64,000 bases of DNA, from contig NZ_CP084469.1 of NCBI RefSeq assembly GCF_020405205.1, forward strand, positions 2,976,001-3,040,000, given 5' to 3'. Of the stretch, positions 1 to 64,000 are shown in pieces. How positions within the stretch are numbered: position 1 is the first letter of the stretch; the number at the start of each line of letters is the position of its first letter. Both the position numbers and the translations under genes were made by a program. The notes beneath the pieces are model-generated. The model had not been told where the DNA came from. It searched no databases and was given only the letters and a program-made list of their open reading frames with translations. The stretch comes from Natrinema salinisoli. Its GTDB lineage: Archaea; Halobacteriota; Halobacteria; Halobacteriales; Natrialbaceae.

Positions 1-2368
1 CCCACTCGAGCCCAGTGATCCAGATATCGCCGGGCGTGTCGTCCCTGACATGGAAGCCGATGCGCTCGCCGGTCTCGACGTCCGTGGCGCTCGGGTCGAT
101 CTTCGCGAGGTGGTCGACCTCGAGGGGAATCTCGCCGTCGACGGGCTCCCAGGCGTAATTTTCCTCGTACTTCGGTTCCGTACCCTGGTTCGTCCACCGT
201 GCTTCCCAGTCTTCGCCGTTCCAGTGAACGCGCTCGCCGCTCTGGTAGAGCGTGTTGGCGTCCCACTCGGGATACTCGCTGTCGCCACCGTCTTCGTTGT
301 CGCCGTCGTCACCTCCCGCAGTCGTGGCGGAGACCGTCGCGGGATCGGTCTCCGTCCCCTCCTCACCGACCGCGCTGACGCCGATCTCGTAGGTCGTCTC
401 GGCCTCGAGGTCGGTGACGGTGGCGCTGGTCGAGCTCGTGGTCGTTTCCTCGGTACCGTCGACGGAGACGACGTATTCGACGGCGTTCGGGTCGGAACTC
501 CACGCGACTTCGATCGACGTCTCGTTCTCGGCGACGACCTCGAGGCCCTCGGGCGTGCTCGGCGGCACGTGGGGCTCCGCAGTCGTGGCGGAGACCGTAG
601 CGGGGTCGGTCTCCGTCCCTTCCTCGCCGACCGCGCTGACGTTGATGTCGTAGGTGGTTCCCGACTCGAGATCGGGGACCGTAATGCTGGTCGAGGTCGT
701 GGTGAGCGTCTCCTCCCCGCGGGCCCAGACGTTGTACTCGACGGCGTTCGGGTCAGAGTCCCACGCGACTTCGATCGACGTCTCGTTCTCGGCGACGACC
801 TCGAGACCCTCGGGCGTGCTCGGCGGCGTATTGGCCTCCGCGGTCGTGGCGGAAATCGTCGCGGGGTCGGTCTCGGTGTCCTCCCCGCCGATGGCGCTAA
901 CACCGATCTGATAGGTCGTGCCCGACTCGAGGTCGGTGACGGTGGCGCTGGTCGCTGTCGTGGTCGTTTCCTGCTCGCCGTCGACGTACACGGCGTACTC
1001 GTCGGCGTTCGGATCGGTCGCCCACGCGACCTCGATCGAGGTCTCGGTTTCGGCGACCACTTCGAGATCCTCGGGAACGCTCGGCGGCTTCTCGTCCGGT
1101 TCGCCGTCGCCGACGGTGAGCATCGCCTCTTCGAATTTCGGTTCGATGAGTTTCGCGCCGTCGTTGCCGGGAAGCGTTTCCATCGGGGTGTTCCCCTCCG
1201 CGACGTCGACGACCGTCTCGCCGTCGGCGACGCCCTCGAGTTCGACGGTTGCGAGGTCGAGGTCGGTCGTTCCTTCGCTGATCCGTTTTCCCGCCGCTGC
1301 GACGGTCGCGGACCCGTCGGTCACGTCGATCTCGGGCGGGAACAGGGAATCGGCGAACGTCTCACCGATCTCGGCGTCGACGATGATCGCGGCCTCGGTG
1401 TTGACGTCGATATCGAGTTCGAACCCGGACAGCCCGTTGGGGACCGCCGTCATGCCGATATCGACGGTCGTCGTCTGGCCCGGATCGACCTGAGCGTCGG
1501 CGAGATCCACGGTCACCGTGGGCGTCTCCGGCTCCGACCCCGCGACGGTCGTGGCCTGCACCGTCGCCATCCCGGAGGCGGTTTCGCCCTCACCGACGGC
1601 ACTGACGCCGATATCGTAGGTCGTGTCGGCCTCGAGCCCCGTGATTGTCGCGCTGCTCGAGGTCGTCGTCAGCTCCTGCTCGCCGTCGACGGAAACCGCG
1701 TACTCGAGGGCGTCCGGTACCGGACTCCACTCGACCTCGACCGAGGTCTCGCTCTCGTCGACGACCGCGAGGTCCGCGGGCATATCGGGCACGCTGGGGT
1801 CGTCGCCGACCCTGAGCGTCGGCGTCTCGTAGTCGACCGCGACCGCTTCGTCCTCGGCGTCGGTCAGCAGGAAGTCCGACAGTTCGACGTCGGTCGTCCC
1901 GTCTTCCTGTGCCTCGAGGACGAAGGTGGCGAACTCGTACTCGCTCGTTCCGACGTCCATGACCCCGCCGTCCTGCCTGAACGCAGCGTAGTCCGCCCGG
2001 AACGAGTCGGTCGGCTCGTCGACGCTGTTTCGATCATCCCAGTTCGACGGCCACTCGTCGCCGAGGGTGACGCCGACGATCTCCGCGACCGCGGAATCGA
2101 CCGTGGCCTCGAGGCCCCAGCCCATCACTCCGGTGGGTCCGTTCGAAATCGAAAACGTCACGGTCGTGGTCTCGCCAGCCCCGATCTGGTCGTCGGCGAG
2201 GTCGGCCGAGAGCGTGACGTGGTCGTCGGCTGCGACGGTCGACGTCCCGACCGCGAGTGCGCCCGCACTGGCCCCGGCGGCCTGCATGAAGGTGCGTCGC
2301 GACGCGGACGAGTCCGTCTGCTGATCGGTGAGCTGTGCGTCGTCGTACGTGTTGTTGTCGTTGGTCAT
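1..2368 (-). CDS. Secreted modular protein with two cohesin-like domains, four FnIII domains and a carbohydrate-binding module (3' end outside window)
   Basis: The visible part is 789 codons read from the ATG at 2368 to the window edge, so the C-terminus is missing. The N-terminus has a Tat signal (SRRTFMQAAGASAG near residues 23-36). Two domains at about residues 47-185 and 280-423 look like cohesins: a beta-rich fold with an early segment like GAGETTTVTFSISN and a late FATFVLEA strand. Four fibronectin III domains lie at about 190-275, 427-515, 514-601 and 601-688. A CBM5/12-like chitin- or cellulose-binding module follows at about 697-733 (motif YQSGERVHWNGEDWEA). It lies 43 bases downstream of a dockerin-bearing GH5 enzyme on the same strand, so a scaffold role is a reasonable inference. 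No catalytic domain is visible. Cohesin is assigned by pattern only and has not been confirmed by a profile search. Confidence 0.8.
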   Translation of the reverse strand, partial: MTNDNNTYDDAQLTDQQTDSSASRRTFMQAAGASAGALAVGTSTVAADDHVTLSADLADDQIGAGETTTVTFSISNGPTGVMGWGLEATVDSAVAEIVGVTLGDEWPSNWDDRNSVDEPTDSFRADYAAFRQDGGVMDVGTSEYEFATFVLEAQEDGTTDVELSDFLLTDAEDEAVAVDYETPTLRVGDDPSVPDMPADLAVVDESETSVEVEWSPVPDALEYAVSVDGEQELTTTSSSATITGLEADTTYDIGVSAVGEGETASGMATVQATTVAGSEPETPTVTVDLADAQVDPGQTTTVDIGMTAVPNGLSGFELDIDVNTEAAIIVDAEIGETFADSLFPPEIDVTDGSATVAAAGKRISEGTTDLDLATVELEGVADGETVVDVAEGNTPMETLPGNDGAKLIEPKFEEAMLTVGDGEPDEKPPSVPEDLEVVAETETSIEVAWATDPNADEYAVYVDGEQETTTTATSATVTDLESGTTYQIGVSAIGGEDTETDPATISATTAEANTPPSTPEGLEVVAENETSIEVAWDSDPNAVEYNVWARGEETLTTTSTSITVPDLESGTTYDINVSAVGEEGTETDPATVSATTAEPHVPPSTPEGLEVVAENETSIEVAWSSDPNAVEYVVSVDGTEETTTSSTSATVTDLEAETTYEIGVSAVGEEGTETDPATVSATTAGGDDGDNEDGGDSEYPEWDANTLYQSGERVHWNGEDWEARWTNQGTEPKYEENYAWEPVDGEIPLEVDHLAKIDPSATDVETGERIGFHVRDDTPGDIWITGLEW
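300..1087 (-). repeat. Three tandem FnIII-coding units of 261 bp
   Basis: The same DNA motif, beginning with a CGGCGTTCGG core, recurs at 480, 741 and 1002, an exact spacing of 261 bases or 87 codons. The first two copies stay almost identical over about 86 bases, which suggests recent internal duplication or gene conversion of the fibronectin III module. The fourth FnIII domain, nearer the N-terminus around 1710-1790, is more diverged. Confidence 0.85.
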
Positions 2369-2411
2369 TGGATTTGTAGTGTCGTGTTTTTCGGTGTGAC
2401 TTCGACTCTCG

Positions 2412-4301
2412 TTAGATCTTCTCGAGCAGCTCGAGGATGTCCGAGAAGCCGAAGCGGCCGTTGCCGTCGAAGTCGAACTTCTCGGGGTTGTTCTGGACGC
2501 CGTCGGCGTTTCGGTTCTCGAAGAGGGCATTGACGTCGCCGTGAGTCGTCTCGTTGTCCCCGTTGACGTCCTCGTAGCGGCCGTCGCCGTCGAGATCCCG
2601 CGCCTCGTACTCGCCGACCGAGATCGTCTCGTTGCCGTCGCCGCCGTCGTCGGGGTAGGGATCCCCGGTGATGTCACCCGGACCGATGTGGAGGTCGTTC
2701 TCGCCGTTGTCGGCGTCCGGATACGGGTCGTCGCCGGGCGCGAAGTCGTCGTAGCCGTCGGCCATCTCCTGGTTCAGTTCGTGCCACCAGACGCCGGGCG
2801 TCTCGTCGTTCAGGTAATTCATCCAGTCGTCGGCGCCCTTCGCCCCGTCGTTCAGACCGGGGGTCCCGTGCTCGAACATATTCGGCTCGTAGGTGTGGTC
2901 GAAACACCACGCCAGCGGGTGGACGTCGTAATTCTTGATGAACTCCTCGTACTCCTGGATGTACGGCTGACAGTCGCCGTCGTGCTTACCGCTACAGTCC
3001 ATCCACGGCGTATCGACGTGCATTCCGCCGCCTTCGATCCAGCCGAACTCGCTGAAGAAGACCGGCACGTGTTCGGACGGCTGGCCGAAGTACTTCGAGA
3101 GCGGCCGCAGATCGTCCTGGGTGTAGACGTGGGCCGTATAGCACATGTTCTCGGTGTCGAACTCGTTGTGTGGCGCCCAGTAGGTGTACTGACTCCAGCG
3201 CGGACTCCCGATCGTTATCAACTGTCCGTTCGCGTTCTCCTCGACCGTGTCGACCCACGGCTGGGCACGATCGACCCACAGGTCGTACCAGGCTTTCATG
3301 TCCTCGCTGGCGACGTCGTAATTGGACGCGTCCCCATCGCCGGGGGCCTCCGCCGGAGCGGAGAGTTCCCCCGCCTGCCGCTGCGGGCCGCCCCAGTCGC
3401 CGCCGTACGGGCCGTTCGGCTCGTTGTACACGTCGAAGATCACGTGATCGTCGTCCGCGTACCGGCTGGCGACGATCTCCCAGAACATGTGCAACTCCTC
3501 GTCGAGCGCGTTCGAGATCTCCGGCGGCTCGAGGAAGATGTCGTCCTCCTCGAGGTCGTACGCCTCGAGGATGTTCTGTTCGTGGATCAGGTCCCAGATC
3601 TCGTCGACCTGGTCCTCGCCGTGCCAGAGCACGCCGCGCTCGCCACAGACTTCCGGATGCCGCCAGTCCTCGCCGCCGTCGCTCGAGCATTGCCAGACGT
3701 TGGGATCGACGCCGTGATTCTTGTGATCCTCCTGGTGGAAGACCGGGTAGTGACGGTGGTAGTCGATCATCACGTAGGCACCGCGCTGGGCACCGAGTTC
3801 GACGAGTTCGTCGAGGAAGGTCCGACAGTACCACTTGACGTCGTCCCTGTCGAACTGTCCCGGCAGGGCCGGACCCCAGTCGTCGCCGTGGGGCATTTCG
3901 CTCGGTTTCGCGTTCTTCGTCCCGGCCGCGAGGAACGACGGCATTACCGGTACCCGGACGACGTTGGTGTACCATCCCTCGGCCTCGTTCGTCGCTAGCT
4001 CGAACGTCTCTGGCGCGGTCTGTCCCCGCCAGGTTCGGCTCTGTTCGCCGGGATCTGCGATGTTCACGCCGCGAAGACGGACTTCCTTACCGCTCGGATC
4101 GACGATCTTGTTTCCGTCCCGTGCCAGCGGCGGGAGGTCGACCTCTTGGGCCGCTGCAGAACTCGTGACGCTGCCGAGACCGCCGAGCGCAACCACGCTC
4201 GTCCCTGTGGCCTTCATTATCGTTCGTCGCGACGTCGAGACGCCGCGGCCGCTCCTATTCGACCGAGCCGCTGAGTCTGTTTGATTCGTATTCTTTGACA
4301 T
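2412..4301 (-). CDS. Secreted GH5 family glycoside hydrolase (cellulase-like) with C-terminal dockerin
   Basis: This 629-residue protein starts with a long Tat signal (SRRTIMKATGTS at 24-35, cleavage likely after the AAA near 49-51). The body is a glycoside hydrolase family 5 domain. It has the entry segment typical of secreted cellulases (RLRGVNIADPG near 75-85), the acid/base Glu in YNEPNG (Glu294) and the nucleophile Glu in FFSEFGW (Glu418). After a Gly/Asp/Pro linker (about 515-560), residues 566-629 form a dockerin with two calcium-loop repeats, DLDGDGRYEDVNGD and DFDGNGRFGFSD. The likely substrate is a beta-1,4-glucan or related polymer outside the cell. The next gene on the same strand encodes cohesin-like domains. 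Substrate specificity cannot be fixed from sequence alone. Confidence 0.92.
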   Translation of the reverse strand: MSKNTNQTDSAARSNRSGRGVSTSRRTIMKATGTSVVALGGLGSVTSSAAAQEVDLPPLARDGNKIVDPSGKEVRLRGVNIADPGEQSRTWRGQTAPETFELATNEAEGWYTNVVRVPVMPSFLAAGTKNAKPSEMPHGDDWGPALPGQFDRDDVKWYCRTFLDELVELGAQRGAYVMIDYHRHYPVFHQEDHKNHGVDPNVWQCSSDGGEDWRHPEVCGERGVLWHGEDQVDEIWDLIHEQNILEAYDLEEDDIFLEPPEISNALDEELHMFWEIVASRYADDDHVIFDVYNEPNGPYGGDWGGPQRQAGELSAPAEAPGDGDASNYDVASEDMKAWYDLWVDRAQPWVDTVEENANGQLITIGSPRWSQYTYWAPHNEFDTENMCYTAHVYTQDDLRPLSKYFGQPSEHVPVFFSEFGWIEGGGMHVDTPWMDCSGKHDGDCQPYIQEYEEFIKNYDVHPLAWCFDHTYEPNMFEHGTPGLNDGAKGADDWMNYLNDETPGVWWHELNQEMADGYDDFAPGDDPYPDADNGENDLHIGPGDITGDPYPDDGGDGNETISVGEYEARDLDGDGRYEDVNGDNETTHGDVNALFENRNADGVQNNPEKFDFDGNGRFGFSDILELLEKI

Positions 4302-4890
4302 GGTGTGATGGATACCCCGCGAACGAGATGTGCGATTCGTTCACTGGGAATGCGGAGGCGTTTTGGATCCTCCTCGATATATAATTTCGATCAATAGTAA
4401 TGAAATTTTTGATTATTGTGATAAACATTACGTTTGAGTCGTACAAAAATAAACGGACCAATATGTTTGGTGGGGAACTATTACGCGAGAATAACGGACG
4501 AGTAACGAGAGTCCCAAGTAAGCATATTCAGGCCATATATCCAACAAAAACAGATATATTCCGGTTTGAGGAATACGAGTAGTTAGTCTCTGCTTCCGAT
4601 CTCCGAATACAATTTGCGACAAAAATGATTTTTAGCCGCCATATTCAGGATATGTTGTGAATTATATTACATTTTCGCGTAGCGCTTCACGAACCAGCGA
4701 CGGTCAGACGTCACTCGAACTCGCCGCCATCGACTATCGGTCCGTTGCCGTCCGCGATGGGACGCTCACTCACGGACCACGTCGGGAATCAACCACGGAA
4801 AACCGACACCGGACACCCATTTGTAACCGACGACCGCTACGTCCCCTCGAGGGCATCATGCCCACGTTCGATTCGACCGCTGAAACCCCG
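4302..4890. promoter_or_regulatory. AT-rich intergenic region between divergent GH5 operon and DUF460 gene
   Basis: About 600 bases without a supportable gene. The stretch 4375-4670 is much richer in A and T than its surroundings and includes a loose inverted repeat (ATCAATA at about 4389, TATTGTGAT at about 4414). It probably carries the promoter and control region of the GH5 operon. No start codon here opens a frame with haloarchaeal codon use. Confidence 0.5.
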
Positions 4891-4897
4891 CGCCGGA

Positions 4898-4903
4898 TTT
4901 ATA
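4898..4903 (+). promoter_or_regulatory. TATA box of the DUF460 gene
   Basis: TTTATA is centred about 27 bases before the GTG at 4928. This fits a leaderless haloarchaeal transcript and supports that start over the open frame reaching further upstream. Confidence 0.65.
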
Positions 4904-4927
4904 GCTACCTCGTTCCTACGACCCCCT

Positions 4928-6901
4928 GTGAGTACGCGAACGAGTGCGCTCGATGCGGTCGTCTTCGGTGTCGACATCCAGAGCGGTGACGTGCGCGGCG
5001 ACGCCCCGTCGTACGCACTCGCGATCTACGACGGCGAGGACGTCAGCCGGGACGTCGTCAGCCACCGGAAGCTCAGACGACTGATCGACGACGAGGAGCC
5101 GACGATCGTCGCGACCGACAACATGTACGAGCTGGCCGCGGATAAGGACGAACTCATCCACTTTCTGGGTTCGCTCCCGTCCGACACCATGCTCGTGCAG
5201 GTAACGGGTGCCGAACAGCCCGAGCCCCTCTCCCGCGTCGCGAAACGCCACAACGTCCCGTACGGAAAGGACCCGATGCAAGAGGCCGAAGCCGCCGCCC
5301 GACTGGCCGCCCACAACGTCGGCCACGAAGTATCGGCCTTTACCGACACGACGGAAGTCAAGGTCGCCCGCGGCCGCTCGACCGGCAGCGGCGGCTGGAG
5401 CGAAGACCGCTACACCCGCCGCATTCACGGCTCCGTCAGGAAACGGGCACGAGAGGTCGAGTCCGAACTCGAGGACGCGAACCTCGAGTACGAGCGAGAG
5501 GTCCGAGAGGCCTACGGCGGCTTCGCCAACGCCGTCTTCACCGTGGAAGCCCGGCCCAGTGACATCCCCGTCTCTCGAAATCGCTCGGGCGACGTTCGAG
5601 TCGAAATCGAGCGCGAGCGCCGCGACGGCATCGAATTCGAACCGCTGGTCAAGCGGCGCGATCACGTCGTCGTCGGCATCGATCCGGGAACGACGACCGC
5701 CGTCGCCATCGTCGACCTCGAGGGCGACGTCCTCGACGTCTGGAGTTCGCGAACCAGCGACACCGCCGACGTGATCGAGTGGATCGTCGAGCGCGGCCGT
5801 CCGATCATCGTCGCGGCCGACGTGACGCCGATTCCCGAAACCGTCGAGAAGTTCCGCCGGAGTTTCGACGCCGCGGGCTGGACCCCCGAGAGCGACCTCC
5901 CCGTCGACGAGAAACAACACCGCACGCGCGAACATCCATATGATGACGACCACCAGCGCGACGCGATGGCCGCCGCGCTATATGCCATCGACGCCCACGA
6001 AGATCAGTTCGAGCGGATCGCCGACAAGCTCCCGCCGGGCGTCGACCGCGGCGAAGTCACCGCTCGCGTCGTCGCCGGCGAAGAGAGCGTCGAAGCCGTC
6101 CTGACCGATCTCGACGACGGCGAGGAAACCGAGGAGGAATCCACCGAACACGAGCCCCGCGAACTCACCGCGGAGGAAAAGCGGATCAAAGACCTCGAGC
6201 GACAGGTCGAGCGCCTCCAGTCGCACGTCGACCGCCTCGAGGGCCGCGTCGCCGAGCGCGACGACCGGATCGACGAGCTCGAGACCGAACTCGGCGTCGC
6301 CCGCCGCGAGGAACGCAAGGAAGTCCGCCGGGACCGAGAAGTGAGTCGTCTCGAGCGAAAGGCGAACCGACTCGAGCGCGAGCGCGATGAAGCCCGTGAG
6401 GAAGTCGAGGCGCTCGAGGGGAAAGTCGAGCGGATGAAGGCCCTCTGGAAGCTCGACCACTCCAATTTCAGCGACGTCTCCGCGGAAAAGGAGGGGCTGG
6501 TCCCGGTCAAGGTCGTCGAGAAGTTCACGAAGGGCGCGATCCGCGAGGCCGACGACCAGTACGGCATCGCGAGCGGCGACGTCGTCTACATCCGCGATGC
6601 GAGCGGTGCGGGCCGGTCGACCGCCGAACTGCTCGCGGAGTTCGACCCTCGCGTCGTCCTCAAGGACGGCGGCCTCTCGGAGATCGCGGACGAGATCCTC
6701 TTCGAGGCCGAAATTCCGGTCGGTCCGGCCGACGACGTCGCCATGCAGGAGGTCGACGAACTGGCCGTGGCCCGCGAGGACGACGTCGAAGCCGCGATCG
6801 ACGACTGGCACGACCGTGCGGAAGAACGCAAGCGCGACCGCAAGGCATCGATGGTCGACCAGCTCATCAGCGAGCACCGGGCGGGCGACAACGAAGTCTG
6901 A
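4928..6901 (+). CDS. DUF460 family protein, predicted RNase H-fold nuclease with coiled coil
   Basis: The protein has 657 residues from the GTG at 4928. The open frame extends upstream, but the TATA box and the conserved start (STRTSALDAVVFGVDIQSG) fix this codon. It matches the archaeal DUF460 family. An N-terminal RNase H-like half is followed by a second acidic motif, VVGIDPGTTTAVAIVD (about 247-262), which resembles the first strand of RuvC/RNase H folds. A charged coiled coil spans about 417-500, then a C-terminal domain. The family is widespread in archaea with no firmly established role; a nucleic-acid function is predicted from the fold. It stands alone on its strand, followed by a convergent small gene. 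Confidence 0.88.
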   Translation: MSTRTSALDAVVFGVDIQSGDVRGDAPSYALAIYDGEDVSRDVVSHRKLRRLIDDEEPTIVATDNMYELAADKDELIHFLGSLPSDTMLVQVTGAEQPEPLSRVAKRHNVPYGKDPMQEAEAAARLAAHNVGHEVSAFTDTTEVKVARGRSTGSGGWSEDRYTRRIHGSVRKRAREVESELEDANLEYEREVREAYGGFANAVFTVEARPSDIPVSRNRSGDVRVEIERERRDGIEFEPLVKRRDHVVVGIDPGTTTAVAIVDLEGDVLDVWSSRTSDTADVIEWIVERGRPIIVAADVTPIPETVEKFRRSFDAAGWTPESDLPVDEKQHRTREHPYDDDHQRDAMAAALYAIDAHEDQFERIADKLPPGVDRGEVTARVVAGEESVEAVLTDLDDGEETEEESTEHEPRELTAEEKRIKDLERQVERLQSHVDRLEGRVAERDDRIDELETELGVARREERKEVRRDREVSRLERKANRLERERDEAREEVEALEGKVERMKALWKLDHSNFSDVSAEKEGLVPVKVVEKFTKGAIREADDQYGIASGDVVYIRDASGAGRSTAELLAEFDPRVVLKDGGLSEIADEILFEAEIPVGPADDVAMQEVDELAVAREDDVEAAIDDWHDRAEERKRDRKASMVDQLISEHRAGDNEV

Positions 6902-6907
6902 TCGGGC

Positions 6908-7168
6908 CTACGTTTCCGGCCCCGATTCCATCGGCGACAGTACCCGCGGGACCTCCTCGAGTTCGACCTCCTCGGTCAGATCCTCGGTGCTGTCGACCGG
7001 TCCGTTGACGAACAACGCGTGAGCGATGAATCCGATCGCGACGATGCCGAGCGCCATGACGGCGGCCGTAAACGGGACGGCCGTCGCGTAGCCGACGATC
7101 GCTCCAGTGCCGAGACTGGCCGCGATAGAGAGCAACACGAGATCGTAATAGTGTAGCGAGTATCCCAT
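6908..7168 (-). CDS. Small two-helix membrane protein, haloarchaeal
   Basis: This 86-residue protein has two hydrophobic helices (about 7-27 and 31-54) joined by a short turn and an acidic tail rich in Glu. It ends 6 bases from the stop of the convergent DUF460 gene. I do not recognise a function. Acidic tails of this kind are common in small haloarchaeal membrane proteins. Confidence 0.7.
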   Translation of the reverse strand: MGYSLHYYDLVLLSIAASLGTGAIVGYATAVPFTAAVMALGIVAIGFIAHALFVNGPVDSTEDLTEEVELEEVPRVLSPMESGPET

Positions 7169-7236
7169 ACCGGAACAACGGGATACAGCGGCAAAACGTT
7201 TGATCCCGAGAGTCCGGGGTTCGTCCTCGAGACGAA

Positions 7237-7416
7237 TCAGAACATGCCGAAGTTCTGGAGCATCCCCGAAATCAACGATTTGACGACCAATCCGAGGCCG
7301 GCGACGATGAGTGCCATCCCGGCAGCGATCAGCAGGTTCTGCGACGCGATCAGACCGATCCCGGCGAGGAGAATCACGATTCCCGCAATACCGAGCGCAC
7401 CGAGGTTCCGTAACAT
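7237..7416 (-). CDS. Small hydrophobic membrane protein (DUF7470-like)
   Basis: The 59-residue protein starts MLRNLGALGIAGIVILLAG and consists almost entirely of two glycine-rich membrane helices ending in GMLQNFGMF. The pattern resembles a short haloarchaeal family (DUF7470, from memory). The frame is open further upstream, but the ATG at 7416 gives the conserved N-terminus. It is divergent from aIF1A. Function unknown. Confidence 0.7.
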   Translation of the reverse strand: MLRNLGALGIAGIVILLAGIGLIASQNLLIAAGMALIVAGLGLVVKSLISGMLQNFGMF

Positions 7417-7545
7417 ACCCACGGATGGAGAGCCGAGCGGAATAAACGACGTGGTTCCCCGATCGGGTGGAAGAGACGCTCGCGTCCGGTGATCGGGGAG
7501 AAAGAACGATAAAGGGTTAAACCCCTCGAACGCAAAGCCGCGGCC

Positions 7546-7836
7546 ATGAGCGACGACGGAGACGGCGGTCGGAATAACCTCCGGATGCCCGAGGATGACG
7601 AGGTCTTCGCGACCGTCACCGACATGCTCGGGGCGAATCGGGTCAAAGTACGCTGTGCCGACGGGACGGAACGCACCGCTCGCATCCCCGGCAAGATGCA
7701 AAAGCGCATCTGGATCCGCGAGGACGACGTCGTGCTCGTCGAACCCTGGGACTGGCAGGACGAGAAGGCCGACATCACCTGGCGCTACGAGAAGAGCGAG
7801 GCCGACCAGCTCCGCGAGGAAGGTCATATCCAGTAA
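7546..7836 (+). CDS. eif1A: Translation initiation factor aIF1A
   Basis: The 96-residue protein is the archaeal homologue of eIF1A, which binds the ribosomal A site during initiation. An acidic N-terminal tail is followed by an S1/OB-fold domain with the family segments [20 protein letters not shown] and [14 protein letters not shown]. Length is normal for the family. A TTAAAC element centred near 7519 lies 27 bases before the ATG, consistent with a leaderless mRNA. The stop is followed directly by a long palindrome that may end transcription. Confidence 0.97.
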
Positions 7837-7842
7837 AACGAA

Positions 7843-8060
7843 ATTTTGCTCTGCGGGCGCGGCTTCGCCGCGCCCTCGGCAAAATCTTCAAAAGAGCGCG
7901 AAGCGCTCTTTTGGACACCGCGGGATCTTCGATCCCGCTCAGTTTCGATCAAAAGTACTCCTCCTTCCTCTCCACTCACTCCGTTCGTTCCGAGTCAGTC
8001 GTCGGCCCGCGAGCGCCGACGGCGCTCGCGGTGAACGGCTTCACTCGGGTTCTTCGAACC
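7843..8060. repeat. Cluster of five palindromes with three-base loops
   Basis: Five perfect hairpins lie in 218 bases: 7855-7875 (9-bp stem, loop TTC), 7889-7913 (11-bp stem, loop GAA), 7920-7938 (8-bp stem, loop TTC), 8008-8030 (10-bp stem, loop GAC) and 8048-8060 (5-bp stem, loop TTC). The first is enclosed by ATTTTGC at 7843-7849 and GCAAAAT at 7879-7885. No gene is supported here. The first hairpin could terminate aIF1A transcription; the rest look like accumulated repeat elements. Confidence 0.85.
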
Positions 8061-8174
8061 GCTCGCTCGCCGACAATACTCGAGGTGATATCTGCAATTC
8101 GACATCTAATAGGCGATGGAGCAGCCCCGGATTCGAGAAATATCCGTTCTTCGAATCGTACTACGAATGACAGG

Positions 8175-9287
8175 CTACAGATCTGCGACGTCTTCGATAG
8201 CGTCGGTCAGCGTTTTGATGCTCTCGAGGTCGTGTTCGCCCATGTGGCCGATTCGGAACGTCTCCTCGCCGAGTTGCGAGCCGTAGCCGTTCGAGAAGAC
8301 CATGTCGTACTCCTCGCTGACGGCCTCGATCGTCGCGGCGACGTCGATCCCCTGCGTGTTCTCGATGCAGCTCACCGTCTGCGATTCGTACCCTTCCTCG
8401 GGGAACACGTCGAAGTGCTCGCGGGCCCACTCGCGGGTGTACTCGGCCATCTCCCGGTGGCGCTGATCGCGCGCGTCGTGGCCCTCATCGAGCATGCGTT
8501 TCATCTGTTTGCGGTAGGCCAGCATGATCGGAATCGCGGGCGTGGAGTGGGTCTGCCCCTTCCGGTCGTAGTAGTCGATCGTGCGCTGGAAGCCGCCGTA
8601 CCACGATGCCGAATCCTTCTCGAGTTCGCGCTCGTAGGCGTCGTCGCTGACGACGCAGATGGCGAGCCCCGGCGGCATGGCGAACGCCTTCTGGCTCGAG
8701 GCGAAGATGACGTCGATGTCGTGTTCGTCGATATCGACGACGTCCCCGCCCAGCGCGGAAACCGCGTCGACGACGAAGTACGTATCAGGGTACTCCGCGA
8801 CGACGTCGCCGATCTCCTCAATGGGGTTGCGGACGCCCGTCGAGGACTCGTTCATTACGGTGGCGACGACGTCGTAGTGCTTGTCGCTCGATTCGAGGGT
8901 CTCGCGAATGTCTTCGGGCTTGATCGCCTGTCCCCACTCGTACTCGAGCCTGTCGACGTCCTTGCCCAATCGCTCGGCCACGTTGGCGTGGCGCTCGCTG
9001 AAACTGCCACAGGTCGGGACGAGGATGTTCTCGTCGACGAGGTTGAGCGTCGAGGCCTCCCAGAATTCCGTTCCCGACCCTGTCAAGATGACCACCTCGT
9101 TGTCGGTGCCGAGGAATTCCTTCGTGTCCTCGACGATAGTCGTGTACAGGTCCGTCATCCGGTCCATACGGTGGCCGAACATCGGCTCGCACATCGCCTC
9201 GATGACGTCGTCGCGCACTTCCGTCGGACCCGGGATATACAGCGTCTTGTCGGGATAGTCGTCTTTGTATTCGCGTTTCTTGGTCAC
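8175..9287 (-). CDS. PLP-dependent class V aminotransferase (alanine-glyoxylate / serine-glyoxylate type)
   Basis: This 370-residue protein is a fold-type I class V aminotransferase. The start TLYIPGPTEV, the dimer segment MFGHRMDRMTDLY and the PLP lysine in ASSQKAFAMPPGLA are all present, and length is normal. Family members move amino groups among alanine, serine and glyoxylate, and relatives act as archaeal phosphoserine aminotransferases. serA and serB lie 7-10 kb away, but the phosphoserine reaction cannot be proved here. I chose the GTG at 9287 because conservation begins there. A TATA-like TATCAAAAG near 9338 would give a short leader, so the exact start is less certain. Confidence 0.9.
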   Translation of the reverse strand: MTKKREYKDDYPDKTLYIPGPTEVRDDVIEAMCEPMFGHRMDRMTDLYTTIVEDTKEFLGTDNEVVILTGSGTEFWEASTLNLVDENILVPTCGSFSERHANVAERLGKDVDRLEYEWGQAIKPEDIRETLESSDKHYDVVATVMNESSTGVRNPIEEIGDVVAEYPDTYFVVDAVSALGGDVVDIDEHDIDVIFASSQKAFAMPPGLAICVVSDDAYERELEKDSASWYGGFQRTIDYYDRKGQTHSTPAIPIMLAYRKQMKRMLDEGHDARDQRHREMAEYTREWAREHFDVFPEEGYESQTVSCIENTQGIDVAATIEAVSEEYDMVFSNGYGSQLGEETFRIGHMGEHDLESIKTLTDAIEDVADL

Positions 9288-9509
9288 GGAAACCACTCGA
9301 GTACGGGTCACTGGGACGCGTGACGGTATGGTACTTTTGATACCACACCGGGAGTGGCGGGGAGAGTGACGCAGCGGTCGCTGCAATGAGAGCGGTAACC
9401 GCGGTGAGAAAACGGCCTGCGCCTCTCCGGCCCGACAGCCGTGCGATCGGATGCGAGCCGCGAGAGAGTCCTCAACGGCAGTCGCTGTCGGAAACGGCGG
9501 TGAGAGTCG

Positions 9510-10004
9510 TTACTCGACCGTGATGTCGCCGACCATCTGCGAGGAGTGGGGCTGGCAGACGTACTGGGCCATCTCGCTGCTGGCCGTAAAGGTCAGCGTC
9601 TGGTCCGAAGGCTCCTCGGAAGACACCTGCTCGGTCGAGAGGTCGTTGACGACGCTACCGTCGCTGTTGCGGATCTCGATGTTGTGTGGCTGGCCGTTGC
9701 CCTCGTTCCAGCCGATCGTGTACTCCTCACCCTCCGAGAGGATGATCGTTGGGTTCTCCGACCCTTCGATCGCCGACGGGCTGACGCCTTCCCAGTGGGA
9801 GGTCTGGCCGCTGAACATGATCTCGTCGCCAGCGCTGGCTTCGTACTCGCTTGCGCCGCCACCGTTGCCGTTACCGTTTCCGTTGCCGTTACCGTTACCG
9901 CCGCCGTTACCGCCACTGCAGCCGGCGACGAGCGCCGTCGATGCGGCCGCGCCCGTAAGCTTCAGTGCTGTCCGCCGTGAAACTGCCTTGTCTCGTGCCA
10001 TCAT
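9510..10004 (-). CDS. Halocyanin-type blue copper lipoprotein
   Basis: The 164-residue protein has a Tat signal (SRRTALKLTGAA) ending in a lipobox (LVAGC), then a low-complexity Gly/Asn linker of about 20 residues. The copper domain resembles plastocyanin. Its visible type-1 copper ligands are His in QPHNIE and the Cys-x2-His-x3-Met set in YVCQPHSSQM. It should sit on the outer membrane face and carry electrons. ATG codons at 10004 and 10001 are both possible; a TTTTTATG box at about 10024-10031 fits either as a leaderless start. Confidence 0.93.
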   Translation of the reverse strand: MMARDKAVSRRTALKLTGAAASTALVAGCSGGNGGGNGNGNGNGNGNGGGASEYEASAGDEIMFSGQTSHWEGVSPSAIEGSENPTIILSEGEEYTIGWNEGNGQPHNIEIRNSDGSVVNDLSTEQVSSEEPSDQTLTFTASSEMAQYVCQPHSSQMVGDITVE

Positions 10005-10122
10005 CGGGATTTGGGGTCGGTAACATAAAAATTGATACCTTCTATCACTCCGATGTTATGACAATGCATACCATAATATATGTATTGTCGACCAGGGAGA
10101 CACTGCACGTCCTTACCGGAGC

Positions 10123-11355
10123 TCAGGCGTCACCTCGATCCCCCGATCGGAACCGATCAGTCGACTCGAGCGAGAGCCGCAGGAACGCTGGCACGGTGAC
10201 GACGGCGATCGCGATCTCGAGGCCGCCGACGACGACGAACGCGAGTTCGTAGCCGTAGGTGCCGGCGACGGTGCCGCCGACGAGGAAGCCGCCGAGAAAG
10301 CCGAGGCTTCCGGCGAGGTTGAACCCCGCCATGGCGACGCCGCGCTCGTTCTCGTCCGCGAGGTCAGTGACCAGCGCCATCGTCGCAGGGGCGACGAGCG
10401 CGCCGAGGACGCCGACGCCCGCCATCGCGATCGCGGCGGTCGCCACCGAGGGGGAGGCACCGACGAGGAGGATCCCGCCGCCGTAACAGACGGATCCGAC
10501 GACGATCGGGATCGTTCGGCCGATCCGGTCCGAGAGGGCACCCATCGGATACTGCAAGAGCGCGAAGGGTGCGAAGAAACACGCCAACAGGAGCCCGGTC
10601 GTTCGGGCGTCGAGGCCGAACGCCTCCTGGAAGTAGAGCGTTCCGACGAGCGCGAAGAAGCCCGCCGTGAGCCGGTCGACGAAGCCGAACGCGTACGGGA
10701 TGGATAACGTCGGCCGCCGGCGGATTCCGTCCACGAGCGCACTGATACTCCGGCGCTCGTCGGGAATCCGATCCTCGACGAGCGTAACGAGGGCGCCCAC
10801 GCAGACGAGCAAGCCGGCGGCGACGAGCAACGGCGCGATCGGATCGACCGCCGTCAGCTGCCCGCCGATCGGTGCGCCGAGCGCGGCACCGAGCCCGATC
10901 GCGATCCCGGCCGCGCCCATGTTCCGGCCGTGGCCGCCCTCGAGGTCCATTAGCATGGTCATCGTCAGGGAGAACGCGCCGATGGTCATCGCGCCCTGAA
11001 CGACGCGCAGGAGAAGCACACCCTCGAAGGGGACCGAGCCGACGGCGGGGACGGCGGCGAGGGAGGCGTAGCTGAGCGCGCCGCCGAGCGCGCCGACGAC
11101 GATGAACGGGGTGCGGCGTCCGGTCACGTCGCTCGCGAGTCCCCAGACCCCGACGAACCCGACGTAGGCGGCGAACTCCGCGACCAGGAACCACATGCTC
11201 GCGTCGAGGGGCGTCGCCGCGAACGCCGAGGTCGCCGCGTCGGCGCCCAGCGTCTCGACGAGCGTCGCGACGCCCGGGTAGAGCAGGAGCTGCGAGAACA
11301 ACACCGCGAAGACGAGCGCGGCGAGCACCACCCGATCGCGGTCGCTCGAGTGCAC
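10123..11355 (-). CDS. MFS transporter
   Basis: A 410-residue, twelve-helix major facilitator. The typical loop 2-3 motif appears as GLASDVTGRRTP and its second-half copy as GALSDRIGRTIP. Two six-helix halves flank a charged cytoplasmic loop (EDRIPDERRS). The frame is open well upstream, but the GTG at 11355 is followed by a normal N-terminus and has a TATA-like CATACTCC about 28 bases upstream. Substrate is unknown; the overall pattern resembles drug/sugar-efflux type MFS proteins. Confidence 0.87.
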   Translation of the reverse strand: MHSSDRDRVVLAALVFAVLFSQLLLYPGVATLVETLGADAATSAFAATPLDASMWFLVAEFAAYVGFVGVWGLASDVTGRRTPFIVVGALGGALSYASLAAVPAVGSVPFEGVLLLRVVQGAMTIGAFSLTMTMLMDLEGGHGRNMGAAGIAIGLGAALGAPIGGQLTAVDPIAPLLVAAGLLVCVGALVTLVEDRIPDERRSISALVDGIRRRPTLSIPYAFGFVDRLTAGFFALVGTLYFQEAFGLDARTTGLLLACFFAPFALLQYPMGALSDRIGRTIPIVVGSVCYGGGILLVGASPSVATAAIAMAGVGVLGALVAPATMALVTDLADENERGVAMAGFNLAGSLGFLGGFLVGGTVAGTYGYELAFVVVGGLEIAIAVVTVPAFLRLSLESTDRFRSGDRGDA

Positions 11356-11494
11356 GGACGTCCCTTGGTTCTCCGGGAGTATGAACTCGTTCGTTTCGAC
11401 GCGGACGAACGTGATTTCCCCGGATCGGTAGCGGTACCCTATTCTGGCGGTCGGAATCGACGCGTTTTCGTTCACCGAGAACTCGGAGCTATCG

Positions 11495-12151
11495 ATGACA
11501 GTCACTCGCCGACAGCTCCTCGCCGCGGGAGCGACCGCCGGAACGGGAGTCGTCGCCGGCTGTACGGATATCGTCCGGGATTCGCTCTCGTCGACGCCGG
11601 GGACCGTGTCCGAGGAGGCGCTCGAGGAGACCGGGTACAACGAACACGCCGTCGAGGAGGTCATTGTGGAACGGACCGTCGGCCGGTTCGGAATCGAACG
11701 GACGATCGAGGCACGGAACTGGTACGCCGAGTACGATCGGTCGATCGCGCTCGATTCGGTCGGTCTGACGCGCGCACAAGCGGCGATCGTCTCCGTCCTC
11801 ACGACGCCGCAGGTATCCATCCTCGGGAAGACGTTCAATCCCGTCGGCGAGTACTCGACCGACGAGCTCGTCGAACTGATCCAGAGCCGATACGACCGGC
11901 TCGATGACGTCCAGTCCGCCGGCGAGGAGTCGGTATCGATTCTCGGCACCGAAACGACGCTCGCCCGGTACGAGGGGCGCGCTCGACTGCTCGATCCCGG
12001 CGTGACGCTCGACGTCTACCTGCAGATCAGCGAACCCGTCGCCCACGGGGACGACTTCGTGATCGGCATCGCGGTCTACCCGCAGTTTCAGGGCCTCGAG
12101 ACCGAGTCGGGGGCCGTGCGGACGATGCTCGAGTCCCTCGAGCACGAGTAA
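11495..12151 (+). CDS. Tat-exported lipoprotein, DUF6517-like
   Basis: The 218-residue protein has a Tat signal (TRRQLLAAGATAG) and a lipobox ending at the Cys of VVAGC, so it should be lipid-anchored outside the cell. The rest is one alpha/beta domain with the conserved segments NWYAEYDRS, TTPQVSILGKTFNPVG and VAVYPQ-like IAVYPQFQG. These fit a haloarchaeal family of unknown function (DUF6517, from memory). It is divergent from the MFS gene. Confidence 0.8.
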   Translation: MTVTRRQLLAAGATAGTGVVAGCTDIVRDSLSSTPGTVSEEALEETGYNEHAVEEVIVERTVGRFGIERTIEARNWYAEYDRSIALDSVGLTRAQAAIVSVLTTPQVSILGKTFNPVGEYSTDELVELIQSRYDRLDDVQSAGEESVSILGTETTLARYEGRARLLDPGVTLDVYLQISEPVAHGDDFVIGIAVYPQFQGLETESGAVRTMLESLEHE

Positions 12152-12207
12152 GGCCCTCGAAACGCGGCGGGATCTACGGACGAATGTGGTCTCGAAACAC
12201 ACCAGGA

Positions 12208-12546
12208 CTACGGGCGAATGTAGGCGTATCCCTCGCTCTGCAGGCGGGTGAGTTCGCCGCCACCGGAGGGCACTGTTTCGACGCCCTCGACGAGGTCCGA
12301 TTCGGCGAGGTCTTTCAAGTCGAGCGTGTTGCTACAGGCTTTGACTTCGATACCGGTCTCGAGCAGCGACTCGACCATCTCGCTGCCGTCTCCGCCGATC
12401 GTCAGGGGCTCGATCCCGTCAGCTTGCGCGACGACGGCGACGTCCTCGATTTCCACGGAGTCGTCCTTCGTGAGGTTCTCCGCGATGGTGAGTGCGGTCT
12501 GTTGCTGCGCCGGCTCGTCTGCGATGAGGTGGAAAACGGTCTGCAC
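12208..12546 (-). CDS. DsrE/DsrF family sulfur-relay-like protein
   Basis: The 112-residue protein has a DsrE-like fold: a start with FHLIADEPAQQQTAL, a central VAVVAQADGIEPL strand-helix, and a Cys in EVKACSNTLDL at the position where DsrE-like proteins carry their reactive cysteine. The start is the GTG at 12546; ACTATTGG centred near 12573 gives a leaderless arrangement. It lies next to metY-metX, which use a sulfur donor, so a part in sulfur transfer is plausible but not shown. Confidence 0.82.
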   Translation of the reverse strand: MQTVFHLIADEPAQQQTALTIAENLTKDDSVEIEDVAVVAQADGIEPLTIGGDGSEMVESLLETGIEVKACSNTLDLKDLAESDLVEGVETVPSGGGELTRLQSEGYAYIRP

Positions 12547-12679
12547 GTATTGACAACACAGGCGTCTCCCAATAGTGGTTGAGCCTGCGAGCGAACGCAT
12601 TCGACGCAACCGACGGCTCGAGCGTCCGAGAGTCGTGCGTGACATTCTCTAGTCTTCGTTTTTTGCCGTTACTGCGACG

Positions 12680-12687
12680 CATATGAA
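12680..12687 (+). promoter_or_regulatory. TATA box of metY-metX
   Basis: CATATGAA is centred about 28 bases before the ATG at 12712, fitting leaderless transcription of the metYX pair. Confidence 0.6.
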
Positions 12688-12711
12688 TGTGGGGGAGTAT
12701 GCATACTAAAC

Positions 12712-14130
12712 ATGAGCGACGACGCGAGCGACGGGCACGACGCCGATGGCGAGACGCCTCCGGCGTCTCGAAAAGGAGGCGGTGAAACCGCCGACTCCGA
12801 TCGCGAGACGTCTCCGAGGTCCCGAGACGGCGAGCGCGGTCTCGGCACGCGCAGCGTCCACGCCGGACAGTCCCCCGATCCGGAGACCGGCGCGATGGCA
12901 CCGCCGATCTACCAGACGACCTCCTACGTCTTCGAGGACGCCGACACGGCCGCCGACCGGTACGCCCTCGAGGACGACGGCTACATCTACTCTCGCATCG
13001 CGAACCCGACCGTCAGCACGCTCGAGGATCGCCTCGCGGACCTCGAGGGCGGCGCGGGCGCGGTCGCGACGGGCAGCGGCATGGCCGCGCTGGATTCTGC
13101 AGTACTGATCCTCGCCGAGGCGGGCGACAACGTGGTCTGTTCGACCGACACCTACGGCGGGACGACCGCCTACTTCTCGAAGACGGCGACCCGACGGGAC
13201 ATCGAGCCGAAATTCGTCCCCACCCTCGAGTACGACGCCTACGAGGACGCCATCGACGAGGACACCGCCTTCGTCCACGTCGAGACGATCGGGAACCCCT
13301 CGCTGGTGACGCCCGACTTCGAGCGCGTCGCCGAGATCGCCCACGAGAACGGCGTGCCGCTAGTCGTGGACAACACCTTCGCGACGCCGGCGCTCTGTCG
13401 CCCCCTCGAGCACGGGGCTGACGTCGTCTGGGAGTCGACCACCAAGTGGCTCCACGGCTCGGGCACGACGGTCGGCGGGGTCCTCGTCGACGGCGGCTCG
13501 TTCCCCTGGGGCGAGCACGGCTACGAGGAGATCGCGGGGCTGAACCACGCCTACCACGACGTCGACTTCTCGCGGGACTTCCCCGAGGCACCCTTCGCGG
13601 CGACGGCCAGGTTCCGGTCGCTGCGCAGTCTGGGCAACCAGCAGTCACCGTTCGACGCCTGGCAAACGCTGCAGGGGCTCGAGACGATGCCCTTGCGCGT
13701 CGAGAAGCACTGCGAGAACGCCTCGATCGTGGCGGACTACCTCGACGACCACGAGGACGTCGCCTGGGTCACCCATCCGGGGCTCGTGGACCATCCCACC
13801 CACGACAATGCCAGACGATACCTCGAGGACTACGGCGGGATGGTCGCGTTCGGACTCGAAGAGGGATTCGAGGCGGGGAAGGCCTTCTGCGAGAACGTGG
13901 AGGTCGCCCAGTTCCTCGCGAACATCGGCGACGCGAAGACGCTCGTGATCCACCCGGCGAGTACGACTCACGGGCAGCTCTCGCCCGAAGAGCGGGCAGA
14001 GGCGGGCGTTACGGACGACCTGATCCGGATGTCGGTCGGGATCGAGGATCCCGCGGACATTCTCGCCGACCTCGAGCAAGCGATCGCGGCGGCGACGCGA
14101 GCCTGTCGCGAGGAGGGTGAGACATCGTGA
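12712..14130 (+). CDS. metY: O-acetylhomoserine aminocarboxypropyltransferase (sulfhydrylase)
   Basis: The 472-residue PLP enzyme of the Cys/Met metabolism family makes homocysteine from O-acetylhomoserine and sulfide. Key segments are [15 protein letters not shown], the aromatic YSRIANPTV, the TGSGMAA phosphate loop, VVDNTFATP, and the PLP lysine in [12 protein letters not shown]. The C-terminal [12 protein letters not shown] is typical of sulfhydrylases. The stop overlaps the metX start by four bases (GTGA), so the pair is translationally coupled. Residues 1-43 are an extra, low-complexity N-terminal extension whose DNA contains two palindromes; without it the protein has normal length. Cystathionine gamma-synthase activity is the alternative, but the metX partner favours sulfhydrylation. 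Confidence 0.92.
12750..12792. repeat. Two palindromes inside the metY 5' extension
   Basis: CGAGACGCC at 12750-12758 pairs with GGCGTCTCG at 12762-12770 around loop TCC. GGCGGT at 12778-12783 pairs with ACCGCC at 12787-12792 around loop GAA. They resemble the three-base-loop palindromes seen between genes elsewhere in the window and sit in-frame within the non-conserved start of MetY. Confidence 0.8.
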
Positions 14131-15332
14131 CGACGAAGAACACGGTCAGTCTCGGGCAGTTCCAGTTCGAGAGCGGGGAGTCGATCCCGAACCTCGAGGT
14201 CGCCTACGAGACGTACGGCGAGTTCACCGGTGACAACGCGGTGCTGGCCTGTCACGCGCTGACCGGCAGCGCCCACGTCGCCCGCCGGCCGGACGCGGGC
14301 GGAGAGACGGCAGGGCAGGCTCGCGCCTGGTGGGGCGACGTCGTCGGGCCCGGGAAGGCGATCGACACGAGCGAGTACTACGTCATCTGTGCGAACGCGC
14401 CCGGGTCGTGTTACGGAACGACGGGACCCGCGAGCGAGAATCCCGAGACGGGCGAGCCCTACGGGACCGACTTCCCGCCGGTCACGGTCGGCGACTGGAC
14501 CCGGGCCCAGCGGCAGCTACTCGACGAGCTCGGCGTCGGACGACTCCACGCCGTCGTCGGCGGCAGCGTCGGCGGGATGAACGTCCTCGACTGGCTGCGC
14601 CGGTATCCCGACGACGTCGAGCGGGCCGGCGCGGTCGCCACCGCCGCTCGGCTCGACGCCCAGTGTCTCGCGCTCGATACCGTCGCTCGACGGGCGATCA
14701 CGGGCGATCCCAACTGGAACGGCGGCCACTACTACGGCGGTCCGGAACCCGAGGAAGGGCTGGCTCGAGCGCGCCAGATCGGCCACATCATGTACCTCTC
14801 GAAGGCCTCGATGGGGCGCAAGTTCGGCCGCCGGTCGGCGGGACGGGCGGCGGTTCGCGAGGAGCCGCTGGATCCCGCCGCCGCGTTCTTCCCGTATCGG
14901 GAAGTCGAGTCCTATCTGGACTATCAGGCCGACAAGTTCACCGACCGGTTCGACGCCAACAGCTACCTCTACATGACGCGCGCGATGGACGACTTCGACC
15001 TGTCGGCGGGCTACGAGTCCGACGCCGACGCGCTCGCGGCCTTCGAGGGCGAACTCCTGCTCCTCTCGTTTACCGGCGACTGGCACTTCACCGTCGAGCA
15101 GGCCGAAGCGCTGGCCGAGGCCTGCCGCGAGGCGACCGTCGACGTCGCCCACCACGTCGTCGAATCCGACCACGGTCACGACGCCTTCCTCGTCGAACCG
15201 GAAAAAGTCGGGCCGCCGCTGGCCGACCTGCTCGAGGACGGACTCGCCGGCCGCGCGATCACCGACACGGCACCGGAGGCCGACGATTCCGGCGAGTTCG
15301 CTCCGGTCCACACGAGCCTGTTTTCGGAGTAA
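14127..15332 (+). CDS. metX: Homoserine O-acetyltransferase
   Basis: The 401-residue alpha/beta hydrolase activates homoserine with acetyl-CoA and supplies the substrate of MetY. Diagnostic segments are [12 protein letters not shown], the [14 protein letters not shown] oxyanion region, CYGTTGP, and the nucleophile elbow GGSVGGM. Late in the chain are an Asp-containing strand (SFTGDWHF) and a catalytic His (ESDHGHDAF). The start is a GTG overlapping the metY stop. Specificity for acetyl rather than succinyl is inferred from the family; the subclass can vary. Confidence 0.94.
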
Positions 15333-15380
15333 AGAGACGGCGGTTCGACCGTTCGAACGGTGACGGGTTCCGAACCCGTT

Positions 15381-15758
15381 TTACAGTCGATCGATATCCG
15401 CGGACTCGAACGAGACGTACTGGTCGGCGACCGACCGGTCCGAGCGACGGCGGGCGAGCCAGTGTTGGACGTCGGAGACGAACAGCGCGAGGTTTTCGCG
15501 GCCGAGCAGCGCGATCGAGATCCCCTGCGGCGAGCGGAACAGAGCGATCAGCGACCACATCGTGCCGGCCGCGACCGCGCCGGCGGCGGAGAAGGTCATT
15601 CCCAGCGTGAAGAAGGTCAGTCCGTACACGAACCCGATCCCCATCGACGGGAGGCTCGTGCCGAGCGGAACCCGCGCGCTCGAGTCGCGCAGCGTCGGCG
15701 CGAGGAAAACGATCGAAAGGCTGCTCCCCAGCATGAATACGAGATCTTGCCACATCAT
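15381..15758 (-). CDS. Haloarchaeal membrane protein of unknown function
   Basis: The 125-residue protein has about three hydrophobic helices (7-24, 41-58 and 62-80) and a charged C-terminal half with DVQHWLARRR. The ATG at 15758 is first of two in tandem; TTATTAAC near 15787 sits about 29 bases upstream. It is convergent with metX. I do not recognise the family. Confidence 0.7.
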   Translation of the reverse strand: MMWQDLVFMLGSSLSIVFLAPTLRDSSARVPLGTSLPSMGIGFVYGLTFFTLGMTFSAAGAVAAGTMWSLIALFRSPQGISIALLGRENLALFVSDVQHWLARRRSDRSVADQYVSFESADIDRL

Positions 15759-15946
15759 CAAAACTACTTACTCGCCCACGAGTTAATAACTTCGTTGGTG
15801 CCGAAATCGGTCGTTAGACCTGAATGTCGCCGAAATCAGTCGTTCGAACGAATCGGTGAATCAAAACCGAAGTCGGGTATCGGGGCCGCGCTGGAGGAGT
15901 GCAAGCCGTGATTACGACGGCGAGGATCGCTTCGGCCGCGTCCCGA

Positions 15947-16591
15947 TCAGTCCCCGGCGAGGACGCCGTCGTCGACGAGCGTCTCGCGAGCCTCGGCCAT
16001 CGACGTGACGACGACGTCGCAGTGCGGTTCGACCGCCGGTTTCGGGTCGAAGCCGATCGCCAGCCCCGCGACCTCGAGCATCGGCAGGTCGTTGGCCCCG
16101 TCGCCGACCGCGACGGTGTCCGCGAGGTCGACGCCGACGTCGGCGGCGAGGTCCTCGAGCGCGTCGTCCTTGGTCCCCTCGATCAGCGGCCCGTCGACCG
16201 CGCCGGTGAGCTCGCCCGCTTTCATCGGGAGCCGGTTCGAGACGATGTGATCCACGGAGACGCCTTCGCGCTCGAGCGCCGCTGCGACGCCGCGTTCGAA
16301 CCCGCCGGTGAGGATAGCGGTCGTGACGCCGGCCTCGTTCAGTTCCGCGATGAGGTCGGCGGCTCCCTCGCGGAGGACGACCTCGTCGAAGGCGGCCTCG
16401 GCTTCGGCTTCGGGCAGTCCCTCGAGCAGCGCCGCGCGCCGGCGCAGACTCTCGGCGTAACCGATCTCGTCGTTCATCGCCCGTTCCGTGATATCGGCCA
16501 TGCTGTCAGCCACGCTACGGCGGTCGCCGAGCAGCACGGTCATTTCCGAGTCGGAAAGCGTCCCGTCGAAGTCGAACGCAACGACTGTCAT
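15947..16591 (-). CDS. serB: Phosphoserine phosphatase
   Basis: The 214-residue HAD-superfamily enzyme removes phosphate from phosphoserine, the last step of serine synthesis. Motif I is AFDFDGTLSDSE (nucleophile and acid Asp), motif II is the ILTGG strand, the conserved lysine lies in EGTKDDAL, and motif III is VAVGDGANDLPML. Length and order match SerB. serA, the first pathway enzyme, lies 1.7 kb away on the other strand. Confidence 0.93.
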   Translation of the reverse strand: MTVVAFDFDGTLSDSEMTVLLGDRRSVADSMADITERAMNDEIGYAESLRRRAALLEGLPEAEAEAAFDEVVLREGAADLIAELNEAGVTTAILTGGFERGVAAALEREGVSVDHIVSNRLPMKAGELTGAVDGPLIEGTKDDALEDLAADVGVDLADTVAVGDGANDLPMLEVAGLAIGFDPKPAVEPHCDVVVTSMAEARETLVDDGVLAGD

Positions 16592-16710
16592 TGCCCCCGA
16601 TTGTCGGGCCCCGGATAAACCAGTTCAGGTTTCCCGTCGCACCGGAGGGAAGCCGTTCCTCGCTTCGGTCGACCAAAACGTATTATCCGGCCGCCTCCGT
16701 TGCCGAGCAC

Positions 16711-17403
16711 ATGTCGTCAGATCGACGGTTCGAGTACGAGAAGGGACCCGACCTCGAGGACGAGGAGCCGATCACCGAGCGCGACGACGACGGCGACGAG
16801 GACGAGCCGGCGGGAGACGCTCCGCGACGCGGGCGAACGCGGTTCGCCGTTCCCCCCTGGAAGGCCGGTGCGATCTCCGGCGCGAGCGCCTTCGCAGTCG
16901 TCCTCGCGGCGACGTACCAGCTCGTCGGGGCGATGTTCGCAGGCGGAATGTTCAGCGGAGTCGAAGAGCAACCGAGTCGATTGGTCGTGACGGGACTGGT
17001 GACGCTCGGGAGCCACGGTGCGACGCTCGAACAGGACGAAGAAGTGATCCGCGGTGCGTTCGGATTCATTCGGGGCTTGACCAGCCACGTCTCGGCACTC
17101 GTCCCGATCGTCGTACTCGTCGTCGCCGGCTACCTCCTCGTGCGCTACGTTCGCCTCGAGACGCGGCAGGAGGCCGGCCTCGCGCTCGGGTCGCTAGTCC
17201 TGTGTTACGTCCTCCCGACGGCGGCCCTGGCGGCGATCGCTCGCTGGACGCCCGAGGACACCGGCGGTGCGCAGGAGGCGGAAACGATCGCCGTCGCGAC
17301 CGACCTCTCCCTCGTCGCGACGATCGGCGGGACCGCGCTCACGTTCGTCGTCATCGGTGCCGGTATCGCCGCCGTTCCGCGACTGCTGGCCGCGACCGAA
17401 TGA
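16711..17403 (+). CDS. Haloarchaeal multi-pass membrane protein with acidic N-terminus
   Basis: This 230-residue protein has a strongly acidic, disordered first 45 residues, then about four hydrophobic segments (near 50-75, 130-150, 160-180 and 200-225). The ATG at 16711 is preceded by TATTAT at 16681-16686, the right distance for a leaderless start. The stretch WTPEDTGGAQEAET separates the last helices. Function unknown; the build matches haloarchaeal DUF-type membrane proteins. Confidence 0.75.
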   Translation: MSSDRRFEYEKGPDLEDEEPITERDDDGDEDEPAGDAPRRGRTRFAVPPWKAGAISGASAFAVVLAATYQLVGAMFAGGMFSGVEEQPSRLVVTGLVTLGSHGATLEQDEEVIRGAFGFIRGLTSHVSALVPIVVLVVAGYLLVRYVRLETRQEAGLALGSLVLCYVLPTAALAAIARWTPEDTGGAQEAETIAVATDLSLVATIGGTALTFVVIGAGIAAVPRLLAATE

Positions 17404-17508
17404 TCCGTCGACGGGCGACGAACGGTGAACGGCGATCGGCGGACGCCAAACGGCGAATTCCGCTCGGTCGAATCCGTTCGATCGAACCGCTCGAGGAACC
17501 CGGACTGA

Positions 17509-17964
17509 TCACTCGCTGTCCTCGACGGGCGTCTTGACGATCGTCACCGGCCGCGAGGCGAGTCGTGCGACGCGGTCGGTGACGCTACCGAGCAACTGTC
17601 GGTACTCGCCGGGTCGTTCCTTCGACCCCATGACGATCAGATCGGCGTCCACCTCGTCGGCGTAGTCGATGATCTGCTCGTGTGGCGACCCGTGCCTGAC
17701 GACCGTCGTCGGTTCGAGCCCCGCCGCCCGGGCCGCCTCGGCGGCCGATCCGAGCGCGTCCTCGCCGATCTGTTCGAGGGCGGCCTCGAGTCCCTCGAAC
17801 TCGTGGACGTATTCGTCGCCGCTGTAGGTGCTGTAGACGTCGCTGTCGACGACGTACAGCAGGTCCAGCGCCGCGTCGGTGTGTTCCGCGAGGGCGATCG
17901 CGTGTTCGATCGCCAGTTCCGTCCCCTCCTCCGCGTCGGTCGGCAGTAGGATCCGATCGTACAT
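17509..17964 (-). CDS. Universal stress protein (UspA family), atypical nucleotide motif
   Basis: The 151-residue UspA domain starts MYDRILLPTDAEEGTE and ends with the strand VTIVKTPV. The usual ATP motif G-x2-G-x9-G-S appears as GSKERPGEYRQLLGS, with Glu in place of the second Gly, so ATP binding may be altered. It lies between a membrane protein and serA on the opposite strand and has no operon partner. Confidence 0.92.
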   Translation of the reverse strand: MYDRILLPTDAEEGTELAIEHAIALAEHTDAALDLLYVVDSDVYSTYSGDEYVHEFEGLEAALEQIGEDALGSAAEAARAAGLEPTTVVRHGSPHEQIIDYADEVDADLIVMGSKERPGEYRQLLGSVTDRVARLASRPVTIVKTPVEDSE

Positions 17965-18214
17965 ACGAAAAAGTATGTTTCGGAGACATATAACGGCGAC
18001 CGGTGGTTCCCGACCGGTGGGAGTGAGACGGCAACCCCACTGCTACCGATGACGGGAGGTCCCGGTGCCGATCGGCTACCGTTCATGGTCGAGTACGGAA
18101 CGCCCTGTGGTGGCGTCGGCAGCGGAGGGGCTCACGTCTGCGTCGTTCGTACCGAGCGCTCTCCCGATCGCGACAGACAGCGGTATTTTTTGCCGCGCAC
18201 GACCACAACGGAAG

Positions 18215-18222
18215 GGTTTACG
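18215..18222 (+). promoter_or_regulatory. TATA box of serA
   Basis: GGTTTACG lies about 27 bases before the serA ATG at 18246. This supports that start over the slightly longer open frame and suggests a leaderless mRNA. Confidence 0.55.
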
Positions 18223-18245
18223 TGCTTCGCACGGTTGTCTCGCGC

Positions 18246-19832
18246 ATGAAGGTTCTCGTCACGGATCCCATCGCGGATGCGGGTCTGGACGTACTCAGAG
18301 ACGCCGGGCACGAAGTCGAGACGGGCTACGAACTCGAGGGCGACGCCCTCCTCGAGGCGGTTTCCGACGCGAACGGATTGATCGTCCGCTCGGGAACGGA
18401 GGTCACCGAGGACGTCCTCGATGCTGCGGAGGATCTGGTTATCGTCGGTCGAGCGGGGATCGGCGTCGACAACATCGACATCGACGCCGCGAAAGATCAC
18501 GGCGTCATCGTCGCCAACGCTCCCGAAGGGAACGTTCGTGCGGCCGCCGAACACACCGTCGCGATGACGTTCGCGACCGCTCGATCCATCCCGCAGGCCC
18601 ACATCCGCCTGAAAAACGGCGAGTGGGCGAAGAGCGACTACCTCGGGACGGAACTCGACGGCAAGACCCTGGGCGTCGTCGGCCTCGGCCGTGTCGGTCA
18701 GGAGGTCGCAAAGAAGCTCGACTCGCTGGGCATGGACATCGTCGCCTACGACCCCTACATCAGCGAGGAGCGCGCCGACCGCATCGGTGCCGAACTCGTC
18801 GAGTTCGAGCCGTGTCTCGAGGCCGCGGACTTCCTGACCGTTCACACGCCGCTGACCCCCGAAACGGAGGGGCTGATCGGCGAGGACGAACTATCGCTGC
18901 TGGGCGACGGCTATCTGGTCAACTGCGCCCGCGGGGGCGTCGTCGACGAGGACGCGCTGGCCGCCAAGGTCGAGGACGGTACCCTGGCCGGCGCGGCGAT
19001 CGACGTCTTCGCCGAGGAGCCGCTCCCGGCCGACTCGCCGCTGCTCGAGCACGACGACATCATCGTCACGCCCCACCTCGGTGCCTCGACGGAGGCCGCA
19101 CAGGAGAACGTCGCCACCTCGACGGCCTCGCAGGTCAACGCCGCCCTGATCGGCGAGCCCGTCGCGAACGCCCTGAACGCGCCGTCGATCGACGAGAGCG
19201 CGTTCCCCCGCGTCGAGCCCTACATCGACCTCGCGGAGACCGCCGGCAAGGTCGCCGCACAGCTCCTCGAGGGTCGCATCGAGAACATCGAAGTCACCTA
19301 CGAGGGCGAGATAGCCGACGAGGACGTCGAGTTCGTCACCGCGAGCGCGCTCAAGGGCGTCTTCGAACCCCTCGAGTGGCAGGTCAACGCGGTCAACGCG
19401 CCCCAGATCGCCGAGGACCGCGGCGTCGACGTCACCGAGTCCAAGACCCGACAGGCCGAGGACTTTCAGAGCCTGATCTCCGTGACCGTCAGCAACGACG
19501 ACGACAAGGTGTCCGTCGACGGCACCCTCTTCGCCGGCGACGACCCGCGCATCGTCCGCATCGACGGCTACCGCGTCGACGCCATCCCCCACGGGCGGAT
19601 GGTCATCGCGCGCAACACGGACGAGCCCGGCGTCATCGGCCTGATCGGCTCCGTGATGGGCGACCACGACGTCAACATCGCCGGCATGTTCAACGCCCGC
19701 GAAACCATCGGCGGCGAGGCCCTGACCGTCTACAACGTCGACAGCGAGGTCCCCGACGCGGCCAAGGAGGAACTCGAGGCCGACGAGCGAATCATCGGCA
19801 TCAGCGACATCACGCTGAACGGGCAGGCTTAA
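18246..19832 (+). CDS. serA: D-3-phosphoglycerate dehydrogenase
   Basis: The 528-residue enzyme opens the phosphorylated serine pathway by oxidising 3-phosphoglycerate. It has the long (type I) build: a D-isomer hydroxyacid dehydrogenase core, with NAD fold GVVGLGRVGQEVA, catalytic Arg in VNCARGGVVDEDAL, Glu in VFAEEPLP and His in TPHLGAST. An allosteric substrate-binding domain follows (about 310-440). The C-terminal ACT domain (RNTDEPGVIGLIGSVMG) usually senses serine. Length is normal for SerA with both regulatory domains. Confidence 0.96.
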   Translation: MKVLVTDPIADAGLDVLRDAGHEVETGYELEGDALLEAVSDANGLIVRSGTEVTEDVLDAAEDLVIVGRAGIGVDNIDIDAAKDHGVIVANAPEGNVRAAAEHTVAMTFATARSIPQAHIRLKNGEWAKSDYLGTELDGKTLGVVGLGRVGQEVAKKLDSLGMDIVAYDPYISEERADRIGAELVEFEPCLEAADFLTVHTPLTPETEGLIGEDELSLLGDGYLVNCARGGVVDEDALAAKVEDGTLAGAAIDVFAEEPLPADSPLLEHDDIIVTPHLGASTEAAQENVATSTASQVNAALIGEPVANALNAPSIDESAFPRVEPYIDLAETAGKVAAQLLEGRIENIEVTYEGEIADEDVEFVTASALKGVFEPLEWQVNAVNAPQIAEDRGVDVTESKTRQAEDFQSLISVTVSNDDDKVSVDGTLFAGDDPRIVRIDGYRVDAIPHGRMVIARNTDEPGVIGLIGSVMGDHDVNIAGMFNARETIGGEALTVYNVDSEVPDAAKEELEADERIIGISDITLNGQA

Positions 19833-19977
19833 GCGGTCGAACGCGTCGGCAGTACGCCGTCTTTTATTCGTTTCGTGCAGTTTCGTATCCGCGGCCTCAA
19901 CAGCGGGGCCAAACGCCCGATCCAGAATCCCAGGTGATACTGTCAGCCCGCGTCCGAGCTACCTTCCGGACCGGATC

Positions 19978-20436
19978 GTGCTGACCGACGGGCGGTACGC
20001 CTGCGTGCGGACCGACGCGAAACCGCAGTGGCGGGAAGAGTCGTCGACCGCGACGACCGCGCTCAAGGCGGGGCGTGTGGAGTCGTCGATCGAGGACGGC
20101 CGCGATCGGACGGCAACCGACGAGCCACGACTCTTACTCGGGGCCAACGGCACGGTTCAGGCCACCCTCACAGCCGACGAGCTGACCTGTCCCGGTCCCG
20201 AACCAGACACGTTCCCCTACCGGTACGGTCGCGGCGCGGACAAGCGCATCCACGTCTTCGATTGGGACCGCGAAGTCGGCCGCTACGCCGCCATTGCCGC
20301 CATGAAGGCCAACCCCTACCGGCCAGTGTCGCTGCCCTTGTTGCCCGAAGACCACGTCAGAACGGGCGGCAATCTGGCCCGCAGTGTGACGGTCACCGTC
20401 GTGACGGCCGACTGTGTCGAGTACGAACAGCCCTGA
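19978..20436 (+). CDS. Hypothetical protein
   Basis: The 152-residue frame from the GTG at 19978 shows strong GC bias at third codon positions, so it is probably translated. The first half is charged and poorly ordered. The second half carries PYRYGRGADKRIHVFDWDRE and ends in a beta-rich VTVTVVTADCVEYEQP. I do not recognise it. No clear promoter precedes it, and a later start is possible. Confidence 0.55.
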   Translation: MLTDGRYACVRTDAKPQWREESSTATTALKAGRVESSIEDGRDRTATDEPRLLLGANGTVQATLTADELTCPGPEPDTFPYRYGRGADKRIHVFDWDREVGRYAAIAAMKANPYRPVSLPLLPEDHVRTGGNLARSVTVTVVTADCVEYEQP

Positions 20437-20556
20437 TGAGACAGTCGCTCGCGACAGTCGACGCTGGCGATCGGTGGACCGCCGATCGGTTCCGAGGGTG
20501 AGGACGACGATTTCCTCGACTCGATCGGAACGCGTCCGGCATGGGGCCGGGGTCGA

Positions 20557-20790
20557 TCACGGTGCACCCATCAAGACGAACCGACTCTCGGTGTCCCCGT
20601 TATGATCTAGTGGGTCGCGTCCAGGGGGATCCGGATCGCGTCGCCCGGGTTCATTTCGACCGACTCGTCTTCAACGGTGACTGTCGCTTCGCTCTCGATC
20701 AGCAGGTAGACCTCTTCGTAGGCGTTTTCCTTGCCTTCCCAGCCAGGTTTACACTCGACGACGGTCACATCCTGTTCTCGCAGTTCAGTT
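20557..20790 (-). pseudogene. Broken cupin-domain gene
   Basis: Read on the minus strand, residues starting near 20779 give a cupin C-terminal half: VTVVECKPGWEGKENAYEEV, then EEVYLLIESEATVTVED and VEMNPGDAIRIPLDATH. A stop codon follows at about 20609-20611. The expected continuation, NGDTESRFVLMGAP, resumes in another frame and ends with a TGA at 20557-20559. The N-terminal half is missing. One frameshift plus 5' truncation beside an AT-rich island indicates a decayed gene. A short expressed fragment from the GTG near 20770 cannot be excluded. Confidence 0.65.
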
Positions 20791-20870
20791 CGTCACGGAG
20801 AAAGTGCATCCCGTTCCGATTATCGACATCATCGTAGTTCGCTGTGATGTATACAGATATCACCAATAGA

Positions 20871-20878
20871 TATATAAA
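20871..20878 (+). promoter_or_regulatory. TATA box of the AT-rich island secreted protein
   Basis: TATATAAA is centred 29-30 bases before the ATG at 20904, a near-ideal archaeal box. It argues against the longer frame from 20844. Confidence 0.6.
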
Positions 20879-20903
20879 GATAGTGATTATATATTTGAAC
20901 GCG

Positions 20904-21713
20904 ATGAGATCTAGAAGAAAATTACTAGTAACATCGGCCGCAGCGTTAAGTGTAAGTGCTACTCATAGTGTTGCTGGATTCAAGTCCCAGGAGCCTACCA
21001 TCAAAGAGGTGCAGAAAGCAGTAGCAAGAGGTATAGACGATTCTGGCCCCAAAGGTGGTAAAGAAGCGATGCAGGATCTAGGTATCGATGCACGTGTTCA
21101 GACTACTCAGGACTTCCAAGTGAACGAGCACGCGTTGGAAACTGTAGAAAAGGGAGCTAAAGATGGCGAATTCCACGCTGAGTACGCATTTGAAGATCCA
21201 AGAGATAGTGACTCCGAATTTTCGCTCATTACTGGTGACGCGGCATCGGAGGAGGAAGTCTATATCACCCCGCATATGCACCTAGATGGGTGTAGTACTA
21301 CCACCAGAAATTCTTGGTGGGTTGATGATGCGATTGGTGTTGGCTTCACCGGTGAAGATTGGGCAGAAGTTGGCGAACCCTCCGTGACAATTGATGATCC
21401 CCACGAGGCTCGCTTCACGAGTGAAAACGTAGAAGATGATGCAACTGCTGGAACTATTTCAATAGAAGCCGACGAAGCGGTATGTGCTTCCTTGGAGTCT
21501 GGTGATGCTTTTCTAACTGCTAAATATCGTTTGCGAGAGGATAAAGTGCCATCAACTCTATGGGGATCTTACTCACACACGATTGGTGGCTCACCGTACT
21601 CGTCAATAGAATCTATTTCCGGTGGAAAAGGAGGATTAGGTCTTAGCCTAAGTTTCTCTGGAAACACCTATTGGAGTATTGCTAAGCCGTTTGATCCAGA
21701 AGAGTACCTCTGA
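20904..21713 (+). CDS. Secreted protein of unknown function in AT-rich island
   Basis: This 269-residue protein starts MRSRRKLLVTSAAALSVSAT, a Tat-like or Sec-like signal with twin arginines. The mature part has a charged helical first third (KEVQKAVARGID), then a beta-rich region with single Cys residues in HLDGCSTTT and EAVCASLESG and a Gly/Ser-rich tail. Third codon positions are A/T-rich, unlike flanking genes, so it is probably recently acquired. I see no catalytic motif. HMHLDGCSTTTRNSWWVDDA could be a metal-binding or structural segment, but that is speculation. Confidence 0.72.
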   Translation: MRSRRKLLVTSAAALSVSATHSVAGFKSQEPTIKEVQKAVARGIDDSGPKGGKEAMQDLGIDARVQTTQDFQVNEHALETVEKGAKDGEFHAEYAFEDPRDSDSEFSLITGDAASEEEVYITPHMHLDGCSTTTRNSWWVDDAIGVGFTGEDWAEVGEPSVTIDDPHEARFTSENVEDDATAGTISIEADEAVCASLESGDAFLTAKYRLREDKVPSTLWGSYSHTIGGSPYSSIESISGGKGGLGLSLSFSGNTYWSIAKPFDPEEYL

Positions 21714-21735
21714 CTTCGGATTAAAACGAATAGAG

Positions 21736-21741
21736 TTATAG
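21736..21741 (+). promoter_or_regulatory. TATA box of small membrane protein gene
   Basis: TTATAG lies about 27 bases before the ATG at 21765, giving a leaderless start separate from the preceding gene. Confidence 0.5.
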
Positions 21742-21764
21742 ATCAGAACGGGATTTTTTGTTTT

Positions 21765-21959
21765 ATGACTTCTAAGTCTCGAAACGCGCATTTACGAGCG
21801 ATTCGAACGGCAATTGCAAGCCTAGCACTAGCCATTATTACTGCAGGGCTCGTGATCAATAACGATCCAGAGGCGTTCAGTCTATTTTTAATTACGATAC
21901 TCGTCCTTGTATATTCCTTCGTGCCGACAATTCGTGACGCGATTCGAAGTGGAGGATAG
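21765..21959 (+). CDS. Small two-helix membrane protein in AT-rich island
   Basis: The 64-residue protein has a basic N-terminus (TSKSRNAHLRAIRTA) and two hydrophobic helices (about 16-32 and 38-54) joined by NNDPEAF. It has its own TATA box and the AT-rich codon use of the preceding secreted protein. Function unknown. It could act with that neighbour, but only proximity suggests this. Confidence 0.6.
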   Translation: MTSKSRNAHLRAIRTAIASLALAIITAGLVINNDPEAFSLFLITILVLVYSFVPTIRDAIRSGG

Positions 21960-21975
21960 AGAACTAAGCGCATAC

Positions 21976-22018
21976 CTTGCCCACCGGTGAAGGGCGAGTG
22001 TTCCGACACCAGTCGGAA
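21976..22018. repeat. Two adjacent hairpins at the right side of the AT-rich island
   Basis: CTTGCCC at 21976-21982 pairs with GGGCGAG at 21992-21998 (one G-T pair, nine-base loop). TTCCGAC at 22001-22007 pairs with GTCGGAA at 22012-22018 around ACCA. A T-rich run follows near 22045. This could be a terminator for the small membrane gene or the trace of a mobile element end. The rest of 21960-22288 holds no gene I can support. Confidence 0.55.
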
Positions 22019-22288
22019 TGGAGGAGTAAACAAGCAGAGTATTCGTTTAATATTTTAGGTTCGGCCGATTCCTATCTAAAAAAGTATTAATATTCAGTTT
22101 TGATGCCATTTGATTTGTTCATACGTAGTAAATATGATTCCAATGTTAACCCAGAAAATCATTATCACCTATCTATACGGCACACGATAAACGTTGACGG
22201 TACCCACATCCGGACCGGATGGCGAGCGTTCACCGTCGGTGTAGCGATCAGCAAAAGACCTATCGCTCGGACGACCGATATCGCGAGT

Positions 22289-22657
22289 ATGGACGACGAC
22301 GTTTCGGTCGACTTCGGTGAGGACGGGCTCGTCCCCGCCGTGGCACAGGACGCCGACACCGGCGAGGTCCTCATGCTCGCATACGTCTCGCCGGAGGCCC
22401 TCGAGCGGACCCGCGAGACCGGCCGAGCGCACTACTACTCCCGGAGCCGCGATGAACTCTGGGAGAAGGGCGCGACGAGCGGCCACGTGCAGGCAGTCCG
22501 GGAGGTCCGAGTGGACTGCGACGCCGATACGCTCCTCTACCTGGTCGACCAGGAGGGCGGCGCGTGTCACACCGGCCACCGGTCGTGTTTCCACCGGACG
22601 ATCGAGGGCGAGACCGTCGGCGAACAGGTGTTCGACCCCGAGGCAGTCTACGAGTAA
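22289..22657 (+). CDS. hisI: Phosphoribosyl-AMP cyclohydrolase
   Basis: The 122-residue enzyme opens the purine ring of PR-AMP in histidine synthesis. It shows the family pattern [30 protein letters not shown], and the metal-site segment [13 protein letters not shown] with [12 protein letters not shown] (Cys and His ligands). Length is normal for the single-domain archaeal form without HisE. The ATG at 22289 is chosen over upstream codons because conservation starts there and ACCTATCG lies about 27 bases before it. The next gene begins one base after its stop. Confidence 0.95.
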
Positions 22658-22658
22658 G

Positions 22659-23840
22659 ATGAGCGAGCGCGTCCCTCCAGCCGACGCCCGCTCGAACACC
22701 GGTACCGGGACCGACGACGGCGAACCGACGCCACTCGAGTCGCTCGAGGCCGCCCGACGGCGACTCGAGACGGTCGACACCCGCATCGCGGACCACGGCG
22801 AGGAGACCGTCGAGGAGGTCGCGACGGCCTACCGGAACGCGACGACACTGCTGGACGATTACGTCGACCGCGCGACGGGCACGGGCAAGGAAAACTTCCA
22901 GGCGTACATCGAACTCGAGGGGAAATTCGACGGACTGGTGTCGGGGCTGTCGGACGACATCCCCGAATACGAGGCCTTCGAGGAGGCGCTCGAGCGGATC
23001 GACAAGCGCCGACTCAGCGAGTCGGATTTCGAGCGGGCCACGGCGGCGCTCGAGCCGGCCGCCGAGTACGCCGAGCTGCTCGAGGAGCGCGAGGCCGCCC
23101 GCGACGAACTGGCGGAGGCTCGCAAAGAAGCGAACAAACGCCTGCGAACTATCGACGACGAGATCGACGAGCGTGAACGGCTCCTCGAACTGGCGAACGC
23201 GGATCTGGACGCGCCCGTCGACCGCCTCCGGGAGCCGATCGAGACGTACAACGAAGTGATCCGCGAGGCGTTTCGAGACTATCGGCTCGAGGCCAGCGCC
23301 CGCGAGGTGTTCGCCCTGCTCGAGCGGAGCCGGTGGTACCCGTTCGTGAGCTACGAACGGCCGCCCGACGAACTGCTGGCGTACGTCCGCGATAACGAGG
23401 CCGGCGAGTACACGATCCCCGAATTGCTCGAGTATGCGGACTACTCCCGATCGAAGCTCTCCCACTACGTCGAGAGCGCGGACGAACTCAAGCGATCGGT
23501 GGCGACCCAGCAGACGTATCTCGACGGGATCGACCCCGAGCCGCTGACGATCGACTGGCCGCCGGAACCCGCCGGCGCGCTCCGCACCCGGGCACGCGAG
23601 TACCGCCCCTTCGTCGCTCGGATCGCCGACGAAGACGCGGTCGCGACCCTGCGCGAAGTCCGCCTGCTCGCGACGGAGTCCGACTACGACCGTCTGCAGA
23701 CCGCCGCCCAGGCCGTCGCACAGCTCACCCCCGCCGAACGCGAACGGCTGACCGACGGCCGCGTCGCGGACGAACTCGAGGCCCTGCGGACCGAACGGGA
23801 GCAACTCGAGGAGGCGCTCGAGGTCGACGACCCGGTCTGA
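22659..23840 (+). CDS. Coiled-coil protein, haloarchaeal (DUF7118-like)
   Basis: This 393-residue, very acidic protein is largely helical, with heptad-like Leu/Glu/Arg stretches at about 25-130, 150-200 and 340-390. A middle section carries LLERSRWYPFVSYERPPDEL and EYTIPELLEYADYSRSKLSH, which looks like a helix-turn-helix-like or winged segment. It starts one base after hisI and is surely cotranscribed with it. I do not know its function; it resembles a haloarchaeal family I recall as DUF7118. Confidence 0.78.
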   Translation: MSERVPPADARSNTGTGTDDGEPTPLESLEAARRRLETVDTRIADHGEETVEEVATAYRNATTLLDDYVDRATGTGKENFQAYIELEGKFDGLVSGLSDDIPEYEAFEEALERIDKRRLSESDFERATAALEPAAEYAELLEEREAARDELAEARKEANKRLRTIDDEIDERERLLELANADLDAPVDRLREPIETYNEVIREAFRDYRLEASAREVFALLERSRWYPFVSYERPPDELLAYVRDNEAGEYTIPELLEYADYSRSKLSHYVESADELKRSVATQQTYLDGIDPEPLTIDWPPEPAGALRTRAREYRPFVARIADEDAVATLREVRLLATESDYDRLQTAAQAVAQLTPAERERLTDGRVADELEALRTEREQLEEALEVDDPV

Positions 23841-23914
23841 CGGTCGCCCTGCCCGCCGACTTCGGCGTCGGCTGGCGACCCCGGATTTTAGCCGTCGCCG
23901 CCCGAAGGAGACGT

Positions 23915-24310
23915 ATGTCCAGACGCGTTCTCGTCCCGATGGACGACTCCGAACCGGCGCGAGCAGCGCTCGAGCACGCCCTCGAGTGGGTTCCCGCCGA
24001 TCAGGTGTCGGTCGTCCACGCGGTCGGCGACCTCGAGGCGGACTACGGCAGCATCGTCTCGGAGGACGACGAACCCGCGTTCTTCGCTGACGTGAGGGCG
24101 ATCGCCAACGAATACGACCGCTCGATCGAAACGGCCGTCGTCGACGGCGACGGCGTGGCGGACGCGATCCTCGAGTACGCCGACGAGGTGGGGGTCGACG
24201 CGATCGTCATGGGGAGCGAGGGAAAAGCCGGCGTCTCGCGGATGTTGCTCGGGAGCGTCGCGGAAGCGGTCACGCGCCGCGCGGGGATTCCGGTGACAAT
24301 CGTGCCGTGA
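23915..24310 (+). CDS. Universal stress protein (UspA family), complete ATP motif
   Basis: The 131-residue UspA domain begins SRRVLVPMDDSEPARAALEH. It carries the full nucleotide motif G-x2-G-x9-G-S as GSEGKAGVSRMLLGS, unlike the UspA at 17.5 kb, and ends in PVTIVP. TTTTAG at 23886-23891 lies 27 bases before the ATG. It is a single-gene unit. Confidence 0.93.
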   Translation: MSRRVLVPMDDSEPARAALEHALEWVPADQVSVVHAVGDLEADYGSIVSEDDEPAFFADVRAIANEYDRSIETAVVDGDGVADAILEYADEVGVDAIVMGSEGKAGVSRMLLGSVAEAVTRRAGIPVTIVP

Positions 24311-24389
24311 GAGCGGTCCCGGTTGCGGGCCGACCACCCGACGGCGTCGTCGATTGTGGTGGTCGAGCAGCGGTGTGTCTCGAATGGTG

Positions 24390-24735
24390 GGTTCGACCGA
24401 GCGCGATCGAGTGGTCGGCTCTCCGCCGGGGTTCGAGGGTCCCGTGCACAACCGAACATCCGCAGGGGGAGGCAGTCGCCTCGAGCGGACCGGGAACCGA
24501 GACGGTGCGCCCGCAGTGCAGGCGAGGCAGTCGAGGAACGAGGCCTCGAGGCGATCGAACGCCGTTTCGATCGAGGAGGCCGTCTCTTGGTGCCATCGCC
24601 GGATCGCACCAGTCCGTTCAGTAGTTGCTGCTGGGGTCTGACCCCTTCCTCGTCGGTCATCGCGGCCTCCGGGAACGGCACGAGCGGTCCGTGCGCTCGA
24701 GTGCTGTCGGTCCTCGACGAGGTTAATTTCACTCA
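24390..24735 (-). pseudogene. Possible decayed gene
   Basis: On the minus strand an ATG at 24660 opens MTDEEGVRPQQQLLNGLVRS. A different frame continues with SSIETAFDRLEASFLDCL, which has the GC-rich third positions of coding DNA. Reading both would need one frameshift near 24590, after which similarity to ordinary protein fades. I do not recognise a family; this may be a relic or chance. Nothing else is supportable between 24311 and 24740. Confidence 0.2.
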
Positions 24736-24746
24736 TTTTCAGGACG

Positions 24747-24753
24747 TTTATAT
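24747..24753 (+). promoter_or_regulatory. TATA box of the candidate structured RNA
   Basis: TTTATAT is centred at 24750. The expected start site 26-28 bases downstream falls at about 24777, exactly the first base of a 12-pair hairpin, and no start codon with a usable frame follows. Confidence 0.55.
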
Positions 24754-24776
24754 CTCGGCGGGATGTACGTGTGCAT

Positions 24777-24890
24777 GCTTCCGAAACCCTCGGTAGGGGT
24801 TTGGAAGCAAGTCTCGGGTGTCCTGACCACCCGGGGCATTTAGGTGCGCTGCCCCCTGCGCTCGTGCCTTTGGAGACTTGCTCCAGTTGA
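24777..24890 (+). ncRNA. Candidate structured non-coding RNA
   Basis: Within about 105 bases four helices can form. A 12-bp hairpin with one bulged G spans 24777-24808. An enclosing helix pairs GCAAGTCTC (24807-24815) with GAGACTTGC (24873-24881), overlapping the first hairpin by two bases. Inside it are GGGTG/CACCC (24816-24832, loop TCCTGAC) and GGGGCA/TGCCCC (24833-24855, 11-base loop). The result is a multi-branch fold beginning at the predicted transcription start. No protein frame is supported and no gene follows closely downstream, so a riboswitch is less likely than an independent small RNA. It does not look like tRNA, 5S, SRP or RNase P RNA. The 3' end is not defined. Confidence 0.5.
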
Positions 24891-25028
24891 ACGTTATCAC
24901 AACCTTACTTATAACTAATGAAAACGTGACAGATAATTATCTGGTGCCAGTTCGAGTACCGATGGGATCTCTCGAGTGCGGAGTGAAAGCGGAAGATCGT
25001 TGGCATCGCGAGGCGGCGGTGCCGTCTC

Positions 25029-25154
25029 GAACGACTTCGTTCACTGCGTTGTCGCGCGGCGTTGCCGCGCGAACGGTCCGAGGGACCGCTGGTCCCTCGC
25101 TATTCACGAAGACCACGGGCACATTCGTTCCGCGGTTCGCCCATCGGCGAACCG
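25029..25154. repeat. Second cluster of short-loop palindromes
   Basis: Hairpins are GAACGA/TCGTTC at 25029-25042, a 9-bp stem at 25052-25072 (loop GTT), a 9-bp stem at 25079-25099 (loop GCT) and a 9-bp stem at 25133-25154 (loop CATC). They lie between the candidate RNA and the 3' end of the phosphohexomutase gene. No gene is supported in 24890-25230. Confidence 0.8.
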
Positions 25155-25230
25155 AGCACAGCGCGCGTCACCGCACCTCGGCACCGCTACTCGATACGAG
25201 CGATCGCCGAATTATCGAGCCGATACGATC

Positions 25231-26607
25231 TCAGGCGTCGGCCTTCGCCTCGGCCAGCGCCTCGTACATGTCCTCGGCGAGCGTCTCGGCGCGGTCGGCG
25301 TCGCGGGCCTCGGCGTAGATCCGGACGAGCGGTTCGGTCCCGGAGGGGCGGGCAAGCACCCACGCGTCGCCGTAGTCTAGCCGGTAGCCGTCTCGAGTGT
25401 TGAGTTCCGCGTCGGCGGCCTGTGCCTGGTTGGCCGCGGCGTCGAGCATCGCGTCGCGTTCGGCCGTCGACTCGTACTCGATGTTGCGTCGGACGTTGAC
25501 GTAGCCGTCGTAGGGGGAGACGATCTCGCTGACGGGGCGTTCGGCCACTAGCTCGAGGAAGCGCGCGGCCGTGAAGGCCCCGTCTCGCGAGAGCCGATAG
25601 TCGGGGAAGAAGATCCCGCCGTTGCCCTCGCCCGCGACCGGCACCCGTTCGCCGTTGGCCTCGAGTTCCTCGATGCGGGTGATGATGTTCGTCGAGCCAA
25701 TCGGGGTGAGCTCGAGTTCGGCCCCGACCTCGTTCACGACGTCGACGAGGCGCTGGGAGACGTTGACCGCGGAGACGGTGGTGTCGCCGGCCTCGAGTTC
25801 GGCGGCCGCGAGCGCGGCGAGGGTGGCGTCGCCCTCGACGTACTCGCCGTGCTCGTCGAAGAAGATGGCGCGATCGGCGTCGCCGTCGTGGGCGATGCCG
25901 ACGTCGGCGTCAGTGGCCCGGACGAGCCGGCCGAGATCGGTGAGGTTGTCCGGGATCGGCTCGGGATCGCGGCCGGGGAAGTGGCCGTCCGGCTGGGCGT
26001 TGACCGTCACGACGCGACAGCCGAGTTCGCGGAAGAACTCGGGGCTGGTCAGCGATCCCGCGCCGTGGCCCGGATCGAGCGCGACGGTGAGATCGGCGTC
26101 GGCGATCGTCTCATGATCCGCAGCCGCGAGCAGGTCGTCGACGTACTCACGTCCCACGCCGTCGATCTCGTGGACGCGACCGGTCTCGTCCCAGGGAGCG
26201 ACGGTGAACGACTCCGCGAGCAGGGTCTCCTCGATCGCCTCGAGGTCGGCGACCGCGAGCTCGACGCCGTCGCTCCCGACGAGTTTGACGCCGTTGTACG
26301 GCGGCGGGTTGTGCGACGCCGTGATCACCATCACGGGGACCCCTTCCCGTTCGGCGTAGGCCTGTGCTCCCGGCGTGGGGACGATCCCGAGGCGGTCGAC
26401 GTCGGTTCCCGTACTCGCCAGCCCGCTGGCGGCCGCGTCGGCCAGCATGCGTCCCGTATGGCGCGTGTCGCGGGCGATGGCGACCCGATCCCCACCGTCG
26501 CCGTCCCCCCAGGTCGTCCCCGCCGCTTTCGCGACGCGCAGGACGAACGCGGGCGTCAACTCCTCGTTGGCGACGCCTCGGGTCCCACTCGATCCGAAGA
26601 CTTGCAT
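25231..26607 (-). CDS. glmM: Phosphohexomutase (phosphoglucosamine / phosphomannomutase type)
   Basis: The 458-residue alpha-D-phosphohexomutase moves phosphate between C6 and C1 of a sugar. It has the phosphoserine loop VITASHNPPPYNG, the metal loop GIAHDGDADR, the sugar-recognition GEGNGGIFF and the phosphate-binding RPSGTEPLVRIYAEA. All four domains are present. Haloarchaea carry several paralogues, so glmM is the closest label by overall pattern, but phosphoglucomutase or phosphomannomutase activity is possible. The product would feed nucleotide-sugar and glycan synthesis. Confidence 0.88.
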   Translation of the reverse strand: MQVFGSSGTRGVANEELTPAFVLRVAKAAGTTWGDGDGGDRVAIARDTRHTGRMLADAAASGLASTGTDVDRLGIVPTPGAQAYAEREGVPVMVITASHNPPPYNGVKLVGSDGVELAVADLEAIEETLLAESFTVAPWDETGRVHEIDGVGREYVDDLLAAADHETIADADLTVALDPGHGAGSLTSPEFFRELGCRVVTVNAQPDGHFPGRDPEPIPDNLTDLGRLVRATDADVGIAHDGDADRAIFFDEHGEYVEGDATLAALAAAELEAGDTTVSAVNVSQRLVDVVNEVGAELELTPIGSTNIITRIEELEANGERVPVAGEGNGGIFFPDYRLSRDGAFTAARFLELVAERPVSEIVSPYDGYVNVRRNIEYESTAERDAMLDAAANQAQAADAELNTRDGYRLDYGDAWVLARPSGTEPLVRIYAEARDADRAETLAEDMYEALAEAKADA

Positions 26608-26710
26608 TACCGGCTAGTCTGACCGGCCTCCTCAAAGGGATTCCGCAAACCGATTCGACCACAGCCGCCGCGGACGGAACGTTTTCGGCCCGTCCCCGCG
26701 ACGGTCCCGT

Positions 26711-27577
26711 ATGGACTCGATCGAAGAGAAACGCGTCTACGGCGATCGCGGCGGGGCGATCACCGCCTACATCGCGAGCGGAATCGGCATCGTCCGCGTC
26801 CGCGTGGCCGGCGATTCCGTCGGCGAATTCGGCCTCTGCGAGCGGTGTGACGCGCGAGACATTGCGGCGACCCGCGACGGCGTCGCCGTCGCGACCGACG
26901 AGGACGTTCGGCTACTCGAACTCGAGGACGGAGCCGACGCCGACGAACGGACCGACGAGACGTTCGTCGAGACGGACTTCGGCCCGGCGGTCGCGGTCGG
27001 CTACGACGGCGGCGAGCTGATCGCGGCCGGCCCGGACGGCCGCGTGGCGTCTCGACCGGCCGGCGCCGACGAGTGGACGACGCTCGAGGACGAGGTCGGT
27101 GGACCGGTGCGAGCGATCGACGGCGATCTCGTCGGGACCGACAACGGCGTCTACCGCGTTCACGACGGCGGGCTCGACCACGCCGGGCTGACGGACGTCC
27201 GGGACGTCTCGGCCGCCGGCGTCCCGCTCGCCGCCACCGCCGACGGACTCTACAAGCTCGGCAACGGCTGGATGGAGATCCGCGAGGGGTCGTTCGACGT
27301 CGTCGCGGCGGATCCGCGTTCGGAACCCGGCCAGCTCGAGCGCGCACACGCGGTCGCGGACCGGGTCTTCTACGAGTACGCCGCGACTGACGACGAGTGG
27401 CACGAGAGCGGGCGCTCGAGCGACCGGATCGTCGGCTTCGGCTACGGCGAAACGGTGTACGCCATCACGGTCGGCGGCGTGTTCCGGACGGCGACGGACG
27501 GGACGTGGCGAAAACGAGCGCTCGGCGTCACCGACGTAACGGGCCTCGCCGTGCCGCTCTACGCGGCCGACCGCTGA
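26711..27577 (+). CDS. HVO_0234 family beta-propeller protein
   Basis: The 288-residue protein begins MDSIEEKRVYGDRGG and consists of repeated beta-strand blocks such as LIAAGPDGRVASRP, LVGTDNGVYRVHDGGL and VYAITVGGVFRTATDGTW, typical of propeller blades. It matches the haloarchaeal HVO_0234-type family. No signal peptide is seen, so it should be cytoplasmic. Its partner or ligand is unknown. It is divergent from the phosphohexomutase gene. Confidence 0.82.
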   Translation: MDSIEEKRVYGDRGGAITAYIASGIGIVRVRVAGDSVGEFGLCERCDARDIAATRDGVAVATDEDVRLLELEDGADADERTDETFVETDFGPAVAVGYDGGELIAAGPDGRVASRPAGADEWTTLEDEVGGPVRAIDGDLVGTDNGVYRVHDGGLDHAGLTDVRDVSAAGVPLAATADGLYKLGNGWMEIREGSFDVVAADPRSEPGQLERAHAVADRVFYEYAATDDEWHESGRSSDRIVGFGYGETVYAITVGGVFRTATDGTWRKRALGVTDVTGLAVPLYAADR

Positions 27578-27732
27578 TGCTGCGTGCCCGGACCCGAGCA
27601 CTCGTTTAAGTGCTTCTGGTCACAAGGTGAAGCTACGAAGGGCTTTTGCGGACGGTACTACCGGACGTGGAGCGGCCGGTTTCTCGGTTCGAGAACGAAA
27701 ACTGGTTTACCCCCCGGGCTGTCCCACCGACT

Positions 27733-28590
27733 ATGATCGTTAGCGGATCCACGTCGCAGACGCTCGCCGCAGCGCTCGCACGCGAACTCGCGGAACCGCT
27801 CGCTGCGGTCGAGTACGACCGATTCCCCGACGGCGAACTGCTGGCAGCCGTCCCCGGCGTGGCCGAGGCCGAGCCGGATCGAGCGGTGATCGTCGCGTCG
27901 ACGCTCTCGAGCGACGCCCACCTCGAGGTACTCCAGTTACAGGACGCCGTCCGGGAGGCCGGCGTCGGGGAAGTCGTCACCGTCTTGCCCTACATGGGAT
28001 ACGGCCGACAGGACGCCGCGTTCGAACCGGGACATCCCGTTTCCGCGCGGGCGATCGCACGCGCGATTTCGACGGGCGCGGACCGCGTGGTGACGGTCAA
28101 TCCCCACGAGCGTGCGGTCTGCGAGTTCTTCGAGCCGACCGCGACCGCGGTCGACGCCGCGGGTCGACTGGCCGAGCCGCTCCCCGACGACCTCGCGGAT
28201 CCGGTCTTCCTCTCTCCCGACGCGGGTGCCGTCGAGCTCGCGGAAACGGTCCGGGACACCTACGGCGCGGGCGAGACCGACTACTTCGAAAAAACGCGCC
28301 ACTCCGGTACTGAGGTAGAGATCTCGCCCAGCGACGTCGACGTCGCCGGCCGCGACGTGGTCGTCGTCGACGACATCATCGCGACGGGATCCACCATGAG
28401 CGAAGCGGTCGCCGTGTTGCAGGAGCGAGACGTCGGCCGCGTCTTCGTCACCTGCGTCCATCCGCTGCTCGCGCGCGACGCCGTCACGAAGCTCTCGCGG
28501 GCCGGCGTCGAGGCGATCTACGGCACCGACACCATCGAGCGCGGTGTCGAGACGATTTCAGTCGCCCCGACGCTCGCAACAAACCTGTAA
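27733..28590 (+). CDS. prs: Ribose-phosphate pyrophosphokinase (PRPP synthetase)
   Basis: The 285-residue enzyme makes PRPP from ribose 5-phosphate and ATP for nucleotide, histidine and tryptophan synthesis. Visible motifs are FPDGELLAAVPGVAE, the ATP/metal-loop PYMGYGRQD, the HERAVCEFF metal site, and the PRPP loop VVVVDDIIATGSTMSEA. It is shorter than bacterial Prs, as usual for class III archaeal enzymes. The ATG at 27733 has a GTTTAC element about 27 bases upstream. The hisI product pathway and upp in this window depend on PRPP. Confidence 0.95.
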   Translation: MIVSGSTSQTLAAALARELAEPLAAVEYDRFPDGELLAAVPGVAEAEPDRAVIVASTLSSDAHLEVLQLQDAVREAGVGEVVTVLPYMGYGRQDAAFEPGHPVSARAIARAISTGADRVVTVNPHERAVCEFFEPTATAVDAAGRLAEPLPDDLADPVFLSPDAGAVELAETVRDTYGAGETDYFEKTRHSGTEVEISPSDVDVAGRDVVVVDDIIATGSTMSEAVAVLQERDVGRVFVTCVHPLLARDAVTKLSRAGVEAIYGTDTIERGVETISVAPTLATNL

Positions 28591-28712
28591 CTAAACGATT
28601 AAGTAGTGGCCAGACATCGTGTTTAGTTGGTAGCGCGTGGCACGAGACGGTCTCGGCCGCGACGAACGCGAATCGGAATCGGAGCGATTGCGGAAACGGA
28701 CTAATCGACCAG

Positions 28713-29252
28713 ATGCACGGAATCGTCCACAAGACCCTCAAGGAGTACGTCGTCGACCGAACCGACGACGGCACCTGGGATACGATCGTCGAGCGATCCG
28801 ACCTCGAGCCGAAACTGTACCTCCCCGTCTCCCACTACGACGACGCGGAGATCGACGCGATCCTCGAGACGCTCTCGACGATGGCGACCCAAGACAGACG
28901 CGCGATCGAACGGGATTTCGGCAAGACGCTCGCTCCCGAACTACTCTCGACGTTCAGTGCCCACGTCCGCGGCGACTGGGACGTCGACGAGCTCCTCGGC
29001 GGACTCGAGGACGTTTACGACGACATCGATAGCGCGACCGAGGAGACGTCGCTTCCGGCGATATCCTGTACGCTGGAGTCCGATCACGCGGTCGTCACGT
29101 ACGACACCCACCGCGACCAGCAGTATTGCGGGCTGGCCCACGGGGTCCTCGAAGGCGTGATCGCCGCGTTCGACGGCGACGCACCCGTCACGAAAACGGC
29201 CTGCGCCGACGACGGTGCCGAGCGCTGTGAGTTCCGCGTCGACCTCGAGTAA
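28713..29252 (+). CDS. H-NOX (HNOB)-like protein lacking the usual heme histidine
   Basis: The 179-residue protein starts MHGIVHKTLKEYVVDR, the typical beginning of heme-NO-binding domains. It keeps a Y-x-[ST]-x-R element as YDTHR (130-134). The proximal heme histidine expected near residue 102 is absent: the stretch LLGGLEDVYDDID (94-106) holds Asp/Tyr there and no His occurs between 85 and 124. The tail (TACADDGAERCEFRVDLE) looks like V4R-type endings. It may be a heme-free or redox sensor derived from the H-NOX fold. It is downstream of prs with 122 bases between. Confidence 0.78.
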   Translation: MHGIVHKTLKEYVVDRTDDGTWDTIVERSDLEPKLYLPVSHYDDAEIDAILETLSTMATQDRRAIERDFGKTLAPELLSTFSAHVRGDWDVDELLGGLEDVYDDIDSATEETSLPAISCTLESDHAVVTYDTHRDQQYCGLAHGVLEGVIAAFDGDAPVTKTACADDGAERCEFRVDLE

Positions 29253-29333
29253 GCCGGCGAAACGACCGTCGCCGTCGATTTCTGTGTAATGCACCAGGTA
29301 GCCGACCGAAAGACGTGTCGGAGCCCGTGACCG

Positions 29334-31433
29334 TCAGCGGCGCCGAGCGAGCAGTGTGACTGCGAGCGCCGTCACGAAGGCGACGAGTGCAGCCGGAATA
29401 CCGAATCCGGGTACTTCGTCGATCTCCGCGGCCGGGCCGCCGCCGACGCTGACGACCGCGGTCCGGTCGCCGACGGCCACCTCGTACCGGCCGTCCTCGT
29501 CGAACCGGAGTTCGGCATCGACCGTCGTCGTCTCGCCGGGCCGGAGCGCCACCGAACGGTTGGCGACGGTGCCGTCCACCGTCCGGAACTCGAGGACGGC
29601 CGCCGCCGGCCGATCATCGGCGGCTTCGACCGTCGCGGTCGCCGTTACCGGTTCGCCGGCTCCGATACTGTCGGGCGCGACCTGCAGGTCGGTGACGGTC
29701 ACGCTCGCGGACGAACGGACGACCACCGTGAGCCGATCCGAGCCGACGCGAATATCGTACTCGCCGGGATCGGACGGCGTCCACGAGAGGGCGTGACTCG
29801 TCTCCTCGCCCGGTGGGAGGGTCCCCCGCCGGTGGTCGACCACCCGTCCGTCGACCTCCAGGGTCGCGTCGTAGGTTCCCTCGCGATCGCCGGCGTTCGT
29901 GACAGTGCTCGGAATCGTCACCGATTCGCCGGCCGGGACCGCGATGACGTCAGGATCTCCGTCGGTACCGCCGGTCTCCGCGGCCGTCCAGCGCGGCCAC
30001 TCCTGTTTCCCGACCTCGATCGGATCGGACCCCAGTCCGTACTCGAAAGCGGCGACCTCCTGATCGAAGGCAGTCCGGTGTTGGCTCCGGCTCCACATCT
30101 CCGGCGTCGACTCCGTTTGCGTGTACTGTTCGGCCACGTGACGGACCTTCGCACCGCCGTTGTCCTCGATCGAACCCAGGAAGTCCGCCTCGGTCACCGT
30201 CCCGTCCTGGGCGTTCAGCGTCCGGAACACGTCCTCGAGCGTGCGATCGCCGCCCGTCGCGAGCCGGAGCTGGCGGTCGATCTCGCCGTAGGCGAGCGCC
30301 CCTTTCGTGTACGGGGTGTTCGAATCGTCCCACGTCGAAGGATCGGAGAGCACTGCGTCGGCGTAGGACGATCGCTCACCCCGCTCGAGGAGGCCGCTGA
30401 AGTCGTTGAAATCGGTACGGCCGCTCTCGAGGGCGAGCAGGCCCGCGTAGTAGTCGGCCTGTCCCTCGACGACCCACTTCGTCTCGGAGGCGGTGTTGTC
30501 GCTCCTGCCGGAAAACCGCTGCCGAACGTGGATGTACTCGTGGAGCCACACCGGGTTCGGCTCGTCGAGCGTGGCGTCGTCGACGACCCACGCGTCCGAC
30601 GCTCCGTACTGGATGCCACGCTTCGACCCCCAGTCGATATCGCTCGGCACTGCGACCATGAAGACCTCGTCCCGCCGCGATCCCACGTCGAGTCGCTCGC
30701 GAGCGTCCGCGAGGGCATCGAGGATCGCCTCCGGCGATTCCTCGAGGTCCGCGGCCTCGGGAACGACCAGTCTGATCCGTCCGCCGTCGACGGCTCGTTC
30801 GTGTTCCGTCACCTCGCCGAAGAAGGCGATGTCGCCGCCGGTCGCCCCCGGTCCGTCGACGCGCGCCGACCGGTCGAGGCCGACCGACTCGGTTCCTCGC
30901 ACCGAGATCCCCACGTCGGGGACCGGCACGATACCCCACTCGCCGGTATCGATGAACGTGTAGCCGTCGCTCGACGAATCCACCGCTCGCTGGGTGCCGC
31001 CACCCCGTCGATCGGCCGGCATCGTGTACCGAATCGTCGGCGCGTCGGTGTCCTCGGTCCATTCGAACGTCCGATCGCCGGTCCGCTCGAATCCGGTCAT
31101 CGACTCGACGGTCGCATCCCGTTCGAGTTCGATCTCGAGTTCCGTCACCGAATCGGGCACGTGGACCGTCAGTTCCGCCTCGAACACGTCGGGGTCGTCC
31201 GGCCGATGTCGAAGGACCGTCTCCCGAAGAACGACGTCCTCGGAGCCGCTGGTCGCCGCCGATCCGGCACTCGTCCCGACCGACGCGAGCGACTCACTCG
31301 CCTCGGGAACGGCGCTCGAGTCGGCAGTGACTGGCGACGCAGTCGCCTGTGCCGGCTCGATCGCACCGACGCCAGCTGGCAGACTTCCGACGAGCAAGAC
31401 GACGAACGCGAGGACGGCGACCCGAGAGTTCAC
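29334..31433 (-). CDS. Secreted gluzincin-like metallopeptidase with PGF-CTERM anchor
   Basis: The 699-residue protein has a Sec signal (VAVLAFVVLLVGSLPAG) and a low-complexity linker. A peptidase domain follows with the zinc motif HEYIH (298-302) and a downstream Glu in WVVEGQADYYA (Glu323), the gluzincin arrangement of M1-like and related families. Two Ig/CARDB-like beta domains follow (about 470-570 and 575-660). The C-terminus is PGF, a hydrophobic helix and three Arg, the signal processed by archaeosortase A. It should be anchored at the cell surface. Its substrate is unknown. Confidence 0.87.
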   Translation of the reverse strand: MNSRVAVLAFVVLLVGSLPAGVGAIEPAQATASPVTADSSAVPEASESLASVGTSAGSAATSGSEDVVLRETVLRHRPDDPDVFEAELTVHVPDSVTELEIELERDATVESMTGFERTGDRTFEWTEDTDAPTIRYTMPADRRGGGTQRAVDSSSDGYTFIDTGEWGIVPVPDVGISVRGTESVGLDRSARVDGPGATGGDIAFFGEVTEHERAVDGGRIRLVVPEAADLEESPEAILDALADARERLDVGSRRDEVFMVAVPSDIDWGSKRGIQYGASDAWVVDDATLDEPNPVWLHEYIHVRQRFSGRSDNTASETKWVVEGQADYYAGLLALESGRTDFNDFSGLLERGERSSYADAVLSDPSTWDDSNTPYTKGALAYGEIDRQLRLATGGDRTLEDVFRTLNAQDGTVTEADFLGSIEDNGGAKVRHVAEQYTQTESTPEMWSRSQHRTAFDQEVAAFEYGLGSDPIEVGKQEWPRWTAAETGGTDGDPDVIAVPAGESVTIPSTVTNAGDREGTYDATLEVDGRVVDHRRGTLPPGEETSHALSWTPSDPGEYDIRVGSDRLTVVVRSSASVTVTDLQVAPDSIGAGEPVTATATVEAADDRPAAAVLEFRTVDGTVANRSVALRPGETTTVDAELRFDEDGRYEVAVGDRTAVVSVGGGPAAEIDEVPGFGIPAALVAFVTALAVTLLARRR

Positions 31434-31547
31434 TACTCATAGCTGGTAAGTCAGCGGCCAAGACGTTTGTGGCAGCGCTACTATCACGTCTCGCTGAAAC
31501 AAGCGCGGACGGAGCGAAACGAATCGAAAAACGAACCGGAGTCGGCG

Positions 31548-31592
31548 CTAGTCCGACGCTTCCGCAGCCGCCAGCGGCTCGATCGCGATCTC
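31548..31592 (-). repeat. Duplicated copy of the ileS 3' end (distal copy)
   Basis: 31552-31592 matches the ileS tail at 31697-31737 in 39 of 41 bases. On the minus strand it encodes the same EIAIEPLAAAEASD ending and then its own TAG at 31548-31550. It lies 145 bases from the functional copy. The spacer holds a 7-bp hairpin (GGGTCGC at 31615-31621 with GCGACCC at 31633-31639). Confidence 0.85.
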
Positions 31593-31692
31593 TGCATCCA
31601 CCTTTTTTCCGTTCGGGTCGCTCACGGTGTTCGCGACCCCTCACGCAAAAAATCTGGACCAAAAAACTCCGCCTCGCTCCGCTCGGCGGCGA

Positions 31693-34600
31693 CTAATCCG
31701 ACGCTTCCGCAGCTGCAAGCGGCTCGATCGCGATCTCCATCGTCACGCCGTCGACCTCCCACTCCTTGCGGTGGCCGTCCTCGACGGCACGGCGCTCGTC
31801 GGCGCGAACCTCCTCGCTGATCAGGTCCTCGTGATCCGCGACGAGGTCGGCGATCCGCTCGTCGTCGATCCCGAACTCGAGCGCGATCCGCTCCTCGACG
31901 TCGAGCTCGAGGTCCTTGCGCATCTCCTGGACGCGGCGGATGACCTCGCGGGCGTAGCCCTCGCTCTCGATGTCGTCGGTCAGCGAGGCGTCGACGTAGG
32001 CCACGCCGCGGTCGTCGGCGTCGATCCCGAAGGCGGTGCCGGCGACGCTGTCGGGCGTCTGGGTGACGAAGGAGACCATCTCGTCGGTGATCTCCTCGCC
32101 GTCTTCGAGGACGTCGTCGACGGCGTCTTCGATCGCCTCGAGGCTCGGCTCGTCGATGCGGGCCTCGTTGAGCGCGTTCATGACCTGCCCGGCGCGGTCG
32201 CCGAAGGCCGGGCCCAGTTCGCTCATGTCCGCTTCGGCGCTGTACTGGAGCTCCTCCCAGCGGTCCTCGGGCGAGACCAGTTCGATCTCGCGGGCGTTGA
32301 GCCGATCTTCGAGCAGTTCGGTGTGTCGTTCGACGGCGTCGACGACCCGTCCGTCGTCCGCCGCGACGACGACGCGCGGAACGGGCCAGCGCAGCTTGCG
32401 GCCGGCCTGCTGGCGGGCGTTCGCGCCGGCTTCCTCGATCGCGCGGAGGAGCGAGACGTCGACCTCGAGCTGGTCGTCCTCGAAGTACTCGTCGACCGCG
32501 GGCCAGTCTTCCATGTGGACGGTGTCGAACCCGTCGTCGCCGGTCAGCGTGCCGTAGATCTGCTCGCTGATGAACGGCGCGTACGGCGCGAGCAGCGCGA
32601 CGCTCTCGCGGAGCACGCGGTAGATCGTCGCGTAGGCGGCCGTTTTCGAATCGCTGTCCTCCTCGGCCCACATGCGCTCGCGGACCGCCTGCACGTAGAA
32701 CCGGGAGACGTCCTCGACGACGAATTCGATCAGCGCGTCGAGCGCCCGGTCCTGTCTGCGGTCCTCGAAGGCCTCGGTCATCTCGGCCTTCGTGGACTGC
32801 AAGCGGGCGAGGACCCACTCGTCGATCAGTTCGAGGTCGTCGTCCACGTCCTCGAGCGTGGTTTCCTGCGGATCGAACTCGTCCAGGCGCATGTACGGCA
32901 GCGGGAACCGGAAGACGTTCCACAGCGTCCGAAGGTGGTTCTCCATCGTCTGCATCCCGTCCCAGTCGAAGCGCATGTCCTCGCCCTGCGGGTTGTTCGA
33001 GAGGAGGAACATGCGCATGACGTCCCGCCCGTGGCGATCGATCGCCTCGTGGGGATCGATCAGGATGTCCTTGGACTTGCTCATCGCGCGGCCATCGGGC
33101 ATCAGCGCGTGGCCGTGCATCAGGACCTCCTGATACGGGCTCTCGCCGAGCGCGGCGGTGCCCATCCCCAGCTGGGACCAGAACCAGCCCCGGGTCTGGT
33201 CGTGGGCCTCGAGGATGAAGTCCGCGGGCCAGAGTTCGTCGAACCGGCTGTCGTCCGAGGGGTAGTCCAGCGTGCCCCACGACGCGACCGAGGAGTCGAG
33301 CCAGACGTCGAACACGTCGGGGACGCGAGTGTACGTGGTGCCGTCCTCAGTGATCGTCAAGTCGTCGACCGTGTCCTTGTGGAGGTCGACATCGTCGGGG
33401 TCGACGTCCTGATCGACGCGCTCGGCGAGTTCCTCGCGGTCGCCGATGACGATCCGATCCTCGTCGTCGTCTCGGTCTTCCGCGGTCCAGACCGGAAGCG
33501 GGATACCCCAGTAGCGCTGGCGGGAGACGTTCCAGTCCGGAGCCTCCTCGACGAAGTCACGGAACCGGTTGTCGCGGGCCCACTCGGGGTGCCACTCGCT
33601 GTCTTCGATATTGTCGAGGAGGTCGTCTTTGATGTCCGTGATCGTGATGAACCACTGGTCGGTGACGATCTGGAGGATCCCCGTGTCACAGCGCCAGCAG
33701 TGGCCGTAACTGTGGTTGACGGTGCCGGAGGCGAGCAGCGCACCGTTGTCCTCGAGGTCGGCCATGATTTCGTCGTCGGCCTCTTTGACGAACTGACCCT
33801 CGTACTTGCCCGCTTCCGCGGTGTAGACGCCGTCGCCGCCGACGGGACAGAAGATCGGGAAGCCGAGTTCGCGACCGCGCTCGAAGTCCACCTCACCGTG
33901 CCCGGGTGCGGAGTGGACGAGCCCGGTACCGTCGCCGTGGGTATCGACGTAGTCGGCGGCGTAGACCTCGAACGCGCCCTCGGCGTCGACGTGGTCGGGC
34001 ACCTCCTCGCTGAGCGGATGCTCGTAGGACCAACCGAGCAGTTCCTCGCCGGATAACTCCTCGACGACCTCGTAGTCGTCGTAGCGGCCTTCTTTCAGGA
34101 CCTCCTCGTGTTTCGCCTCGGCGACGTAGAGGAGTTCCTCCTCGCCGTCCTTCTCCGCGCGCACGCCGACGTAGTCCCCGTCCTCGTCGACGGCGACGAA
34201 GGTGTTCGCCGGGACCGTCCACGGCGTCGTCGTCCAGATGACGATCGAGCCCTCGCGGTCCTCGAGATCGAATTTGACGTAGATCGACGGATCCTCGACG
34301 TCCTCGTACTCGACCTCGTTGTTCGCGATCGCGGTTTCACAGCGCGGACACTGGGAAATCGAGCGGTGCCCCTTCTCGACCAGGCCACGGTCCGCGGCCT
34401 TCGAGAAGCCCCACCAGGCGGCCTCCATGTACTCCGGCTCGACCGTCCGGTAGGGATCGTCCCAGTCCATCCAGACGCCGAAGTCCTGGAAGTCCTCCTG
34501 CAGCCCCTCGAGTTGCTCGTTGGCGTAGTCCTTGCACTCCTGAATGAAGTTCTCCTCGCCGAACTCCTCGATGTCCTGTTTGTTCTCGAAGCCCAGGCGT

Positions 34601-34899
34601 TCCTCGACGCGGGTCTCGATCGGGAGCCCGTGCATGTCGTAGCCCGGGCGATCCGTCACGTCGTACCCCTGCATCCGAAGGAAGCGGAGGTAGACGTCCT
34701 TCAGCGACTTGTTCCAGGTGGTCCCCATGTGCGCCGATCCCGACGTGTACGGCGGGCCGTCGACGAAGAAGTAGGACTCGCCGTCCGATCGGTGCTCGAC
34801 CGTCTGCTCGTAGGCGTCGACGTCGTCCCAGTACTCGAAGACCCGCTGCTCGAGTTCGTGTGGGTCGTACTGGTCGTCGACCTCGTCGAACCTGCTCAT
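31693..34899 (-). CDS. ileS: Isoleucyl-tRNA synthetase
   Basis: The 1068-residue class I synthetase charges tRNA-Ile. The HIGH motif appears as HMGT (57-60), the KMSKS loop as AMSKSKDI (about 602-609), and the CP1 editing region includes TTTPWTVPANT and RVPDVFDVWLDSSVASW. A zinc-binding CPRCETAI segment and a C-terminal anticodon-binding region are present. Length is normal for archaeal IleRS. The gene end is duplicated just downstream. Confidence 0.98.
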   Translation of the reverse strand: MSRFDEVDDQYDPHELEQRVFEYWDDVDAYEQTVEHRSDGESYFFVDGPPYTSGSAHMGTTWNKSLKDVYLRFLRMQGYDVTDRPGYDMHGLPIETRVEERLGFENKQDIEEFGEENFIQECKDYANEQLEGLQEDFQDFGVWMDWDDPYRTVEPEYMEAAWWGFSKAADRGLVEKGHRSISQCPRCETAIANNEVEYEDVEDPSIYVKFDLEDREGSIVIWTTTPWTVPANTFVAVDEDGDYVGVRAEKDGEEELLYVAEAKHEEVLKEGRYDDYEVVEELSGEELLGWSYEHPLSEEVPDHVDAEGAFEVYAADYVDTHGDGTGLVHSAPGHGEVDFERGRELGFPIFCPVGGDGVYTAEAGKYEGQFVKEADDEIMADLEDNGALLASGTVNHSYGHCWRCDTGILQIVTDQWFITITDIKDDLLDNIEDSEWHPEWARDNRFRDFVEEAPDWNVSRQRYWGIPLPVWTAEDRDDDEDRIVIGDREELAERVDQDVDPDDVDLHKDTVDDLTITEDGTTYTRVPDVFDVWLDSSVASWGTLDYPSDDSRFDELWPADFILEAHDQTRGWFWSQLGMGTAALGESPYQEVLMHGHALMPDGRAMSKSKDILIDPHEAIDRHGRDVMRMFLLSNNPQGEDMRFDWDGMQTMENHLRTLWNVFRFPLPYMRLDEFDPQETTLEDVDDDLELIDEWVLARLQSTKAEMTEAFEDRRQDRALDALIEFVVEDVSRFYVQAVRERMWAEEDSDSKTAAYATIYRVLRESVALLAPYAPFISEQIYGTLTGDDGFDTVHMEDWPAVDEYFEDDQLEVDVSLLRAIEEAGANARQQAGRKLRWPVPRVVVAADDGRVVDAVERHTELLEDRLNAREIELVSPEDRWEELQYSAEADMSELGPAFGDRAGQVMNALNEARIDEPSLEAIEDAVDDVLEDGEEITDEMVSFVTQTPDSVAGTAFGIDADDRGVAYVDASLTDDIESEGYAREVIRRVQEMRKDLELDVEERIALEFGIDDERIADLVADHEDLISEEVRADERRAVEDGHRKEWEVDGVTMEIAIEPLAAAEASD

Positions 34900-34992
34900 A
34901 CGCGACCTAATCGCCTCCGAGAGTAAAGAGGAATCGATATCGCGGATCTCTCCGGCCCGATTGCTCGAGAGAACCGGTCGGGATCGCGGCGT

Positions 34993-35223
34993 TCAGACGT
35001 ACCGCGAGAGGACCTTTTTGTAGCCTACCCCGTACGCACCGGCGTAGAGCATGACGCCGCCGAGGACGGCGAGCCAGACCGCGATCATCGCCTCGCCGGA
35101 GCCGAGGTGCTGGAGGCTCGCCTGTTCGACGAGCACGCCGCCGACCGTCAACGCGCCCGCCACGACGGTATAGAGGATCAACGAAAGTGATTCCGCGAGC
35201 AGTTCGGGGCCGATGGATGTCAT
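34993..35223 (-). CDS. Small membrane protein
   Basis: The 76-residue protein from the ATG at 35223 has two hydrophobic helices (about 13-33 and 45-66) and ends YKKVLSRYV. The open frame extends far upstream but overlaps the divergent glycosylase region, and conservation-like composition starts here. Function unknown. Confidence 0.68.
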   Translation of the reverse strand: MTSIGPELLAESLSLILYTVVAGALTVGGVLVEQASLQHLGSGEAMIAVWLAVLGGVMLYAGAYGVGYKKVLSRYV

Positions 35224-35340
35224 TACCCCCCTTCTATCCACCCATCCAAGGTAAACCTGTCCCCTCGGGTGCGACGCGATACCACGGCTGCAATCGTACG
35301 GAACCGACCCGGCTAAACCGCTGCGGACGTATTCTGGGAC

Positions 35341-36039
35341 GTGCCCGCGTCCGATTCCGATACCGACGCAGAGTCCGATTCCGCGACCGCCGACGAGCCA
35401 CCCTATCCGAGCGATCGCAACGTCCTCGAGCCCGACTGCACCCGCTGCCCGGCGCTGGCCGACTCCCGCGAGTGCATCTCGTGGGGGACCGGCGATCTCG
35501 ATGCCGACGTCGTGGTCGTCGGCGAGGCACCCGGCTACGGCAACCCCGAGGCCGATCGCTGGCAGGGCGGCAACTGGACCGGCAAGGCGTACACCTCGCG
35601 CCACTCGGGCCGACGCATCCGGCGAATGGTCGACGACGTCGGTTACGGCGACGATTCCTACTACACGAACGCGGTGAAGTGCTTTCCAGCGGATCCTGAA
35701 GATCCAACGAGTAACCGCGAACCCACACCCGAAGAGCGCGCGACCTGTCGAACCCACCTGCTGACCGAACTCGAGTCGATCGATCCCTCGGTCGTCCTCG
35801 CCACCGGCAAGCACGCGACGAAAACCGTGCTGGCGGCCGAGGATCGAGACCTCGAGGGCTTTCTCGACAGCGTGCTCGAGCCGGTGCGCTGTGAGCGCCT
35901 CGACGTGTGGCTGGTGCCGATTCTCCATCCGTCCTATCAGGACGTCTGGATCGGCCGGCTGGGGTACGAGCCGGAGGAGTATCTCGAGGCGATCGGTGAG
36001 ACCCTCGACGAGTTGTGTCGGACGACGGCCCAGCGATAG
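35341..36039 (+). CDS. Uracil-DNA glycosylase, iron-sulfur family
   Basis: The 232-residue protein has an acidic N-terminal tail and then a family 4/5-type glycosylase. It shows the active-site loop VVVGEAPGYGNPEADR and the iron-sulfur Cys set: DCTRC early, then Cys in NAVKCFP and ATCRTHL. The late PILHPSYQD loop carries the conserved His. It excises uracil from DNA, a likely need with heavy cytosine deamination at high GC. The start is the GTG at 35341. It is convergent with the phosphodiesterase gene. Confidence 0.92.
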   Translation: MPASDSDTDAESDSATADEPPYPSDRNVLEPDCTRCPALADSRECISWGTGDLDADVVVVGEAPGYGNPEADRWQGGNWTGKAYTSRHSGRRIRRMVDDVGYGDDSYYTNAVKCFPADPEDPTSNREPTPEERATCRTHLLTELESIDPSVVLATGKHATKTVLAAEDRDLEGFLDSVLEPVRCERLDVWLVPILHPSYQDVWIGRLGYEPEEYLEAIGETLDELCRTTAQR

Positions 36040-36092
36040 TCACGAGCGACTGCCGGGCGGGATCGAGCGCGCGTCGCAGCTGCCGCGAATGG

Positions 36093-36779
36093 TCAACTGC
36101 GGTGCCGAAGCGACGGCGGCGTGACGTCCCATCGATCCGCGGTGACACCGTCGACGCCGGCCTCGTCGAGCGCTCGAACGTCGTCGGCAGTCCGCGCGGC
36201 CTTCCAGGCGATGACGTCGAATCCGCGCTCGCGGGCGGCGGTCACGACGTCGGTTTCGACGCAGAGATCGTAGTGCGGGAACACGTGCGTACAGTCCAGT
36301 TCGACCGCCCGCGAGAGGTTCGCGTCGGGTTCCTCCCCGAAGAGGAGGCCGTTGGGAACGTCCAGATACTTCGTCTCGAGCTCCGCGAGCGCCTCCGGGA
36401 GAAACGACGTGATGCGGACGTCGGCACCGGTGGTCATCGCCACCTGCAACGTATCCGTCGCGATACCTCGTTCTTTCAGCTCGAGTTGCACGGTGACGTC
36501 CTGCGGAACGGCGCGAAGTACCGACTCGAGTCGAGGAATCGATTCGTCCGACTCGAGCACGGACAGTTCGCGGAGGTCGGACCACGGCGTCTCCGCGACT
36601 CGCCCGGACGCGTCGGTGACGCGCTCGAGGGTGTCGTCGTGGAACACGACCAGTTCGCCCGATCCGCACCGCCGCACGTCGACCTCGACCGCGGACAGCC
36701 GACGGGCGGCTTCTCGAACGGCGAGAAGGGTGTTCTCCGGAAACTGATCAGCACAGCCGCGATGGCCGATGATCTCCAT
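36093..36779 (-). CDS. Glycerophosphodiester phosphodiesterase
   Basis: The 228-residue GDPD-family TIM barrel hydrolyses glycerophosphodiesters to glycerol 3-phosphate and an alcohol. The signature is GHRGCADQFPENT, the metal acids are in AVEVDVRRCGSGELVVFHDDTLERVT, and ELKERG carries the later Glu. No signal peptide, so cytoplasmic. It precedes, on the same strand, a nucleotidyltransferase and a CDP-glycerol-type transferase, which suggests a shared role in glycerol-phosphate metabolism. Bacterial and archaeal GDPDs also act on lipid headgroups. Confidence 0.93.
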   Translation of the reverse strand: MEIIGHRGCADQFPENTLLAVREAARRLSAVEVDVRRCGSGELVVFHDDTLERVTDASGRVAETPWSDLRELSVLESDESIPRLESVLRAVPQDVTVQLELKERGIATDTLQVAMTTGADVRITSFLPEALAELETKYLDVPNGLLFGEEPDANLSRAVELDCTHVFPHYDLCVETDVVTAARERGFDVIAWKAARTADDVRALDEAGVDGVTADRWDVTPPSLRHRS

Positions 36780-36847
36780 CTACCGGGACCGCACCAGCCG
36801 ATGAACATCAATATTCTGGTTTCACGGTCTGAAACGGTCGATAATAC

Positions 36848-36857
36848 GGAATATTCC
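36848..36857. promoter_or_regulatory. Palindrome upstream of the phosphodiesterase gene
   Basis: GGAATATTCC is a perfect 10-base palindrome in an AT-rich gap of 173 bases between the nucleotidyltransferase and phosphodiesterase genes, about 70 bases before the phosphodiesterase ATG. It may be an operator or part of its promoter. Confidence 0.35.
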
Positions 36858-36952
36858 CGAAAACAGAGTATCATGCTAGCGTGGGAGTATCGACTGAGAC
36901 GTCAGCGGCATCCCGGGATCGACAGTGTCGAATGCGGGTGTCTCGGTACCGA

Positions 36953-37633
36953 TCACGCACACCGGATCCGTTCGGACGCGAGCCACGCTCGAGCCAGCTC
37001 GAGGTCCGCCGGTCGATTGACTTCGATATGGCGATCGGCCGGGATCAACAGCGGTCTGGTCGGTGTCCGAGGGTACACGCAGGGGTACCAATCGTCCAGA
37101 TGCTCTCGCAGGATCCGGATCGCCGCCGTCCGGTGGTCGCGGCTCACGATCCCGAATCCGGCGTGTCGGTGGCCTTCGATGAGCCCGTAGTCCGTCACGC
37201 GTCCCGATTCGTCCCAGCAGATCGCCGTCTCCGTGTCCTGTATTCCCGAAATACTCCCGACGAGGTTGAGACGACCGCTGAGGGCGTCGAACTCCCCGAC
37301 GAGCCGACCGATCTCCCGCTCGTCGACGAGTACGTCACCGTTCAGGACCAGCAGGTCGTCGTCGGTACGCCTGAGCGCGAGGAGCAACGACGCGGCGTTC
37401 TCGTAGCGCTCCCAGCCCTCGAGAGCGATCGGGTCTTCGGGATCGTACCTGTCGAGGACGGTCTCGTAGCGATAGCCTAACACGACGCTCGTTCCGTGGA
37501 CGTGTGGCTCGAGCAGCGCGCGTTGTCGATCGTACAGCGTTCGGCCGTCGAACTCGAGGAAGGCTTTCGGGACGTCGTCGGTGTAGTGTCCCAGGCGACG
37601 GCCCCGGCCTGCGGCCAGTATTACGCCACGCAT
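36953..37633 (-). CDS. Sugar/choline-type nucleotidyltransferase (LicC-like)
   Basis: The 226-residue protein has the nucleotidyltransferase signature GVILAAGRGRRLG, Lys in VPKAFLEF, the metal Asp in LVLNGDVLVD, and a late EVNRPADLELA segment. The pattern resembles CTP:phosphocholine or CTP:glycerol-3-phosphate cytidylyltransferases of the LicC type more than glucose-1-phosphate enzymes. Its start overlaps the 3' end of the CDP-glycerol transferase gene by 13 bases, so the two are coupled. It could make the activated headgroup that the neighbour transfers. The substrate is inferred from context. Confidence 0.82.
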   Translation of the reverse strand: MRGVILAAGRGRRLGHYTDDVPKAFLEFDGRTLYDRQRALLEPHVHGTSVVLGYRYETVLDRYDPEDPIALEGWERYENAASLLLALRRTDDDLLVLNGDVLVDEREIGRLVGEFDALSGRLNLVGSISGIQDTETAICWDESGRVTDYGLIEGHRHAGFGIVSRDHRTAAIRILREHLDDWYPCVYPRTPTRPLLIPADRHIEVNRPADLELARAWLASERIRCA

Positions 37634-38607
37634 CGGCACACCTCTTCGGCGGCACGCTCGCCGGCCCGGCCGTCCATCGGAATGCCGAGGCGCTCGAGCC
37701 ACGACGCCCGCCGGCGCTTCACGGCGGGCGGCTCGCCGTTTCTGTACAGCTCGTCGACGAGCGCGAGATCGATCGCGTCCGCGGTGACGCCGATCCGAGG
37801 CACCTCGCGGTCCGGTGCGTCGATGGCCGTCAGTTGCACGAGCGGTCGGCCGGTGTGGAGCCACTCGGCGATCGAACCGGAGTAATCGGAGACGAGCACG
37901 TCCGATCGACGCATGCTCTCGGTCGGCGTCGCGGCCGTATCGAATACTACGTTCGGTAGCTCGGCGATCCGTTCGCGACACTCTCGGGTGACCGGCAGCC
38001 CGGGGCCTTCGCGCCTGTCCGTCGGGTGGGGTCGAAAGAGCAGTTCGTACGCCGAGTCGGCGAAGCACTCGACGACCGAGCGGGCGGTGTTCGCGTACGC
38101 GCCGCGGCCGACCAGATAGTTGGTCGGCGCGTACAGGACCCGGTGCACTCGAGGCGGTGGCGCGTCGACCAGCGCGTCGGCTTCCGGAATCCCGACGACG
38201 GCGACTCGCACGTCGGGCGGCGCCGCGGACCGATACGCCCTCGCCCAGCGTTCCCCGGGCGCGAGCGCGGCGGCGACGTGCTCGAGAATCGTCTCCGCCG
38301 TGACCCGTCTCTCGTCGCGACCGATCGACGCGCCGTGGCGAACGTGGACGAGCGGGTACTCCTCATAGAACGTGAACCGATCGATGCCGAACCGATGATT
38401 GTAGACGACGACGCCGGGATCGATCGCCCGCACGTTCTCGTCGACCGCGTCGGGACGGCGTACCTCGATCTCGTCGATACGGTCGCTACAACCCCGCGCA
38501 TCCGCTCGGACCGGGATGAATGCCGACTCGACGTCCACGTGACGATCGATCGCTTCGAACGTCTTTCGCATGAACGGTCGCTCGATCGCGTACAGTACTG
38601 CTACCAT
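37621..38607 (-). CDS. CDP-glycerol glycerophosphotransferase family protein
   Basis: The 328-residue protein resembles TagB/TagF-type transferases. It has an N-terminal region with RHGASIGRDER, the middle VLYAPTNYLVGRG, the nucleotide-binding ELLFRPHPTD, and the acceptor-side VSDYSGSIAEWL. In bacteria this family builds poly(glycerol-phosphate) teichoic acids; here it lies with a cytidylyltransferase-like gene. The first good start is the ATG at 38607, though a TTG 15 bases upstream is in frame. No membrane helix is evident; such enzymes are often peripheral. Role in haloarchaea is inferred. Confidence 0.83.
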   Translation of the reverse strand: MVAVLYAIERPFMRKTFEAIDRHVDVESAFIPVRADARGCSDRIDEIEVRRPDAVDENVRAIDPGVVVYNHRFGIDRFTFYEEYPLVHVRHGASIGRDERRVTAETILEHVAAALAPGERWARAYRSAAPPDVRVAVVGIPEADALVDAPPPRVHRVLYAPTNYLVGRGAYANTARSVVECFADSAYELLFRPHPTDRREGPGLPVTRECRERIAELPNVVFDTAATPTESMRRSDVLVSDYSGSIAEWLHTGRPLVQLTAIDAPDREVPRIGVTADAIDLALVDELYRNGEPPAVKRRRASWLERLGIPMDGRAGERAAEEVCRCVA

Positions 38608-38639
38608 GCTATGAACCACCAACGAGTGCGCCGGTGAGC

Positions 38640-38880
38640 GCTGTCTCCCGGTCGATGAAACCCATCAGTTCGCCGACTTCATCGAGCGGATCAAACGATA
38701 CCGATGCTATGTCGGCCAGTAGTATAACGTTTTCAGCGCCGTTCGGGCAAATAACTCGAGTGATTCAACAGTATTTCAAATTCTGGCGACAGTCACCAAC
38801 GAACGAAGACGACCATCGAAGAAACCGAATTCCCCGTCCCGTTCGGACGGCCACCGACCGAGAGACGCGACGGCGAGTAA
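38640..38880. other. Intergenic region before the HIT gene
   Basis: About 300 bases between the divergent transferase and HIT genes. It is moderately AT-rich around 38700-38790 and includes a TTCTTACG box near 38883-38890 that suits the HIT gene. I see no gene or repeat. Confidence 0.4.
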
Positions 38881-38912
38881 CCTTCTTACGACGAGACGAC
38901 ACACACTCGAGC

Positions 38913-39332
38913 ATGAGTACGATCTTCAGCCAGATCGTGGAGGGAGACATTCCCGCGCGAATCGTGTACGAAGACGAGACGACGGTCGCCTTCCTCGACG
39001 CCAACCCGCTGGCGCCGGGCCACACGCTGGTGATCCCGAAAGACGAGTACGAGCGCCTGAACGACGTGCCCGAGGACGTCGCGACGGACCTCTACGCAAC
39101 TATCCACCGCATGGTCCCCGCCGTCGAGGAGGCGGTCGACGCCGACGCGACCACCGTCGCGTTCAATAACGGCGAGGCCGCGGGGCAGGAGGTCCCCCAC
39201 GTCCACTGCCACATCGTCCCGCGCTTCGAGGGCGACGGCGGCGGCCCCATCCACGCTATCGCGGGCGACCGGCCCGACCTGGCCGACGACGAACTCGACG
39301 CCATCGCCGACGACATCGAGTCTCAGGCCTGA
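38913..39332 (+). CDS. HIT family protein
   Basis: The 139-residue histidine-triad hydrolase shows IFSQIVEGDIPARIVYED, FLDANPLAPGHTLVIPK, and the triad motif HVHCHIVPR. Members split nucleotide conjugates such as AMP-lysine or dinucleoside polyphosphates. The ATG at 38913 has a TATA-like box 27 bases upstream, so the longer open frame is rejected. Length is normal. Confidence 0.93.
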   Translation: MSTIFSQIVEGDIPARIVYEDETTVAFLDANPLAPGHTLVIPKDEYERLNDVPEDVATDLYATIHRMVPAVEEAVDADATTVAFNNGEAAGQEVPHVHCHIVPRFEGDGGGPIHAIAGDRPDLADDELDAIADDIESQA

Positions 39333-39395
39333 ATCGACCACACCGAACATATTCGGAGCGAGGTCCTTGTTTCGCCGGCGTCGAACCGTGAACGA

Positions 39396-39701
39396 ATGAC
39401 CGATCGAGAGGCGACCCTCGAGGACCTCGCGGCGAGACTCCGCGAGCGCGAGGCCGTCAGCGACGCCTTCCTCGCGAAGAGCTTCACCGACCGCCTCCTG
39501 GTGCTCGATCTCGAGGACGGGACGGCGCTCCCGGCGGAGATCCGCGACCTGCTCGCCGACCACGATCTTCGCGGGGCCAACGAGGTCTACGGAAACGAAC
39601 GGGACGATCCCTCCCTCGCCGGCGACCTCAGCGACGCGACCAGACACCAGTTCGTCGACACTCGAACCCGCGGCGACCACCAGTCGTACGTCGTCGACTG
39701 A
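39396..39701 (+). CDS. Hypothetical haloarchaeal protein
   Basis: The 101-residue acidic protein is predicted alpha/beta, with TLEDLAARLREREAVSDAF and a short strand DRLLVLDLEDG. The C-terminal part is polar (TRHQFVDTRTRGDHQSY). Strong GC third-position bias supports it as a gene. It follows the HIT gene by 63 bases and could be cotranscribed. Function unknown. Confidence 0.72.
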   Translation: MTDREATLEDLAARLREREAVSDAFLAKSFTDRLLVLDLEDGTALPAEIRDLLADHDLRGANEVYGNERDDPSLAGDLSDATRHQFVDTRTRGDHQSYVVD

Positions 39702-39764
39702 CGACGCGACCGACGCGCGTCGGACTGCCGTGACGTTTTTCCGGTCCGCAGCCGAGTGTCGCGT

Positions 39765-39995
39765 ATGACGCTCGCCGGCATCGTCACCCAGTTTCGCGCC
39801 CACCCCGTCGCCATCGCCCTCGAGCTCGGCAGCATCCTCGTCTGCTGTCTGCTGTTCGCGGGCACCTTCGTCCTCCTCTCCCAGGGGGCCCCGACCGGCA
39901 GGGGCGACGCCTGGCTGGCGCTGATCGGCGTCGGCGTCGCCTTCGTGCTCTTCTGGACGGCGCTCGTCCCGCTGTACGAGCGGACGCTGGGCTAG
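39765..39995 (+). CDS. Small two-helix membrane protein
   Basis: The 76-residue protein has two long hydrophobic helices (about 16-36 and 50-70) with GAPTGRGDAW between. A GTG nine bases upstream is in frame, but a T-rich box near 39738 favours the ATG at 39765. Its stop overlaps the stop of the convergent prepilin peptidase gene by four bases. Function unknown. Confidence 0.7.
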   Translation: MTLAGIVTQFRAHPVAIALELGSILVCCLLFAGTFVLLSQGAPTGRGDAWLALIGVGVAFVLFWTALVPLYERTLG

Positions 39996-41017
39996 AACAG
40001 GGTCCCGAACAGCAGGTCGCCGTAGACCAGCGCGATCACCAGCCCGACGACGATCGGGACGAGGAACGGCGTCCCCGGCGAGATCCAGACCGTCTCTTCG
40101 TCGGTGAGTACCTCGAGTCCCTCGCGCAGCGTCTCGGGGGTCGTTCCGTAGGCCGAGCCGTCGATATCGTCCAGAAAGGCCTCGGCACCCCACGGGTCGT
40201 CGTACTCCGGGCCAGACTCCGAATCCAGCGTGCGATCGAGCTCATTATCGGAACTCGGCTCGAGCGCGCCGCCGTCCCCGCGAACGGACACGTCCGCAGT
40301 CACCGCGCCGTCGGTCGGCGGGTTCGGCTCGTCGGGAAGCGTCGCCGGATCCCGGTACCGGTCGGGGTGCTCGCGCAGGTCGGCCAGCGAGAGCCCGCGC
40401 CAGCGGAGGTACATCCGCAAGGCGTCGAGATCGACGCCGCCGCGAGAGAGTCCGGTCGGCGTCTCGAGCAGGCGGCCGTGAGTCTCCGGAATCCGATCCC
40501 AGGAGACGGGCCAGCCCACGAACATGACCGGCGCGATCCGGCCCGCAGCGGCGTTGCGGACGGCGAGCGCGACCGGGAGCGCGATCCCGACGAGGACGGT
40601 GTTCGTCAGGATCGTAAACGAAAACGTCCCGATGCGGGTCGTCTCGAGCGGGAGCGTCACCGATCCCATCGCGTACTCGGGAAACGTCGGAAAGAGGACG
40701 GCGAGGACGAGCAGGGCTTTCGCGTCGGCCCCGCCGAAGCCGCCGAACCACCAGAAGAGGTAGGCGATCGGAACCACCACTCCCAGACTGATCGCCGTCG
40801 GGATCAGGAACTCATAGGTCCACGCGGTCCCGCCGGCGGACCAGGAGAGCCATCCCTCCCAGACCAACAGCGCGGCACCGAGCAGTGAGAGGGGGATCCA
40901 GACGGTGCTCGAGACCCGCCGCGTCTCGATATCGCGGTAGGCGGCCCAGGCGAAGACGGGCACGGCCACGAGTCGAAGGAGATCCGGACCCGTCGACGAG
41001 ACGCCGGAAACTGTCAC
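39992..41017 (-). CDS. Archaeal prepilin (preflagellin) peptidase, PibD-like
   Basis: The 341-residue A24 peptidase trims class III signal peptides of archaellin and type IV pilin precursors and acts in the membrane. The two catalytic aspartates are in AYRDIETRRV (Asp29) and in GFGGADAK (Asp98), a GxGD-type site. Six to seven hydrophobic segments are split by a long acidic cytoplasmic insertion (about 195-300), a haloarchaeal feature. The gene stands alone between a membrane gene and the sugar ABC operon. Confidence 0.9.
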   Translation of the reverse strand: MTVSGVSSTGPDLLRLVAVPVFAWAAYRDIETRRVSSTVWIPLSLLGAALLVWEGWLSWSAGGTAWTYEFLIPTAISLGVVVPIAYLFWWFGGFGGADAKALLVLAVLFPTFPEYAMGSVTLPLETTRIGTFSFTILTNTVLVGIALPVALAVRNAAAGRIAPVMFVGWPVSWDRIPETHGRLLETPTGLSRGGVDLDALRMYLRWRGLSLADLREHPDRYRDPATLPDEPNPPTDGAVTADVSVRGDGGALEPSSDNELDRTLDSESGPEYDDPWGAEAFLDDIDGSAYGTTPETLREGLEVLTDEETVWISPGTPFLVPIVVGLVIALVYGDLLFGTLF

Positions 41018-41170
41018 GGATAGCTCTCTCGAGCGAAGATGCGTTACGTTTTCGGCTCGGCCGAGCGCTCGAGACGGGAGAGCGAGCCATCGGCTCCGTG
41101 GTCGTGGGCGCCCGTTCAGAATAACGGGATGAAACGAATCAGCCGGGAAAAACTGCCGTCGCGACTCGCA

Positions 41171-42325
41171 TCAGGTCGGTGCCACGGCGTCGACCTCGGA
41201 CAGCGACCGATTTTTCACCGCCCGTCCGTCGCGGTCGTCGAAGAGGTGGATCGCCTCCGGCGGGATGGTGGCGACGACGCGGTCGCCGCTGGACACGTTT
41301 CGCATCCCGCTGATCGTGACGATGAACGTTTCCGGATCGGGCCCGTCGTCGTCGGCGAATCGGAGATAGATGTTGTTCGACTCCCCAACTGGTTCGACCA
41401 CGTCGACGACGCACTCGAAATCGTGGTCGCCGACCGAGGACTTCGTGGCGTGGAACTCGATGTCCTCCGGCCGGACGCCGAGCGTGAACTCCGTCGCGTC
41501 GCCCAGCGACGATCGAATCTCGCCGGGGAGCGGATAGGAGAAACTCTCGCCGGTCAGCGCGTCGTCCGACAGCGACACGTCGAAGAAATTCATCGACGGC
41601 TCGCCGATGAAGCCGGCGACGAATCGGTTGTTCGGCGTGTGGTAACACTCCAGCGGCGTACCGACCTGCTGGAGGACGCCGTCGTTGAGGACCGCGATGC
41701 GGTCGCCCATCGTCATCGCCTCCGTCTGGTCGTGCGTGACGTAGACCGTCGTCACGCCGAGGTCCTCCTGAATACGCTGGAGCTCCGTCCGCATCGTCGC
41801 GCGGAGCTTGGCGTCGAGGTTCGAGAGCGGCTCGTCCATCAGGAAGGCCTCCGGGTCGCGGACGATGGCGCGGCCGAGCGCCACCCGCTGTTGCTGGCCG
41901 CCGGAGAGCTCCGACGGTTTGCGATCGAGCAGGTCTTCGATACCCATCATCGCGGCCGTCTCCTCGACGATCGACGTCATCTCGTCGTCGGCCATGCTGG
42001 TCGATTCCTCCAGCCCGAAGCGCATGTTCTCCCGGACAGTCATGTGGGGGTACAGCGCGTACGACTGGAACACCATCGCGATGTTCCGGTCGGCGGGGGG
42101 CGTGTTGTTGATGAGTCGATCCCCGAGCCGAATCTCACCGCCGGTGACCGTCTCGAGGCCCGCGATCATGCGGAGCGTCGTCGATTTCCCGCAGCCGGAC
42201 GGGCCGACGAGCACGAGGAACTCGCCGTCGTCGATGTCGATATCTACGCCGTCGACGGCGACGATCTCGTTGCTGTCACCGTCGTTGAACACCTTCGTTA
42301 CCGTATCGAGCGTTAGTTCTGCCAT
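41171..42325 (-). CDS. Sugar ABC transporter ATP-binding protein (UgpC/MsmK type)
   Basis: The 384-residue ATPase has Walker A GPSGCGKST, signature LSGGQQQR, Walker B AFLMDEPLSN and the switch His in YVTHDQTEA. A C-terminal OB-fold (TOBE) domain of about 150 residues marks the CUT1 carbohydrate class. It is last in a four-gene operon (binding protein, two permeases, ATPase), 31 bases after the second permease, and powers uptake. Confidence 0.95.
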   Translation of the reverse strand: MAELTLDTVTKVFNDGDSNEIVAVDGVDIDIDDGEFLVLVGPSGCGKSTTLRMIAGLETVTGGEIRLGDRLINNTPPADRNIAMVFQSYALYPHMTVRENMRFGLEESTSMADDEMTSIVEETAAMMGIEDLLDRKPSELSGGQQQRVALGRAIVRDPEAFLMDEPLSNLDAKLRATMRTELQRIQEDLGVTTVYVTHDQTEAMTMGDRIAVLNDGVLQQVGTPLECYHTPNNRFVAGFIGEPSMNFFDVSLSDDALTGESFSYPLPGEIRSSLGDATEFTLGVRPEDIEFHATKSSVGDHDFECVVDVVEPVGESNNIYLRFADDDGPDPETFIVTISGMRNVSSGDRVVATIPPEAIHLFDDRDGRAVKNRSLSEVDAVAPT

Positions 42326-42356
42326 AGTGAATCACCTGTGGAAGTCGTGGGGGAGT

Positions 42357-43298
42357 TCATGCTGTCACCCCTTCGGCGAACTTGTCGCCGAACAGGATGT
42401 AGACGATCAGTGTCGGGAACGCTGCCAGCAGCGCTGCAGCCATCCGCAGCGGGAAGTTCGTCCCCGACTGGGAGACGCCGATCCCCACCAGCTCCTGGGT
42501 CACGACCGACGCGTCGCCGAACTGGACGATGGTCAACGCGAACAGGAGGTCGTTCCAGACCTGTGTGAACTGGTAGATGAAGACGACCGCGAACATCGGG
42601 ACCGACAGCGGAAGCACGATGCGACGATAGATCGTCGACACCGATGCCCCGTCGAGCCGGGCCGCCTCGATCATCTCGCTGGAGAGTTTCTTGTAGTGGG
42701 CACGGAACAGGAGCGTACAGATCGGGATCCCGTAGGCCGTGTGGGTAATGATGAGCGCGGCCAGCTTCCAGTGGTACTCCTGAACGAAGGGGAAGCTGGC
42801 GAGCGGGACGAACATCGACTGCAGTGGTACCACGTTGTACCAGAACTGGGTCAGCGGCACCAGAACCGCCTGATACGGAATGAAGATACCGGCGATGAAC
42901 AGCGCGTAGATACCGACCTGGCCGCGCCAGTCGACGTTCGTCAGCCCGTACGCCGCCATGCTCCCGAGCAGTCCCGACAGGACCGTGGCCGGGACGACGA
43001 GGATGACGCTGTTGACGAGCCCTCTCGACAGCCCGTCGAACGCGTTCCCGAACGGCTCGAGCGAGAACGAGCCGGTACCGGGCACCAGGGGCTCGAGCGG
43101 CGGGAGGTACGGCGTCGACCCGGTGTACGTACTGGGGTCCGTAATGGCCGTCATCAGCCCCGTCTCGATGGGGATGAGATAGAACACTGCCATCCCGACC
43201 AGCACGGCATAGAGGACGACTCGCTTGAGAGCGGTGCGCGTTTCGGTCTCGCCGCCCGTTGCGGTCGTGGTACTCTCGTCGCTCGTTGCGCCGCTCAT
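42357..43298 (-). CDS. Carbohydrate ABC transporter permease (MalG type)
   Basis: The 313-residue permease has six hydrophobic helices and the ATPase-docking EAA loop EAARLDGASVSTIYRRIVLP. It begins with a Ser/Thr/Glu-rich cytoplasmic tail. Its ATG overlaps the stop of the upstream permease (four bases), so the two are coupled and should form the membrane pore together. Confidence 0.94.
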   Translation of the reverse strand: MSGATSDESTTTATGGETETRTALKRVVLYAVLVGMAVFYLIPIETGLMTAITDPSTYTGSTPYLPPLEPLVPGTGSFSLEPFGNAFDGLSRGLVNSVILVVPATVLSGLLGSMAAYGLTNVDWRGQVGIYALFIAGIFIPYQAVLVPLTQFWYNVVPLQSMFVPLASFPFVQEYHWKLAALIITHTAYGIPICTLLFRAHYKKLSSEMIEAARLDGASVSTIYRRIVLPLSVPMFAVVFIYQFTQVWNDLLFALTIVQFGDASVVTQELVGIGVSQSGTNFPLRMAAALLAAFPTLIVYILFGDKFAEGVTA

Positions 43299-44287
43299 AG
43301 TTCACCTCGCTTGTACTGCGTGTAGATGTACGGTGTCACGATGAACAGTGCCATGACGAACAGGATGACGGCGATGGTCGACCCGTACGCCCAGTTCTGA
43401 TTGGCGTAGGCTTCCCTGACCATCCGCGTCGCGAGGATGTCGGCCGATGGACCGGGCTGGTACCCGCCGTACATCGAGAAGAGGAAGTCGAACGCCTTGA
43501 GGGCGAACACCGTGATGACGACCAGCGCGCTCACGGTCGCCGTCCGGAGCTGTGGAATGATGACGCGCCAGTACATCCGGACCGTGCTCGCACCGTCGAC
43601 GCGTGCCGCCTCGAAGTGACTCGTCGGAATGCCCCGCAGCGCCGCCAGATAGACGATCATGGCATAGCCGCTGAACTGCCATATCAGGGCGAAGGCGACG
43701 GCTCCGAGCTTCAGGTCCGGGTTCTGAACGATCTCGACCGGCCCGATCCCCACCAGCCCGATGGCGGCGTTGATCAGCCCCGTCTGCGGGTTGTACATGT
43801 AGAGCCAGAACTTCGCCGTGACGACGAACGAGAGGCTCATCGGGAGCAGGTAGATCGTCCGGAACGTGTCCTCGTAGCGGATGTTCCGGTCGACGAGAAT
43901 CGCCAGCAACAACCCGAGCACGAGACAGACGACGGAGAACACGACCATCAGTATGATCGTGTTCTGGAGGGAGTTCCAGACCGGATCGACCGTCAGCTCC
44001 GACCACGTCGGCGTTCCGCCGTTGAACGCGATGGCGTAGTTCTCGAAGTCGAGAGAGCCGTAATCGGGGGCACCGAGGCCCTGAAAATCGGTCAACGACA
44101 GGACGAAGTTCCAGAGGACGGCACCGTACACGAACAGCCCGACGAGCAGGAAGGGCGGCAACCAGAAGGGGGCCGAGCGGACCGAATCGCGACGCAACAG
44201 CGAGCGCTCTGCGGAGACCTCACCGCCGTCCGTACGGACGTCGCTGTCGGACCAGCGATCCCGGACTCTGGCTATCAGTTTGCGCAT
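43295..44287 (-). CDS. Carbohydrate ABC transporter permease (MalF type)
   Basis: The 330-residue permease has a basic/polar N-terminal tail, six helices and the docking loop EAARVDGASTVRMYWRVIIP. The NPQTGLINAAIG segment is typical of sugar permeases in this group. It lies 24 bases after the binding-protein gene and overlaps the next permease. Confidence 0.94.
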   Translation of the reverse strand: MRKLIARVRDRWSDSDVRTDGGEVSAERSLLRRDSVRSAPFWLPPFLLVGLFVYGAVLWNFVLSLTDFQGLGAPDYGSLDFENYAIAFNGGTPTWSELTVDPVWNSLQNTIILMVVFSVVCLVLGLLLAILVDRNIRYEDTFRTIYLLPMSLSFVVTAKFWLYMYNPQTGLINAAIGLVGIGPVEIVQNPDLKLGAVAFALIWQFSGYAMIVYLAALRGIPTSHFEAARVDGASTVRMYWRVIIPQLRTATVSALVVITVFALKAFDFLFSMYGGYQPGPSADILATRMVREAYANQNWAYGSTIAVILFVMALFIVTPYIYTQYKRGEL

Positions 44288-44311
44288 AATATAATACTCT
44301 GAGGCCCTCTC

Positions 44312-45583
44312 TTACTGGAAGGCGCTGATGAGCGCGTCCGCAGTCGCGTCGGGGTCGTTCTCTTCGAGGAAGCCACTGAACGCGTCACTGATGTTCGTTT
44401 TTATGTTAGGCGAGACGGCCAGCCCGTGTTCGATGGACGGCGGCTGGTTGTCCGAGCTCGTGAAGTCTTCGTACTGGTCCTGCTGGAACGTGTTGAGCTC
44501 CGAGACGTCGGCGTCCTCCCGCGGCGGGATGGATCCCTTCTCCTTGTTGAACAGAACCTGGGCCTCGGCGGTGCCACAGTAGCTGAGGAAGGTCTTGGTC
44601 GCCTCCGCCGACGGGTTGTTGTCGAAGTACGGGAACGAGTCCATGTTCAGCAGGTAGTTCCCGCTCGTTCCGGGGTAGGTGATCTGCCCCCAGTCCTCGC
44701 CGTAATTGAACTCGTCGTTGCCGCTGTAGGCGCCCGCCGCCCAGTCACCCTGATGGATGAACGCGGCGTCGCCCTCCATGACCATCGTGTTGGCCTCCGT
44801 GAAGCTGATCGAGGACGAGTCGCTCGGGTAGTACTCGCTGAGTTCGACGACGTTCTCGAGCGCGGAGCGGACCTGATCGACGTCGCCGTCGCCCTCGATG
44901 AACGCGTTGTACCCGTCTATGCCGCCCTCTGCGAGCAGGATCGTCTCCCACAGCTGCGTGGTCGACCACGAACCGCTGGTCTGGTGTGCGAACGGGACCG
45001 CGTCGGTGTTCTGCGAGACGGCCTCGCAGGCGTCCACGACGTCGGCGGGAGAGGACAGCGACTCGGGATCGACGTCCGCCTCCTCCAGCACCGCCGTATT
45101 GTAAAAGAGGTTGTTGATGCGGTGGATGTTGAGCGGGACAGTCACGTACGTCCCGTCGAGCTGGGCCTGCTCCTTCGGGCCCGCGAGGTAGTTGTTCTTG
45201 AGGTCGTCGGTCCACACGTCGCCCTCGATATCGGCGTACGCGTCACCGAACTTCGTCAGCGTCTGCCCCGGCCACGTCTGGAACGTACTCGGCGGGTCGT
45301 TGGCCTGGAGTCGGTTGGAGACGACCTGGTCGAGGTTGCTCCGAGCGGCACCGTCGACCGGATCTTCACCGAACTCGATGTCGGGGTGTTCTTCCCTGAA
45401 CCCTTCGACGAGCGCCTCGATGGCGGCGTTCCCGTCGCCCGAGGACCACGCGTGGAGCAACTCGATGGCTTCCGCTTCCGAACTGCCACCACCACCCATA
45501 CAGCCGGCCAGGCCGGCCGCTCCTGCGACAGCGGTCGATTTGAGCACGGTACGGCGCGAAAGAGGTGTATCGTTGTCTGCCAT
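44312..45583 (-). CDS. Sugar ABC transporter substrate-binding lipoprotein
   Basis: The 423-residue protein has a Tat signal (SRRTVLKSTAVAG) with lipobox LAGC, then a type-1 extracellular solute-binding domain (family 1, MalE-like). Useful segments are AIELLHAWSSGDGNAAIEAL, QTWPGQTLTKFGDAYADI and AAFIHQGDWAAGAY. The likely ligand is a mono- or oligosaccharide; GDGNAA and trehalose/glucose-type relatives suggest glucose, without proof. It heads the four-gene operon and should be the most expressed member. Confidence 0.94.
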   Translation of the reverse strand: MADNDTPLSRRTVLKSTAVAGAAGLAGCMGGGGSSEAEAIELLHAWSSGDGNAAIEALVEGFREEHPDIEFGEDPVDGAARSNLDQVVSNRLQANDPPSTFQTWPGQTLTKFGDAYADIEGDVWTDDLKNNYLAGPKEQAQLDGTYVTVPLNIHRINNLFYNTAVLEEADVDPESLSSPADVVDACEAVSQNTDAVPFAHQTSGSWSTTQLWETILLAEGGIDGYNAFIEGDGDVDQVRSALENVVELSEYYPSDSSSISFTEANTMVMEGDAAFIHQGDWAAGAYSGNDEFNYGEDWGQITYPGTSGNYLLNMDSFPYFDNNPSAEATKTFLSYCGTAEAQVLFNKEKGSIPPREDADVSELNTFQQDQYEDFTSSDNQPPSIEHGLAVSPNIKTNISDAFSGFLEENDPDATADALISAFQ

Positions 45584-45589
45584 AGTTTT

Positions 45590-45649
45590 GAATTCTACGT
45601 GCCCCCCATCACGGAGCGGGCGTCCCCTTCTGGGAATTCTCCGTGTGAT
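45590..45649. promoter_or_regulatory. Direct and inverted repeats before the sugar ABC operon
   Basis: GAATTCT occurs at 45590-45596 and again at 45634-45640, 44 bases or about four helical turns apart. ATCACGGAG at 45608-45616 is an imperfect inverted partner of CTCCGTGTGAT at 45639-45649. They sit just upstream of the binding-protein start and could bind a sugar-responsive regulator. Confidence 0.4.
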
Positions 45650-45719
45650 GCCTTGACGACACGTATGAGGAAAAAGTACATCCTTCTGAGTAAATCTTTC
45701 GGTATACCCTCATAGTCGT

Positions 45720-46279
45720 TCGTTCGGTATAGAGAGCCAAACGGATACGTCCGCAAAAGACACACGATATCGGGATCAAGCGACGGGAATACGCGGGGAA
45801 GGGGACTGGAATCGCTGCAGGGCCGCGGTCCTCGCTCGCAACGATAGCGCCGGTCGCATCGCTCTCGAATCGGTCACATCACTCGATCAGACTATCGACC
45901 GTTGCCTCGAGAAGACGGCTCTGGCGAACGCACAGTCGGAGACTGTTTCGAGTTTCAGACCGCGAAACGGTCGAACTCGTTCGAACGTCCACAGTCACTG
46001 GCAGAAACTACCTATCAAATACACTGATGATGTTTGAACTAATAATTCACTAGTAAATAGTTATATTTATAATTTATATTTAAGTAACTATATTAAGAGA
46101 AGGGGTTCCGGCCGGCTGTATCTCGAGAACCACGGTTCGTAACACCGATCGCTCGGATTTCGTTTCGAGTCGACAACGGAACAGAGAGGGGGACCCTCGG
46201 CGTTCGGTGACGTGGTTGCGCTCTTCACGGCGGAGCCAGGCCGATCCGCCGCACTCGAGGAGACCGGGACAACGAACAG
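45720..46279. other. Long intergenic region between sugar operon and HPP gene
   Basis: About 700 bases separate the two divergent genes. I see no gene. The stretch 46010-46100 is very AT-rich and holds an inverted repeat, ATAGTTA at 46057-46063 and TAACTAT at 46085-46091, which could be an operator or a promoter unwinding region. Confidence 0.45.
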
Positions 46280-46285
46280 TATATC
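46280..46285 (+). promoter_or_regulatory. TATA box of the HPP gene
   Basis: TATATC lies about 28 bases before the ATG at 46311, supporting that start over the open frame that begins 99 bases upstream. Confidence 0.55.
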
Positions 46286-46310
46286 CGTCCGTGCTAACAA
46301 GGCAGCGGCC

Positions 46311-46817
46311 ATGAGAGAGGGTGCGGCGTTTTCGACACTGTACGTCGGCGTCCTGCTCGCGGTCCCCGGACTGTTGGCCTGGGTGACCGGGCAAGCGCTG
46401 CTCTTCCCGAGTCTCGGCCCCTCCGCGTTTCTGTTGGCGACCGTTCGAGACGGAGAGGTCACCGCGCCGCGACGGGTGATCGGCGGCCATCTCGTCGGTA
46501 TCGTCACCGGACTGGTGGCGTACCACACCATTGCACCGGGTCTGGAGGTGTCCACTGCCGCACCGATGCTCGCGACAACACAACTCCGGCTGGTGGCCAG
46601 CGGCATCGTCGCCGCCGTCCTGACGTCGGGCGGGATGCTGGCGACCGAGACGGTCCACCCGCCCGCCTGTGCGACGACGCTGATCGTCTCGCTCGGCCTC
46701 CTCCCGACGGTCGTCGACGGCGCGCTCATCGCCGTCGCCGTCGTCGCCCTCGTCGCTGTACACGAACTCGTGACCGCAGAGCGATCCCTCGGAGACGGCG
46801 GTCCGCTCGGGCGCTGA
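46311..46817 (+). CDS. HPP family membrane protein
   Basis: The 168-residue protein has four to five membrane helices and the family motif HPP in ETVHPPACATTL, plus LLFPSLGPSAFLLA. HPP proteins occur across bacteria, archaea and plants; some plant and cyanobacterial members transport nitrite, so an anion transporter role is possible. Its short length means the four-helix core is complete but there is no CBS domain. Confidence 0.88.
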   Translation: MREGAAFSTLYVGVLLAVPGLLAWVTGQALLFPSLGPSAFLLATVRDGEVTAPRRVIGGHLVGIVTGLVAYHTIAPGLEVSTAAPMLATTQLRLVASGIVAAVLTSGGMLATETVHPPACATTLIVSLGLLPTVVDGALIAVAVVALVAVHELVTAERSLGDGGPLGR

Positions 46818-47144
46818 ACGGTCGATTCGGAACCGGAGAGGGGTACTGAACTCGTCGAACGGCGCGGGGACCTATCACGGATCTCGTATCCGTCCGCAGG
46901 GTCGCGTCGGTCGCGTTCCGCTCCGCGAACGCGATACGGATCGCGTCGTTGGGAGTACCGGAAGTCGTGAGAAGGGCTGAACTCCGAGAACGTCGACGGC
47001 GTTCTCGACGGGGATCAGTGACCCTCTCTCGAGCCCGTGTTCGAAAATCGACGGAGAGGACGCTACTCGAGCGATGCGACTCGGGAAAACGAATAAAACG
47101 CACCCCGGGAACCGGGGTGGACTCGATCGCTGCGCGGGGTGTCG

Positions 47145-47534
47145 TTAAATGACGCGGTTCTGCAGGTAGTCGAGGTGTTTCGCGTTGTAGACGATCTTGA
47201 CCTCGTCGGTCTCCGCCGACCCGATACAGGTCAGGCGGACGTTCTTTTCCTCGACCTCCTCGTCGGAGAGGATCTGCTGCATGTCCATGTCGATCTCGCC
47301 CTCGAAGACGATGGCTGCGCAGTTCGCACAGGCACCGGCGCGGCACGAGAAGGGCCAGTCGTAGCCCTGGGCTTCGGCCGCCTCGAGGATGTACTCGCCC
47401 TCGGCGACGTCGAGCGTGCCGTAGTCCTCGTCGTCGAGGCCGGCGTCGGCGGCCTCCTCGAAGAGGTTGTCATCGTCCATGTCCCAGCCCTGGTCGTCCA
47501 GTACTTCGTAGTTGAGGTATTCTACCGTGGGCAT
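47145..47534 (-). CDS. fdx: Halophilic [2Fe-2S] ferredoxin
   Basis: The 129-residue plant-type ferredoxin carries the cluster ligands in CRAGACANC (three Cys) and a fourth Cys in RLTCIGSA. A hyperacidic insertion near the N-terminus (about residues 16-45) is the known haloarchaeal adaptation. It serves as electron carrier for 2-oxoacid oxidoreductases. The ATG at 47534 begins [10 protein letters not shown], the usual family start. Confidence 0.96.
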
Positions 47535-47911
47535 CACTCTGTGATTCGAGTCCCGGACTGGTATAGCTTGCTGTTCAGTCCTAAATTGTCTATCAGTCAG
47601 AATTGACCAATTCGAAGGAAAGAACGTCCCGGTTTCGAACAATATCAGCGACCGAACGGAAGAGAAAAAAGAAATGTTCGAACGAATTCGAACGAGGGAC
47701 GCGTTCTTTGCCGCATTCGAAACCGATCGGGAGTCGCCCGATCGTCGACCCCGCGAGGAGTGTCGACGGATGTCCTCGCAAGGGGACCCACGAAGAAGAC
47801 GGATACCGGGCCGAGCGGTAACGGAACTGACGGTCCGAAACGGGCACGCGACGTCGTTCAGCCGTTCGGGTCACCGAGCTCGAGAACGGAGAGAACGACA
47901 AGAACGACCGA

Positions 47912-49096
47912 TCAGAACCCGAAAATCGGCACGAACCGGAAGGTGAGGTAGGCACCGATCGTCGAGATGGCCGGCACGACGTTTTGCATGAGAATGACGC
48001 GGGCGGTCGTGGAGGGATCGAACAGATCCGACGCTTTGGGAATGTCCTCGACGTCTTCCTCGCCGATCTCGGGCGAGCGTTCGCCCTCCTCTTCGGCGGT
48101 CAGCGCGCCGACGGAGACGCGCGTCTCCTCGCCAGCCCGGACTCCCGACAGGGTCGTCGTCCGGGTCGCTCGCCCCCACCCCAGGCCGACAATGCTCATC
48201 GTCGCGATGACGACGAAGCTCGCGGGGATACCGATCGACGAGAGCGCGACGACGATGCCCGAGCTGATGACCGCGACGACGATCGCCGCCGTCAGCGGGA
48301 GATTAGTGATGTCGTTGCCCAGCGTGTCGAGCGTGCGGCGGGCGATCGTAAAGCAGCCGACTGCGACCGCTGCACAGCCGATCAGGATCAGCGGCACCAT
48401 CCCGACGTCGCCGGTGCCGTAGATCGGCGCGATCGCGTTGGCGATGTTGCTCGTCCCCGATGCAAAGCCCATCAGGCAGCCGATCGCGACGACCACCAGC
48501 GCGCCGGTGATCTCCCGGCGATTGGCATCGACGCCGAACTGGAGTCGGGGGACGAGGCCCGAGTTGTCGATCGAGACCATCGGTCTCCCGCCCTGTTTGC
48601 TCTCGATAGCGACCCAGGCGTTGATTCGGGGGTAGAAGTACCGGCCGACGACGCCGGCCACCCAGAAGCCGAGGATCGGCGCGACGATCCACCAGACGGC
48701 GATCTCGCCGAGTGTATCCCAGTTGAGTTCGCCGGTCGCGAGCCCGAGCGCGGCGATCGCCCCGACTGCGGTCATCGACGTCGATGCCGGGACGCCGGCG
48801 TAGTTGCCGACGAACAGCGCGCCGCCGATGAAGAAGAGCACGGCGACGTTCGAGCGCAGCGTGAAGATGGAGGTGTCGTTGACGAGACCGGTGCCGAGCG
48901 TATCGACGACGTTCGGGCCGATCGTGTAGGCCCCGACGAAGAAGAAGATCGACATCAGTCCGGCGGCCATCACTTTCGTGATCACGTTCGCGCCGACGGC
49001 TGGTCCGAAGGCTGGTCCGGTCGTCGAGCCACCGATGTTGTAGCCGACGAAGATCGCAGTGAGGATTCCGACGATAAGCAGCGGTTCCGCGTTCAC
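47912..49096 (-). CDS. Inorganic phosphate transporter (PiT family)
   Basis: The 394-residue protein has about ten helices with the duplicated PiT core: N-terminal VGYNIGGSTTGPAFGPAVGA and internal SGTSNIANAIAPIYG. A cytoplasmic acidic loop near 320-370 precedes the last helix. It should import phosphate (or sulfate-like anions) by ion symport. The 47535-47911 gap downstream of it holds no supportable gene. It is unlinked to a PhoU gene here. Confidence 0.93.
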   Translation of the reverse strand: MNAEPLLIVGILTAIFVGYNIGGSTTGPAFGPAVGANVITKVMAAGLMSIFFFVGAYTIGPNVVDTLGTGLVNDTSIFTLRSNVAVLFFIGGALFVGNYAGVPASTSMTAVGAIAALGLATGELNWDTLGEIAVWWIVAPILGFWVAGVVGRYFYPRINAWVAIESKQGGRPMVSIDNSGLVPRLQFGVDANRREITGALVVVAIGCLMGFASGTSNIANAIAPIYGTGDVGMVPLILIGCAAVAVGCFTIARRTLDTLGNDITNLPLTAAIVVAVISSGIVVALSSIGIPASFVVIATMSIVGLGWGRATRTTTLSGVRAGEETRVSVGALTAEEEGERSPEIGEEDVEDIPKASDLFDPSTTARVILMQNVVPAISTIGAYLTFRFVPIFGF

Positions 49097-49284
49097 GCTC
49101 GGAAGTCACGCGAGCCGATACTAAAAACTCGCCCATTCGGTCCCGATCTGTGAAACCGGTGGCAGGAACGAGGACTCTCGGGATTCGGTCGTCGGTATGA
49201 TACGTGTGCGGTAGCGATAGATCCCCGATCGACCGATCGGAGACGGACGACGAGACGAGCATCGACGGAGGACGAGATCGGCTA

Positions 49285-51165
49285 TCAAACACCCCAGAAG
49301 AACGCGATTCCGAGGACGGTGACAACGGACAGTATCAGCTGCAGCGGCGCGCCGATCCGGGCGTAGTCGCTAAACCGGTAGCCGCCGGGACCGTAGACGA
49401 ACAGGTTCGTCTGATAGCCGATCGGACCCAAGAAGGCGGTGCTCGCGGCGAACGTCACCGCCAGCACGAACGCGAACGGATTCGCGCCGATCCCCGCGGC
49501 TGCGGCCGCCGCGACCGGAATCAACAGGACGACGCTGGCGTTGTTGCTGATGACGTTGGTCAGGAGCGCCGTGAGCAGGTAAAACAGCCAGAGAACCGCG
49601 ATAGCCGGAAGCACCTCCGCGGCCTCGACGATCCCGAACGCGAGCAGCGCCGCCGCTCCCGTTCGTTCGAGCGCGATCCCCAGCGGAATCACCCCCGCGA
49701 GCAGGAAGATGATGTCCCACTCGACCGCGTCGTAGAGTTCGTTGGGCTCGAGCACGCCCGTGACGACCATCGCAACCACGCCCGCAAGCGCGGACACGAG
49801 GATCGGATAGAGCTCGAGTGCGGCGACGGCGACGACACCGACCATGATGGCGACGGCGATAGGTGCCTTATCCGTCCGGTAGTCGGGACGGGGCGGTTCC
49901 CGCGCGACGATCACGTCGTCGCCGCGGGCGAGCCGGTCGAGCGTTTCCGGCAGTGCCTGTACGAGCAGCGTGTCGCCGACGGCGAGGCGCTTGCCGACGA
50001 TGCGATCCCTGACGAGTTCGCCGCGGCTGCGCAGTCCGAGCACGGCGGCGTCGAACTCCTCCCGAAACCACTCGGGATCGAGGCGTTCCCCGACGAGCCG
50101 CGAATCGAGGGAGACGACCAGTTCAGTGAGCACGCCGTCGTCCGACGTCGAGAGCTCCGCGGTCCCGGCCGGTCTGCCGAGGGGTTCGACGCCCGCCGCG
50201 TCCTCGAGCGCCGTGATCGCGTCGCGGTCTGTCCGAACGACGAGGACGTCACCTTCCGCGAGCGACGTGCCCTGTTGCGGTGCGACCGATCGTTCTCCCT
50301 CGCGAACGATCTGGACCACGTCGATGGCGGGTCCGAGCGCCGCGGTCGCGTCGCGAAGGGTCCCGCCCGCGAGCGGAGAGCCCGGAACGACCGCGACGTC
50401 GGCAAGGTAGTTACCGACCGCGTACTCCTCGAGGTAGTCAGCGCGCGGCGGGACTCGCTCGGGAAGGAGGTAGTGACCGACGAAGATCAGGTAGAGCGAG
50501 CCGACGACGACGACGATGGCACCCAGTTTCGTGAACTCGAACATCGAAAACCGGTGGAGTTCGGGATACTCGGAGCCGAGTCGAGCGCTGACGTCGCTCG
50601 CGAGAATGTTCGTCGAGGTGCCGATGAGGGTGAGCATCCCGCCCAGCTGCGAGGCGTAGGAAAGCGGGATCAGCAGCTTCGACGGGGACGTGTCTCCCCG
50701 GTTCGCGACGTCGGTGACGACCGGCACCAGCAGCGCGACGACCGGCGTGTTGTTCAGGAAGCCGGAGACGGGAGCCGTCGCGGCGACGGTCGCGAGCACC
50801 TGTTTGCGCGTGCTTTCGCCCGCGAAGTCGGCCATCCGTCGCCCGAGCTCCTGCACGATTCCGGTCCGGCTGATCCCGCCGCTCAGGATCAACATCGCCA
50901 GCACGGTGATCGTCGCCTCGTTCGCGAATCCCGAGATGCCGGTCTCGGGATCGATTCCCGTCCAAGGCTCGAGCACGACCAGCACGACGATCAACAGGAT
51001 CGCGGTCACGTCGATCGGCAAGCGCTCGGTGAGAAAGAGGACCAGCGCGAAGCCGACGACGCCGAAGACGACGAGGACGTCGGTCGTCACGTCGGGCTGC
51101 GTTGAAGTCGCCTGTGCGAGGAAATCGCACGCCGACACCGGCATGGAACGATCCACACCGACCAC
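49285..51165 (-). CDS. SLC13 family anion permease with TrkA-C domains
   Basis: The 626-residue permease has two membrane halves with the typical SGFLNNTPVVALLVPVV and NVISNNASVVLLIPVA motifs. Between them (about 215-395) lie two RCK_C/TrkA-C regulatory domains. Likely substrates are sulfate, dicarboxylates or arsenite-like anions. The start is a GTG at 51165; an in-frame ATG at 51144 is an alternative. A TATCTTTAC box around 51180 lies upstream. It is divergent from hisA. Confidence 0.92.
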   Translation of the reverse strand: MVGVDRSMPVSACDFLAQATSTQPDVTTDVLVVFGVVGFALVLFLTERLPIDVTAILLIVVLVVLEPWTGIDPETGISGFANEATITVLAMLILSGGISRTGIVQELGRRMADFAGESTRKQVLATVAATAPVSGFLNNTPVVALLVPVVTDVANRGDTSPSKLLIPLSYASQLGGMLTLIGTSTNILASDVSARLGSEYPELHRFSMFEFTKLGAIVVVVGSLYLIFVGHYLLPERVPPRADYLEEYAVGNYLADVAVVPGSPLAGGTLRDATAALGPAIDVVQIVREGERSVAPQQGTSLAEGDVLVVRTDRDAITALEDAAGVEPLGRPAGTAELSTSDDGVLTELVVSLDSRLVGERLDPEWFREEFDAAVLGLRSRGELVRDRIVGKRLAVGDTLLVQALPETLDRLARGDDVIVAREPPRPDYRTDKAPIAVAIMVGVVAVAALELYPILVSALAGVVAMVVTGVLEPNELYDAVEWDIIFLLAGVIPLGIALERTGAAALLAFGIVEAAEVLPAIAVLWLFYLLTALLTNVISNNASVVLLIPVAAAAAAGIGANPFAFVLAVTFAASTAFLGPIGYQTNLFVYGPGGYRFSDYARIGAPLQLILSVVTVLGIAFFWGV

Positions 51166-51261
51166 ACATGTAACGATTCCGTAAAGATAGGCGACAGTGT
51201 CGCGGCGATGGCGTTCATCGAAACCGTCGCCTTTACTCGCGCCGGACCCGCGCTCACTGGT

Positions 51262-52023
51262 ATGAACAGCGACGATGCAGGCGGCGAGTTCGGGACGTTC
51301 GAGGTCATCCCGGCGGTCGACATCCAGGACGGCGAGGTCGTCCAGCTCGTCCAGGGAGAACGCGGCACGGAGAAGACCTACGGCGACCCCGTCGAGGCCG
51401 CCCAGCGGTGGATCGGCGCCGGCGCGGACACGCTACACCTCGTCGATCTCGACGGCGCGTTCGAGGGTGAGCGCAAAAACGCGGGCGCGATCGACGCCGT
51501 GATCGACGCCGCCGACGTGCCGACCCAGCTGGGCGGCGGGATCCGCACCGCTGCCGACGCCCTCGACCTGCTCGAGCGGGGCGTCGACCGCGTCATCCTC
51601 GGCACCGCGGCGGTCGAAACCCCCGACATCGTCGCCGAAATCAGCGAGGAGCAGCCGGACAGCGTCGTCGTGAGCCTCGACGCGAAAGACGGAGAGGTCG
51701 TCGTCGAAGGGTGGACCGAAGGAGCCGGAATCTCGCCCGTCGAGGCCGCCGAGCGGTACGCGGACCTCGGCGCCGCCGCGATCCTCTTTACGAACGTCGA
51801 CGTCGAAGGCCAGCTCGAGGGCGTCGCCACCGAACCGGTCCGCGAACTGGTCGAGGCGACCGACGTCCCCGTGATCGCCAGCGGCGGCGTGGCGACGCTC
51901 GAGGACGTGCGGGCGCTCGAGGACGCCGGTGCAGCCGCGGTCGTCGTCGGCAGCGCGCTCTACGAGGGGAACTTCACGCTCGAGGAGGCGCAGGCAGCGG
52001 TCCAGTCCGGCGGGGAGCGGTAG
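51262..52023 (+). CDS. hisA: ProFAR isomerase (HisA)
   Basis: The 253-residue TIM barrel isomerises ProFAR to PRFAR in histidine synthesis. Conserved acids are in VIPAVDIQDGEVVQL (first Asp) and in LFTNVDVEGQL (second half). The phosphate loops are LGGGIRT and ASGGVATLED. The ATG at 51262 has CTTTAC about 28 bases upstream; the upstream frame is rejected. Haloarchaea commonly scatter his genes, and hisB lies 2.5 kb away. Confidence 0.96.
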   Translation: MNSDDAGGEFGTFEVIPAVDIQDGEVVQLVQGERGTEKTYGDPVEAAQRWIGAGADTLHLVDLDGAFEGERKNAGAIDAVIDAADVPTQLGGGIRTAADALDLLERGVDRVILGTAAVETPDIVAEISEEQPDSVVVSLDAKDGEVVVEGWTEGAGISPVEAAERYADLGAAAILFTNVDVEGQLEGVATEPVRELVEATDVPVIASGGVATLEDVRALEDAGAAAVVVGSALYEGNFTLEEAQAAVQSGGER

Positions 52024-52125
52024 CCGCGCTGACTCGTTTTCAGTGGCCGGGAGCACGGCTCGAGCACCGCGAGAGCCATGTAACTCGGGGGAGGGCAGGC
52101 GATTAACCGATACCACCGCGAGTGA

Positions 52126-52354
52126 GTGCCGAAGGCACGAGCGAGCGGGCCGACGACCGATGTGAGCGAGGACTAAAAGGACGAGCGAACGGAGGGAGGA
52201 GCGTCTTCGTGAGCGTAGCGAACGAAGGCTCGGAAGTCGCAGCCCGCGAACGAAGTGAGCAGGAACGTCTTCCGTTGCTTTTGATCGAAATTTTACCGAG
52301 GGACATCGCGGTCGCAGCGGTTTGCGACCGCGATAGACCGCAGTGTAAAATTTC
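52126..52354. repeat. Third palindrome cluster, 3' of trkH and hisA
   Basis: GTGCC/GGCAC pair around GAA at 52126-52138. A large nested palindrome follows: GAAATTTTAC at 52287-52296 pairs with GTAAAATTTC at 52345-52354, enclosing a 12-bp stem at 52305-52316 and 52323-52334. CTTTTGATCGAAA at 52278-52290 is the exact reverse complement of a 13-base stretch at 7943-7955 in the first cluster. It lies between the convergent ends of hisA and trkH and may terminate both. No gene fits in 52024-52355. Confidence 0.85.
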
Positions 52355-52355
52355 G

Positions 52356-53852
52356 CTAGGATTTCCAGAACGTCGGCGTCAACAGCACGAGCACCGGGAT
52401 GATTTCGATTCGGCCGATCCACATCATGACGATCATCACGGTCCGGGTCAACGGTGAGAAGGCCAGGTAGTTGTCGAACGGGCCGGCGACACCGAACGCG
52501 GGGCCGATATTGAGGAAGATCGAGGCGGCGGCACCGAGGGCATCGAATTCGTCGACGGGATTGCCGACACGAGCGGCGTCGACGACGATGACGACCGTCA
52601 GCAGAAAGAAGATGACCAGCGCGAGCATGACGTACGTGAAGACCTCGCCGACGGTCTCCTCGTCGATAACCGAGTCGTCGAGTCGAACCGGTCGAACGGC
52701 CTGGGGGTGGACCGCGATAAACAGATTGCGACGAAACGTTTTGGCGATCACCAGCCAGCGAAGCGATTTAATCGAACACGTCGTCGACCCGGCCATCCCG
52801 CCGGTGAACATACACAGGAACAGCATGTGCTTCGCACCGGGCGACCAGAGGTCGAAGTTCGCCGAGGCGTAGCCCGTCGTCGTCACCATCGACACGACGT
52901 TGAACAGCCCGTGGCGGATCGTCGGCTCGAGCCCCATCGCGAGGTCGGGATCGAGTACGAGGGTGGCGATAACGACCGCCGTCACCGACGCGAGGAGGGT
53001 GCCGTAGAACCGGAACTCGTCGGACTCGAGGGGGCGCCGGAGATCACCCTGGGAGACCGCATAGAGGAGGACGAAGTTGGTCGCACCGAGGATCATGACG
53101 GGGATCAGCGTCCACTGGACCGCCGGCGAAAACGCACCGACGCTGTCCGGTTGGGGCGAGAAGCCGGCAGTCGAGACGCTCGTCAGCGCGTGTGCGACGG
53201 CATTGAACGGGTCCATGTCGGGTGCGAGCCCGATCCAGGAGAGTGTAACGAGGACGACCGTCGTGATGACCGTCAGTCCGACGTACAGTCCCCAGATGAG
53301 CCGGGCGGTCTCGTGGAGGTGCGGCCGTAGTTTCCGGACGCTCTGGGTCTGTGTTTCCGTCTCCATGAGTTGCGCACCGCCGACGAGCAGGTGGGAGAGC
53401 AGGCCGATCGCAACGATCAGGATGCCGAGGCCGCCGAGCCACTGGAGGATCGCCCGCCAGAGCATGATCGCCCGGGAGTGGACGCTGAAGTCCGCGATCA
53501 CGGTCGCGCCCGTCGTCGTCACGCCGCTCGTACTCTCGAAGACGGCGTTGACCGGTCTCGCGAGTACGCCGTCGCCCGCGACGAGAAACGGTATCGCCCC
53601 GACGAGCGCGACGCCGAGCCACGTCAGTGCGACCATCAGGAACGCCTCTCGCTGTTGGATTTCGCGATCGTCCGCCAGTGCCTCGAGAGCGGTACCGAGG
53701 ACGACGGTGACCGCGATCGTGACGAGAAACGGCAGCGGATCGTCGCCGTCGACGACCGCGAGCGAGAGCGGCCCGGCTAACGGGACGGCGAGCCACTTCA
53801 GTATCGTCCCGGTAAGACTACAACTCGAGCGCCAGTCGACTCGAATCGACAT
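52356..53852 (-). CDS. trkH: TrkH family potassium uptake protein
   Basis: The 498-residue membrane subunit of Trk/Ktr potassium uptake has repeated pore loops, seen in ESTSGVTTTGATV, HALTSVSTAGFSPQ, MVTTTGYASANFDLW and a late NIGPAFGVAG. Each holds the Gly of the selectivity filter. Potassium uptake is central for salt-in haloarchaea. It usually works with a TrkA regulator, which is not adjacent. The stop lies just after a nested palindrome. Confidence 0.95.
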   Translation of the reverse strand: MSIRVDWRSSCSLTGTILKWLAVPLAGPLSLAVVDGDDPLPFLVTIAVTVVLGTALEALADDREIQQREAFLMVALTWLGVALVGAIPFLVAGDGVLARPVNAVFESTSGVTTTGATVIADFSVHSRAIMLWRAILQWLGGLGILIVAIGLLSHLLVGGAQLMETETQTQSVRKLRPHLHETARLIWGLYVGLTVITTVVLVTLSWIGLAPDMDPFNAVAHALTSVSTAGFSPQPDSVGAFSPAVQWTLIPVMILGATNFVLLYAVSQGDLRRPLESDEFRFYGTLLASVTAVVIATLVLDPDLAMGLEPTIRHGLFNVVSMVTTTGYASANFDLWSPGAKHMLFLCMFTGGMAGSTTCSIKSLRWLVIAKTFRRNLFIAVHPQAVRPVRLDDSVIDEETVGEVFTYVMLALVIFFLLTVVIVVDAARVGNPVDEFDALGAAASIFLNIGPAFGVAGPFDNYLAFSPLTRTVMIVMMWIGRIEIIPVLVLLTPTFWKS

Positions 53853-53966
53853 CGAACAGCCATACCTGTACGGTGGAGCGGAATAACAGTTCGGACGGAG
53901 CGAAACGGATCGAAACCGCGAGGGAAGCGAACCGGAGTGCGAGGACTCGAGCGGCGACGCGAAGCC

Positions 53967-54233
53967 TCAGCCGTCGTAGCCGTGACCGACGTAGAGGGCG
54001 AGGACGTTGGCCGCCAGCAAGGTGACGAACGTCACCATCACGGTCGTATCGCCGAGCCCCTGTGCGAGGAGGGGAATGTACATGAAGGGCAAGGCGATAG
54101 CGGCCCAGAACGAGAGGAACTGGACGGGTCCTTTAAGCGAGCGGACGAACCGGTCGTAGTACTCGCGGTGGGGCGTTGCCTCATGGTTCGACGGGGCGAT
54201 CGATTCGTTCGACAGGGGGGAGGGGTTGGACAT
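53967..54233 (-). CDS. Small haloarchaeal membrane protein
   Basis: The 88-residue protein has a polar N-terminal third ending in EYYDRFVRSLKGPVQFL, then two hydrophobic helices (about 39-57 and 63-82) and HGYDG. It lies behind trkH on the same strand but separated by about 110 bases. Function unknown. Confidence 0.68.
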   Translation of the reverse strand: MSNPSPLSNESIAPSNHEATPHREYYDRFVRSLKGPVQFLSFWAAIALPFMYIPLLAQGLGDTTVMVTFVTLLAANVLALYVGHGYDG

Positions 54234-54375
54234 CGAAGCGGGTCACCTCTGCTCGAGTAGGACATTCACCCAACCCATCATATAACAGGCCGAATATTGG
54301 CGCCGTTTCGGTCCGTTTTACCCCAGTAGTGGAAGATGAATGACGTTTTTAAACCGACGGATAGTCCTTTAGACG

Positions 54376-54383
54376 TTTTATAA
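54376..54383 (+). promoter_or_regulatory. TATA box upstream of hisB
   Basis: TTTTATAA would start transcription near 54406, about 105 bases before the hisB ATG. That gives a leader longer than most in this window. A weaker TTGTAC at about 54484 could serve a leaderless start instead. Confidence 0.4.
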
Positions 54384-54509
54384 TCTATTTTCGATGCCTA
54401 ACTCGGAACTGATATCGGGTCTGCCGGAAACGACTCGTCTATCCCGCTCGGCAACGTGCCGACGGCGACGAGCGGAATCCCCTTGTACCGGGGGCGGTAT
54501 GACTCTCTC

Positions 54510-55097
54510 ATGAGCGAGCGAACGGCGACTGTCACGCGCGAGACTGCCGAGACGACGATCGAGTGCACGCTCGAGATCGACGGCAGCGGCACGGCGACGG
54601 TCGACACCGGAATCGGCTTCTTCGACCACATGTTAACGTCGTTCGCCAAGCACGGTCTGTTCGACCTCGCGGTGGAGTGCGACGGCGACCTCGAGATCGA
54701 CGACCACCACACGGTCGAGGACGTGGCGATCGTCCTCGGTGAGGCACTCGACGAGGCGCTGGGCGACCGGGCGGGGATCGTCCGCTACGCCGACCGACGA
54801 GTCCCTCTGGACGAGGCCGTCGCGGGCGCGGTCGTCGACGTGAGCGGCCGGCCGCGGTTCTACTTCGACGGCACGTTCTCGCAAGCAGAGATCGGCGACT
54901 TTACCAGCGACATGGCGAGGCACTTCGGCGAATCGCTCGCGATGAACGCCGGACTGACGCTCCACGTCGAGGTCGGGGGCGAGAACGCCCACCACGAGGT
55001 CGAGGCGCTGTTCAAGGCGCTGGCGCGGACCCTCGACGACGCGACGCGCATCGACGAGCGGCGGGAGGGGACGCCGAGTACGAAGGGGACGCTGTAG
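54510..55097 (+). CDS. hisB: Imidazoleglycerol-phosphate dehydratase
   Basis: The 195-residue enzyme dehydrates IGP in histidine synthesis. It shows the two manganese-site motifs: [16 protein letters not shown] with DDHHTVED, and later [20 protein letters not shown]. Single-domain, as in archaea (no phosphatase part). The ATG at 54510 starts [17 protein letters not shown], the usual N-terminus. hisA lies nearby, both on the plus strand but not one operon. Confidence 0.96.
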
Positions 55098-55163
55098 CCG
55101 TCGGTAGGGACACCCTTCCTCACCCCGTGTAACGGGAGCCGGACAGCGACGGACCGCGACCCG

Positions 55164-55925
55164 CTACGGGCGGCGAAGACGACCGTTCTCTTCGACGAAT
55201 TCGCCGTCCTCGATCGCGTGATCGACGACCGCTTCGACCTCGTGACTCTCGAGGTCGTAGGCTCCGGCGGCGAGCTCTTCGACGGCGCTTCGGTTCATCG
55301 GGAACTCGCGGTTGCGGAGGAGGCGGACGACCTTGTTGTACGCCGCCGGGGGCCGGCTCTGCGAGCCCGTCGACGGTTCGGTCGCCGACTCCGTCGGCGC
55401 GTCGTTCGGCTCCGGCCGGTCGGTCGCATCGGCCAAATCCGTGTTATCGGACGCTGCGTCCGTGTCAGCCGTCGCTCCCGATTCGGCTCCGCCGTCGTCC
55501 GCTCGCTCGTCGCGCTCGAAGGTGATCCCGTCCTCGAGAACGGATTCGGTGGCCGATCCGGGTCCGGAGTCGGAAGCGGCCCCGTCTTCGGCGTCGGATC
55601 CGTCAGTCGGGTCCGAGACGCTCGCGTTCGGGCTGGCCGTCCGCGATCGGTTCTCCGTCGACTCGTCGGCGGTGGCGACGACGGACCCGGAACCGTCCGT
55701 TTCCCGGGTCGCAGTCGCCTCGTCCGTCCCGTTCTCGGGTCCCGTCCCGTCGGCACCGGCACGGGCGAGTAGCGGCTCGATAAGCGTCTCGAGGCGGTCC
55801 TTGCAGTCGGGACAACAGACGACGCGGCGCTGTTCGGCCTCCGTCGGCTCGAGTTCGGGTGGGACGATCTCGAACGCGCCGACGGCGTCGGCGTCACAGA
55901 AGTCACAGTTCCGGAGTTCGCGCAT
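55164..55925 (-). CDS. Zinc-finger-like haloarchaeal protein with disordered middle
   Basis: The 253-residue protein starts with a four-cysteine knuckle: RNCDFCDADA and then VVCCPDCKDRLE. A long Ser/Thr/Asp/Glu-rich disordered region fills about 60-190. The last 60 residues (KVVRLLRNREFPMNRSAVEEL and following) look like a winged-helix-type end. The ATG at 55925 has TTTTTTAC about 27 bases upstream. It may bind nucleic acid or protein partners; function unknown. Confidence 0.78.
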   Translation of the reverse strand: MRELRNCDFCDADAVGAFEIVPPELEPTEAEQRRVVCCPDCKDRLETLIEPLLARAGADGTGPENGTDEATATRETDGSGSVVATADESTENRSRTASPNASVSDPTDGSDAEDGAASDSGPGSATESVLEDGITFERDERADDGGAESGATADTDAASDNTDLADATDRPEPNDAPTESATEPSTGSQSRPPAAYNKVVRLLRNREFPMNRSAVEELAAGAYDLESHEVEAVVDHAIEDGEFVEENGRLRRP

Positions 55926-56072
55926 AGTGTCGGCTATCACGGAGGGAGTAAAAAACCACCCGTCAGACGGTCGTTCGGGCCGTCGAACCGCCCCCTCCTC
56001 ACGGGAGGAGCCCAACTCGGGCGACGACGATCACTGGGGATTATACTGCGGCGTCCGTACAGCCGATATCGA

Positions 56073-56576
56073 ATGTTCGACGAGATCATGGAGAAGTTCG
56101 AGGGATCGCCGAGTCAGCAGGCTGTTATTCGCCTGCTACTCGAGCGGGGCTTCTCGGTCAACGACGACGGGCGGGTCGTATCGGGCGGGATCGAGATTCC
56201 GAACACGGGAATCGCCCGCGAGATCGGCGTCGACAGGCGGGTCGTCGACTCGACGACCGGCGTCATCCTCGAGGACCCCGAGCTGCGCCGGATCTTCCAG
56301 AACATCTCGCAGGTACCGAGCCTGATGGATCTGGCACCGGTCCTCGACCTCACGGTGCTCTCCATCGAGGTCGGCGACGCCGAGCAGAAGGGAATCGTCG
56401 CGCAGGTCACGGGCACGCTGGCCGATTACGGCATCTCGATCCGACAGACGATCAGCGAGGATCCAGAGTTCACCGACGAACCCCGGCTCTACCTGATCAC
56501 CGACGAGGAGCTCCCGGGTGACGTAATTACCGCGATCCGCGACCTCGAGTTCGTCCGGAAGATCGAAATCCAGTGA
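56073..56576 (+). CDS. ACT-domain regulator of amino-acid metabolism
   Basis: The 167-residue protein combines an N-terminal helix-turn-helix region (PSQQAVIRLLLERGFSVNDD, IAREIGVDRRVVDST) with a C-terminal ACT domain (SIEVGDAEQKGIVAQVTGTL). This is the pattern of a small archaeal family of predicted amino-acid metabolism regulators. It probably binds DNA in response to an amino acid. TTATAC at about 56042-56047 lies 27 bases upstream. hisB is about 1 kb away, but its target is unknown. Confidence 0.88.
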   Translation: MFDEIMEKFEGSPSQQAVIRLLLERGFSVNDDGRVVSGGIEIPNTGIAREIGVDRRVVDSTTGVILEDPELRRIFQNISQVPSLMDLAPVLDLTVLSIEVGDAEQKGIVAQVTGTLADYGISIRQTISEDPEFTDEPRLYLITDEELPGDVITAIRDLEFVRKIEIQ

Positions 56577-56592
56577 GCGCGGTCCCGGCGGC

Positions 56593-57000
56593 TCACTCCT
56601 CGCGTTCGACGCCGGCGGTATCCGCGAAGCTATCGAGGACCGACGCGAGCGCGCTCGTGAGTTCCTCGAACCGCTCCATCGACATCTCGTCGGTTGTCAC
56701 CCAGACGCCGTGTGGTCCGCGAATGACCCGCGACAGGTAGCCGTTCTCGAACATCCGGATCGTCGCCTGATACTCGCCGAGTTGCGTGTTCCGGTAGGCC
56801 GACTGCGAGCGAAAGCCCAGCCGCTCGTGTTCGGCGAACCCGATCAGATCGGCGGTCTGCTCCAGATCCGATCGGAGATACAACTGCTCGACGTCGTCCT
56901 CGGTGAAGTACGTGATACTGCGCAGTTCGTCGCCGACCGTCGTCCGACAGACGCTGTGTAGCTCGCTCTCGAGTTCGGAGTCGATAGTCTCGCCGTTCAT
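56593..57000 (-). CDS. Haloarchaeal protein, DUF7522-like
   Basis: The 135-residue protein begins MNGETIDSELESELHS and shows LRSITYFTEDDVEQLYLRSDL, RNTQLGEYQATIRMFENGYL and VIRGPHGVWVTTDEM. It resembles a haloarchaeal family recalled as DUF7522. No membrane segment or signal. It is convergent with the ACT regulator, 16 bases apart. Function unknown; the ATG at 57000 is preferred over the TTG 27 bases upstream. Confidence 0.75.
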   Translation of the reverse strand: MNGETIDSELESELHSVCRTTVGDELRSITYFTEDDVEQLYLRSDLEQTADLIGFAEHERLGFRSQSAYRNTQLGEYQATIRMFENGYLSRVIRGPHGVWVTTDEMSMERFEELTSALASVLDSFADTAGVEREE

Positions 57001-57182
57001 GTGTGCACACAGCGCATGGAGAGACAATAGCGTAGGGGTCCGGGCGAAACGTTCGGGAATCGAACTCGTTTCTCGCGCCGACTGGACCGACGGCCTCTTT
57101 TCGCCGGCCGAGGTAGCTCAGCCATGGTCAGCCTCGAGCGGCGACACCGAGACCGACGGCGAGACGCGGCGGGTGAGCGGCC

Positions 57183-57800
57183 GTGAGCGGGGCGTATCGC
57201 ACCGTTGTGGAGCCGGCCACCGCCGAGTTCGTCGTCCAGGGGTCGGAGTTCATCGGCCACGTCCGGCCCGCTGAATCGGTCGACGCGGCCGAAGACTTCG
57301 TCGACGCGGTCCGCGAGGAGTACGCCGATGCAACGCACAACGTCCCCGCCTACCGAGTGCGAGCAGGCGACGAGGAGAGCGACGGCCGCTTTCTCCGCGA
57401 GTACTCGAGCGACGACGGCGAACCCTCCGGTTCGGCCGGGAAACCGGCGTTGAACGTCCTCGCGCAGCAAGACCTCGAGAACTGTGCGGTCGTCGTCACC
57501 CGGTACTACGGCGGGACGAACCTGGGCGTCGGCGGTCTCGTCCGCGCCTACTCCCGGGCGGTGAAAGACGCCGTCGAGAACGCGGGTATCGTGGAGGAAC
57601 GGCCCCACGAGCAACTGGGGATCACCGTCGAATACGACGACTCGGGGACCGTCCGCTCGATCCTCGAGAGCGAGGGGTACGCGTTCGAGGCCGACTACGA
57701 GGCCGCGGTCAGCTTCGACGTCCGCGTCCCGATCGCGGAGGGCGCGGCGTTACGGGATCGGATCCGGAGCGCGACGAGCGGTCGGGCCGACCTCGAGTGA
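57183..57800 (+). CDS. IMPACT/YigZ family protein
   Basis: The 205-residue protein has the UPF0029/IMPACT N-terminal domain with VVTRYYGGTNLGVGGLVRAY and DDGEPSGSAGKPALNVL. A smaller C-terminal domain resembles the end of elongation factor G. Bacterial YigZ and eukaryotic IMPACT act in translation control or nucleic-acid/protein quality roles. The start is the GTG at 57183. No operon partner. Confidence 0.93.
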   Translation: MSGAYRTVVEPATAEFVVQGSEFIGHVRPAESVDAAEDFVDAVREEYADATHNVPAYRVRAGDEESDGRFLREYSSDDGEPSGSAGKPALNVLAQQDLENCAVVVTRYYGGTNLGVGGLVRAYSRAVKDAVENAGIVEERPHEQLGITVEYDDSGTVRSILESEGYAFEADYEAAVSFDVRVPIAEGAALRDRIRSATSGRADLE

Positions 57801-57845
57801 CCGTGCAGGCGCGAACGGTCGCAAAAAACTGACGGGTCAGATCCG

Positions 57846-58712
57846 CTATCGGGAGCCGACGTTCTCGAGACGACGTTCGATCGCCGCGAGGACGGCCTCG
57901 GGGTCCTCGAGCTCGTCGCGGTCGAACCGCCAGTCGAAGAAGCCCCGGTCGACGACGAGTTCGTCGTTTCGAAGGCGGACGTGGGAGACCGATTCCCACG
58001 AGGCGAACCGCTGCATGTACGGACGCGTCGCGACGATCCCAGTTCCGTAAACGCGAACCTCGGGAGGGGTGTCGGACTCACCGGGGAGCCACTGTTCGAC
58101 TCGACCGCGGGCGGGGCCGGAAGCCGCAACGGAGGTGGCGAAACCGGCCCAGGTGACAGCAGTCAACGGCTCACCGGAGACGCCGTGAATGATGGCCAAG
58201 CTCCCCCACGCGAAAACGAGAAGACGATCGTGTTTTACGGAGCTAGACGGCTCCCACTGCCACGCCTCGAGAGGTTCGTCGCAGGTGATCGCATCCACGT
58301 AGCGGTTCTCCGCACATCTCGCGACGATCAGTCCCGAGATGGCGACGCCGAACGTCGACCCGAGGGCGACGAGCCCGAATCGCGATTCGACGGCGCCAGC
58401 CACCGAGACGAGTGCCGCGAGGAAGAGCAGCACCATCGAGACGGCGATCGTCACCCGACGCGGCCACGTCCGACCGAGCCAGACGGGCAATCCGGGGAGA
58501 CGACTCGTGAGAACGACACCGACCGCAGCCCCTGCCAGGAAAGCCGCGAACGCGGTTCCGACGAGGGCGATCGTCGACGGTACGTTCGGTTCGACGACCG
58601 TCGTCGCGGTCCCCGCGACGATGAATCCCGTATAGACGGCGAACACGACCTGAAATACCGTGTCCGGGTGTCCGGATTCGGTGGTAGCAGTCGAGTTTCC
58701 ACTCTGCCCCAT
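57846..58712 (-). CDS. Multi-pass membrane protein of unknown function
   Basis: The 288-residue protein has a polar start, five hydrophobic helices in the first two-thirds (about 20-40, 47-68, 85-110, 113-130, 165-185), then a soluble C-terminal domain with VRVYGTGIVATRPYMQRF and VVDRGFFDWRFDRDEL. The C-terminal part resembles bacterial PH-like membrane domains. Function not recognised. It is divergent from the S9 peptidase. Confidence 0.75.
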   Translation of the reverse strand: MGQSGNSTATTESGHPDTVFQVVFAVYTGFIVAGTATTVVEPNVPSTIALVGTAFAAFLAGAAVGVVLTSRLPGLPVWLGRTWPRRVTIAVSMVLLFLAALVSVAGAVESRFGLVALGSTFGVAISGLIVARCAENRYVDAITCDEPLEAWQWEPSSSVKHDRLLVFAWGSLAIIHGVSGEPLTAVTWAGFATSVAASGPARGRVEQWLPGESDTPPEVRVYGTGIVATRPYMQRFASWESVSHVRLRNDELVVDRGFFDWRFDRDELEDPEAVLAAIERRLENVGSR

Positions 58713-58850
58713 GACTGCAAAATCAATGTCCGACTGTTGCTAAAATAGTATCTATGACGAGTGCTCTAATCGTGTCCCAGGTTCGAAACAACCAGCGGAC
58801 AGCCGTCGCCCTTCGCCGATCCCTTCTCGAGTCCCAACGTTAAGGATGAG

Positions 58851-58858
58851 TTATATAA
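58851..58858 (+). promoter_or_regulatory. TATA box of the S9 peptidase gene
   Basis: TTATATAA is centred 27 bases before the ATG at 58881, a strong leaderless promoter. It favours this ATG over the in-frame GTG 12 bases upstream. Confidence 0.65.
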
Positions 58859-58880
58859 TCGACCGAATGTGAGATCGAGT

Positions 58881-61010
58881 ATGAACAGGATCGAAGCGAG
58901 CGACTACCACGACATCGCCAGGGTTACCGAGCCCCGACTCTCGCCGGACGACGAGCGCGTCGCGTTCGTCGAGCGTCGTCCCGAAGACGAGGAGTCGTAC
59001 GCGGCGACGATTCACGTCGTTCCGATCGGCGGGGGCGAACCGACGCAGTTCACCGTTAGCGACGGCGTCGATAGCCAGCCCCGGTGGAGTCCCGACGGCG
59101 AGTACCTCGCGTTCGCCAGCACCCGCGGAGAGAGCGACGATCGCGAGCAGGTCTGGATCCTGCCGACGGAGGGCGGTGAGGCTCAGCGAGTCACGTCGGT
59201 CGTCGGCGGCGTCGCGGACCTCGAGTGGAGTCCGGACGGGTCCCGACTGTGCTTCAGCCAGCGGGTCACCGCGGCCGACCGAGAGAGCGGCCGCGACCGG
59301 TCGGTCGATCCCGAGTACGAGCCTGACGAGCCGGATCCGCGCGTGATCGACCGCATGATCTACCGCGCGGACACGGCGTACCTCGACGGCCGACGCAGTC
59401 ACGTCTACGTCCTCGACGTCGAGACGGCGCTCTCGAATAGCCCGGAGCGCGACGGCGACGCGGTCACGCGACTCGCCGGCGACGGCGGGCCGGCCGATGG
59501 GGATCGCGACTATATCGCTCCCGCCTGGGGCGATTCGGAGACCGTCTACTACGCCGCCAAGACCGGCGACGAGCCCGACGATTCGCTGGAATACGAGCTG
59601 TACGAACACGACCTCGAGTCGGGCGCGGTCGACGCCTTCACCACCACGACCGGCTGGCTCGAGTCGATCGACGCCACCGAGGACGGGAGGGTCGCGTTCG
59701 AGTACACGCCGGAAGAGCGGGCTTCGATGCGTCAGACGGAGATTCGCGTCCACGACCGCGAGAGCGGGACGGAAACCACCCCGACGGAGCCCCTAGATCG
59801 TACCGTCGGCCACCGGTGTGAATTCCAGTGGGGGCCCGACGGCGACTCGCTCTACTTCAGCACGCCGGACGAGGGCTCGCGCGTCGTCTGGTCGGTTCCC
59901 GGAGACGCGAGCGAGGAGCCGACGGCGGTCTACGGCGACGGTGTCACCGTCGAGTCGTTCGACGTCGGCGGGAACGCGATCGCCTACGTCCAGAGCGAGT
60001 GGGACCATCCGGGCGACGTCTTCGTGACGACGCGTGGCGGCAACGAGACGGCTCGGCTGACGCGAGTCAACGACGAGTATCTCGCGGACCGGGCCGTCTG
60101 CCAGCCGGAAGAGATCCGGTTCGAGACCGACGAGGACGGGAGCGGTGGCGATGCTGACCAGCTACAGGGGTGGCTACTCACCCCGCCCGACTTCGAACCC
60201 GACGAGACCTACCCGCTCGTCGTCGAGATTTACGGCGGTCCACACGCCCACTGGACGACGGCAGGCACGATGTGGCACGAGTTCCAGACGCTCGCGGCGC
60301 GGGGCTACGTCGTCTTCTGGTGCAATCCGCGGGGATCGACGGGCTACGGCGAGGACCGGGCGACGGCCATCGAACGCGACTGGGGAGCGGTCACGCTGAC
60401 CGACGTCCTCGCCGGCGTCGACGCGGTCTGCGAGCGCGATTTCGTCGACGCCGACGAGGCGTTCGTCACCGGCGGCAGCTTCGGCGGGTTCATGACCGCC
60501 TGGACGGTCGGCCACACCGACCGCTTCCGCGCGGCCGTCTCCCAGCGGGGCGTCTACGACCTTACCGGCTTCTACGGCTCGACGGACGCCTTCAAACTCG
60601 TCGAGGGCGACTTCGGGACGACGCCCTGGGAGGAGCCCGACTTCCTCTGGGAGCAGTCGCCCGTCGCCGCCGTCCCCGAGGTCGACACGCCCACCCTCGT
60701 GTTGCACTCGGACCGCGACTACCGAACGTCGGCGAACACGGCCGAGCTGTTCTACCTCGGGCTGAAGAAACACCGCATCGACACCCGACTCGTCCGCTAT
60801 CCCCGCGAGGGTCACGAGCTCTCCCGCTCCGGCGAGCCGGCACACGTCGTCGACCGCCTCGAGCGCCTCGCCCGCTGGTTCGACGGCTACTCGGACCACC
60901 ACGAGGCACCACCGGCGCTCGAACGCGACCCCGACGCAGACCTCTCCACCGGGTCGGACGAATCGAGCGAGAAAGAGGCGGCTGACGACGACACGCACAC
61001 GACGGCGTGA
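58881..61010 (+). CDS. S9 family prolyl-oligopeptidase-like serine peptidase
   Basis: The 709-residue protein has an N-terminal beta-propeller (blade motifs such as SQPRWSPDGEYLAFAS and LEWSPDGSRLCFS). The C-terminal alpha/beta hydrolase has catalytic Ser in GGSFGGFMTAW (about 534), Asp in LHSDRDYR (about 611) and His in REGHELSR (about 646). This matches dipeptidyl/acylaminoacyl peptidases. No signal peptide, so it probably degrades peptides in the cytoplasm. The last 40 residues are acidic and disordered. Confidence 0.95.
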   Translation: MNRIEASDYHDIARVTEPRLSPDDERVAFVERRPEDEESYAATIHVVPIGGGEPTQFTVSDGVDSQPRWSPDGEYLAFASTRGESDDREQVWILPTEGGEAQRVTSVVGGVADLEWSPDGSRLCFSQRVTAADRESGRDRSVDPEYEPDEPDPRVIDRMIYRADTAYLDGRRSHVYVLDVETALSNSPERDGDAVTRLAGDGGPADGDRDYIAPAWGDSETVYYAAKTGDEPDDSLEYELYEHDLESGAVDAFTTTTGWLESIDATEDGRVAFEYTPEERASMRQTEIRVHDRESGTETTPTEPLDRTVGHRCEFQWGPDGDSLYFSTPDEGSRVVWSVPGDASEEPTAVYGDGVTVESFDVGGNAIAYVQSEWDHPGDVFVTTRGGNETARLTRVNDEYLADRAVCQPEEIRFETDEDGSGGDADQLQGWLLTPPDFEPDETYPLVVEIYGGPHAHWTTAGTMWHEFQTLAARGYVVFWCNPRGSTGYGEDRATAIERDWGAVTLTDVLAGVDAVCERDFVDADEAFVTGGSFGGFMTAWTVGHTDRFRAAVSQRGVYDLTGFYGSTDAFKLVEGDFGTTPWEEPDFLWEQSPVAAVPEVDTPTLVLHSDRDYRTSANTAELFYLGLKKHRIDTRLVRYPREGHELSRSGEPAHVVDRLERLARWFDGYSDHHEAPPALERDPDADLSTGSDESSEKEAADDDTHTTA

Positions 61011-61113
61011 CGCGAGCGGGCGCTCGAACGTCCGCTTCGTCTGGACACGGCCGAGACGAATTCCGCAGACGGGGACCGGGTTCGACCGGAAACGAGGGGG
61101 TTGCAGGGAACAC

Positions 61114-61119
61114 CTATAC
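61114..61119 (+). promoter_or_regulatory. TATA-like box of the YgaP-type membrane gene
   Basis: CTATAC lies about 26 bases before the ATG at 61142. Confidence 0.45.
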
Positions 61120-61141
61120 GTGCGACACTCTCCTATCCAGT

Positions 61142-61345
61142 ATGGACAGAAACGTCGGTGGAGTCGATCGTATCGGTCGTCTCGTCCTCGCGGCGACGCT
61201 ACTGCTCGTCGGCTACCGGAACCGAAATCGGACGCTCGGCGCGCTGGCATTCATCGCCGGAAGCGACATCCTCGCAACCGCGATCATCCAGCGGTGTCCG
61301 GTCAACGCCGTGCTGGGGATCGACACCTGTAGAACGGATCAGTAG
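61142..61345 (+). CDS. Small YgaP-like (DUF2892-type) membrane protein
   Basis: The 67-residue protein starts MDRNVGGVDRIGRLVLAATLL and has two hydrophobic helices followed by CPVNAVLGIDTC. The DUF2892 pattern, a two-helix inner membrane domain with a CP..G.DTC ending, is clear. The domain is often fused to rhodanese in sulfur enzymes, but here it is free-standing. Function is not known. Confidence 0.85.
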   Translation: MDRNVGGVDRIGRLVLAATLLLVGYRNRNRTLGALAFIAGSDILATAIIQRCPVNAVLGIDTCRTDQ

Positions 61346-61396
61346 TAGTGTGCAAGCGTCACGGCCAGCAGAGTCCGCTCGAGAACGCTCGAGCGC

Positions 61397-61771
61397 TTAT
61401 TCCTCCGGTTCGTACGGCGCGACGTCGTCGACCGACGGAGCGCCGATGGCGACGACCGAAACCGGTTCGTCGGCGTCTTCGGGATTGTACGCGCGGTGGG
61501 GTGACTCGGGCTGGGCCGCGAACATCGAGCCCTCGGAGACGACGAGTTCACCCTCCGGCGTCTCGACGTGAAGCGTTCCCGAGAGGACGAGGAACGCCTC
61601 CTCCTGCGTATCGTGGACGTGGTAGGCCAGCGGTAACTGCTCGCCCGGCTCCGCGTCGAACCGATTGATCGCGACGTTGTCCATCCCGGCCGCCTCGCTC
61701 AGCCGGCGGAGGTCACAGGGTCGGTCATCGACTCGCTCGAGGTCGTCCGGATCGACGACGCTGTAATCCAT
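61397..61771 (-). CDS. Cupin-domain protein
   Basis: The 124-residue single-domain cupin has motif 1 as YHVHDTQEEAFLVLSGTLHVE and motif 2 as SPHRAYNPED. His and Glu in these motifs are the usual metal ligands. It starts at the ATG at 61771 with a TATA-like box near 61797. It could bind a small molecule or metal; the substrate is unknown. Its C-terminal half resembles the broken cupin gene at 20.6 kb only in general fold. Confidence 0.9.
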   Translation of the reverse strand: MDYSVVDPDDLERVDDRPCDLRRLSEAAGMDNVAINRFDAEPGEQLPLAYHVHDTQEEAFLVLSGTLHVETPEGELVVSEGSMFAAQPESPHRAYNPEDADEPVSVVAIGAPSVDDVAPYEPEE

Positions 61772-61846
61772 GGGAACTCGATACGAGTCGATCCGCAAAA
61801 GTCCGTCGGCACTCGTCGAAACGTGACAGGCTCGAGAAGCGTCCGC

Positions 61847-62524
61847 TCAGGTCGTCCGGAAGGCCCGGTCACCGGCGTCCCCGAGGCCGGGAACGATGAA
61901 GCCGTCGTCGTCGAGCCGGTCGTCGATCGACACCGTCAGCAGGTCCGCCTCGTCGAACTCCTCGTTGACGCGGAGCAGTCCCTCCGGTGCCGACACCGCG
62001 GAGAGGACGATCAGGTTCTCCGGCTGGGTCGCGTTCTCGACGACGTGCTCTAAGACGGTGCACATGGTACTCCCCGTCGCGAGCATCGGATCGGCGATGA
62101 TGACCGTGTCCTCCTCGTGGATCTCGGGGAGTTTCACGTAGTCGACCGAGATGGGGAAGGATCCGTCCTCGGCACGACCCGCTTCCTCGTCGCGACTCGC
62201 GCTGATGACGCCCTGTCGCGCCCGCGGGAAGGCCTTCAGCAGTCCCTCGACGAACGGCGTCGCGGCGCGCAGGACGTTGATGATAACGACGTCGTCGAGT
62301 CCGCGGACGCGTTCGCCCATCGTCTGCTCGAGGGGCGTCTCGATCTCGACGTACTCGGTCTCCATCCGGCCGTCGATGATCTCGTAGCCGCAGATGCGGC
62401 CGAGTTTGACCAGTCCCTTGCGGAAGCTGACCTGCTCGGTCTCGACGTCGCGCAGCCGCGAGAGCGTGTCCTTCGCCAGTGCGTGCGTGATGAGATAGGC
62501 GTTGTCCCGGTCTTCGATCGGCAT
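61847..62524 (-). CDS. upp: Uracil phosphoribosyltransferase
   Basis: The 225-residue enzyme salvages uracil to UMP with PRPP. It has the PRPP loop [16 protein letters not shown], and the C-terminal [10 protein letters not shown] typical of UPRT. The ATG at 62524 begins [18 protein letters not shown], the family start. It stands alone. Confidence 0.96.
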
Positions 62525-62706
62525 ACCAGTACAGCCACCCGCCGGGTAGTTCACAGTATCGATCACTCGCGGGGCGCGGCGTCACCGGCGGGCTCGAGCC
62601 ACGCCACCCTCGCGAACCCGCTATTGCGATCGATCAGCCGACTGGGACAGGCGAGCGTCGGCAGAGAGGTTTATATTCGTTCACCCGTTATCACCGGCTC
62701 AACCGA

Positions 62707-63429
62707 ATGGAAGAGAGCATCTCGGGGTTCAAAGTTCGCGGTGACTGGGGCGACATCGTCGAACACGGCGAGCGTATCACGCGCGCGCTTCGAGACGTTG
62801 ACGTACACGATCCTGACCAGGAATACGGCGCACAGTTCGCGAGCGCCTTCGAGGAGTGGGACGAGTGGCGCCCCAAGGCCCACGAAACGCTCGATTCCGA
62901 CGTCAGCGAAAAGACCGCGGATCAGGCCAGCGTCGAAGAAGGCAAGGGCGAGAAGGCCGGCAAGGAGCCCGACGAGGACATCAAAACAGCCGGCGAGAAA
63001 CTTTCCGAGTCCTACGAGCGACTCGAGGACGACGACGCCGAGGGCGCGGTCGGCAACTGGAAGGAGTCGATCGATTACGTCGCGCGGGCGGCCGACTCCG
63101 CGAGCCGCAAGGCGCTGCGCCGCGTCGAGGACACGGTCTACCAGAACGTGATGACCCAGCTCGCGCCCTACTACTTCGACAACGAACTCGTCAGCGCCAA
63201 CGTCCAGCAGGCCGCGCGCAACGGCGGGAACGGCGAGCAGTTCGTCTTCGAGGTCAACGTCAACGACGACGACCTCAAGGAGGCGGTCTCCGACCGCCTC
63301 GCCGAGTACGAAGACGAAATCGACCGCTGGCACGTCGAGGTCGAGAAGGACACCGACGCCGCCGAGGCCATCGAGGGCGCGGAAGCGCCGCCGGAAAACG
63401 GCGACAACTCCAGATCCACGACGAACTGA
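62707..63429 (+). CDS. DUF5828 family protein
   Basis: The 240-residue, highly acidic protein starts MEESISGFKVRGDWGDIVEH. A charged helical middle rich in Glu/Lys (about 68-110) is followed by a conserved part with SASRKALRRVEDTVYQNVMT and PYYFDNELVSANVQQ. It matches the haloarchaeal DUF5828 family. TTTATATTC near 62670 precedes it by about 33 bases, so a short leader is possible. Function unknown. Confidence 0.85.
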   Translation: MEESISGFKVRGDWGDIVEHGERITRALRDVDVHDPDQEYGAQFASAFEEWDEWRPKAHETLDSDVSEKTADQASVEEGKGEKAGKEPDEDIKTAGEKLSESYERLEDDDAEGAVGNWKESIDYVARAADSASRKALRRVEDTVYQNVMTQLAPYYFDNELVSANVQQAARNGGNGEQFVFEVNVNDDDLKEAVSDRLAEYEDEIDRWHVEVEKDTDAAEAIEGAEAPPENGDNSRSTTN

Positions 63430-63515
63430 AGCGGCCGGGTTGCCGTCCCCTCACCCCCACAATAATCCGCCCGATATCAATTGAATTTTATTCGCCCCGA
63501 GCGGTCGTTCTCTAC

Positions 63516-63941
63516 ATGGGACGCGATCTGCGGGGTATCGCGGAGTGGCTGCTCGAGCCGAGCGTCGATGAGGCACCCCTTGGCGTGGGAATACTGGGGT
63601 GGCTCGTCCTTTTCAACGGGATCCGAATCGTTGTTCGAGGCAGTAGCGGGGAGACCTCTCTCGGGATATGGCCATCAGTCGTCTTCGGTGGGTGTCTGGT
63701 CGCTCTCGCAGTGTCGATCGTTACCGGCCGACCGATCGGCCTCGGTGGCGGGGTTCTCGCCTGGAGCGTCCACATTACAGCGGGGTTTTTCGGGGTTCTC
63801 GAGTCAGGTACCGTCGAAGACGATGTCGATTTACTACTGGGTATCGTGGCCGCCACGACACTCTGGGCGACCGGAGTGTGGATCCTGTACGGAAACATGG
63901 ATTTCTTTCTCGAGCACACCGCACCCGAGTCCAAAGACTGA
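63516..63941 (+). CDS. Small membrane protein
   Basis: The 141-residue protein has about four hydrophobic helices (23-42, 51-70, 78-96, 107-127) and short polar ends. The ATG at 63516 has TTTTATT at 63486-63492 about 27 bases upstream; the long upstream frame overlaps DUF5828 and is rejected. Function unknown. Confidence 0.7.
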   Translation: MGRDLRGIAEWLLEPSVDEAPLGVGILGWLVLFNGIRIVVRGSSGETSLGIWPSVVFGGCLVALAVSIVTGRPIGLGGGVLAWSVHITAGFFGVLESGTVEDDVDLLLGIVAATTLWATGVWILYGNMDFFLEHTAPESKD

Positions 63942-64000
63942 CGAGACGCAAATCGAACAGCGGCGAGTCACCCGTGATACACCGGCTCACAACCGTCCCT

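What the first reader, a model, noticed from the sequence alone, without database searches (positions are those of the whole stretch)
24747..24890. Candidate new structured RNA with its own promoter
A TATA box is followed, at the expected distance, by the first base of a 12-pair hairpin. Then a nine-pair closing helix encloses two more perfect hairpins. The total is about 105 bases of nearly complete pairing in a region with no protein gene, and the fold does not match tRNA, 5S, SRP, RNase P or typical C/D or H/ACA guides that I can recognise. Loops TCCTGAC and TTTAGGTGCGC are single-stranded candidates for target binding, and the shared GC at 24807-24808 could allow two alternative folds.
Basis: partly seen in the sequence, partly recalled or inferred. 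Interest (0 to 1): 0.72.

Follow-up and report, generated by a model that had tools for sequence, protein, structure and literature searches.

The report
Antisense RNA family controlling small-protein genes
The structured RNA is real, but it is one of about 26 related copies in this salt-loving archaeon, each predicted to lie face to face with the start of a small-protein gene on the other strand and to switch it off by base pairing, a layout resembling bacterial antisense-controlled toxin and plasmid genes and not found described in archaea in the searches made here.

Summary
The hairpins and TATA box are present as described (fold z -3.5), but the claim of no protein gene is wrong. The own genome holds 26 such RNAs, each beside a matching protein locus. 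The copies share one plan on two strands. Rightward: a TATA box, then a ~105-nt structured RNA. Leftward: a second promoter motif, the same ~105 nt as an mRNA leader, a start codon at the leader's end (ORF1, ~40 aa), and a stop overlapping the start of a small zinc-ribbon gene (ORF2) in nearly all intact copies. G-U pairs show that the strands keep different folds: the first hairpin belongs to the rightward RNA, the extended closing helix to the leftward leader. Covariation is strong (15 of 21 pairs, 0/500 shuffles). A 6-7 nt loop is hypervariable and enriched for the U-turn motif of kissing antisense RNAs. In other genera the leader precedes HalOD1, SWIM-like or other proteins. Best reading: an antisense RNA that blocks ORF1 and, by coupling, ORF2, as in hok/sok or CopA-tap-repA. 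The window copy's ORFs are broken, yet its RNA part is conserved. No transcript was seen; toxicity is untested.

The parts
24740..24757 (+). Rightward (antisense) promoter: TTTATA at 24747-24752 inside a palindrome (consensus CGGGACGTTTATATCCCG)
   Evidence: conserved in 47 aligned copies, with one palindrome pair changing on both sides in 6; third codon positions of the overlapping ORF1 codons are invariant while first and second positions vary
24775..24884 (+). Structured RNA of about 105-110 nt (predicted antisense RNA; 5' end predicted near 24775, 3' end not known)
   Evidence: G-U asymmetry; conserved against the Natrinema salsiterrestre orthologue
24777..24808 (+). Hairpin P1 (24777-24789 with 24796-24808), the fold kept by the plus-strand RNA
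24803..24815 (.). Shared middle segment GGAAGCAAGTCTC: pairs with 24777-24789 in the plus RNA and with 24873-24884 in the minus RNA
24816..24832 (.). Hairpin P3 GGGTG-TCCTGAC-CACCC; loop 24821-24827 is the hypervariable, putative kissing loop
   Evidence: Stem nearly invariant; loop 0.356 differences per site between orthologues; YUNR enrichment
24833..24855 (.). Hairpin P4 GGGGCA/TGCCCC with variable loop 24839-24849
24872..24884 (.). Right arm GGAGACTTGCTCC of the extended closing helix (P2ext); near the predicted 5' end of the leftward mRNA
24907..24920 (-). Leftward promoter motif ACTTATAACTAATG (minus strand CATTAGTTATAAGT), about 25 nt from the leader's 5' arm
   Evidence: Conserved at near-constant spacing; in G256 copies the equivalent minus-strand sequence reads CGAAAGTTTATAA, a BRE plus TATA by general knowledge. 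Direction is inferred
24777..24884 (-). 5' leader of the leftward mRNA
   Evidence: The invariant CATG (24774-24777) is the minus-strand start codon of ORF1 or another ORF in paralogues and in distant genera
24657..24776 (-). ORF1 remnant (about 39 codons in paralogues); here stopped after 15 codons by TGA 24731-24729, then TAA 24725-24723
   Evidence: same early stop in the orthologue L009
24420..24660 (-). ORF2 remnant (zinc-ribbon protein, CPxCG...PCGC), frameshifted; ATG at 24660-24658 would overlap the ORF1 stop
   Evidence: only profile positions 31-65 match in one frame

Best explanation
The rightward RNA is a cis-encoded antisense RNA. In an intact module a leftward promoter makes an mRNA whose ~105-nt leader folds by a long helix (P2ext) around hairpins P3 and P4 and ends at the start codon of a short leader ORF (ORF1). 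The ORF1 stop overlaps the start of ORF2, a small zinc-ribbon protein, so ORF2 depends on ORF1 translation. A promoter inside ORF1, facing right, makes the antisense RNA, complementary to the whole leader from the ORF1 start codon. It keeps another fold, with hairpin P1. The two RNAs first touch through complementary P3 loops of 6-7 nt (kissing), then zip up, hiding the ORF1 start and silencing ORF1 and ORF2. Loop divergence gives each copy its own address. Shown here: the anatomy, the conserved overlap, the strand-specific folds, covariation, loop variability and U-turn enrichment. Inferred: transcription of both strands, kissing, and repression. What ORF2 does is unknown; a type I toxin is one possibility. 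In the window copy both ORFs are dead and only the RNA part is kept.
For: One-to-one pairing of 26 RNAs with 26 protein loci in the genome. ORF1 starts at the leader's ATG in all copies examined; its stop overlaps the ORF2 start by 4 nt (26 copies), 8 (15), 11 (6) or more (2), in two frames and with TGA, TAG or TAA; 48 of 49 in a second set. G-U pairs: P1 41 plus against 5 minus; P2ext 5 plus against 44 minus; P1 20 to 6 in other families. Covariation 15 of 21 pairs, 127 cells against 34 in shuffles, 0/500; cognate pairing of P1 and P2ext across families exceeds mixed pairs, P below 0.0002. DNA-level constraint on the antisense TATA inside ORF1. YUNR U-turn in loops 46% against 28% shuffled (plus) and 40% against 13% (minus), repeated at 54/28 and 42/13. 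Two near-identical copies in G256 differ chiefly in the P3 loop. Same leader ahead of unrelated small proteins. RNA part conserved in the decayed window copy (3 changes in 145 nt against 8-11% around it).
Against: No transcript data for either strand. Outside the window's family the rightward TATA box is often not evident, so the antisense RNA may not be general. P2ext shows no strand bias outside the family (17 to 20) and a weaker one in the second set (36 to 54). Loops are not significantly more distinct within than between genomes (P = 0.12). G-U counts and loop counts come from related sequences and are not independent. Persistence of the RNA after loss of both ORFs in the window copy is not explained by pure cis control.
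Confidence: 0.6

Rival explanations
1. Type I toxin-antitoxin module: as in the best explanation, but ORF2 (or ORF1) is a toxin and the RNA is its antitoxin; the window copy is a solitary antitoxin kept after toxin decay. (A special case of the best explanation, so the two confidences overlap.)
For: Layout matches hok/sok as known from the literature (leader ORF coupled to a small protein, antisense promoter inside the leader ORF); many copies per chromosome; RNA kept where ORFs are dead.
Against: ORF2 is an acidic zinc-ribbon protein, not a hydrophobic peptide, and the same leader precedes HalOD1 and SWIM-like proteins with no toxin reputation. No PADLOC match for ORF1 or ORF2.
Confidence: 0.25
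2. Cis-regulatory leader (riboswitch-like or protein-responsive): only the leftward mRNA leader matters and switches between P2ext (start codon free) and P1 (start codon region paired); no antisense RNA.
For: Mutually exclusive helices sharing one segment, next to a start codon; same leader before different, mostly cysteine-rich proteins.
Against: G-U asymmetry says P1 is kept on the other strand (41 to 5; 74 to 7); the rightward TATA is conserved at third codon positions; conserved parts are stems and the hairpin loop is hypervariable, unlike a ligand pocket.
Confidence: 0.2
3. Stand-alone trans-acting small RNA that targets other mRNAs through its loops.
For: RNA conserved in the window copy although the cognate ORFs are dead; hypervariable loop.
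Against: Nearly every intact copy overlaps a coupled ORF pair; the loop differs even between orthologues, which is odd for a fixed trans target. Cognate pairing outside the leader was tested and not found, which does not bear on other targets.
Confidence: 0.1
4. Old short mobile or repeat element (MITE-like) whose hairpins are transposition ends.
For: Dispersed, multicopy, variable number between relatives.
Against: Copies keep promoters, ORFs, overlap and compensatory changes at 70-80% identity; orthologous positions are kept between species; no transposase-like part seen.
Confidence: 0.04

Closest known systems
hok/sok type I toxin-antitoxin (plasmid R1)
   Same: Leader ORF overlapping a small-protein ORF, antisense RNA from a promoter inside the leader ORF covering the leader ORF's start (from general knowledge of hok/sok).
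   Different: Haloarchaeal; ORF2 is a zinc-ribbon (or HalOD1, SWIM-like) protein; no sequence relation tested or known; each strand keeps its own fold.
CopA/CopT-tap-repA1 (IncFII) and RNAI-type copy-number control
   Same: Antisense RNA, hypervariable kissing loop of 6-7 nt with U-turn, coupling through a leader peptide (general knowledge).
   Different: No replication protein; copies sit dispersed on a chromosome.
SymE/SymR cis-antisense locus (PMC1891008)
   Same: Small protein with an antisense RNA encoded opposite it.
   Different: Bacterial; different protein; no leader ORF coupling known to me.
Antisense transcripts of Halobacterium salinarum (PMC6523106)
   Same: Haloarchaeal antisense RNAs, some on type II toxin-antitoxin genes.
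   Different: The passages read here do not describe this structured family, a leader ORF or a type I layout.

Membership tests
Type I toxin-antitoxin (hok/sok-like) | Antisense RNA gene overlapping the mRNA leader | tested here: met
   Conserved opposed promoter motifs and strand-specific folds; by sequence only, no transcript
Type I toxin-antitoxin (hok/sok-like) | Translational coupling of a leader ORF to the effector ORF | tested here: met
   Stop/start overlap in nearly all intact copies; coupling itself not measured
Type I toxin-antitoxin (hok/sok-like) | Small hydrophobic toxic protein | tested here: not met
   ORF2 is a soluble-looking acidic zinc-ribbon protein
Type I toxin-antitoxin (hok/sok-like) | Toxicity relieved by the RNA | not testable with these tools
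   Needs expression in a haloarchaeon
Antisense copy-number or translation control with kissing loops | U-turn (YUNR) in the recognition loop | tested here: met
   Enriched on both strands, in about half of loops
Antisense copy-number or translation control with kissing loops | Loops distinct among copies in one cell | tested here: inconclusive
   2 of 669 pairs within against 47 of 6234 between genomes, P = 0.12
Any Rfam family | Match at gathering score | tested here: not met
   None in the window; nothing relevant at relaxed threshold in three copies
tRNA or tmRNA | ARAGORN match | tested here: not met
Known small zinc-finger protein families (for ORF2) | Pfam or NCBIfam match above cut-off | tested here: not met

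The most novel reading that the evidence does not exclude
A widespread haloarchaeal class of antisense-RNA-controlled cassettes, the first hok/sok-like (type I) systems in archaea, in which one DNA segment encodes two opposed RNAs with different conserved folds, addressed by a rapidly changing 6-7 nt kissing loop, and in which the protein cargo is exchanged (zinc-ribbon, HalOD1, SWIM-like).
Probability: 0.3. Interest if true: 0.88.

Novelty: new variant of a known kind. Interest (0 to 1): 0.76.

Why it matters
Structured antisense RNAs acting through kissing loops and coupled leader peptides are a bacterial and plasmid theme; a 2025 paper still lists type I toxin-antitoxin systems only from a few bacterial phyla (PMC12390103). 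A family with about 26 copies per chromosome, found across Natrialbaceae genera and in other haloarchaeal families, would give archaea an equivalent, and it is directly testable in cultured Natrinema. The strand-specific G-U pattern is a clear sequence case of opposite strands being selected for different RNA folds, and the fast-changing loop raises the question of how new addresses arise.

Tried and rejected
Protein-coding reading of the plus strand: hairpin loop lengths vary freely and frames do not hold. Specific pairing of the RNA with its own mRNA outside the leader (Shine-Dalgarno region or coding part): no excess for cognate pairs (the first attempt, timed out). Loop inversion as the source of loop change: judged by eye only, few loops look inverted. 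Loops more distinct within a genome: not significant. Phage origin: no match to phage records. Structure of ORF2: low-confidence N-terminal half, confident core with short strands, no significant PDB match. RNAalifold on the plain MAFFT alignment missed P1 and P4 because loops shift the register. Mobility was not tested by empty sites.

Full report
Check of the observation. The sequence is as described: TTTATA at 24747-24752, hairpin P1 at 24777-24808, a nine-pair helix 24807-24815 with 24873-24881, and hairpins P3 and P4 between. The fold of 24775-24885 has z -3.50, 0 of 200 shuffles as low. There is no Rfam match and no tRNA. The region is not empty of protein genes, as shown below.

It is multicopy. 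A DNA search finds 25 copies in the own genome and copies in 40 of 100 relatives. A covariance model built from 15 copies finds 26 in the own genome, and a profile of the neighbouring small protein finds a protein locus beside each RNA, all on the main contig; two further protein-like remnants lie on contig C2. A survey of 293 genomes of the order gives RNA matches in 81, strong and multicopy in the same family, weaker elsewhere (match counts there are capped by the tool). Named carriers include Natrinema, Halopiger, Halovivax, Halostagnicola, Natronorubrum and Natrialba.

The other strand. Upstream of nearly every copy lies a minus-strand ORF for a zinc-ribbon protein, consensus CPxCGxPVxxVTxxGP...PCGC, in no Pfam or NCBIfam family. 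The invariant CATG at the left end of the RNA is the start codon of another minus-strand ORF, ORF1, of usually 33-51 codons. Its stop overlaps the ORF2 start by 4 nt in 26 copies, 8 nt in 15, 11 nt in 6 and more in 2; one copy misses by 1 nt and one has no near start. In a second set that partly shares genomes with the first, 48 of 49 overlap. The 8-nt overlaps are made by TGA, TAG or TAA in different copies, which argues for selection on the overlap. In distant genomes the same CATG starts other proteins: SWIM-like (PF04434, E 0.002, just under its cut-off), a CxxC protein in G256, and others; in Halostagnicola ORF2 is a HalOD1 protein.

Promoters. The right-hand motif ACTTATAWCTAYTG lies at near-constant distance from the leader. 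In G256 its minus strand reads CGAAAGTTTATAA, which by general knowledge of haloarchaeal promoters is a BRE with TATA facing left. The left-hand TATA sits inside ORF1; there, third codon positions are invariant (for example CCG 43 of 43, GGA 42 of 42) while first and second positions change, so the DNA element, not the peptide, is constrained. Both are sequence inferences.

Which strand is the RNA. A G-U pair on one strand is an A-C mismatch on the other. P1 has 41 G-U pairs read on the plus strand and 5 on the minus (plus more stable in 38 of 47). The extended closing helix has 5 on the plus and 44 on the minus (minus more stable in 43 of 47). Outside the family P1 gives 20 to 6, the closing helix 17 to 20. 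In the second set P1 gives 74 to 7, the closing helix 36 to 54. So the plus RNA keeps P1, and in the window's family the minus RNA keeps the closing helix; the two share segment 24803-24815. Pair counting on 81 aligned matches: 91.4% of cells paired, 15 of 21 pairs with changes on both sides, 127 such cells against 34 in shuffles, 0 of 500 (the alignment is fitted to the model, and three of the 81 rows are weak second hits in loci already counted). Cognate P1 and closing-helix partners across families pair better than mixed ones, P below 0.0002.

The loop. P3 is GGGTG-N6-7-CACCC with a nearly invariant stem. Between orthologues its loop differs at 0.356 per site, against 0.006 in the stem, 0.131 in P1, 0.048 at the antisense promoter and 0.284 in the right flank, where alignment is poor; many loops are either unchanged or wholly different. 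Two G256 copies 4 kb apart are near-identical outside it, with loops TTTGTGG and CGCCAA. The YUNR U-turn is in 46% of loops against 28% in shuffles (plus) and 40% against 13% (minus), repeated at 54/28 and 42/13. Loops are not significantly more distinct within genomes.

The window copy. Both ORFs are broken (ORF1 stops after 15 codons, ORF2 is frameshifted), already so in the orthologue L009. Yet 24740-24884 has 3 substitutions in 145 nt, all in loops or in a pair that becomes G-U on the plus strand, while neighbouring non-coding parts differ by 8-11%. So the RNA part may be kept without its ORFs, which the best explanation does not by itself predict; a solitary antitoxin-like or trans role is possible.

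Mechanism. The anatomy fits a cis-antisense RNA that blocks the ORF1 start and so the coupled ORF2, with first contact through the P3 loops. Cognate pairing outside the leader was tested and not found. Repression, kissing and transcription are inferred. Whether ORF2 is a toxin is open: it is not hydrophobic, and the cargo varies. Papers searched gave no description of this family; one 2025 paper states that type I toxin-antitoxin systems were known only in three bacterial phyla before its cyanobacterial case (PMC12390103). The library holds open-licence papers only, so absence there is weak evidence.

Noticed in passing
L111 and L112 (G256:C1:904983-906074 and 909290-910380): Two near-identical copies 4 kb apart whose P3 loops are completely different (TTTGTGG, CGCCAA); how the loop changes alone is unexplained.
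   Followed up: partly
G000:C2:208453-208593 and 268852-268998: Two zinc-ribbon ORF2-like remnants on a second contig of the own genome with no RNA match beside them.
   Followed up: no
L117, L118, L122, L124, L125 (family f17 genomes): The same leader abuts the start codon of SWIM-like proteins with a cysteine-rich tail (EDCDC...PCWPC); up to 18 RNA matches in one genome.
   Followed up: partly
L160, L218, L225 (Halostagnicola): Leader and ORF1 overlap by 4 nt a stand-alone HalOD1-type protein instead of the zinc-ribbon protein.
   Followed up: partly
window 24740-24757 and A1 columns 7-24: The palindrome around the rightward TATA changes symmetrically in some copies (CGGGACGTTTATATCCCG to CGAGACGTTTATGTCTCG); a dimeric regulator site or RNA hairpin is possible.
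   Followed up: partly
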